This document shows, piece by piece, positions 1 through 40,764 of a stretch of DNA of 40,764 bases. The first letter of the stretch is position 1. Every line of letters begins with the position of its first letter. Under the pieces are notes generated by a model. The model did no database searches and was not told the DNA's origin. It saw nothing but the letters and a program-made list of their open reading frames with translations. A program made the position numbers and the translations under genes. The stretch comes from Candidatus Symbiothrix sp. (GTDB lineage Bacteria; Bacteroidota; Bacteroidia; Bacteroidales; Azobacteroidaceae): assembly GCA_031272095.1 (NCBI GenBank), contig JAISUM010000052.1, positions 1 to 40,764 of the forward strand, written 5' to 3'.

Positions 1-141
1 TCCCGTAACTTTATAGGTAATACCATCGCCGCCGGTGAAAGTACTCCCTATACTCACTTGCCCAAAGGCAACATTCGCGCTCACGCACAAACAAATGGCG
101 AGCGCCCATCTCAAGAAAAGAAAATTTTTTTTCATCATCAT
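1..141 (-). CDS. Partial secreted protein, N-terminus only (MMMKKNFLFLRWALAICLCVSANVAFGQVSIGSTFTGGDGITYKVTG...); possibly a BspA/leucine-rich-repeat type surface protein
   Basis: Reverse-strand reading from the ATG codons at 141/138/135 is open to the window edge and starts with a typical signal peptide. A minus-strand TAccTTTG box lies at 266-273. Confidence 0.6.
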   Translation of the reverse strand, partial: MMMKKNFLFLRWALAICLCVSANVAFGQVSIGSTFTGGDGITYKVTG

Positions 142-376
142 CGTAAATAGAACTTCTGTGATTATACATGTGTTATTTTATTTGTATTATTACGGCGATT
201 TTTCTGTCAGAGCCGAAGTTCTTAAAAAAACTCCTTCGTCTAAATCTTATACGCAATTTCGGCGACAAAGGTAATACTTTTTCTCTGAACAAAAAAAAAA
301 AAACGTTAATGTTTATCAAAACGCAAAATATTTTTCAAAATCGCGGTGAGAGATACTTGTAGAGGGGGGCATTATC

Positions 377-410
377 ACTGATAGCATCACTTCGGAGTGA
401 TACTATCAGT
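377..410. repeat. 34-nt hairpin (15-nt arms, 4-nt loop) upstream of the toxin-antitoxin operon
   Basis: ACTGATAGCATCACT-TCGG-AGTGATACTATCAGT; arms complementary except one position, which becomes a G.U wobble in the minus-strand RNA. Confidence 0.85.
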
Positions 411-441
411 TGGAAAAATTTTTTCTTTCCAAAATAATTCG

Positions 442-449
442 TATATTTG
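442..449 (+). promoter_or_regulatory. Bacteroidetes-type -7 box (TATATTTG) for the TA pair
   Basis: Exact TAnnTTTG 25 bp before the ATG at 474; no well-spaced TTG -33 element seen. Confidence 0.6.
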
Positions 450-473
450 CAGCGTAAATAAAAATAAAGCAAT

Positions 474-698
474 ATGGAAAATACAATATCAGATCAGGAA
501 ACTCTTTTTGCCGCACCGGTTCAGGGCATTGAATTTGCCGCCGACGGCAAAGCGAAAAGTTATTACACTGTCGAAGAAGTGTTTGACGAATTAGACCGCG
601 AGTTCGTGAATTTTTACGGTGAATATGGAAGAACATTAGTAAACAATCGGCGAAAACAATGGAACAAAGATGGAGTATGGCATTTTGAGATGATGTAA
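474..698 (+). CDS. Small protein, putative antitoxin of a type II TA module
   Basis: 74-aa ORF preceded by a -7 box and 15 nt upstream of a ParE/RelE-like toxin ORF. Role assigned from position and size; no recognised antitoxin fold. Confidence 0.6.
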   Translation: MENTISDQETLFAAPVQGIEFAADGKAKSYYTVEEVFDELDREFVNFYGEYGRTLVNNRRKQWNKDGVWHFEMM

Positions 699-713
699 CA
701 TTTATACCTTACT

Positions 714-1019
714 ATGAAAAAGTATATTATTCGTATCAAACCGGAAGCCAGAACCGATATACGCAATACACAACATTTTATTGCCTATACACTTCTTTCC
801 CCTCTCACATCGGAACGGTATGTTATTGGCATTTACCAAGCAATCTATCGTCTTTCTTTCTACGGCGGCTCCATTGCCCCAAGCCTCAATGACTACATCC
901 AAGCCAACTATGGTCCCGACGCCCGCACCATCACATACAAAAAAATGAGTATCATCTACAACATCACTGATGATATAATATACGTCCGCCGCGTGATCGC
1001 AGGCAGTTTGATAAAATAA
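714..1019 (+). CDS. RelE/ParE family toxin
   Basis: 101 aa; N-terminal YIIRIKPEARTDIRNTQHFI and C-terminal ARTITYKKMSIIYNITDDIIYVRRVI match the ParE/RelE pattern. Confidence 0.75.
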   Translation: MKKYIIRIKPEARTDIRNTQHFIAYTLLSPLTSERYVIGIYQAIYRLSFYGGSIAPSLNDYIQANYGPDARTITYKKMSIIYNITDDIIYVRRVIAGSLIK

Positions 1020-1060
1020 AAAACCGACAGCATCATAACGCAGATTTCATAATTATTTAT

Positions 1061-1068
1061 TACCTTTG
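1061..1068 (+). promoter_or_regulatory. -7 box (TACCTTTG) immediately upstream of hisF
   Basis: Exact TAnnTTTG ending 8 nt before the hisF ATG at 1077. Confidence 0.6.
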
Positions 1069-1076
1069 CAGCCATT

Positions 1077-1850
1077 ATGCTTGCCAAAAGAATTATACCC
1101 TGTTTGGATGTGAAAGACGGAACCACAGTCAAAGGTGTGCATTTCGTCGATTTTCGCGATGCAGGCGACCCCGTAGCGTTAGGAAAACAATACAGCGATC
1201 GAGGCGCCGATGAGTTGGTGTATTTAGATATTACCGCCTCGCACGAAGGTCGTAAAACCTTTTTAGACTTGGTCAGGCGGGTGGCTGCCACCATCAACAT
1301 CCCTTTTACCGTAGGCGGCGGCATCAACGAGCTGAACGACGTCCATAAATTGTTGAACGCAGGCGCCGATAAAGTTTCTATCAACTCATCGGCGATCCGA
1401 AATCCGAAATTGATCGAACAAATCGCTTCGCATTTCGGCTCACAAGTTTGCGTGGTCGCTATCGACGCCAAACCTGCCGACGACCATTCGTCATGGATTT
1501 GCTACCTCAACGGCGGACGCATCGCTACCGACAAAACCCTGTTTGACTGGGCAAAAGAAGCCGAAAATCGCGGTGCAGGCGAAATACTTTTCACGTCAAT
1601 GGCACACGACGGCGTAAAAACAGGCTATGCCAACACTGCTTTGGCAACATTGGCGGAGAACTTGCACATTCCGATCATCGCATCGGGAGGCGCCGGCGCT
1701 CCGGAACATTTTCGCGACGCCTTCGTCAAAGGCAAAGCCGACGCAGCTTTGGCAGCCAGCGTGTTTCATTTCGGCGAAATCAACATCGGCGATTTGAAAC
1801 GCTATTTGAGAGCAGAAGGCGTCATCACCCGAATTACGGATACTAATTAA
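1077..1850 (+). CDS. hisF: Imidazole glycerol phosphate synthase subunit HisF
   Basis: 257 aa, canonical [15 protein letters not shown] start, TIM-barrel motifs (VGGGI, ASGGAG). Confidence 0.97.
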
Positions 1851-1860
1851 ATTAAGATAT

Positions 1861-2454
1861 ATGGAGCTTGATTTTGATAAAATGGGCGGACTGATCCCCG
1901 CTATCATACAAGATGATTTCACCGGCAAAGTGCTGATGCTCGGTTTTATGAATCCGGAAGCATTGGCAAAAACCCGCGAAATCGGTAAAGTTACGTTTTT
2001 CAGCCGCACCAAAAATCGTCTCTGGACAAAAGGCGAAGAAAGCGGCAACTTTTTGAATGTGGTTTCTATCGCCGAAGATTGCGACCGCGATACCCTGCTG
2101 ATCAAAGTGAATCCGGTCGGACCGGTCTGTCATACCGGCAAAGACACCTGTTTCAACGAAAAAAACAGTGAAGATATTCTGTTTCTGAAGTACTTGCAGG
2201 ACTTTATTGTGCGCCGCCGCCAAGAAATGCCGGAAGGATCTTACACTACGTCGCTGTTTAATAAAGGTATCGGACGTATGGCTCAAAAAGTGGGAGAGGA
2301 AGCCGTAGAAACGGTGATTGAGGCAATGGCAGGCAACGATGAACGACTCTTGTACGAAGGCGCCGACCTCCTCTATCATCTGATTGTATTATTAACATAC
2401 AAGGGCTATCGACTCGAAGATTTGGCTCGCGAACTTAAAAGCAGACACAAATAG
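1861..2454 (+). CDS. hisIE: Bifunctional phosphoribosyl-AMP cyclohydrolase/phosphoribosyl-ATP pyrophosphatase HisIE
   Basis: 197 aa; HisI motifs (VLMLGFMNPEAL, FFSRTKNRLWTKGEESGN, DTLLIKVNPVGPVCHTGKDTCF) fused to a HisE domain (KVGEEAVETVIEA). Confidence 0.96.
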   Translation: MELDFDKMGGLIPAIIQDDFTGKVLMLGFMNPEALAKTREIGKVTFFSRTKNRLWTKGEESGNFLNVVSIAEDCDRDTLLIKVNPVGPVCHTGKDTCFNEKNSEDILFLKYLQDFIVRRRQEMPEGSYTTSLFNKGIGRMAQKVGEEAVETVIEAMAGNDERLLYEGADLLYHLIVLLTYKGYRLEDLARELKSRHK

Positions 2455-2457
2455 GCT

Positions 2458-3129
2458 ATGGAAGATTTGCTCATCAACTACAAAAAAGTAACGATAGGTC
2501 GCGGAGAAATTGATATTCTGCAAAATATTGATTTTAAATTATATGCAGGCGAATTTCTGTACATCACCGGCAAAGTGGGATCGGGCAAAAGTTCGTTGCT
2601 CAAAACGATCTACTGCGAAATGCCGATAGACGCCGGTACAGCGACCGTGCTGGATTACGATCTGCACCGCATCAAACGAAAACAGATTCCCCTCTTGCGC
2701 CGGCAAATCGGTATCGTTTTTCAGGATTTTCAACTGCTGACCGACCGCTCCGTTCAGGCTAATTTGGAATTTGTATTGAAAGCCACCGGCTGGAACGACA
2801 AAACGCAAATCAAAGACCGTATCGATGAAGTCCTGCGACAAGTCGAAATGGAAAACAAAGGCTACAAAATGCCCCACGCACTTTCCGGCGGCGAGCAACA
2901 ACGGATCGTGATTGCCCGTGCGCTGCTCAATGCTCCAAAAATTATCTTGGCAGACGAGCCTACCGGCAACCTCGACAACGAATCGGGCAACAAAATCGTG
3001 CAACTGCTGCATGAAATATGCAAAGGTGGAACAGCCGTCGTTATGACCACGCACAATTACAGTTTTGTCGAAAAATACCCCGCAAAAATCTTGAAATGCG
3101 AGGACGGACAACTGCTGTCAGTCGAATAA
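2458..3129 (+). CDS. ftsE: ABC transporter ATP-binding protein, FtsE-like
   Basis: 223 aa; Walker A GKVGSGKSS, signature LSGGEQQRI, Walker B IILADEPTGNLD; FtsE-like architecture. No ftsX adjacent. Confidence 0.82.
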   Translation: MEDLLINYKKVTIGRGEIDILQNIDFKLYAGEFLYITGKVGSGKSSLLKTIYCEMPIDAGTATVLDYDLHRIKRKQIPLLRRQIGIVFQDFQLLTDRSVQANLEFVLKATGWNDKTQIKDRIDEVLRQVEMENKGYKMPHALSGGEQQRIVIARALLNAPKIILADEPTGNLDNESGNKIVQLLHEICKGGTAVVMTTHNYSFVEKYPAKILKCEDGQLLSVE

Positions 3130-3174
3130 AACACCTCAAAAAAAACACACATCATCAATTTAATACCATAAATC

Positions 3175-5442
3175 ATGAAACGTCTTACTATTTCGTTCAT
3201 TTCTTTCCTTACAGCCCTTTTCGGCTGGGGACAAACAACCGCCATCCCCGTCTATTTAGACGAAACCAAACCCATTGAACAGCGCGTCGAAGATGCTCTT
3301 GCGCGGATGACTTTGGAAGAAAAAGTTGCCATGTGCCATGCGCAATCGAAATTCAGCAGCGCAGGCGTTCCGCGTCTCGGCATCCCCGAAAACTGGATGA
3401 GCGACGGACCGCACGGCATCCGTCCCGAAGTGCTGTGGGATGAATGGGATCAAGCCGGATGGACCAACGACTCCTGCACCGCTTTCCCCGCTTTGACCTG
3501 TTTAGCAGCCACTTGGAATCCGGAAATGGCGGCGCTCTACGGCAATGCTATCGGCGAAGAAGCACGCTATCGCAACAAAAATGTGTTGCTCGGACCGGGT
3601 GTCAATATCTACCGCACGCCTCTCAACGGACGCAATTTTGAATATATGGGCGAAGATCCGTATTTGGCGGCGCGAATGGTTGTCCCTTACGTTCAGGGCG
3701 TTCAAAGCAATGGTGTAGCAGCCTGCGTCAAACATTTTGCGCTGAACAATCAGGAACAATACCGACAACAAGTCAATGTCGAAGTCAGCGACCGCGCCCT
3801 GCACGAAATCTATTTGCCTGCCTTCAAAGCCGCTGTTACCGAGGGAAAAGCTTGGGCGATTATGGGATCCTACAATATGTACAAAGGGCAACATTGCTGC
3901 CACAATCAATACCTGCTCAAAGATATTTTGCGCGATTTGTGGCATTTCGACGGCGTAGTGATTTCCGACTGGGGCGGCGTCCATAATACGCAGGAAGCCA
4001 TTTACAATGGGCTTGATATGGAATTTGGCACTTGGACGAATAACAAAGATTGGGGCGACAGCAATGCCTACAATGCTTATTATTTGGCAAATCCTTTTCT
4101 GCGTCTGATTCGGGAAGGCAAAGTCAAAGAGGATGCATTAGACAAAAAAGTCCGCAATATTTTGCGCCTCGCTTTCCGCACTACGATGAACAGTAAGCGA
4201 CCTTTCGGCTCGTTTGCCACGCCCGAACATGCTGCTATCGGCTTACGGATTGCGCAGGAAGGCATCGTTTTGTTGAAAAACAGTCCGCTGACTCCCAAAA
4301 AAACGGATGTTGTGCTACCTGTCGATTTCAATAAAACAAAAAAAATAGCGGTCATCGGCGAAAATGCAATCAAAATAATGATTATCGGCGGCGGCAGTTC
4401 TTCCTTAAAATCAAAATACGAAATATCTCCCTTGGAAGGTATCAAACAGCATGTCGGCGATCGTGCCGAAGTGGTGTTCGCTCGCGGCTATGTCAGCGAT
4501 CAACTGAACAAAAAGGGCGAGATCAAACACGACGGAATGTTCATCAACGACGCCATAGATGCGCGATCAAGAGATGAGCTGCTTTCCGAAGCCGTCGCTA
4601 CCGCCAAAAATGCCGATTTGGTGATTTTCGTCGGCGGATTGAACAAATATAACGGACAAGACTGCGAAGGCAGCGACCGCAAAGGCTTGGAATTGCCTTA
4701 CGAACAAGACAAAGTCATTGCTGCGCTTGCCAAAGCAAATAAAAATTTAGCCGTCGTCATCATTTCCGGTAACGCAACGGCAATGCCTTGGGTCAATGAC
4801 GTTCCTGCCATCGTTCAAACTTGGTACAACGGTACTGAAGCCGGCAATGCACTCGGCGCCATGCTCACAGGCGAAGTCAATCCGTCGGGAAAACTGCCCT
4901 TTTCTTTCCCCGTCAAACTTGAAGACGTCGGCGCACACGCATGGGGAGACTATCCGGGCGCAAAAGCTAACGGCGGCATCCATGAGCGCTACAACGAAGA
5001 TATTTTTGTGGGCTATCGCTGGTTTGAACACCGAAAAATCAAGCCTTTGTTCGCTTTCGGACACGGATTGAGCTATACCTCTTTCGCTTACGGGAAAGCC
5101 CATATCTCCGCGCCAAGCCTTTCGGAAGGAGAAACATTGACCGTCAGCCTGCCCGTCCGCAATACAGGAACAAGAACAGGCAAAGAAGTGGTACAGCTCT
5201 ATATCGGCGACGAACAATCGTCCGTCGTGCGACCGATCAAAGAGCTGAAAAAGTTTCTGAAAATCGAATTACAACCCAACGAAACGCAGGAAGTGAGTTT
5301 TACGCTGTCCGTTGAGGATCTGAAATTTTTCGACGAAAATGCTCAACAATGGACAGCCGAACCCGGAAAGTTCAAAGCCTATATCGGATCGTCGTCATCG
5401 GATATCCGGCAAACCGTTGGTTTTGAATTGGTCAAGCGCTGA
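3175..5442 (+). CDS. Glycoside hydrolase family 3 beta-glucosidase, secreted
   Basis: 755 aa; signal peptide, GH3 N-domain (MTLEEKVAMCHA...), catalytic region VVISDWGGVH, C-terminal domain and fibronectin III-like end. Confidence 0.93.
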   Translation: MKRLTISFISFLTALFGWGQTTAIPVYLDETKPIEQRVEDALARMTLEEKVAMCHAQSKFSSAGVPRLGIPENWMSDGPHGIRPEVLWDEWDQAGWTNDSCTAFPALTCLAATWNPEMAALYGNAIGEEARYRNKNVLLGPGVNIYRTPLNGRNFEYMGEDPYLAARMVVPYVQGVQSNGVAACVKHFALNNQEQYRQQVNVEVSDRALHEIYLPAFKAAVTEGKAWAIMGSYNMYKGQHCCHNQYLLKDILRDLWHFDGVVISDWGGVHNTQEAIYNGLDMEFGTWTNNKDWGDSNAYNAYYLANPFLRLIREGKVKEDALDKKVRNILRLAFRTTMNSKRPFGSFATPEHAAIGLRIAQEGIVLLKNSPLTPKKTDVVLPVDFNKTKKIAVIGENAIKIMIIGGGSSSLKSKYEISPLEGIKQHVGDRAEVVFARGYVSDQLNKKGEIKHDGMFINDAIDARSRDELLSEAVATAKNADLVIFVGGLNKYNGQDCEGSDRKGLELPYEQDKVIAALAKANKNLAVVIISGNATAMPWVNDVPAIVQTWYNGTEAGNALGAMLTGEVNPSGKLPFSFPVKLEDVGAHAWGDYPGAKANGGIHERYNEDIFVGYRWFEHRKIKPLFAFGHGLSYTSFAYGKAHISAPSLSEGETLTVSLPVRNTGTRTGKEVVQLYIGDEQSSVVRPIKELKKFLKIELQPNETQEVSFTLSVEDLKFFDENAQQWTAEPGKFKAYIGSSSSDIRQTVGFELVKR

Positions 5443-5443
5443 T

Positions 5444-6931
5444 TCAGAACTTGTAACCAAAAGTCAGCAAGGTGGTGAAGGCAGTGTTTTTGATTGACGC
5501 AAAATTATGAAGTTCCGCCGTTGACAGATCGTCATACGGATTGGGATAATAGTAGTATTTTCCGTTTTGCGTGCGATAAACCACCGCCAAATCTAACGAC
5601 ACTTCCGGCGATATGCGATAACCCAGTCCTGCGGTGAAATATTGTTTGTCGCCGCCTATTTCATAGCTGAAATCCGTGCCGTAAAAATCGGGAAATATTT
5701 CTTCCGCCTCGCGATATTTTTCCGTATAAGGCTGTTGCACCCACGAATAGCCCAATCTGCCCGAAAAACGCGAAGTGAAACGATATTCCAAGCCTGCCCG
5801 CAGTGTCGAAGAGGGTGCATAATCCCGTTTGACGACGCGATTATCTTCTTCTAAGGGATAGTAATAGATGTCGCGCAATTTCATCTGCGCATAATTCTTA
5901 ATTTCGTAATCCAAGCTGAAAATGGCTTTTGAACCAAAAATATAGGCACCGCTGAAAATCCAGCGTTGCGGCGAAGAGAGATAATAATCATTCGGATCGA
6001 ATGTCCTGTGATTGTCCTGATTAATAAGAGTACCATCGGCATACATATAGTTGGCTTTCGTAGCTGCATCGTAATAATGGGTTAATGTTGTCCAAGTCGG
6101 CGAGTGAAAGGCTATGCCCAAGCGCAACTCATCTATTGGTCGCCAGATAGCGCCCAATTTGAGTTGATAACCGCTGCCGCGCGTTTCATTATTATAGGTA
6201 TCCCAATTGATATAGCCACCCTTCTGAAATCCTTCGGTATAGTAAATAGACGATTGATAAAAGATATCGGAGACGGTCAATGTTCCGCCAAAATACCATT
6301 GGTCGAGAAGATTAAAGCCCAAAGAAAAATCATAATTCACAATCGAGCCTTTTTCCGAGAGTTCCAGATCAGGGGAAGTCGTTTCATCGTGGAAAAGTCC
6401 GGTATATCCGTTACCCGACGGATCTTCATCAACAATCCAACCATGATACGCCAGATCTATTATGAGTGAATTTTCCGATGCACTGTTCGCTATAAAATCG
6501 CTGATCGATCCCGGTATGTTGCTACCATGAGCAAAATACTTGCGTTCAAAATTTTTGACACGGTTATAGGCAAATCCGAAATTGACTGTCCGCAACGATT
6601 CGCCATATATCGGGAAATAGCCGACGTAGGATATGTTGTTGAAATTAAAGGTTGCGGTGGAACTTTTTGCTTCATCGCTTTTTGTGTGGATAGCGGAATA
6701 ATCCAAAGTGCTTGAAACTTCCGATGAGCGATAAACGCCCAAGCCTGCCGGATTGATAGCAACGCCGGTAGCATCGCCACCCAAAGCGCCGAATGCGCCG
6801 CCCATAGCTTGTCCGCGTGCTGTGCCTGTCATATCGGTTGATGAGAGTCTGAAAGCATCCAATTCGCCTTGTGCCAACGACATACCGCAGGCGCACAAGC
6901 CAACAAGAGCTGTAAATAGTATTTTTTTCAT
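5444..6931 (-). CDS. OmpP1/FadL family outer-membrane beta-barrel protein
   Basis: 495 aa; signal peptide then AFRLSSTDMTGTARGQAMGGAFGALGGDATGVAINPAGLGVYRSSE (FadL/TodX-like N-terminus); ends in aromatic FGYKF. Confidence 0.85.
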   Translation of the reverse strand: MKKILFTALVGLCACGMSLAQGELDAFRLSSTDMTGTARGQAMGGAFGALGGDATGVAINPAGLGVYRSSEVSSTLDYSAIHTKSDEAKSSTATFNFNNISYVGYFPIYGESLRTVNFGFAYNRVKNFERKYFAHGSNIPGSISDFIANSASENSLIIDLAYHGWIVDEDPSGNGYTGLFHDETTSPDLELSEKGSIVNYDFSLGFNLLDQWYFGGTLTVSDIFYQSSIYYTEGFQKGGYINWDTYNNETRGSGYQLKLGAIWRPIDELRLGIAFHSPTWTTLTHYYDAATKANYMYADGTLINQDNHRTFDPNDYYLSSPQRWIFSGAYIFGSKAIFSLDYEIKNYAQMKLRDIYYYPLEEDNRVVKRDYAPSSTLRAGLEYRFTSRFSGRLGYSWVQQPYTEKYREAEEIFPDFYGTDFSYEIGGDKQYFTAGLGYRISPEVSLDLAVVYRTQNGKYYYYPNPYDDLSTAELHNFASIKNTAFTTLLTFGYKF

Positions 6932-6955
6932 GTTGTTGAATTTGTAAATTGATTT

Positions 6956-8089
6956 TTATCTTCTACCGCCGCTACTGCTGCCGCCGCCTGAACGACTGCC
7001 GCCACTGCTGCCGCCGCTGAATCCGCCGCCGGACGATCTGCTTGATCCTCCTCCGCTCGAATATCCGCCTGACGAGGAAGAAGAACGCGAGCTGCTGCTA
7101 CCGCTCGAATAGCTGCTGGTTGTGCGAGGAGTGCTTGACGACGATGACGAAGTACTTCGAGTGGTTGTAGTTGTATTACTGTTGGTTGTAGTTGATCGGC
7201 TCGGAGTGGTGGTCGTTGCCGATGTGTTATTGCGCGTGGTCGTTGTTGTTCTGTTCGTAGTGGCAGTTGAATTGCGCGACGGAGTTGCCGTAGTCGTTGA
7301 GCTGCGTGACGAAACGCCTCTGTTAGCGGAGGTTACGCCGGATGACCGTGTGGCGGAAGTTCTGGACGAAGGCGTCGAACCGGATATTCTGCTATTGGCA
7401 GTTCTGTTGGCTGATCCGGGAGTTCTGCCTAATGAGTAGCCGCGATTATAATTGGCATAATGATGTCCGCCATAATAGTGATGGTGATGATAAGGATAAT
7501 ACCCGCCATAATACCACGAATGATAATACCATGAATGATGATACCATGGGCTATACCAGCTGTAATACCAAGGGCTGTACCAACCATAATGATACGGACG
7601 ATAATACCAAGGGCTGTACCAGCTGTAATACCACGAATCGTACCATGGGTCATAGTCATAATAATTGGTGATGTAAACATTGGCGTCGTTGCCCTGTTCA
7701 CTGAAATCAAGTTCGTAAACATTGCCGTCGGAAGATACATTGACATTAACATCTCCCGATATGACGATCTTGTCGGGATTATAAAAACGAATGATACGTC
7801 GCGACAGGCTGCCGTCTTCGTATTCGACAACGGTATCCGCTTCTTCTTCTTCAAGATAGATTTCTTCGTCAGTGTAACGTCGATTATATTCATCCACATC
7901 ACGTTCAGTTGACGACAAAGTGGCAATCACCCTCGGAGAATATTGTTCTTCGGCGGCGACAGTTTGTGTTTTTACCGTTGCGCTCTGCTTTTTCGGAGAA
8001 TAATAAATATCGTCATCAAAAGTTTGAGCGCCTGCGACACTTGCTACCAGCAGTATCGCCAATAAACCAAAATTTTTGAAAGTTTTCAT
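6956..8089 (-). CDS. Secreted low-complexity protein: Tyr/Trp/His-rich central tract and Ser/Thr/Arg/Gly-rich C-terminal tail
   Basis: 377-aa ORF with signal peptide (MKTFKNFGLLAILLVASVAGAQ); 24 nt upstream of the OmpP1/FadL gene on the same strand; minus-strand TATATTTG at 8133-8140. Confidence 0.85.
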   Translation of the reverse strand: MKTFKNFGLLAILLVASVAGAQTFDDDIYYSPKKQSATVKTQTVAAEEQYSPRVIATLSSTERDVDEYNRRYTDEEIYLEEEEADTVVEYEDGSLSRRIIRFYNPDKIVISGDVNVNVSSDGNVYELDFSEQGNDANVYITNYYDYDPWYDSWYYSWYSPWYYRPYHYGWYSPWYYSWYSPWYHHSWYYHSWYYGGYYPYHHHHYYGGHHYANYNRGYSLGRTPGSANRTANSRISGSTPSSRTSATRSSGVTSANRGVSSRSSTTTATPSRNSTATTNRTTTTTRNNTSATTTTPSRSTTTNSNTTTTTRSTSSSSSSTPRTTSSYSSGSSSSRSSSSSGGYSSGGGSSRSSGGGFSGGSSGGSRSGGGSSSGGRR

Positions 8090-8132
8090 TGTACCTGTTT
8101 TTTTAGTTATGTTAATACATTTATTAGACGGA

Positions 8133-8140
8133 CAAATATA
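8133..8140 (-). promoter_or_regulatory. -7 box (minus strand TATATTTG) for the low-complexity protein/OmpP1 pair
   Basis: Exact TAnnTTTG, about 44 nt upstream of the start codon at 8089. Confidence 0.55.
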
Positions 8141-8193
8141 AATAAAGTTGCTTGGACAGCAAAGAAATTATTTATATTTAACATTTTAGCGGT

Positions 8194-8982
8194 TTATTCC
8201 AAATAGCCTCTGATGATTCCGCGTTGCGACGAGACAATAAAGTCGATGACGGTTTGTTTTTCTTCGCTGTCGGGCAGATTGGATTTGATGTATTCTATGG
8301 CGGCGGAATTGTTCATTCCCGACTGATAGAGCTGGCGATAGATTTCTTGCAGCGCCGAAATTTGTTCGGTAGTGAATCCGCGCCGACGCAAACCGACGAT
8401 ATTCACGCCGGAAAAAGTCAGCGGCTCACGACCTGCCGTGATGTAGGGCGGTATGTCTTTACTGACTTTTGAGCCTCCCTGCAACATCACATGTTTGCCG
8501 ATACGCGAAAATTGATGCACTAACGATCCGCCGCTCAATATGGCGTAGTCATCGACGACGACTTCGCCTGCTAATTGTGTCGCATTTCCAAGTATGACAT
8601 GGTCTTTCACCACACAATCGTGAGCGGTATGCGAATAAGCCATCAGCAAGCAATTGCTGCCGACGATGGTTTGTCCTTTGGATGCGGTACCCCGATTGAC
8701 GGTGGCACATTCGCGAATGGTGGTATTGTCGCCTATGATACAGGTGGTGTCTTCGCCGACAAATTTCAAGTCTTGCGGAATTGCCGCTACGACTGCGCCG
8801 GGGAAGATTCGGCAATTTTTCCCGATTCGCGCCCCTGACAGAATTACGGCGTTAGGATAGATATAGGTGCCGTCGCCGATCTCCACGTTTTTATCTATCG
8901 TAACAAAGGGGCTGACGGTTACATTTTCGCCGATAAGGGCTTCGGGATGTACGGATGCACAGACATAATCTTGTGTATTCAT
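8194..8982 (-). CDS. lpxA: Acyl-ACP--UDP-N-acetylglucosamine O-acyltransferase
   Basis: 262 aa; left-handed beta-helix hexapeptides, CATVNRGT, AYSHTAHDCVV, LHxA C-terminal region. Confidence 0.96.
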   Translation of the reverse strand: MNTQDYVCASVHPEALIGENVTVSPFVTIDKNVEIGDGTYIYPNAVILSGARIGKNCRIFPGAVVAAIPQDLKFVGEDTTCIIGDNTTIRECATVNRGTASKGQTIVGSNCLLMAYSHTAHDCVVKDHVILGNATQLAGEVVVDDYAILSGGSLVHQFSRIGKHVMLQGGSKVSKDIPPYITAGREPLTFSGVNIVGLRRRGFTTEQISALQEIYRQLYQSGMNNSAAIEYIKSNLPDSEEKQTVIDFIVSSQRGIIRGYLE

Positions 8983-8994
8983 AATTTATATTTT

Positions 8995-10383
8995 TTACTT
9001 GTTTTTGACTATTTGCGCCATAAATTCGGCTTCACAAACTAATTTTTCGCCTACGAAACAGTAGCCTTTCATATTGGATATGCCGCGTCGAATTTCGTCC
9101 AAGAGTTCCAAACGGAATTTCAGGGTATCGCCCGGAACGACTTTCTGACGGAATTTAACGTTGTCTATTTTCATGAAATAGGTCGAATAGCGATGCGGTT
9201 CATCTACTTGATGCAAGACTAACAAACCGCCTGTCTGCGCCATTGCTTCGACGAGCAGCACGCCCGGCATGACCGGTTCTTGCGGAAAATGTCCTTGAAA
9301 AAACGGTTCATTGACCGATACGTTTTTGATGCCGACGATATGTTTCTGTCCGATTTCAATGATTTTATCTACCAGCAGAAAGGGATAGCGATGGGGTAGC
9401 AGTTCTTTGATGCGGTTGACGTCGATCAGCGGGGGAATATTCGGATCGTAATCGGGCGCCTGCACATCTTTGAGTTTGATTTCTTTCCGAATCAGTCGCG
9501 CCAATGCGTTGTTGATTTTATGTCCGGGGCAAGTGGCGATAATGCGTCCGCGTAACGGCTTGCCTATCAGCGCTATATCACCAATGATGTCCAACAGTTT
9601 GTGGCGGGCGGGTTCGTTGGGAAAAGCCAGCGGCTTATTCATTATATAACCCAGCTGGGTAGCGTCTTTGTGCTTCACGCCCATCTTGTCTGCCAAACGG
9701 TCTAATCGTTCCTGACTGATTTGACGTTCATAAATGACAATGGCATTGTCCAAATCGCCGCCTTTGATCAGATTGTTTTCCAAGAGCGGTTCGATTTCGC
9801 GGACAAACACAAAGGTTCGGCTGGATGCGACTTCGGTTTTGAAATCGGCAATATTATTTAATGTAGCGAACTGACTGTCTAAAAAATACGAATCGAAAGC
9901 GATCAGGGAGTTGATAATCAGCTGATCGTCGGGCAGGACGACGATAGAGGCTCCGGTGGCGTCGTCTTTGACTTCGATTTTATGTTTGACGACGAAATAT
10001 TCGCGGTCGGCTTTTTGTTCGGTCAGTCCGACCTGTTCGATGGCGTCCATATATTGAATGGCGCTACCGTCGAGGATTGGAAATTCCGGCGCATCGACTT
10101 CGATCAGACAGTTGTCGATTTGTGAGGCATAAAGCGCAGCCAAAGCGTGTTCTATCGTGCTGATTTGCACGTCGTTTTTAGCGACAATCGTTCCGCGTTG
10201 CGTGTTGATAACATTTTCTGCCAAAGCTTCGACGACAGGTTGTTCGGGCAAGTCGATGCGTTTGATTTTATAGCCGAAATTTTCGGGTGCGGGGTGAAAT
10301 GATATATGGATTTGCAGTCCTGTATGCAAACCTTTGCCCTGCAAAGAAAATGATTTTTGTAATGTATGCTGTTTTGCTTGCAT
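8995..10383 (-). CDS. lpxC/fabZ: Bifunctional LpxC deacetylase / FabZ (3R)-hydroxyacyl-ACP dehydratase
   Basis: 462 aa; LpxC N-terminus (QHTLQKSFSLQGKGLHTG, DNAIVIYE, ARHKLLDIIGD) fused to FabZ (LLPHRYPFLLVDKI, FFQGHFPQEPVMPGVLLVEAMAQ). Confidence 0.97.
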   Translation of the reverse strand: MQAKQHTLQKSFSLQGKGLHTGLQIHISFHPAPENFGYKIKRIDLPEQPVVEALAENVINTQRGTIVAKNDVQISTIEHALAALYASQIDNCLIEVDAPEFPILDGSAIQYMDAIEQVGLTEQKADREYFVVKHKIEVKDDATGASIVVLPDDQLIINSLIAFDSYFLDSQFATLNNIADFKTEVASSRTFVFVREIEPLLENNLIKGGDLDNAIVIYERQISQERLDRLADKMGVKHKDATQLGYIMNKPLAFPNEPARHKLLDIIGDIALIGKPLRGRIIATCPGHKINNALARLIRKEIKLKDVQAPDYDPNIPPLIDVNRIKELLPHRYPFLLVDKIIEIGQKHIVGIKNVSVNEPFFQGHFPQEPVMPGVLLVEAMAQTGGLLVLHQVDEPHRYSTYFMKIDNVKFRQKVVPGDTLKFRLELLDEIRRGISNMKGYCFVGEKLVCEAEFMAQIVKNK

Positions 10384-10387
10384 AAGA

Positions 10388-11428
10388 TTATTTTGTTTTT
10401 AATTGTTCTACTTCTTTTTTTATTTGTCCCAGCTCGCGGTACATATCGGGCAGTTTGCCGAAGAGTACGCCTGCTCTCAAAAATTTGTTCAAGTCAATAG
10501 CGGGCGAACCCATAATACTGCGTCCTGCCTCGATATTGCTGATGATTCCTGCTTGCGCTCCGATGCTGACGCGGTCGCCAATACGGATATGTCCGCCGAA
10601 GCCGACTTGTCCGCCGATCACGCAATTTTTTCCTATTTTGGTCGAACCGGAAACGCCTGTTTGAGAGGCGATTCCGGTGTTTTCGCCGATTTCCACATTG
10701 TGGGCGATTTGTATCAGGTTGTCCAATTTGACGCCTTTGCGAATGATGGTTGAGTCCATCACTGCGCGGTCGATCGTCGTATTGGCGCCGATTTCCACGT
10801 CGTCTTCAATGACAACATTGCCCAGTTGGGGTATTTTTTTATAAACATCTCCTTCTTGGGCAAATCCGAATCCATCGGCTCCGATGACGGCTCCTGCGTG
10901 GATGATGCAGTTATTTCCGACGCGACAACCCGAATAGATCTTCACTCCGGCATAGATAATGGTATTTTCGCCGATGCTGACGTTGTCGCCGATATAGGCT
11001 TGCGGGTAGATTGCGGTATTTTCGCCGATACTGACATTTTCGCCGATATAAGCAAATGCGCCGATATAGATGGCTGTCTTTGGCAGTTTTGCCGAGGGAC
11101 TGATGAAGGAGGGCTGTTCGATACCTTGTTTTTGGGGATATGCCTGTTGCGCGAGGTCAAGTAATTGCGCCAAAGCTGCGTAGGCATTCGGCACGCGAAT
11201 CAAGGTCAGCGTGGGTGGCAAGTCTTTTTCGGGCTTAAAGTCGTCATTGACCAAAGCGATGCTTGCCTGCGTTTCATATATAAACTGAGAATATTTCAGA
11301 TTAGCCAAAAACGTGATAGTGTGCGGCTTACCTTCCTCAATTTTAGAGAAATTGTTGACTGTTACATTCGGATCGCCTTCGATTTTTCCATTCAAAATTT
11401 GGGCGATTTGTTGTGCTTTCAACTCCAT
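10388..11428 (-). CDS. lpxD: UDP-3-O-(3-hydroxymyristoyl)glucosamine N-acyltransferase
   Basis: 346 aa; [15 protein letters not shown], hexapeptide repeats, [27 protein letters not shown]. Confidence 0.97.
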
Positions 11429-11467
11429 TATATTTTCTGGTTTTATAAAATTTTACTGTTTAGTTTG

Positions 11468-11475
11468 CAAAGGTA
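11468..11475 (-). promoter_or_regulatory. -7 box (minus strand TACCTTTG) for the lpxD-lpxC/fabZ-lpxA operon
   Basis: Exact TAnnTTTG 40 nt upstream of the lpxD start. Confidence 0.55.
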
Positions 11476-11487
11476 CGAAAAATTTTG

Positions 11488-12711
11488 TCAATCACGAAGA
11501 TAACACAAATAATACTTCCTGATTTTTTTCGACAGCAATTGAATATTCAGCATATCCGACGCTTCGGCGATGTCTTTGATCGATCCGTCTTTGAACAGAA
11601 TTTTGATACTGTCGTCGGCTTCGTTGTACATATTGCTCGATATTTCATCGGAATAGGTCAAGTATTCACAATCGTGAAGAGGCAGGTCGAAATGCGCCGC
11701 TAAATGTTGGCGTTTTTCGTCGATATAAGCCTCGTCGAAAGGATGTTGTTCTATTTCAACGCGAAACAGTTTCCGATTGATCAGCGAATAGCTCAAGAGC
11801 GACAATACGCGATCGGGATGTGTCGCCCAAACTTTGAGCGCCGACCAGAGGTCGTTGTCGTCCAATGCGATGAAGTTGTCCAAAGCCTGCGGGTCATTGA
11901 AAAACGTTTGTTCATCTACTTGATTAATCAGAAAATAGTGCAAGGCTGGCGAGGCGAAGACCGGTGTTCCATGACGGTAGAGATATTTGGCGCGTTTCAG
12001 GATATTGATCAGCATTTTTTCGGCGGCGATGGATGTCTTGTGCAGATAGACCTGCCAATACATCAGCCGTCGCGCCATCAGAAAATTTTCGATAGAATAG
12101 ATGCCTTTGGCTTCGACGACGAGGCGGTCGTCTTTCACGGTCATCATCTTGATGATACGTGCCGAGCCGATGTTGCCTTCGGTTACTCCGGTAAAAAAAC
12201 TGTCGCGGCGCAGATAATCTAACCTGTCCACGTCCAACTGTCCGCTGACCAACTGGTGCAGAAATGTTTTGGCATATTCGTTGTTAAAAATAGCGATTGC
12301 CATATTTAACTGCCCGTTCATTTCGGCGTTCATCCGTTGCATCAGTAGCAGGGATAGCGTTTCGTGGCGCACATTGCAGATCAGTGTATTTTCCAGCACA
12401 TGAGAGAAGGGTCCGTGTCCGAGATCGTGCATCAGAATGGCTGCCAATGCAGCATTTTCTTCGTCTGCCGTGATACAATGCCCTTTGGATCGCAGTTGTG
12501 CGATGGCTTCGTTCATCAAGTACATCGCGCCGAGCGAATGACTTAAGCGGCTGTGTTGTGCGCCCGGATAGACCAAATGCGATAATCCCAATTGTTTGAT
12601 ACGATTGAGCCGCTGAAAACAGGGGTGTGCAATGATGCGATAAATAAAATCATTCGGAATGTTGATAAATCCGAAGACAGGATCGTTGATTATTTTGCGT
12701 TTAGCGCTCAT
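11488..12711 (-). CDS. HD-domain phosphohydrolase (dNTPase-like)
   Basis: 407 aa; HSRLSHSLGAMYLMNEAI, LMHDLGHGPFSHVLE, LDVDRLDYLRRD; adjacent to lpxD. Confidence 0.9.
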   Translation of the reverse strand: MSAKRKIINDPVFGFINIPNDFIYRIIAHPCFQRLNRIKQLGLSHLVYPGAQHSRLSHSLGAMYLMNEAIAQLRSKGHCITADEENAALAAILMHDLGHGPFSHVLENTLICNVRHETLSLLLMQRMNAEMNGQLNMAIAIFNNEYAKTFLHQLVSGQLDVDRLDYLRRDSFFTGVTEGNIGSARIIKMMTVKDDRLVVEAKGIYSIENFLMARRLMYWQVYLHKTSIAAEKMLINILKRAKYLYRHGTPVFASPALHYFLINQVDEQTFFNDPQALDNFIALDDNDLWSALKVWATHPDRVLSLLSYSLINRKLFRVEIEQHPFDEAYIDEKRQHLAAHFDLPLHDCEYLTYSDEISSNMYNEADDSIKILFKDGSIKDIAEASDMLNIQLLSKKIRKYYLCYLRD

Positions 12712-12763
12712 TGTAATTGATTAAAGTTGCAAAGGTAGAAAAAGTTTTGTAATATTCTTATTA

Positions 12764-13891
12764 TTAAAGGATATTTTTTTCGGAACCATCCCTGATTCGC
12801 ATCATTAGCAACCGATACTGTTCGCTGACCGGCGCCGGAGCGTGAGGCACAGGACTTGAAGCATTAAGATACTTCAATATCTTAAATGCTGAGAAATATT
12901 GAAAAAAACGTTTGTAAAAACTTTCAAAGGTCGCCGTATGTTGGTTGATTTCAGCCAATTTGTCGAAAAAATGTTCCGCTTGCAGAAAATTTTGCAGCGG
13001 ATCGGGCAAGGCTTGCAGCAGCTTTGTCGTTTCCGATGACTTGGAACGATAGAGCGCGGGCAGGGCATCGAACAGCTGTTTCAAATCGTCGAAGGCAGCT
13101 ATCGGATAGGAATATTTTTGCAAGCTGTTTGTTTGCAACATTTTAGCAATTGCAGGACCGGTTCCGAAAGGCACTCGTTCCGACACGCGGGCGGCAGGAT
13201 AGACGCAAGCGCCGTCGATGAACATTGTTTTGCCCAACGGAAAGACTTTTTGCAGGAAATAAAAATCTTCGCCTGCCTGCTGTTTGCCCATACCGCCTAC
13301 CTGCAAATAGGTTTTCGCCTTCACTGCAAATGCCGAGCCGATACAGAAATAGGGATACGGGAAACCGATATATTCCAACGCCGCCCGATAGTAATGCAGG
13401 TATTCTTCGTAGGCTTCCGTCGCTTGTCGCAGGGGCGAATCCGGCGGCAAATTTTCGGTCGGATGGTGAAAAGCGATGGTCGCCGATTTGAGTCCGAACT
13501 GCTCAAAACAGCGCTCAATCTCGCAAAAATAATTGTCGCTGACTTGACAATCGGCGTCCAAACTGATGATGACATCGTCGTCTGTGCCATGCGCGACGGC
13601 GTTGTCCATACCGATTTTTCGCGGCAATCCGGCGCCCGTCTGATGTCCGGGCAGGTTTTCTTCCAAGTATAGTGTCAGGCGAAAATCGGGGCGGTTGTGT
13701 TGCACGGCATAATCATTTAACAGTTTGAATGACAATCTGTTAAATGCAACTTTTTCGGCGGAGTCGATGGCATGTGAATTGACGACGACGATGATTTCTA
13801 CCGCCGCCTGCGATTGCCTGCACGCGAACAAACTTTCGACCGTTTGCATCACTTCCGGCTCGTTGTAGCAAGGTATTACGACACGAAGCAT
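12764..13891 (-). CDS. Family 2 glycosyltransferase
   Basis: 375 aa; N-terminal VVIPCYNEPEVMQTVESL, DDDVIISLDADCQVS, later AGEDFYFLQKV. Confidence 0.87.
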   Translation of the reverse strand: MLRVVIPCYNEPEVMQTVESLFACRQSQAAVEIIVVVNSHAIDSAEKVAFNRLSFKLLNDYAVQHNRPDFRLTLYLEENLPGHQTGAGLPRKIGMDNAVAHGTDDDVIISLDADCQVSDNYFCEIERCFEQFGLKSATIAFHHPTENLPPDSPLRQATEAYEEYLHYYRAALEYIGFPYPYFCIGSAFAVKAKTYLQVGGMGKQQAGEDFYFLQKVFPLGKTMFIDGACVYPAARVSERVPFGTGPAIAKMLQTNSLQKYSYPIAAFDDLKQLFDALPALYRSKSSETTKLLQALPDPLQNFLQAEHFFDKLAEINQHTATFESFYKRFFQYFSAFKILKYLNASSPVPHAPAPVSEQYRLLMMRIRDGSEKNIL

Positions 13892-13935
13892 AACATCTTT
13901 TGATTTTCAAGCCGCAAATGTACAAAATTTATTCG

Positions 13936-13943
13936 TACCTTTG
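13936..13943 (+). promoter_or_regulatory. -7 box (TACCTTTG) for the 13969 gene; a divergent minus-strand box TACATTTG lies at 13915-13922
   Basis: Exact TAnnTTTG on each strand, 13 bp apart, in the divergent 13892-13968 region. Confidence 0.55.
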
Positions 13944-13968
13944 CATTTCTAATTAAAACAGAAAGAAT

Positions 13969-15063
13969 ATGAATCATTATTGGACGGGCATATTGGCAAT
14001 TTCCATTTTGCTGTTTGCCTGCATACGCGAAGAAGCCCCGAATGACGAGGCGGATATTTTGTCGGTATCATTTCCGGCGGGTAGCCTGCGCACGTCGAAA
14101 GTCGAAATCGGTAACGATTATGTTGTGGTCTTTCCGAAAAAGAATGTCAATCTGCGTGATTCGGCGCTGACTGAGATCCGTTTGACGGCGGGCGCCACTT
14201 TTCAACGCATTGCTGCCGCCGCCGATGGCGATACTTTGTTTTTTATCGACGTCCGTTCCGAAAGTGAAAAATATGTCAAGCGTTACGCCTTTATAGCCAG
14301 CACTTTCCCAAGTGTTTTCGATTTTGAGCGTTGGGAAAAACCTTCCGCCAACTATCTTTTTGAGAATCCGAAAGAGGGGTCGCTGCAATGGTTTTCGAGC
14401 AATAACGGCGCCGCCATCGCTTGGAACAATCCGAAGAAATCGGCGTCGGGCTATCCGATACGGCAAACGACACAAGCGGTTTCCGGCAACACGGCGGTCG
14501 AACTGCGCACGATGGCAGGACCGGGCAGCATCATGGGCATCGTCAATATTCCATGTCTCTCCGGATCACTCTATTTAGGTGGGTTCAATCCGCTGACCGG
14601 TTTGACCAACCCGCTACATTCAACGAGTTTCGGCGTTCCGTTCAACGAGGGGCGTCCGTCGCGGCTGACCGGTTACTACATTTTCCGCGAGGGCGACGGC
14701 GATTACATACAATCTAACGGCTCGCATGTCAGCAACCGAAACGACACATGTGCCATCTATGCCATTCTGTTTCAGGTGGTTGGCAACGAACAGTTTCTCT
14801 ATGGCGACAACATTGCGACGGCGCCGAATATCGTTGCTCGTGCCGAATTGCATCCGGATGAAATCAGACAGAGCGACGATTTCACTCGTTTTGAAATAGA
14901 TTTTGTTTATCGTCAGCCGTTTTCGTATGAAAAATTGGGAAACGACGACTACCGATTGACCATCGTTTTTGCATCCAGTCATAAGGGCGACCACTACGAA
15001 GGACGCATCGGTAACACTTTGATTATCGACCGAATAGAATTAGAATATGAAGAAGAAAATTAA
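13969..15063 (+). CDS. Lipoprotein with PCMD-like (putative carbohydrate metabolism) domain
   Basis: 364 aa; lipobox-like LLFAC near the N-terminus; DFERWEKPSANYLFENP...GSLYLGGFNP...SRLTGYYIFREGDGDY resembles the PCMD family. Confidence 0.7.
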   Translation: MNHYWTGILAISILLFACIREEAPNDEADILSVSFPAGSLRTSKVEIGNDYVVVFPKKNVNLRDSALTEIRLTAGATFQRIAAAADGDTLFFIDVRSESEKYVKRYAFIASTFPSVFDFERWEKPSANYLFENPKEGSLQWFSSNNGAAIAWNNPKKSASGYPIRQTTQAVSGNTAVELRTMAGPGSIMGIVNIPCLSGSLYLGGFNPLTGLTNPLHSTSFGVPFNEGRPSRLTGYYIFREGDGDYIQSNGSHVSNRNDTCAIYAILFQVVGNEQFLYGDNIATAPNIVARAELHPDEIRQSDDFTRFEIDFVYRQPFSYEKLGNDDYRLTIVFASSHKGDHYEGRIGNTLIIDRIELEYEEEN

Positions 15064-15784
15064 TATTACTGTCCTCTGCTGCTTGCTGTGCAGCTATGTG
15101 TCGGCGCAAACGTCGGCGCGGATTTATCGCCTCGAAGTCGGATACAGCATCGGCGGAAGTATGCCGGTGCCTTTGCCCCGCGAAATCAGGAAAATAGACA
15201 TGTGGGCACCCGAACTTTTTGCGCCCCATCTTGCCATTGAAGCCCTGAATCCATTCAACGAGCGATGGGCAATATCTGCCAAAATTGCGTTTGACCGCAA
15301 AGGTTTCACCGTGCGCGATCGCGTCAAAAGTCTTTATACCGAAATTACGACGGAAGATGGGACGGTTCAGGCGGGAAATTTCACCGGAAAAAATCAAACG
15401 CAAGTCGATAATTACTACCTCTCTGTGCCGGTCGCGTTGGTGTATAGCCATTCCGAACACAGGACAAGTCGCATCGGGCTGTATTGTGCGTGGATGTTGC
15501 GTCCTTTGTTCATCGGACAAGCCGTTGACGGTTACATCCGGCAGGGCGATCCGACAGGCGAAAAAATTGCTATTCCCTACGCCGAATTTGATTTTTCAGA
15601 CCGGCTTCGGCGTTTCGATTATGGTCTGATGCTGGCGGAACACTGGGTCATTCATCCGCGCTGGGCTTTGATCGGCGAAATCACCTGCGGATTGCGTCCG
15701 CTGTTTTCCGACAGTTTCAAAGCCATGCCTTTCAAAATGCGTAACATCTACGGCATTCTCGGCGTGAGTTACCTGTTAATGTAA
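15047..15784 (+). CDS. Outer-membrane beta-barrel protein (PorT-like)
   Basis: 245 aa, signal peptide, alternating beta pattern; 17-nt overlap with the upstream lipoprotein gene. Confidence 0.65.
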   Translation: MKKKINITVLCCLLCSYVSAQTSARIYRLEVGYSIGGSMPVPLPREIRKIDMWAPELFAPHLAIEALNPFNERWAISAKIAFDRKGFTVRDRVKSLYTEITTEDGTVQAGNFTGKNQTQVDNYYLSVPVALVYSHSEHRTSRIGLYCAWMLRPLFIGQAVDGYIRQGDPTGEKIAIPYAEFDFSDRLRRFDYGLMLAEHWVIHPRWALIGEITCGLRPLFSDSFKAMPFKMRNIYGILGVSYLLM

Positions 15785-15803
15785 AATACTAAAAATCAAC
15801 TAA

Positions 15804-17102
15804 ATGCAAGAAAAAACAATTGCTCTTGAAATCGTAAAATATCCCGCTCGCGACCGATGGAAAGCGCTGACCGCCCGCCCGACGGCGGATGCCTCCGCAC
15901 TTTTTCCGACGGTTCGGAAAGTTTTAGACGACGTCAAACAAAATGGCGACCTTGCCGTTTTTGCTTATGAAGAGAAATTCGACCACGTCAGCTTGTCTGC
16001 TTTGGAAGTCTCGGCGCTGGAAAAGACAGCTGCCAACCAACTGCTTTCCGACGATTTGAAACATGCCATTCGGACAGCGGCGCAAAATATCCGCACTTTT
16101 CATGCGGCGCAAAAACACGATTTGCCGAAAATAGAAACGACGGCGGGCGTATCTTGCTGGCAAAAAGCCGTCGCCATCGAAAAAGTCGGTCTGTACATTC
16201 CCGGAGGCACGGCGCCCCTGTTTTCTACTGTGCTGATGCTGGGCATACCGGCGCAAATCGCGGGCTGCAAAGAGGTGATCCTCTGTTCGCCACCCGACAA
16301 AAACGGTAACATCCATCCGGCAATCCTTTATGCGGCGGAAACGGCAGGCGTGCATCGGATTTTCAAAATTGGCGGCATTCAGGCTATTGCTGCGATGAGC
16401 TACGGCACGGAAAGCGTTCCGCAAGTGTATAAAATTTTCGGACCCGGCAATCAGTATGTTACGGCTGCCAAACAATTGGTCAGCCTGAAAGACGTCGCGA
16501 TTGATATGCCTGCCGGTCCGTCGGAAGTCGAAGTCATGGCAGACGAAACAGCGCATCCGGCTTTCGTGGCGGCGGATATGCTTTCGCAGGCGGAACACGG
16601 CGTCGACAGTCAGGCGGTGCTTGTTACCACGTCCGAAACATTGGCGCAGGCTGTCGTTGAAGAAATCGCCCTGCAAATGCAAAGCTTGCCGCGCAGCGAA
16701 TACATTCTTAAATCACTGTCACACAGCAAGATTATTGTACTGAAAGACGAAACGGAAATGCTCGAACTGACCAATCTGTATGCGCCGGAACATCTGATCA
16801 TCGAAACGCGCCAAGCGATGACTTTGGCGGCGCAAATCACCAATGCCGGTTCGGTCTTTATAGGACATTATACGCCGGAAAGCGCAGGCGATTACGCATC
16901 GGGGACGAATCATACTTTGCCCACTAATGGCTATGCACGTGCTTACAGTGGCGTCAATTTAGACAGTTTTATGAAAAAAATCACCTTTCAGGAAATCACG
17001 CAGGAAGGGATCCGACAAATAGGCGACGTCATAGAAATCATGGCGGCAAACGAACAGCTATTCGCCCATAAAAACGCCGTTAGCATCAGAAGAAAAAAAT
17101 AA
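15804..17102 (+). CDS. hisD: Histidinol dehydrogenase
   Basis: 432 aa; VGLYIPGGTAPLFSTVLMLGIPA, FGPGNQYVTAAKQ, DMPAGPSEVEVMAD, AEHGVDSQAVLV. Confidence 0.97.
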   Translation: MQEKTIALEIVKYPARDRWKALTARPTADASALFPTVRKVLDDVKQNGDLAVFAYEEKFDHVSLSALEVSALEKTAANQLLSDDLKHAIRTAAQNIRTFHAAQKHDLPKIETTAGVSCWQKAVAIEKVGLYIPGGTAPLFSTVLMLGIPAQIAGCKEVILCSPPDKNGNIHPAILYAAETAGVHRIFKIGGIQAIAAMSYGTESVPQVYKIFGPGNQYVTAAKQLVSLKDVAIDMPAGPSEVEVMADETAHPAFVAADMLSQAEHGVDSQAVLVTTSETLAQAVVEEIALQMQSLPRSEYILKSLSHSKIIVLKDETEMLELTNLYAPEHLIIETRQAMTLAAQITNAGSVFIGHYTPESAGDYASGTNHTLPTNGYARAYSGVNLDSFMKKITFQEITQEGIRQIGDVIEIMAANEQLFAHKNAVSIRRKK

Positions 17103-17112
17103 TAACAGAACA

Positions 17113-18144
17113 ATGAATATAGAACAGTTGATACGAAAAAATATTGCTTGCCTGAAACCTTATTCATGCGCAAGAGATGAGTTTAAAGGACGCGCTTCGG
17201 TGTATTTAGACGCTAACGAAAGTCCTTTTAATGAGCCGTTTAACCGCTATCCCGACCCTATGCAGTCGGAATTAAAAACCTTGGTCGCAAAATTGAAAAA
17301 CGTGCGCGAATCGCAAATCATGGTCGGCAACGGTAGCGATGAGCCGATAGATTTGATCTACCGCATTTTTTGCGAGCCATACAGCGACAATGTCGTGGCG
17401 TTTGAGCCGACTTACGGCATGTATCAGGTTGCTGCCGACATCAACGCGGTGGAGTATCGAAAAGTTCCGCTCCGTCCCGATTTTTCGTTGGACGCCGACC
17501 GCCTGTTGGCTGCCACCGACGAACATACCAAAGTCATTTTTCTTTGTTCGCCCAACAATCCTTCCGGCAACCTGATGCGGTCTTCGGAAATCGAAAAGAT
17601 TTTACGACAGTTTCAGGGAATTACGGTCATCGACGAAGCTTATATTGATTTTGCCGACGCGCCTTCCTACTTGACACAGTTGGATAATTATCCGCGTATG
17701 ATTGTGCTGCAAACCTTCTCGAAAGCGTGGGCGATGGCGTCGGTGCGTTGCGGATTGGCATTTGCGGCGGAAAATATCATCGCCTATTTCAACAAGGTGA
17801 AGTATCCCTACAATGTGAATCTGCTGTCGCAACATTTTGTGCTGGAACGCATCAAAAATCATCAGGAAGAAAAAAACGAGTGGGTGCGAAAAATTCTCTC
17901 GGAACGGCAGCCGCTTGCCGATGCTTTGCGACGCCTGCCGATCGTTGAAACCGTCTATCCGTCGGATGCAAATTTTCTGTTGGTGAAAGTCAATGACGCC
18001 AACCGGATCTATCAAAGCCTTGTAGAACAGAGCATTATCACCCGCAACCGCAACAGTGTCGCCTTGTGCGGCAACTGCCTGCGCATCACCGTCGGCACCG
18101 CCAAAGAGAACAAAACCCTGCTCAAGGCGTTGAAAACTATTTGA
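17113..18144 (+). CDS. hisC: Histidinol-phosphate aminotransferase
   Basis: 343 aa; YLDANESPFNEPFNRYPDP, VGNGSDEPIDL, CSPNNPSGNL, QTFSKAWAMASVRCGLAFA. Confidence 0.96.
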   Translation: MNIEQLIRKNIACLKPYSCARDEFKGRASVYLDANESPFNEPFNRYPDPMQSELKTLVAKLKNVRESQIMVGNGSDEPIDLIYRIFCEPYSDNVVAFEPTYGMYQVAADINAVEYRKVPLRPDFSLDADRLLAATDEHTKVIFLCSPNNPSGNLMRSSEIEKILRQFQGITVIDEAYIDFADAPSYLTQLDNYPRMIVLQTFSKAWAMASVRCGLAFAAENIIAYFNKVKYPYNVNLLSQHFVLERIKNHQEEKNEWVRKILSERQPLADALRRLPIVETVYPSDANFLLVKVNDANRIYQSLVEQSIITRNRNSVALCGNCLRITVGTAKENKTLLKALKTI

Positions 18145-20221
18145 CGATTTTATAGATCTTGCTTTGTTGTTCCGTCCGGATTTTTACGAAATAAATTCCT
18201 GATTGCCAATGCTTTGCAGATATTTCTGTTTGGTTGCAATGCGGATCGGAATATAGCGTGCGCCCCTGCATATCGGTGATCGAAACGGCAGCCGGAGCTT
18301 TGAGCGGCAGATGTAAGATGTCGCGCACCGGATTGGGATAAGGCGTTTCGTCGGCGTCGATGGTCGGCAATGCAGTATAGACAACCGCCGTACTGACTTT
18401 CTTCGACTTGCAATCTTCGTTATACGCCTGCACCGAAAAATTGTAAGTGTCGGCGCCTTCCGGCTGATAGTAGTAAGTCGGCTCAATGGTTTCTCCTACC
18501 ACCGTATTGCCGACGGAGATTTCGTAAGTCAGCGAGCCGATCGGCGTGTTTTGCGGTTGCTCCCACGACAATCTGATAACGTCGTTCAGGACTTCGGCTT
18601 GCAGATTTTCGACGTGTGCATATTGATAATCAAACGAAACCAATCCGTTGGCTTGCGTGATATTGGTCAGCGCCTTTTCGGTAACCGCTGTCCCCGCCAA
18701 ACTTGACCATCGAAACAGTCGTGGCGTGGAATAGCCGGTAAATTTATTGCGTTCGGCAGTGCCGGCAAACGGCGTTCCCTCGTCTAACCACACATATTTT
18801 TCGCCGTTGTAGGTGTATTCTTTTCCGTATGTCGCTTGATTGGAGGTCGGAATGGTGGTAGTTGATGCGGCATAGACAATATAAGCTTGTTGCGGATGTT
18901 TGGTGTTATTGACACTGCCTCCGGCTGCCGAATTGTGGATGTGATAAATGATCAAACCATTGCCGGGCAGGGAGGCGTCGAATCCGACTTTTTGCCGATT
19001 TTCCAGCACATATTGTTCGTTGTTGGTATAGGGTTTCATAATATAAGCCACCGGATTTTCAGCCGCATTGGGGATATCTGTTACCGACTGTGTTTCAACG
19101 AGTTCTGTTGGCGTTACCCATCCATAGAGAATTTTCTGAAACATATTGATATGGGCGGGACAGGAACCTGATGGCGAACCGTTCCAACTGCCGTTTGCCA
19201 TCAAATCCCATTCGTCGGTACCCGGATAATTTCCGCCGTTGGATTCGTAATCGGTATCGTAATAATCGGGGGCGCCGAAAACGTGGCACAGTTCGTGGCA
19301 GATCACGCCGATGGTGGTGATGTTGTTGCCCGATGCGCCGCGCAGTTGCGGAGAGCAGGAATAGCGCGACACCTTGACACCGTTTAATGTCAGCGTCGAG
19401 ATGGTGCCCTGATGCGACCAGATTTGTTTGCCGTTGTCGATATTTTCGTCGCCATAACCGGCAAACAGAATGTGGAAAGTTTCTAATTTGCCGTTGGTGG
19501 CATATTCCGACAAATTGATATTGGGATCCGCTGCGACAGCCTGAATGGAGGCGCGGGCAAAACTCGACCAAGTATTTTCGTTTCCGTAGTGCGACGCCGA
19601 ATCTGCTAATGTGTAAGGTCCGGCAAGGTCGATGCTCAATTCTAACTGTCCGTAAGAATTTTCCAAATAATAATCTTTGACGCTGCCGTGTATATTATTA
19701 GAGGAATAGCCGATTTGATTCAGCAGGTTGTAGTAGGCGTCTTTGGTATGCGTCATCTGTTTATCTTTAAAATTGATCAGTACGCAAAGTGCTTTTTTAG
19801 AGCCGGTTACAGGTGAAGCGACGGTTTCGCTGATCACCTGATTGATCTGTTGCATTTTCTGTACCTGTCCTGCGCTGTATCGCAAATTTTTAGGTGTGCG
19901 CAACAGAAACTGATGCAACTCGTCGGAACGCAAACCGCGCTGTCCGTAAATATGTTTGGACGGAGTCAGATTGCCGTCGGCATCCAATTCGGCATAGGTA
20001 ACAAATTGTTGGTCGTTGCGTAACAGGGTATAACCGTCCGGCGACTGCATCCAATGCACCCGTTCATCGCCGCGAATCAGATAGGTGATGGTCGTTCCAT
20101 CGGGCTGTTGGGTGGTTACAGGATGTGGATTTGCAGGAACCGCATAGATTGCAGCTAAATTCAACACGCTGATAGTCAGCAAAATAATTGTCTTTCCAAT
20201 AAGTTTTTGTAAATAGTTCAT
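18137..20221 (-). CDS. M6-family secreted metalloprotease with C-terminal type IX secretion sorting domain
   Basis: 694 aa; signal peptide; zinc site HELCHVFGAPDYYDTD; C-terminal YPNPVRDILHLPL...VSITDMQGRTLYS...WQSGIYFVKI. Confidence 0.92.
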   Translation of the reverse strand: MNYLQKLIGKTIILLTISVLNLAAIYAVPANPHPVTTQQPDGTTITYLIRGDERVHWMQSPDGYTLLRNDQQFVTYAELDADGNLTPSKHIYGQRGLRSDELHQFLLRTPKNLRYSAGQVQKMQQINQVISETVASPVTGSKKALCVLINFKDKQMTHTKDAYYNLLNQIGYSSNNIHGSVKDYYLENSYGQLELSIDLAGPYTLADSASHYGNENTWSSFARASIQAVAADPNINLSEYATNGKLETFHILFAGYGDENIDNGKQIWSHQGTISTLTLNGVKVSRYSCSPQLRGASGNNITTIGVICHELCHVFGAPDYYDTDYESNGGNYPGTDEWDLMANGSWNGSPSGSCPAHINMFQKILYGWVTPTELVETQSVTDIPNAAENPVAYIMKPYTNNEQYVLENRQKVGFDASLPGNGLIIYHIHNSAAGGSVNNTKHPQQAYIVYAASTTTIPTSNQATYGKEYTYNGEKYVWLDEGTPFAGTAERNKFTGYSTPRLFRWSSLAGTAVTEKALTNITQANGLVSFDYQYAHVENLQAEVLNDVIRLSWEQPQNTPIGSLTYEISVGNTVVGETIEPTYYYQPEGADTYNFSVQAYNEDCKSKKVSTAVVYTALPTIDADETPYPNPVRDILHLPLKAPAAVSITDMQGRTLYSDPHCNQTEISAKHWQSGIYFVKIRTEQQSKIYKIVK

Positions 20222-20247
20222 ACTTGTTTGTCAAATGATTGAAGGTG

Positions 20248-20255
20248 CAAAGTTA
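20248..20255 (-). promoter_or_regulatory. -7 box (minus strand TAACTTTG) for the M6 protease
   Basis: Exact TAnnTTTG upstream of the start at 20221. Confidence 0.5.
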
Positions 20256-20284
20256 GTATAATTTTTCGAGACTACACGCAAATC

Positions 20285-21052
20285 CTACTGAATAAACGTG
20301 CCGCCGCCGATATGGATGTCGGATGGGCGTGTGATAATCACCTCTTTTACGCCTGCAGCAATTGCTAAAAAAGCATTTTCCAATTTGGGAATCATTCCGG
20401 CGTGGATGATGCCGTCTTCTTTGTATTGCAGAAATTCGTCGTGTGTCAGTGAGCGGATGACGCTGTTGTCGTCGTTTTCGTCGCGCAAGACGCCCTTTTT
20501 TTCAAAACAGTAGATCAGGCGGACGTTGAAATCGTAGGCGAGCGCTTTGGCGGTTTCACCGGCGATAGTATCGGCATTGGTGTTAAGCAATTGCCCGTTG
20601 CCGTCGTGCGTAATTGGCGATAATACAGGGAGATAGTTCTGTTCTAAAAGATAGTTCAAGGCAGGAGCATTCACTTCTTTGACGTCGCCGACAAAGCCGT
20701 AATCGACGCTACCTGCCGGTCGGCGTGTTGCTAAAATCACATTCATATCGGCGCCGGTCAGTCCAAGTGCATCGACGTGCATGGCTTGCAGTTTGGCGAC
20801 AATATTTTTATTCACCAAGCCGCCATAGACCATAGTAACGATGCGCAAGGTTTCAGCATCTGTAATTCGCCGACCGTCAACCATTTGCGTAACTACGCCC
20901 AACTGTTCGGACAGCTGTGTTGCGGAAGTGCCGCCGCCGTGTACCAATATTTTATAACCGGCGATGCGCACAAAATTTTCGAGGAACTGTTGCAAGGTTT
21001 CCGGCTGTTCAACGACCTTGCCTCCTACTTTGACTATTGTTAGATGATTCAT
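20285..21052 (-). CDS. argB: Acetylglutamate kinase
   Basis: 255 aa; VKVGGKVVE, LVHGGGTSATQLSEQLG, NTNADTIAGETAKAL, GGGTFIQ. Confidence 0.93.
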   Translation of the reverse strand: MNHLTIVKVGGKVVEQPETLQQFLENFVRIAGYKILVHGGGTSATQLSEQLGVVTQMVDGRRITDAETLRIVTMVYGGLVNKNIVAKLQAMHVDALGLTGADMNVILATRRPAGSVDYGFVGDVKEVNAPALNYLLEQNYLPVLSPITHDGNGQLLNTNADTIAGETAKALAYDFNVRLIYCFEKKGVLRDENDDNSVIRSLTHDEFLQYKEDGIIHAGMIPKLENAFLAIAAGVKEVIITRPSDIHIGGGTFIQ

Positions 21053-21074
21053 AGATCTGATGGAAATTTGGGTG

Positions 21075-21082
21075 CAAAGATA
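21075..21082 (-). promoter_or_regulatory. -7 box (minus strand TATCTTTG) for argB
   Basis: Exact TAnnTTTG 23 nt upstream of the start codon. Confidence 0.5.
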
Positions 21083-21098
21083 CTAAATAATTTTGAAA

Positions 21099-21151
21099 TA
21101 GTGATTAAATAGTGATTAGTTGTTAGTGATTAGTGATTAGTGTTTAGTGAT
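21099..21151. repeat. Degenerate GTGATTA heptad repeat cluster
   Basis: tagtgattaaatagtgattagttgttagtgattagtgattagtgtttagtgatc in the argB/ogt divergent region. Confidence 0.85.
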
Positions 21152-21250
21152 CTTTTTCCGAATTATTTTTATGCGTTTGTCTGTAATTGAAAATTTTATA
21201 TTACTTTTGCCACGTTATAAATCATTTTTCAGATCCGATATCGTAATAAG

Positions 21251-21805
21251 TTGATGAATACACAAAAAAATGTCTGTACCACCTTCATCGAAACGCCTTT
21301 GGGAACGATGCTTGCCGCCGCCGGAGAGCGAGGTTTATGTATGTTGGAATATACCGATTACAAACTGCTTGATTTGGAATTGAAGCAATTATCCGCAGCT
21401 TTCAAAGTGCCCTTGACGCCTTGCGAACATCCGCTGTTTGATGCTTTGCGACAGCAGTTGCAGGCGTATTTTGCAGGCGACCGTCGCGATTTCGATTTGC
21501 CGATAGATTTGGTGGGGACGGAATTTCAAAAACAGGTCTGGCGCAGTTTGTTGCAGATACCTTACGGACAGACCACGACTTACGCCCGACAAGCCGCCTT
21601 GGTCGGCAAACCGTCGGCAATGCGAGCCGTAGCCAATGCCAACGGACGCAACAAAATATCCATCATCCTGCCTTGCCATCGAATTATCGGCGCCGACGGA
21701 TCCCTCACCGGCTATGGTGGCGGACTTTGGCGCAAACAAAAACTGTTAGACTTGGAAAAGACAAATATTTATAGTACCTTTGCCCGCGAAAATCAAATAT
21801 TGTAG
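21251..21805 (+). CDS. ogt: Methylated-DNA--protein-cysteine methyltransferase
   Basis: 184 aa; active-site LPCHRIIG and FQKQVWRSLLQIPYGQTTTYARQAALVGKPSAMRAVANANGRN. Confidence 0.95.
   Translation: MMNTQKNVCTTFIETPLGTMLAAAGERGLCMLEYTDYKLLDLELKQLSAAFKVPLTPCEHPLFDALRQQLQAYFAGDRRDFDLPIDLVGTEFQKQVWRSLLQIPYGQTTTYARQAALVGKPSAMRAVANANGRNKISIILPCHRIIGADGSLTGYGGGLWRKQKLLDLEKTNIYSTFARENQIL
21752..21782 (+). promoter_or_regulatory. Intragenic promoter at the 3' end of ogt (TTG-N20-TACCTTTG) driving the DUF2723 gene
   Basis: TTG at 21752-21754, 20-nt spacer, TACCTTTG at 21775-21782; next ATG at 21818. Confidence 0.6.
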
Positions 21806-21817
21806 AAATAATCACCA

Positions 21818-24800
21818 ATGAAAAGATTTCAAATAGCTAACACCCTGACCGGTTGGGTAGTATTTTTAATAGCAGCGGTCGTCTATCTGCTGACGATTGA
21901 GCCGACTGCAAGTTTCTGGGATTGCGGCGAATTTATCGCATCCGCTTATAAATTGGAAGTAGGGCATCCTCCCGGAGCGCCGATATTTATGTTGATGGGC
22001 AATTTAGCGTCGCATTTTGCATCCGAACCATCGCAAGTCTCGATGATGCTGAACGCATTGTCCGCCATTTTCAGCGCATTGACCATCTTGTTTTTGTTTT
22101 GGACGATCACCCATTTAGCTCGCAAATTAGTATGGACGAATACGACGGAAGCCTTGTCTTTGTCGCGATTGATTATCATTTTGGGAGCGGGAGCTGTCGG
22201 TGCATTAGCCTATACTTTTTCCGATACGTTTTGGTTCTCGGCAGTAGAAGGCGAAGTGTATGCTTTCTCGTCGCTGATGACCGCCCTCGTTTTCTGGCTG
22301 ATTTTGAAGTGGGAAGATGTGGCAGACGAAGCCCATTCTAACCGATGGCTGATTTTGATAGCTTATCTGATCGGTGTTTCGGTAGCGATCCACTTGTTGA
22401 ATTTATTGTGTATCCCCGCTATCGTGTTGGTCTATTATTTCCGCAAGACGGAACAGCCGACTTTCAAAGGTGCAGTGATAGCGCTGCTGATTTCTTTTGG
22501 TATCGTGGTTGCCATTCTCTACGGCTTGGTGCAAGGTTTGGTCGAAGTCGCCGGTTGGTTTGAGCTGCTGTTTGTCAACAGTTTCCATTTGCCGTATAAT
22601 TCGGGCGTGCTGTTTTATGTCTGCCTCGTTTTCGGCGTGCTGGCTTGGGCAATTTGGGAAACAATGCGGGACAATACCACTCCCCATCGCGCAAAAATCG
22701 CCTTTCTGATCGCTTTTTCTTTATTAGGTATTCCATTTATAGGCAACGGATATGCATTGGGATTTTTGATTATCGCGGTGGTCGCCGTCTATTTATTTGC
22801 TACGAAAAAAGTCAATCCTGTCATCCTCAACTCCATTCTGATAGGGCTGTTGGTAATCACCATCGGCTATTCATCTTATGCGCTGATTATGGTACGCTCG
22901 GCAGCCAATACGCCGATGGATCAAAATTCGCCCGAAGATATTTTCACTTTGCGCACCTATTTGAGCCGCGAACAATATGGTGAAACGCCGTTGTTTTACG
23001 GACCGACTTTCGTAGCCGACATCAAATACGAAAACGGACGGGCTGTCCGCAAAGACAAGGGACCTGTCTGGTCTCAAATTCCCAAAAAAGACCCATCCGA
23101 ACCGGACAGATATTACGAATCGGGCAGAAACGAATCCTACGAATATGTCGATGAACTCTGCACCATCTTCCCCAGAATGTTCAGCTCCGTACCCGACCAC
23201 GTGTCAGGCTATAAGATGTGGTCTGACTTCAAAGGAAAAAAAGTCAGGGTTGCCGACCCGAGTCGTGGTGGCAGTAAATGGGTAACACGCCCGACTTTTG
23301 CCGAAAATTTGCGCTATTTCTTTGCCTATCAGGTCAATTTTATGTATTGGCGCTATTTTATGTGGAATTTTGCCGGACGACAAAACGACCTTCGCAGCGA
23401 TGGCGAAATTTACAAAGGCAACTGGATTACCGGCATCAGCTTTTTGGATAAGCTGCGCGTGGGACCGCAGGACGATATGCCCGACAGTATTGCAAAAAAT
23501 AAAGCGCACAATAAATATTATATGTTGCCGCTCTTGCTGGGTATTCTGGGCATCTTCTTCCAAATCTATGCCGGCAAAAAAGGCTCGCAACAATTTTGGG
23601 TTACTTTCCTGCTGTTCTTTATGACCGGTTTGGCGATCGTGCTTTATCTGAATCAAACGCCCGGACAGCCCCGTGAGCGCGATTATGCTTACGCAGGGTC
23701 GTTCTATGCCTTCTGTATTTGGATAGGACTGGGAACGGCAGGCGTGATGCAACTGATCAAAAAATATGCGAAAAAAACACCGGATACAGTGGCAGCCATA
23801 GCAGCGTCGGCGATCTGTCTATTGGTGCCGATACAAATGGCGTCGCAAACTTGGGATGATCACGACCGGTCGGGACGCTATATTGCCCGCGATTTCGGTA
23901 AAAACTATTTAGCTACCTGCGACGAAAACGCTATCATTTTCACCAACGGCGATAACGATACTTTCCCCTTGTGGTATGCACAGGAAGTAGAAGGCTATCG
24001 TACCGACGTGCGCGTCTGTAATTTGAGCTACCTCCAAACCGATTGGTATATCGATCAGATGAAACGTCAAGCTTACGAATCGAAACCGCTGCCTATCGAC
24101 TGGAAAAAATACGAATACGTTCAGGGCAAACACGATATCGCTTATATTGTGAGCGCTTACGAATATCCCTGGACGGTGCAAGCAGCGCTGGATCGTATAA
24201 AATCCGACGACGTACGCGACAAACAACTGCCCGGATACAACAACACGGGCGAGATAGACAATGTGCCAACCACAAAAATCATTATTCCGATAGATTCGGC
24301 GGCTGTGGCTGCCTCCGGTCGGTTGAAACCCGAACAGGCAACTTGGATTGAGCCTTACATCCTGGTCGATTTCGGCGAAAGACGTAGCGGACAACAAATC
24401 TATCAAAACGCAGAACGCTATATCGGTAAACAAAAAATGATGGTGCTGGAAATGTTGAAAAACAATGCCGACTGGTCGCGCCCCATTTATTTTGCATCGT
24501 CGGTGGGTCCAGACAACTATATGCGTTTGGAACCCTATTTCCGTCGCGATGGCGCCGCTTTGCGTGTAATGCCTTATAAAACAATGCATTATGCAATGTC
24601 GAACCTTAAAGGATATGAACCGGATAACTCGTGGATGTATATGGGAGGTATCGATACCGATATTCTTTACGACAATTTGATGAATAAATATCAATGGGGC
24701 AATCTCGAACAACCCGGATTGTATCTCGACGAAAACTGTATCCGTATGACACTGTCGTTCCGAAAAATGTTCGGACAGTTAGCCGTGCAGTTAGCGATGG

Positions 24801-25186
24801 AAGGCGATACTGTCAGAGCCGAAGCCGCCGCCGACCGTTGCCAACAAGTGATACCTTCGTACAATTCGCCTTACGATAATTATTCTATGTCGGATATTGC
24901 TCGCGCATACACGATGATTGGTGCCAAAGAAAAAGCGACTAAACTCTATGTCGAACTGGCTGAAATATCAGCAAAATCGCTGAAATGGTACAACCGTCTG
25001 AATCGGAACCAATATGCCTCTGTCTTCAACGAAATCAGAATGGAACAGATGTATATGGGAGAATATCTGAATTATTTTCAAAGCAATGAAAAAGAATTAT
25101 TTGACAAATATTACGAAATTTATGTCGCCTCCGCCGAGCGCATGCAGCAAGTCAACAATGCCCGGCAAAGCGGTCTTAATCGATAA
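21818..25186 (+). CDS. DUF2723 family multi-TM protein (TMEM260/protein O-mannosyltransferase-like)
   Basis: 1122 aa; TIEPTASFWDCGEFIASAYKLEVGHPPGAPIFMLMGNLAS hallmark and many TM segments; later QTPGQPRERDYAYAGSFYAFCIWIG and NGDNDTFPLWYAQEVEGYRTDVRVCNLSYL. Confidence 0.93.
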   Translation: MKRFQIANTLTGWVVFLIAAVVYLLTIEPTASFWDCGEFIASAYKLEVGHPPGAPIFMLMGNLASHFASEPSQVSMMLNALSAIFSALTILFLFWTITHLARKLVWTNTTEALSLSRLIIILGAGAVGALAYTFSDTFWFSAVEGEVYAFSSLMTALVFWLILKWEDVADEAHSNRWLILIAYLIGVSVAIHLLNLLCIPAIVLVYYFRKTEQPTFKGAVIALLISFGIVVAILYGLVQGLVEVAGWFELLFVNSFHLPYNSGVLFYVCLVFGVLAWAIWETMRDNTTPHRAKIAFLIAFSLLGIPFIGNGYALGFLIIAVVAVYLFATKKVNPVILNSILIGLLVITIGYSSYALIMVRSAANTPMDQNSPEDIFTLRTYLSREQYGETPLFYGPTFVADIKYENGRAVRKDKGPVWSQIPKKDPSEPDRYYESGRNESYEYVDELCTIFPRMFSSVPDHVSGYKMWSDFKGKKVRVADPSRGGSKWVTRPTFAENLRYFFAYQVNFMYWRYFMWNFAGRQNDLRSDGEIYKGNWITGISFLDKLRVGPQDDMPDSIAKNKAHNKYYMLPLLLGILGIFFQIYAGKKGSQQFWVTFLLFFMTGLAIVLYLNQTPGQPRERDYAYAGSFYAFCIWIGLGTAGVMQLIKKYAKKTPDTVAAIAASAICLLVPIQMASQTWDDHDRSGRYIARDFGKNYLATCDENAIIFTNGDNDTFPLWYAQEVEGYRTDVRVCNLSYLQTDWYIDQMKRQAYESKPLPIDWKKYEYVQGKHDIAYIVSAYEYPWTVQAALDRIKSDDVRDKQLPGYNNTGEIDNVPTTKIIIPIDSAAVAASGRLKPEQATWIEPYILVDFGERRSGQQIYQNAERYIGKQKMMVLEMLKNNADWSRPIYFASSVGPDNYMRLEPYFRRDGAALRVMPYKTMHYAMSNLKGYEPDNSWMYMGGIDTDILYDNLMNKYQWGNLEQPGLYLDENCIRMTLSFRKMFGQLAVQLAMEGDTVRAEAAADRCQQVIPSYNSPYDNYSMSDIARAYTMIGAKEKATKLYVELAEISAKSLKWYNRLNRNQYASVFNEIRMEQMYMGEYLNYFQSNEKELFDKYYEIYVASAERMQQVNNARQSGLNR

Positions 25187-25189
25187 ATT

Positions 25190-25798
25190 ATGTTGATAGA
25201 ACGTCCTCCACGTTTATACAGAATGATGTTTCCGGGCGCCGAGTGGCGGTTAAAACCGGAAAATAAAACAGTATATCTGACTTTCGACGACGGACCCATC
25301 CCCGAAGTAACGCCCTGGGTATTAGATATATTGGATCAATACCGGATTCCGGCGGCGTTTTTTTGTGTCGCCGACAATGTGCGCAAACATCCTGACATTT
25401 ATCGAATGATTCAAGAGCGCGGACACCTGATCGGCAACCACACCTATCACCATCTGCAAGGCTGGCAAGTGAAGCCGAAAACCTATATGGCAGACGTCGA
25501 ACAGGCAGCGCAGTTGATTGACAGTAAGCTGTTTCGTCCGCCGCACGGACATTTGCGCCCCACACAGTTTTTTCGCTTACACGAGCAGTATCGCGTCATT
25601 ATGTGGGATGTCGTTACACGCGATTACAGCCGTTTGCAAACCGCCGAACAAGTCTTGTACAACGTCAAAAAATACACGCGCAACGGCTCTATCATCGTTT
25701 TTCACGACTCGCTGAAATCCGAAGCAAAAATCAAAATCATCCTGCCCCAAGCCATCGAATGGATACTCAACGAAGGCTATACTTTCGGCAAGTTGTAA
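25190..25798 (+). CDS. Polysaccharide deacetylase (NodB/CE4) family protein
   Basis: 202 aa; YLTFDDGPIPEVTPWVLDIL, GNHTYHH, RPPHGHLRPTQ, VFHDS. Confidence 0.93.
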   Translation: MLIERPPRLYRMMFPGAEWRLKPENKTVYLTFDDGPIPEVTPWVLDILDQYRIPAAFFCVADNVRKHPDIYRMIQERGHLIGNHTYHHLQGWQVKPKTYMADVEQAAQLIDSKLFRPPHGHLRPTQFFRLHEQYRVIMWDVVTRDYSRLQTAEQVLYNVKKYTRNGSIIVFHDSLKSEAKIKIILPQAIEWILNEGYTFGKL

Positions 25799-25809
25799 AT
25801 CGAAAAAAA

Positions 25810-25865
25810 TAATCACTAATCACTAATCACTAATCACTAATCACTAATCACTACCCACTACCCAC
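25810..25865. repeat. Tandem heptad array: six TAATCAC units plus two TACCCAC units
   Basis: Direct read of 25810-25865; ends 2 bp before the TTG of the downstream promoter. Confidence 0.97.
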
Positions 25866-25867
25866 CC

Positions 25868-25898
25868 TTGTAAATCTCAAAATTTTATACTAACTTTG
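25868..25898 (+). promoter_or_regulatory. Promoter TTG-N20-TAACTTTG for the acyl-CoA synthetase gene
   Basis: TTG at 25868-25870, TAACTTTG at 25891-25898, ATG at 25924. Confidence 0.65.
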
Positions 25899-25923
25899 CC
25901 GCGATGTAAATACGGACATAAAC

Positions 25924-27987
25924 ATGATTAATCACCAACTGATTCATCCGAAAAGCATAGTCGTCATCGGCGGCTCCAACAATACCTCCAAACCCGGCGG
26001 CAGTTGCATACGCAACCTGATAGACTGCGGATTTGATGGCGCACTTTATGTCGTCAATCCGAAAGAAACGGAAGTGCAAGGCTTGAAAAGTTATCGCGAC
26101 GTATCGGAAATCCCGCCTGCCGATTTGGCAATCATCGCTATCCCCGCCAAAGCTTGCTTCGATGCTATAAAGGTCTTGGCGCAGGAAAAACACGTCAAAG
26201 CCTTTGTGATGTTTTCTGCCGGATTCAAGGAAGAAAGTCAGGAAGGCGCCGAAATGGAAAAGGCAATTGCCGACTTGCTGACCGACACTGACGCCGCTTT
26301 GATAGGACCCAATTGCATCGGCATACTCAACCGCTATCATCACAGCGTTTTCACCCGCCCGACGCCTAAAATGAGTCCTTCCGGCGTGGATATGATTTCG
26401 AGTTCGGGTAGCACAGCCCTGTATATCATCGAGGCAAGTATGCGTATGGGTTTGCGTTTCAATTCGATGTGGTCGATCGGAAATGCCGCGCAAATCACGG
26501 TGGAAGATGTGTTGGAATATATGGACATCCGGTTCGATCCGGCTGTTGATTCGAAAATCAAGCTGCTTTATATAGAGAGCATTAACAACCCCGATAAACT
26601 TTTGGAACATACCTCGTCGCTGATTCGCAAAGGCTGTCGCATTGCGGCAATCAAATCGGGATCATCGGCGTCGGGCAGGCGTGCCGCTGCGTCGCATACC
26701 GGCGCGATGGCGAGCTCCGATTCGGCGGTGGAGGCATTGTTTCGTAAGGCAGGCATCGTGCGTTGCTACAGTCGCGAAGAATTGGCTACCGTCGGTGCTA
26801 TTTTTACACTTAAAGAGTTGAAAGGCAAAAATATAGCTATCGTTACACAGGCAGGAGGAGCCGCTGTGATGCTGACCGACGCTTTGGCAAAAGGCGGCAT
26901 GGAAATTCCCTCTTTGGCAGATCATCCGATGGCGGCAGAACTGAAAGCACAACTCCTGCCCGGCTCGTCGGTCAATAATCCGATAGATATGTTGGGAACC
27001 GGCACGGCGCAACATTTGTCGTTGGCGATTGACTATTGCGAACAAAAATTTGAGATGATCGACGGCATTGCGGTGATTTACGGCAGTCCGGGACTGAACA
27101 AGGTCTATGAAGCTTATGAAGTCATCGACCGCAAAATGAAAACCTGCAAAAAACCCATATATCCGGTATTGCCCTCTGTCAGTTCGGCATGGGACGAAAC
27201 CGATTTTTTTATCGAGAAAGGACACGTCAATTTCAGCGATGAGGTAGGATTAGCTAATGCATTGATATTGAGCTATAAAACGCATAATCCCTTGCCCTAT
27301 TTGCCCGAATTGAAAGGCGTGGATGTGCCGCTCATCCGCCGCATTATCGACGATATTTCGGAATCGGGCTACCTGAAACCAAAAGACGTACAGGCATTGT
27401 TTCGTGCGGCTAACATACCGATGGTTAAAGAGTTAGTGTCCGATGATTGGGAGCAGGTCAGGGCGTTTGCCGAACAGACAGGTTTTCCGGTCGTCGCCAA
27501 AGTGGTGGGTCCGGTACACAAATCCGATATCGGCGGCGTTGTGTTGAATATCCGTTCCGAGAAACATTTGCAAATCGAATTTGAACGATTGCTGCAACTT
27601 CCTGATGCACAGTCGGTGATGATTCAGCCGATGTTGAAAGGCGCCGAATTGTTTGCGGGCGCCAAATACGAAGAAAAATTCGGACACATCGTCTTGTGCG
27701 GGCTGGGCGGTATATTTGTGGAAATTTTCAAAGACATTGCCTCCGGCTTGGCGCCGGTCGCCACCGAAGAAGCTTTGTCGATGATCCGTTCTTTGAGAGG
27801 TTATAAAGTGTTTCAGGGTGCTCGCGGACAAAAAGGCATCGACGAATATCAATTCGCCGAAATCATCGTCAGACTGTCTTCGTTGTTGCGTTTTGCCGTA
27901 GAAATAAAAGAGTTAGATATCAATCCCTTGTTGGCTACCGACAAGGGAATTATCGCAGTGGATGCGCGTATAAGAATAGAAAAATGA
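25924..27987 (+). CDS. ADP-forming acetate/acyl-CoA synthetase, fused alpha-beta subunits
   Basis: 687 aa; CoA-binding N-terminus (IHPKSIVVIGGSNNTSKPGG), GPNCIGILN, ATP-grasp C-terminal half (GFPVVAKVVGPVHKSDIGGV, DINPLLA). Confidence 0.92.
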   Translation: MINHQLIHPKSIVVIGGSNNTSKPGGSCIRNLIDCGFDGALYVVNPKETEVQGLKSYRDVSEIPPADLAIIAIPAKACFDAIKVLAQEKHVKAFVMFSAGFKEESQEGAEMEKAIADLLTDTDAALIGPNCIGILNRYHHSVFTRPTPKMSPSGVDMISSSGSTALYIIEASMRMGLRFNSMWSIGNAAQITVEDVLEYMDIRFDPAVDSKIKLLYIESINNPDKLLEHTSSLIRKGCRIAAIKSGSSASGRRAAASHTGAMASSDSAVEALFRKAGIVRCYSREELATVGAIFTLKELKGKNIAIVTQAGGAAVMLTDALAKGGMEIPSLADHPMAAELKAQLLPGSSVNNPIDMLGTGTAQHLSLAIDYCEQKFEMIDGIAVIYGSPGLNKVYEAYEVIDRKMKTCKKPIYPVLPSVSSAWDETDFFIEKGHVNFSDEVGLANALILSYKTHNPLPYLPELKGVDVPLIRRIIDDISESGYLKPKDVQALFRAANIPMVKELVSDDWEQVRAFAEQTGFPVVAKVVGPVHKSDIGGVVLNIRSEKHLQIEFERLLQLPDAQSVMIQPMLKGAELFAGAKYEEKFGHIVLCGLGGIFVEIFKDIASGLAPVATEEALSMIRSLRGYKVFQGARGQKGIDEYQFAEIIVRLSSLLRFAVEIKELDINPLLATDKGIIAVDARIRIEK

Positions 27988-27991
27988 AAAT

Positions 27992-28083
27992 AAAAAAACC
28001 GCTCTTATCGCTGCGTATTAAAAGTAAATGAGATTGTTAATGAAATATACTTATAAACGATAAGAACGGTGTACCTGAAATGA
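27992..28083 (-). ncRNA. Candidate minus-strand small RNA with closing helix and terminal U-run
   Basis: Minus-strand TATCTTTG at 28096-28089, then a transcript with a 13-bp closing helix (ACCGUUCUUAUCG / CGAUAAGAGCGGU, one U.G) followed by an oligo-U tract; no plausible CDS. Confidence 0.4.
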
Positions 28084-28202
28084 CAGTGCAAAGATAATAA
28101 GTTTTATTGTAAAAAAGATTACAAAACCGATATTTTTGCAATATTTATAGATACACCGTTTGTTTTTAGTAATTTTTATTGATTGATAGGGTATAAAACA
28201 TG

Positions 28203-28210
28203 TAACTTTG
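28203..28210 (+). promoter_or_regulatory. -7 box (TAACTTTG) for the DUF2264 gene
   Basis: Exact TAnnTTTG; TTG at 28179-28181 gives a 21-nt spacer; ATG at 28236. Confidence 0.6.
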
Positions 28211-28235
28211 CAGAGAATTTTTATTTATATAGAAC

Positions 28236-29462
28236 ATGAAATACATCATTTTATCTCTCTGTTTGTGGATGTGCGCGGAATCTTGGGCTGCACAACCGAC
28301 GAAAAACACAGTATCCGATCGCCAATATTGGGCAGATCTGGCTACGAAAATGGCTACGCCTGTCTTGGAAAATATGAGCAAAGGCGAATTAAAAAAGAAT
28401 TTTGCAGTGGAATACAGTCCGACTTGGGACAACCGCAGCAAAGATGTCGCTTATTTGGAAGCTTTCGGACGCTTGATGGCGGGAATTGCGCCTTGGTTGG
28501 CTTTGCCCGACGACGACACGCCGGAAAGCAAACAGCGCGCACAGTTGCGCGAATGGGCGTTGAAAAGTTATGTGCACGCCGTCGATCCCGACAGTCCCGA
28601 TTACCTGAAATGGCAGGGCGAAGGACAGGCTTTGGTGGACGCCGCTTACCTTGCTAACAGTTTTCTGCGGGCGCCGAAAGCCTTGTGGGAGCCTTTGGAT
28701 GCAACAACCAAAGCGCGTTACATCAAAGAATTTTCTTCCTTGCGCACTGTCCGTCCGCCTTACAGCAACTGGCTCTTATTTCGGGCGATGGTCGAAACAT
28801 TTTTAGTGTCCGTCGGCGCCGAATCCGATGGTTTTGCTTTGTCGGTGTCGATCCGCAAATTCAACGAATGGTATTTGGGCGACGGTTGGTATTCCGATGG
28901 CGACGAGTATTCTATGGACTACTACAACAGCTATGTGATTCATCCGATGCTGGTTGAAATTACAGAGATTTTGGAGCAGCATAAAATTCGCAGTACGATT
29001 TCGTTTGATTTGGCTTTGCGGCGGATGCAACGCTACAATGTTTTGTTGGAACGGCTGATTTCCCCCGAAGCGACCTATCCTGCGATGGGGAGGTCGATGA
29101 CATACCGCATGGGCGCTTTTCAGACTTTGGCTTTGTCGGCTTGGCGCTACGGTTTGCCGTCGGTTTTGAGCAATGGGCAAGTGCGCAATGCGCTGACAGC
29201 AGTGATGAAACGTATGTTTGCCCATTCCGACAATTTCACCGACAAAAATTTTCTGCAATTAGGTTTTGTCGGACATCAGCCCGATTTGGCGGATTATTAT
29301 ACCAATGCAGGCAGTCTGTATATGACTTCGTTGGTATTTTTGCCCTTGGGATTGCCCGCCGACCACGAGTTTTGGACTGCGCCTGCCGAAGCTTGGACGT
29401 CGCAAAAAGCTTGGTTAGGCTTGCCTTTCAGAAAAGATTATCACGAATCGGTCAGGAGGTAA
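28236..29462 (+). CDS. DUF2264 domain-containing secreted protein
   Basis: 408 aa; signal peptide; FGRLMAGIAPWLALP, GWYSDGDEYSMDYYNSYVIHPMLVEI, GRSMTYRMGAFQTLAL. Confidence 0.88.
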   Translation: MKYIILSLCLWMCAESWAAQPTKNTVSDRQYWADLATKMATPVLENMSKGELKKNFAVEYSPTWDNRSKDVAYLEAFGRLMAGIAPWLALPDDDTPESKQRAQLREWALKSYVHAVDPDSPDYLKWQGEGQALVDAAYLANSFLRAPKALWEPLDATTKARYIKEFSSLRTVRPPYSNWLLFRAMVETFLVSVGAESDGFALSVSIRKFNEWYLGDGWYSDGDEYSMDYYNSYVIHPMLVEITEILEQHKIRSTISFDLALRRMQRYNVLLERLISPEATYPAMGRSMTYRMGAFQTLALSAWRYGLPSVLSNGQVRNALTAVMKRMFAHSDNFTDKNFLQLGFVGHQPDLADYYTNAGSLYMTSLVFLPLGLPADHEFWTAPAEAWTSQKAWLGLPFRKDYHESVRR

Positions 29463-29889
29463 GTTTGACGCCGGAATAATGTAAAGTCAGAATTTTTTCT
29501 TCACGCAGACACCGTTTGATTTGATGGACGATGTGCATCGGCGTGTTTTTGTCGATTTTCAACACAGCAGTCATTTCGCCTCGCTCGTCGGGGTCGATGC
29601 TGTCTTTCCACGCTTGCAAGTGTTCCGGAAGCGACGTCAAATCAATAAATTCCGAATTGAATTGAATCTGATGCGGATCTTTTCCGACCATCACATAGAG
29701 CAGCAGCGAGCGTTCTTCCAATTTTTGCAAAGTTTTGGAAGTCGGCAATTCAAATTGTGTCATCACCGGCACCGTGCGGATATGCGTAACGATCATAAAG
29801 AAAAAGAGCAGGGTAAACACCATATCCGGCAGGGCGGAAGTATTTAACAGCGGTACTGTCTTGTATTTCGATGGTCGAAAGCGGCTCAT
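29452..29889 (-). CDS. exbD: ExbD/TolR family protein
   Basis: 145 aa; single TM with conserved Asp (LNTSALPDMVFTLLFFFMIVTHI). Confidence 0.85.
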   Translation of the reverse strand: MSRFRPSKYKTVPLLNTSALPDMVFTLLFFFMIVTHIRTVPVMTQFELPTSKTLQKLEERSLLLYVMVGKDPHQIQFNSEFIDLTSLPEHLQAWKDSIDPDERGEMTAVLKIDKNTPMHIVHQIKRCLREEKILTLHYSGVKLTS

Positions 29890-30467
29890 AATCGGTCGGA
29901 GATTTCGGTTTCAAAAATATGTATGGGGCAGGCAGTGCGCAAAGCCTCTTTCCGCTCGTCGCTCAAACGGGAAAAATCGGTATGAAACAGTCGCTGCGCC
30001 GTTTCGTTGCGCAATTCATTGTAGGCGCCGTTGATTTCGCCCAAGACTGCAATATAGGTCTGATAGCTTGCCATTGAATCGGTTTCCAACTTGATGACAT
30101 GCTTCGTTGCTACCGGACAGACGCCGATTTCCGGAATATCTATCGGTTCTTTTTCAGCTAAATAGGGGGAATTTTCGGGATTCTCAACAAACATTTTCAC
30201 CAAATAACGCAGCATGGGCAAAGTAACGAGTTGGTCTTCGTAGTGCAAACTGTTATCGGCGTCGATGCGCACGACAAAGGTATTGCGCGAAAGAATATCG
30301 GTGCGTTGTCGGATCACATTGTCGGCGACGGGATCGCTCATTTTACGATAAATTCCTGTTTTAGAATCGAATGAGCTTGTAATCAGGAAAAACACCAGCA
30401 ACAAAAAAGCAATATCTGCCGCTGCGCCGGAATTGATTTGCGGTATGTTGCCCCTGCGAAATTTCAT
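29886..30467 (-). CDS. exbD: ExbD/TolR family protein
   Basis: 193 aa; IPQINSGAAADIAFLLLVFFLITSSFD; start/stop overlaps with both neighbours. Confidence 0.88.
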   Translation of the reverse strand: MKFRRGNIPQINSGAAADIAFLLLVFFLITSSFDSKTGIYRKMSDPVADNVIRQRTDILSRNTFVVRIDADNSLHYEDQLVTLPMLRYLVKMFVENPENSPYLAEKEPIDIPEIGVCPVATKHVIKLETDSMASYQTYIAVLGEINGAYNELRNETAQRLFHTDFSRLSDERKEALRTACPIHIFETEISDRL

Positions 30468-31108
30468 CGCCGTTTATATTGAAGGATCATATCGGTCAAT
30501 GTGATTGCGGAATCTTCCATTTCGCCCGTCAATTTTTCAATGCGGGTCAAGATGAAATTGTAAAAGAATTGCAGAATGACTGCCACGATCAAGCCGCCGA
30601 CCGTCGTGATCAGCGCGAATTTCATTCCTCCGGCAACGATGCTCGGATTGATGTCGCCGAAAGCCTGAATCTCGTCGAAAGATTCGATCATCCCCATCAC
30701 CGTTCCCAGAAAGCCCAAGCCGGGTGCGACGGCAATAAAGAGCGTGATCCACGAGAGATTTTTTTCTAACAATCCGACTTGTACGCTACCGTAAGCCGTG
30801 ATTGCCTTGTCGATCGTTTCGCCGTCTTCGTTGATGCGCATCAATGCCTGATAGCAAAGCGACGCCACCGGACCACGTGTGTTCTGCGCCAAGCGTTTTG
30901 CGCCTTCGACGTCGCCTTGTTGCAAAAGCGCATCTATGTCGGCAAGCAGTTTTTTGGCATTGATACGTGACAGATAGATATAGATGATGCGCTCGACACA
31001 AAACGCCAAACCGATCACCAGCAACAGTGCCAGCACGCCCATAAAATAGGGATTGCCTTCGATAAATTTGGTTTTTATAATTTGAAATAAGCCCAGCTCG
31101 TTCTCCAT
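30464..31108 (-). CDS. exbB: MotA/TolQ/ExbB proton channel family protein
   Basis: 214 aa; LEKNLSWITLFIAVAPGLGFLGTVMGMIESFDEIQ, GGMKFALITTVGGLIVAVILQFFYN. Confidence 0.92.
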   Translation of the reverse strand: MENELGLFQIIKTKFIEGNPYFMGVLALLLVIGLAFCVERIIYIYLSRINAKKLLADIDALLQQGDVEGAKRLAQNTRGPVASLCYQALMRINEDGETIDKAITAYGSVQVGLLEKNLSWITLFIAVAPGLGFLGTVMGMIESFDEIQAFGDINPSIVAGGMKFALITTVGGLIVAVILQFFYNFILTRIEKLTGEMEDSAITLTDMILQYKRR

Positions 31109-31116
31109 AAATTGAT

Positions 31117-31992
31117 TTATTTGAGGGCTTCCGAGCCACCGATGATGTCGAGCAGTTCGCTCGTAATGGCTTGTTGCCGCTGTTTGTTATATTGAATGGT
31201 CAGTTCGTCGAGTAAATCGCCCGCGTTGTCGGTAGCAATCTGCATTGCGACTACCCGCGCTGCCTGTTCTGCCGCCGCCGAATCTAACAAGACCGCAAAC
31301 AATTTGCTGCGCAGGGTTTTGGGCAACAATGCCTGCAAGACGCTTGTCATATCCGGCTCGACAATGTATTCGGTCATCCGTTTTTCGTCAGCCTCTTGCA
31401 GATGTAGCTGTATCGGTAAATACTGTTCGGTGGTCGGAACTTGTACGCCGGCGCTTTTAAAATGATTGTAGAGCAATTCGACCTTGTCAATTTTCTTGTG
31501 CAAGAAATCGCTGACCAAAGTGTCGGTGATTTGTCGGGCGCCGTCGAAATCGGGCGCATCCATCAGGTCGGTATGTCCGCCTTTCAGCGGATTCGACAGG
31601 GCTAATTTGCGCACTTGATCTTCCACTTTTTTCCCTATGGGATAGATTTCAATATTTTCTTGTGCGAGGTGTTTATATTGTGCGAGACGGTCTTTCAACA
31701 GCTTGATGATATTGGAATTGAAGGCGCCGCACAAGCTCGAATTAGACGACAAAACCACGATTGCCACCCGCCGGATTTCGCGCACTTCCGCCAAATCGGA
31801 TTCAAATTCGGACAAAGACGAGAGAAAAGATTGCAATATCTCGTTCAGTTTGTTTTGATAGGGCAAAAAATTCTCGATGCGTCCCTGCGCTTTGCGCAAC
31901 TTGGCAGAGGCGACCATCTTCATTGCCGCAGTGATTTTCTGCGTAGATTTGACGGATGCAATGCGATTTTTTATTTCTTTTAACGATGACAT
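31117..31992 (-). CDS. atpG: F0F1 ATP synthase subunit gamma
   Basis: 291 aa; SLKEIKNRIASVKSTQKITAAMKMVASAKLRKAQ and C-terminal YNKQRQQAITSELLDIIGGSEAL. Confidence 0.97.
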   Translation of the reverse strand: MSSLKEIKNRIASVKSTQKITAAMKMVASAKLRKAQGRIENFLPYQNKLNEILQSFLSSLSEFESDLAEVREIRRVAIVVLSSNSSLCGAFNSNIIKLLKDRLAQYKHLAQENIEIYPIGKKVEDQVRKLALSNPLKGGHTDLMDAPDFDGARQITDTLVSDFLHKKIDKVELLYNHFKSAGVQVPTTEQYLPIQLHLQEADEKRMTEYIVEPDMTSVLQALLPKTLRSKLFAVLLDSAAAEQAARVVAMQIATDNAGDLLDELTIQYNKQRQQAITSELLDIIGGSEALK

Positions 31993-33572
31993 TACCGGTA
32001 ATTTTTAGACAGTTCTTCTGCCACTTTTTTCAATTTTTCTTCAGTTTCGCTATCTAAAACGCCTTTACGCAAGGGGATCAGCACATCGTCTTTGTGTTTT
32101 ATTTCCAAAAGATTCAGAAATGCCGCCTCGAATTCGCGCACTTTATTGACGGGGACGTCGGCGAGCAATCCTTTGGTGCCGACATAGATGATGGCGATTT
32201 GTTTTTCGACAGGCAGGGGTTGGTATTGTGCCTGAATCAGCAATTCGGCATTTTTACGTCCTTTGTCCAAGGTAGCGCGGGTAACGGCGTCCATATCGCC
32301 GCCGAATTTGGTAAAAGCTTCCAATTCGCGGTATTGTGCCTGATCGGTTTTGAGCGTTCCTGCGACTTTTTTCATGGCTTTGATTTGCGCATTACCGCCC
32401 ACGCGCGACACGGAGATTCCCACATTCACTGCCGGACGAATCCCTGCATTGAACAGACCTGTTTCCAAGAATATTTGTCCGTCGGTGATAGAGATCACAT
32501 TGGTCGGAATATATGCCGACACGTCGCCTGCCTGAGTTTCGATGATGGGGAGGGCAGTCAGAGAGCCGCCGCCTTTCACTCGCGATTTCAAGACGTCGGG
32601 CAGGTCGTTCATTTGTGCTGCGACGCTGTCGTTGTTGATGATTTTTGCGGCACGTTCGAGCAGTCGTGAATGTAAATAAAAGATGTCGCCCGGATAGGCT
32701 TCGCGACCGGAGGGGCGGCGCAAGACCAAGGACACTTCGCGATAGGCGACTGCCTGTTTCGAGAGGTCGTCGTAGATGACCAATGCGTGGCGTCCGGTAT
32801 CGCGGAAATATTCGCCGATAGCGGCGCCTGCAAAGGGTGCGTAGAATTGCAGGGCGGCGGGTTCGGAGGCGGTTGCCACGACAACGATGGTGTATGCCAT
32901 TGCGCCGTATTCCTGCAAGGTATTGACGATATTGGCTACCGTCGAGCCTTTTTGTCCGATAGCCACATAGATGCAATAGACGGGGTCGCCTGCGTCGTAA
33001 TTGGCTTTTTGGTTGATGATAGTATCTATGCCGATTGCCGTTTTGCCGGTTTGTCGGTCTCCGATGATCAGTTCTCGTTGTCCGCGTCCGATGGGGATCA
33101 TGGCGTCGATAGGTTTCAGCCCGGTTTGCAGGGGTTGATTGACGGGTTGGCGATAGATGACGCCGGGCGCTTTACGTTCTAACGGCATTGCAATTTTTTC
33201 GCCGGTTATTTCGCCTTTGCCATCGACGGGTTGTCCGAGCGGATTGACCACCCGTCCCAGCATACCGTCGCCCATCGGGATGGATGCAATTTTGCCGGTA
33301 CGTTTGACCGTATCGCCTTCTTTGACGGCGTCGGTAGCGCCGAAAAGCACTGCGCCGACATTGTCTTCTTCGAGGTTCATCACCACTGCCATTTCGCCGT
33401 TGTCGAACGTCAATAATTCGCCGGCTTCGGCATTGCTCAATCCGAAGATGCGCACTACGCCGTCGCTCACTTGCAACACTTTTCCTGTTTCTTCAAACTT
33501 CACGCGGGTATCGACGCCTTCCAATTTCATTCTCAGAATTTCGGAAACTTCGCTTGCCTTTATCGTACTCAT
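31992..33572 (-). CDS. atpA: F0F1 ATP synthase subunit alpha
   Basis: 526 aa; [81 protein letters not shown]. Confidence 0.98.
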
Positions 33573-33575
33573 AAC

Positions 33576-34103
33576 TTATAATTCGTAATTTATTATTCTC
33601 AACTGTTCTTTGACACTTGCATCCAAACGTTGGTCTTCTATTTCCAAGACGAAACCGCCTATCAGATCTGCGTCTGTTTGCGTATGAAATTCTACTTGAC
33701 TGTCTGTAACTTGTGCTATCACAGAGATCAGCGACTGTTTGGTTTTTTCGCTTGCCGGTTCGACGGTTGTCAGCTGCACAATCACTTGTCCTTTGGCTTT
33801 TCGATAGACTTCTCGATAGAGCCGTGCCACATTTTCTATCAGTTCGGCGCGTCCGTTATTGACGACCAAAGCGATTGCCTGTTGCATACATGCATCGTCG
33901 GTTGCGCTTGCGATGGACAGCAGATTGATTTTTTGATCGGAAGCCACTGTCGGGTTGCTCATGACTTTTCGCATTTCGGGATAGGTCTGAAAATTATCCA
34001 AAAGCGTCTGCATGCCGGTGTACAAAGTTGTTTCTTTGTGGTTTTCGGCAGCATAATCGTAAATTGCTTTGGCGTAACGATGTGATATGACTCCTACATT
34101 CAT
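33576..34103 (-). CDS. atpH: F0F1 ATP synthase subunit delta
   Basis: 175 aa; MNVGVISHRYAKAIYDYAAE; position between atpF and atpA. Confidence 0.92.
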   Translation of the reverse strand: MNVGVISHRYAKAIYDYAAENHKETTLYTGMQTLLDNFQTYPEMRKVMSNPTVASDQKINLLSIASATDDACMQQAIALVVNNGRAELIENVARLYREVYRKAKGQVIVQLTTVEPASEKTKQSLISVIAQVTDSQVEFHTQTDADLIGGFVLEIEDQRLDASVKEQLRIINYEL

Positions 34104-34107
34104 GCTG

Positions 34108-34602
34108 TCAATTATTTTGGGCTTCGGCGACCAATTTATCTACCAATTCCAACTGTGCCGACCGGTTGTCCAAGTTTTTCCTCAACACTTTTTCGGCGAT
34201 ATCCACCGAGAGCGTGGCGATTTGATGCTGTATTTCGCGCATCGCGTTTGCCTTGTCGCGTTGAATATGCGATTGTGCTTCTTCGATCAGTTTGCCGGCT
34301 TCCAATTGTGCTTTGTCTTTTGCCTCGCTGATGATTTTGTTGCGCAATTCGTTGGCTTCGTTGAGGATGCGCACTTGTTCGTCGCGGGCTTCATTCACGA
34401 TTTTTTCGCCTTCGACTTTGATGTTTGCCAAGCGTTCATTGGCTTGTTTGGCAGATTCCAAAGATTGGTCAATATAGGCTTTCCGTTCATCCACCATTTT
34501 GACGATGACCGGAAAACCGTATTTTGCCAAGACGAAAAACACTATCCCGAAGGACAGCAACATCCAAAAAAGCAGACCAAGATCGGGTTTTAACAGATCC
34601 AT
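34108..34602 (-). CDS. atpF: F0F1 ATP synthase subunit b
   Basis: 164 aa; single N-terminal TM then a long charged helix; between atpE and atpH. Confidence 0.94.
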   Translation of the reverse strand: MDLLKPDLGLLFWMLLSFGIVFFVLAKYGFPVIVKMVDERKAYIDQSLESAKQANERLANIKVEGEKIVNEARDEQVRILNEANELRNKIISEAKDKAQLEAGKLIEEAQSHIQRDKANAMREIQHQIATLSVDIAEKVLRKNLDNRSAQLELVDKLVAEAQNN

Positions 34603-34611
34603 ATCTTCTTT

Positions 34612-34884
<273 letters not shown>

Positions 34885-34897
34885 TTAATATATTGTC

Positions 34898-34911
34898 TAA
34901 TCACTAATCAC
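34898..34911. repeat. Two TAATCAC heptads overlapping the atpB stop codon
   Basis: taatcactaatcac at 34898-34911; the atpB stop (minus-strand TGA) is 34910-34908. Confidence 0.85.
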
Positions 34912-35966
34912 TTTTTCCGGTGCGCTTCCACCTGCGACAGTCCTATATAAATCGACGACAGCATGGTGAAAACATACGCCTGAATATAGGCAACCAAAAG
35001 TTCGACGCAATTACTGAAGATCGACAGGATCACCGAAAAGAGCGTCATTCCCGAATTGAGCGCTGCGCCCAGACTGACTGTCAAAAAGACGATACAGGTA
35101 AGTCCGAGCAACAATGCGTGTCCGGCTAACATACTTGCAAACAGACGAATCATCAGGGCGAAAGGTTTGGTGAAGATGCCCAAAAATTCCACTGCCGGCA
35201 TAATCGGCAGGGGCAGTTTGAGCCACCAAGGCACTTCGGGCCAAAAGATTTCTTTCCAATATTCTTTGGTTGCAAACAGATTCACATAGAGGAAGGTGCA
35301 TAACGCCAGCGTGCCGGTGATCGCGATATTGCCCGTTACGTTAGCGCCGCCGGGGAAGATCGGCACCAAGCCCAGCAGGTTGTTGAAGATGATAAAGAAA
35401 AACACCGTCAATAAATAGGGTGTATAGCGTTTGTAATTTTTTCCGATGCAGGGTTTGATAATGTCATCGACTACGCTCATCACCACCATTTCTACAAAGG
35501 CGACAAAACCTTTGGGTGACAGTTCTTGCGGCTTTCCTTCGCGTTTTCTGTACCAGCGGGCGCAAGATAAAATGATGATTATCAGTACCATAGAACTGAA
35601 CAACAAGGATGCTGCATTTTTGGTCATTGAAAAATCGCAGGGGCGATATTCGTCGCCGTTTGCCAATGTTTCGATGATTTTTCCTTTATAGGTGCCATCT
35701 TCGGCGATCGAAAATCCGTGATAGGAGGCGTGTCCGTGATGCAGTTGTGCCGAAGAAAACACTTGCCAGCCGCTGTCTTTCCCTTTGACGATCACCGGCA
35801 GCGGGATAGAAATATGTCGCCCGCTCACCGTCGCGATATGCCATTCGTAGCTGTCGCTGATATGTTCGATGATGAGTTCTCTGACATTGAGTTCGGATGC
35901 ATCGTTTGCATATCCGACTGCTGATGTTCCGAGCAATAACAGGAGGAGGATCCAAGCGTGTTTCAT
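34908..35966 (-). CDS. atpB: F0F1 ATP synthase subunit a, with signal peptide and N-terminal extension
   Basis: Subunit a motifs (LPLPIMPAVEFLGIFTKPFALMIRLFASMLAGH). Start proposed at MKHAWILLLLLLGTSAVGYA (35966) instead of the ORF-track 36029; this gives a 4-nt overlap with the upstream ORF. Confidence 0.93.
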   Translation of the reverse strand: MKHAWILLLLLLGTSAVGYANDASELNVRELIIEHISDSYEWHIATVSGRHISIPLPVIVKGKDSGWQVFSSAQLHHGHASYHGFSIAEDGTYKGKIIETLANGDEYRPCDFSMTKNAASLLFSSMVLIIIILSCARWYRKREGKPQELSPKGFVAFVEMVVMSVVDDIIKPCIGKNYKRYTPYLLTVFFFIIFNNLLGLVPIFPGGANVTGNIAITGTLALCTFLYVNLFATKEYWKEIFWPEVPWWLKLPLPIMPAVEFLGIFTKPFALMIRLFASMLAGHALLLGLTCIVFLTVSLGAALNSGMTLFSVILSIFSNCVELLVAYIQAYVFTMLSSIYIGLSQVEAHRKK

Positions 35967-36280
35967 TGTCTTTTCAAGCGTTTTTCCGTCATTGTTATAA
36001 ATATTGTAATGATCACTGTATAAACGCAATACATTGCTATTGCAAACAACATAAAGCGTTTCAATTCTATTTTAACCGCTACCGCATAGACAATCAGCGC
36101 CGCGACAAAGACGATCAAGCGCACCAATTTCAGCAGCATATAGAGCGACACGAACTGATTGGGGCGCATGGTCTGTTTGTTTTTATTGACGATCAAAACG
36201 GTTGATATGCCGTAAGCCATCAGGAAAATAAACAGTCCTGTCAGCCAGACGCGGGGTTCTATGTTTGAAAAGAGCTGCAT
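35963..36280 (-). CDS. Small multi-TM membrane protein within the ATP synthase operon
   Basis: 105 aa with about four predicted TM segments between atpC and atpB. AtpI-like role by position only. Confidence 0.8.
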   Translation of the reverse strand: MQLFSNIEPRVWLTGLFIFLMAYGISTVLIVNKNKQTMRPNQFVSLYMLLKLVRLIVFVAALIVYAVAVKIELKRFMLFAIAMYCVYTVIITIFITMTEKRLKRQ

Positions 36281-36281
36281 T

Positions 36282-38128
<1,847 letters not shown>

Positions 38129-38154
38129 CATTTTCCTGTTTTAATTCAAAAAAG

Positions 38155-38613
38155 TTAGTAATTATTTGTCTCTTTTATTTTGTATAGAATACTGTCTGTT
38201 TCGATTTTCTTTTCCTGCCATGCGGGCGACGACACTTTTGCCATCACGTTGCCTTTGGTCAGGAGGCTATCGGTCGGCTGAACGGGTTTTTCCGAAATCA
38301 TCCGGTCGATGGCGCGTTCTTGTTGGTAGTGGGTATAAAATCCCATTCCGAAAGCCAGCAACAGCAATACGGAGGCGGCAATTTTCATCGCCGAATAGCT
38401 GTAGGTGCGCCATGCCGATTGCGGGAATGTCCATTGTCGGCGCGGGCGCAGACTGTGTTGTTGTTTTTCCCACGCAAACAGGGCGCGATATGCACAAAAT
38501 TCGGCGGGCAAGTTGTCTGCTGCGAAAAATGCTCGCAGGCGGCGTTCTTCTTCGAGTGTCGTTTCGCCTTGCCAGTAGCGCTCTATCAGCTGTTTTACGG
38601 TTTCTTCTTTCAT
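38155..38613 (-). CDS. Putative anti-sigma factor / single-TM regulator
   Basis: 152 aa; N-terminal QLIERYWQGETTLEEERRLRAFF typical of Bacteroidetes anti-sigma proteins, one TM; directly downstream of the ECF sigma gene. Confidence 0.7.
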   Translation of the reverse strand: MKEETVKQLIERYWQGETTLEEERRLRAFFAADNLPAEFCAYRALFAWEKQQHSLRPRRQWTFPQSAWRTYSYSAMKIAASVLLLLAFGMGFYTHYQQERAIDRMISEKPVQPTDSLLTKGNVMAKVSSPAWQEKKIETDSILYKIKETNNY

Positions 38614-38620
38614 TTTTATT

Positions 38621-39112
38621 TTATACTTTCAATATTGTTTTTAGTTTTTGTCTTGCCCTGAACAAGCCTACTTTGACTTGGTCTTCCGTGATGTCTAACT
38701 GTTCGGCTATTTGTTTATAGGACAATTCTTCGATTTCTCGCAAGTGAAAAATGGTTCGTTGTTTTTCGGGCAAACCGGCGAGCGCGTTTTCTATTTGCTG
38801 CATTTGTTCTGCCTCTTCCATCCGCTCTTGTGCATCGTGAGCGACTTCGGGCAGGTCAAAATCTTCGTCGATGTCCGACTGTCGGTTGTCTTTCAAAGCC
38901 AACTTATCCAAAGCGATATTTCGGGTGGATCGGTAGCAATAGGCTTCCAAATTGTCGATTTTATCCCATTCTTCTTTTTTCTTCCAAATTTTAAATAACG
39001 CATCCTGAACCACGTCTTCCGCATCTTGTCGGTTCCCCATAATGCTGAAAGCCAAGCGAAATAACTTATCGACTATCGGCAATATTTTATTTCTGAATGT
39101 TTCCTGTTTCAT
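38621..39112 (-). CDS. ECF-type RNA polymerase sigma factor
   Basis: 163 aa; region 2 (RLAFSIMGNRQDAEDVVQDALFKIWKK) and region 4 (LPEKQRTIFHLREIEELSYKQIAEQLDITEDQVKVGLFRARQKLK). Confidence 0.94.
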   Translation of the reverse strand: MKQETFRNKILPIVDKLFRLAFSIMGNRQDAEDVVQDALFKIWKKKEEWDKIDNLEAYCYRSTRNIALDKLALKDNRQSDIDEDFDLPEVAHDAQERMEEAEQMQQIENALAGLPEKQRTIFHLREIEELSYKQIAEQLDITEDQVKVGLFRARQKLKTILKV

Positions 39113-39157
39113 GGCTCACTGTTTTAAAGACGGTTGATGTTTTCAAATGTTACACTT

Positions 39158-40381
39158 TTATTCAAAAATAAGTTGAGACAGGCGGTTTTCGTCGAAAATT
39201 TCATTGGCGACTGCCAATATTTGCGAGGTGGTGATGGCGTCAATTTTTTGATAGATTTCGGGCAGGGTGTCGCAGCGATTGCAATGCAGAAAGGTGCGTC
39301 CGATTCCCAAAGCGGTATTTTCTTTGTTGGCGTGGGCAATGCCTATTTGTCCTTTCAGCTGTTTGGCGGCGGCGGATAACTGGTTGGTTGTCAATCCGGT
39401 ATCGCGCAGTTTTCGCAATTCTTTATGAATCAGGCGCAGGCATTGTTCGACCGAATCGGCGTCGCATCCGAAATAGATATGAAACAGACCGGTATCGCTG
39501 TATGAAGTCAGTCCCGATTCGACGGTATAGACCAAGCCTTGTTTCTCGCGCAACGAGATATTCAGACGACTGTTCATTCCCGGACCGCCCAGCAGGTTGT
39601 TCAGCAGGTAGAGCGCCATGCGGTTTTTGTCGTGTATCGTATAAGCCCGCCCGCCGACGATGACATGCGACTGGTGCAGACCGCGATCGGTGCGTTGTTG
39701 TTTTGCCGGAACGGGTAGGGGAGTGGTGCGCAACCTGTTCGCTGTCGGCGCCGCAGATTCGTGTACAAAATATTTATTTGCTTGGCGATAGATTTTGTTG
39801 AAAGGCATTTGTCCGTGATAGAAGAAAATCATATTGTCGGGACGGTAAAAAGTCTGTGTAAAGCCTTGGCAGGTTTCCGTAGTGAAGGTCAGCAGGCTGC
39901 TTTCCGTTCCCAGAATCGAATGTCCGTAGTCGGAGCCTTGAAAAATCAGATTTTCAAATTCGTCTAAAATCAGTTCGGAGGGGTTGTCTTCGTAGGAGCG
40001 GATCTCGTCGATCACTACTTCGCGTTCTTTGTCCATTTCGGCGGCAGGAAAATCGGCGTGAAAGACTAAATCGCCCAACAATTCTATTGCCCGTTCCGAA
40101 TCTTGCGACAGGCAAACGGCATAGACGAAAGTTTCTTCTTTGGTTGTATAGGCGTTCAGTTCGCCGCCCACCGTTTCCATACGGTTAAGGATGTGCCAAG
40201 CCTTGCGTTTTTTTGTTCCTTTAAAAAGTCCATGTTCGACGAAATGCGCCAGACCGAAACAATCCGCCGCCTCGTCGCGCGTTCCCGCCCTCACCGCAAA
40301 GCCGCAACAGGCAATCGGCGATTCCGACGACGCCACCACCAAACGCAAACCCGAAGGCAAACAAGCTGTATGAATCATCAT
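39158..40381 (-). CDS. M16-family zinc peptidase (insulinase-like)
   Basis: HFVEHGLFKGTKKR (HxxEH site). Start proposed at MMIHTACLPSGLRL (40381/40378); the longer ORF start at 40462 lies beyond the promoter and inside the heptad repeat. Confidence 0.92.
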   Translation of the reverse strand: MMIHTACLPSGLRLVVASSESPIACCGFAVRAGTRDEAADCFGLAHFVEHGLFKGTKKRKAWHILNRMETVGGELNAYTTKEETFVYAVCLSQDSERAIELLGDLVFHADFPAAEMDKEREVVIDEIRSYEDNPSELILDEFENLIFQGSDYGHSILGTESSLLTFTTETCQGFTQTFYRPDNMIFFYHGQMPFNKIYRQANKYFVHESAAPTANRLRTTPLPVPAKQQRTDRGLHQSHVIVGGRAYTIHDKNRMALYLLNNLLGGPGMNSRLNISLREKQGLVYTVESGLTSYSDTGLFHIYFGCDADSVEQCLRLIHKELRKLRDTGLTTNQLSAAAKQLKGQIGIAHANKENTALGIGRTFLHCNRCDTLPEIYQKIDAITTSQILAVANEIFDENRLSQLIFE

Positions 40382-40400
40382 TATTTTTGTTTTAGGGGGA

Positions 40401-40408
40401 CAAAGGTA
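40401..40408 (-). promoter_or_regulatory. -7 box (minus strand TACCTTTG) for the M16 peptidase
   Basis: Exact TAnnTTTG 20 nt upstream of the proposed start. Confidence 0.55.
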
Positions 40409-40418
40409 CGAAAAAATA

Positions 40419-40453
40419 GTGATTAGTGGTGAGTGGTGAGTGATTAGTGGGGG
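40419..40453. repeat. Five-unit heptad array (GTGATTA, GTGGTGA x2, GTGATTA, GTGGGGG)
   Basis: Direct read; spans the expected -33 region of the M16 promoter. Confidence 0.9.
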
Positions 40454-40460
40454 CGCCGTC

Positions 40461-40481
40461 ATCCCGCGCTTGACGCGGGAT
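40461..40481. repeat. Short palindromic repeat ATCCCGCG-CTTGA-CGCGGGAT
   Basis: Perfect 8-bp arms with a 5-nt loop. Confidence 0.9.
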
Positions 40482-40599
40482 CCCCTGAAAAAACTTCATT
40501 TTCACCTCATCAACAGTTCCCTTAGTAGCCAAGGAAAAAAACATCCCAACAACCCAAACCCTTATTTTAAAAAATGAATATCGGATATGTTATACAAAC

Positions 40600-40764
40600 C
40601 GACCCTGAAAGGGTCGTATCAATAGCGCAGGGCAACGCTCTGTGGAAATATGTGGCATGCCATCCTGTAAGCCCTGAAAGGGCGTAGTCCTTTCGATTGC
40701 GCCCTTTCAGGGCTTGGTTTTGTAACATCCGACAAGTTCGTAGGGCGTTGCCCTACGCTATTGA
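40600..40764. repeat. REP/BIME-like cluster of nested inverted repeats, open at the window edge
   Basis: Stem-loops at 40600-40616, 40671-40683, 40701-40713 and 40739-40757; perfect 16-bp inverted pair 40669-40684/40700-40715; outer imperfect pair 40619-40642/40741-40764. Confidence 0.88.

Follow-up and report, generated by a model that had tools for sequence, protein, structure and literature searches.

The intergenic region between an acyl-CoA synthetase gene and a DUF2264 gene of Candidatus Symbiothrix sp. probably carries a stand-alone small RNA (sRNA) gene of a known kind on the minus strand, and the probability that the short RNA exists is roughly 70–75%. This reading comes from the sequence itself, since a promoter box, a leader, a hairpin and a U-tract follow each other in the correct order and at the correct spacing, and no ORF is present; the same features support, as a candidate, the minus-strand RNA of about 90 nt that the initial annotation had proposed. 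The window, i.e., the whole stretch of 40,764 nt that was analysed, corresponds to contig C133 in a genome of 2.3 Mb that is 87% complete. Housekeeping genes, e.g., those of ATP synthase subunits and ExbB/ExbD, are located elsewhere in the window. The features are as follows.

25924..27987, plus strand: acyl-CoA synthetase gene, ADP-forming type by its domain content (CoA_binding, Succ_CoA_lig, ATP-grasp_5), with the stop codon at 27985-27987
27991..27997, minus strand: U-tract, an intrinsic-terminator-like 3' end adjoining the acyl-CoA synthetase stop codon
27998..28070, minus strand: predicted hairpin with a 13-14 bp closing stem, an inner 5-bp AAGUA/UACUU stem and a 21-nt apical loop (from the fold and shuffles)
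28071..28085, minus strand: predicted single-stranded 5' leader UGUCAUUUCAGGUAC (from the fold; opening its first 14 nt costs 0.3 kcal/mol)
28089..28096, minus strand: -7 box TATCTTTG, then CA; predicted sRNA promoter (from the TAnnTTTGCA excess and near-identical promoters in relatives)
28131..28138, plus strand: divergent box TATTTTTG with TTG at N21; possible distal DUF2264 promoter (from sequence)
28203..28210, plus strand: box TAACTTTG; possible proximal DUF2264 promoter (from sequence)
28236..29462, plus strand: DUF2264 gene (Pfam PF10022, E 5e-117), divergent to the candidate sRNA and its proposed target
28602..28615, plus strand: predicted pairing site UACCUGAAAUGGCA in the DUF2264 mRNA, codons about 123-127 (14 bp with the leader, one G.U)

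Promoter and hairpin of the candidate RNA

The exact box TATCTTTG claimed on the minus strand was present at 28096-28089, correctly placed as a sigma-ABfr -7 box (TAnnTTTG) of a Bacteroidetes intergenic sRNA, and together with the CA it reads TATCTTTGCA (28096-28087, minus strand). Genome-wide, TAnnTTTGCA occurred at 503 sites versus 77 for the reversed control, a 6.5-fold excess, so that any given site is, by a rough estimate, very likely to be a promoter. The -33 element had been described as weak, and the closest upstream TTG was indeed found at a 25-nt spacer. Since only 29 of 85 TAnnTTTGCA sites had a TTG at an 18-21 nt spacer, and since work cited in PMC7366714 detected no -33 motif in Flavobacterium johnsoniae, the lack of a TTG at -33 is usual here and no objection to the promoter. 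BLAST also showed near-identical promoter stretches (TTATTATCTTTGCAC...) in congeneric genomes, ahead of a tRNA gene and of protein genes, one of which is acyl carrier protein-like. From the position of the box, the transcription start site is expected at ~28083-28085.

Both arms of the 13-bp helix described initially were present (ACCGUUCUUAUCG at 28070-28058 and CGAUAAGAGCGGU at 28010-27998, with 47 nt between them), and the closing stem, which starts 18 nt past TATCTTTG, extends to 14 bp (28070-28057 with 28011-27998). The AAGUA/UACUU pairing suggested for the interior was part of the predicted single-hairpin fold. The free energy of the minus-strand fold was -21.9 kcal/mol (z -5.9, none of 200 shuffles equally good), while that of the plus-strand fold was -16.8 kcal/mol (z -2.9), weaker because one pair becomes C/A. 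The two z values thus bear out the claim that the helix is complete on the minus transcript only, where this pair is U.G. Directly after the stem, the minus strand contains T7, which corresponds to the oligo-U tract already noticed; no U-tract follows the stem on the plus strand. The 14-bp stem and the U-tract together have the form of a Rho-independent terminator, which would end the RNA just past the acyl-CoA synthetase gene, except that the loop is longer than in a typical intrinsic terminator, which counts against the sRNA reading.

The combination of these elements was rare. A scan for hairpins whose stem has at least 10 pairs and is directly followed by at least 5 T covered 366 kb, consisting of 325 kb of other contigs of the genome and the window; 28 were found in the former and 3 in the latter, and of all T-tract hairpins in the 366 kb, only the candidate had a TAnnTTTG box no more than 60 nt upstream. 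When the intergenic region was shuffled 4000 times with its dinucleotides preserved, a stem of at least 10 pairs with T5 arose twice, and with a TAnnTTTG box in addition only once.

Identity and distribution of the candidate RNA

No match to Rfam was found, in line with the view that the candidate is not SRP RNA, tmRNA or RNase P RNA: nothing bacterial was obtained at the candidate at the gathering and permissive thresholds, and the tRNA/tmRNA search there was also negative. A 6S-type RNA was rejected, as neither the 6S RNA nor the Bacteroidales-1 covariance model matched at the candidate, and the genome's own copy (Bacteroidales-1, RF01693) is located on another contig (G000:C17:15806-15975). 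The 92 nt contained no ATG and short frames only. No second copy of comparable strength was found by BLAST in its own genome, which implied that the candidate is not a repeat.

Homologues were searched with a covariance model built from the single sequence, which reaches fairly close homologues only and may miss a diverged one. It gave no credible homologue in 40 congeneric genomes, where none of the weak matches combined box, stem and T-tract, and none in 393 genomes of the same order, where two weak matches were rejected, one (L239) as a different hairpin (ACGCTGATGACGCAG...) and the other (L240) as a stretch within a helicase-like gene. The surroundings of the acyl-CoA synthetase gene in 43 named loci, scanned with the same model, contained no homologue either. 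When the region was compared with 61 genomes by BLAST, the matches inspected were promoter and low-complexity pieces only, and the exact-stem pattern was not found in the genome contig collection, which may omit the genome itself. A search of plasmids was negative. As far as the collections searched go, the candidate RNA is probably species-specific, and this lack of homologues, which yields no sign of selection, counts against the sRNA reading. Such absence of conservation is commonplace, since strain-specific RNAs make up 27 of the 49 high-confidence intergenic sRNAs in B. thetaiotaomicron (PMC7366714).

The rejected hairpin L239 (L239:1501-1607), whose genome belongs to a different family of the order, lies with a T-tract between two genes and looks like a dispersed-repeat type. 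The adjacency of the acyl-CoA synthetase and DUF2264 genes was not kept in the relatives inspected by synteny comparison from either neighbour. The named relatives of the acyl-CoA synthetase came from 'Candidatus Symbiothrix', 'Candidatus Azobacteroides', Dysgonamonadaceae and Tannerella MAGs, which we take to be a termite-gut Bacteroidales lineage.

Leader match to DUF2264 and alternative readings

The leader UGUCAUUUCAGGUA (28085-28072) was predicted to be unpaired. Its best non-self contiguous pairing in the 366 kb, on both strands, was with the DUF2264 sense strand at 28602-28616, with -26.6 kcal/mol versus -20.6 kcal/mol for the next site (approximate values from hand-entered stack energies). 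Counted from a start at 28085, the pairing comprised 14 bp with one G.U and -20.9 kcal/mol (ViennaRNA), and opening of the DUF2264 site required 3-5 kcal/mol. On DNA, TACCTGAAATGRCAG formed a direct repeat found only at 28072-28086 and 28602-28616 in the 2.3 Mb, and the genome contained no site with one mismatch to it. As targets, the nearby gene start regions were no better than shuffled sequences, and the best matches of the hairpin loop as a seed were not outliers. The pairing site is inside the DUF2264 coding region, away from the start codon. The codons making the match encode L-K-W-Q, while most relatives have L-L-W-R/K, so the pairing site is likewise specific to this species.

Matches of at least 14 bp within 3 kb on either strand were obtained with 45 of 6000 random 16-mers and with the leaders of 5 of 414 box-like sites, among which the candidate leader ranked 9th by energy. 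On its own, the pairing thus has a chance of about 1-2%, before a location in the neighbour's sense strand is required, and this requirement was posed post hoc. Since this local background is not negligible, the DUF2264 target is only suggestive, and from the sequence we consider DUF2264 a possible but doubtful target of the candidate sRNA.

There is about an even chance that the match is instead a matter of DNA or of coincidence, i.e., a shared operator, a small copying event or chance, each compatible with a real sRNA. This is a real rival because the leader and the DUF2264 site are direct repeats on the plus strand; moreover, their similarity weakly continues into the promoter box (~19/22 by eye), which an RNA could not use, and the K and Q codons of the match stand against mostly L and R or K in relatives. 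Against it, the sole difference in the pairing stretch is G.U-compatible, the leader is nearly free of structure, and no further copies were present in the genome.

If the candidate is an sRNA gene, the housekeeping sigma factor of Bacteroidetes (sigma-ABfr type) would recognise TATCTTTG, and minus-strand transcription would start at ~28084. The RNA would consist of a free leader of ~14 nt and a long stem whose AU-rich loop is partly open, and would terminate at the U-tract near 27991 after ~90 nt in total, before reaching the strand antisense to the acyl-CoA synthetase gene. The free leader may then act as a seed by 14-bp antisense pairing with the DUF2264 coding region and lower the translation or stability of DUF2264. 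The RRM_1 protein encoded in the genome would perhaps assist, by analogy with RbpB, an RRM-1 protein that binds sRNAs in Bacteroides (PMC11697453).

The region upstream of DUF2264 also contained a 12-bp inverted repeat (AACGGTGTACCT/AGATACACCGTT, 28065-28076 and 28149-28160), which corresponds to AGRTACACCGTT read outward on each strand (11/12) and was found at exactly these two places in the 2.3 Mb. It is symmetric about the divergent TAnnTTTGCA boxes at 28096-28089 (minus) and 28131-28138 (plus), and only 15 of 2000 shuffles aligned as well as the two divergent promoter units. The repeat may represent a shared operator, an inverted duplication or an invertible segment. The two tandem boxes before DUF2264 suggest two promoters for this gene. 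A further reading, which we regard as unlikely, is a young, species-specific sRNA next to its target, with the promoters of both genes bracketed by the unique inverted repeat and with the sRNA and the DUF2264 site, whose codons differ from those of relatives, having arisen together.

With respect to the RNA itself, the hairpin and the U-tract may represent a cis element only, which terminates stray minus-strand transcription from a weak or fortuitous promoter and shields the acyl-CoA synthetase gene from antisense RNA, in which case the short RNA would be functionless. The position of the terminator directly at the 3' end of this gene, and a species-specific candidate without conservation, would fit such an element. 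However, a 14-bp stem with an interior of 43-47 nt is odd as a terminator, as the T-tract stems elsewhere in the genome with few G.U pairs have loops mostly shorter than 25 nt, and the leader/DUF2264 match would be left to chance; we hold this explanation to be quite improbable. A stem in the 3'-UTR that protects or ends the acyl-CoA synthetase mRNA on the plus strand is very unlikely: it would begin ~11 nt past the stop codon and folds on this strand too, but it has the much weaker fold (z -2.9 versus -5.9), one internal pair lost to C/A and no U-tract. An invertible promoter in which the repeat, unique in the genome, symmetric about both boxes and flanking them, could flip is barely credible, since several percent of like-sized intergenic regions should contain a repeat of this kind (rough estimate) and no recombinase was found among the neighbours scanned.

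Comparison with known small RNAs

To our knowledge, no sRNAs have been studied in the Bacteroidales lineage related to termite-gut symbionts. If transcribed, the candidate would add to this lineage a well-delimited sRNA with a named and testable target, and would serve as an example of the origin of new sRNAs and of their acquisition of nearby targets, even though elements of its type are ordinary.

Of the intergenic sRNAs of B. thetaiotaomicron, 49 that have both a transcription start site and a terminator have been called high-confidence, and a sigma-ABfr promoter was found in 76% of the intergenic sRNA candidates; Northern blot confirmed 9 of the 11 candidates tested, 8 of these 9 having both start site and terminator (PMC7366714). 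Like the high-confidence sRNAs (e.g., GibS, 145 nt; PMC7366714), the candidate is intergenic and AT-rich with a recognised promoter, and its predicted architecture is likewise that of a single-stranded 5' part ahead of a structured part and a Rho-independent terminator. Many of those sRNAs are strain-specific, comparable with the probable species specificity of the candidate. In contrast to them, the candidate is only ~90 nt long with one long hairpin closing nearly the whole RNA, has no known sequence match, and its proposed site is in a coding region rather than at a translation start.

The candidate shares with the FopS family (PMC11697453) the predicted sigma-ABfr promoter, the proposed 5' seed and the occurrence in Bacteroidales, and the RRM-1 partner there has a counterpart in the RRM_1 protein encoded here; FopS, however, is multicopy and conserved, whereas the candidate is single-copy and was found only in this genome. 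Although about half as long as Bacteroidales-1 (RF01693) and without an Rfam match, the candidate resembles that RNA in that a long closing stem encloses an interior with less pairing.
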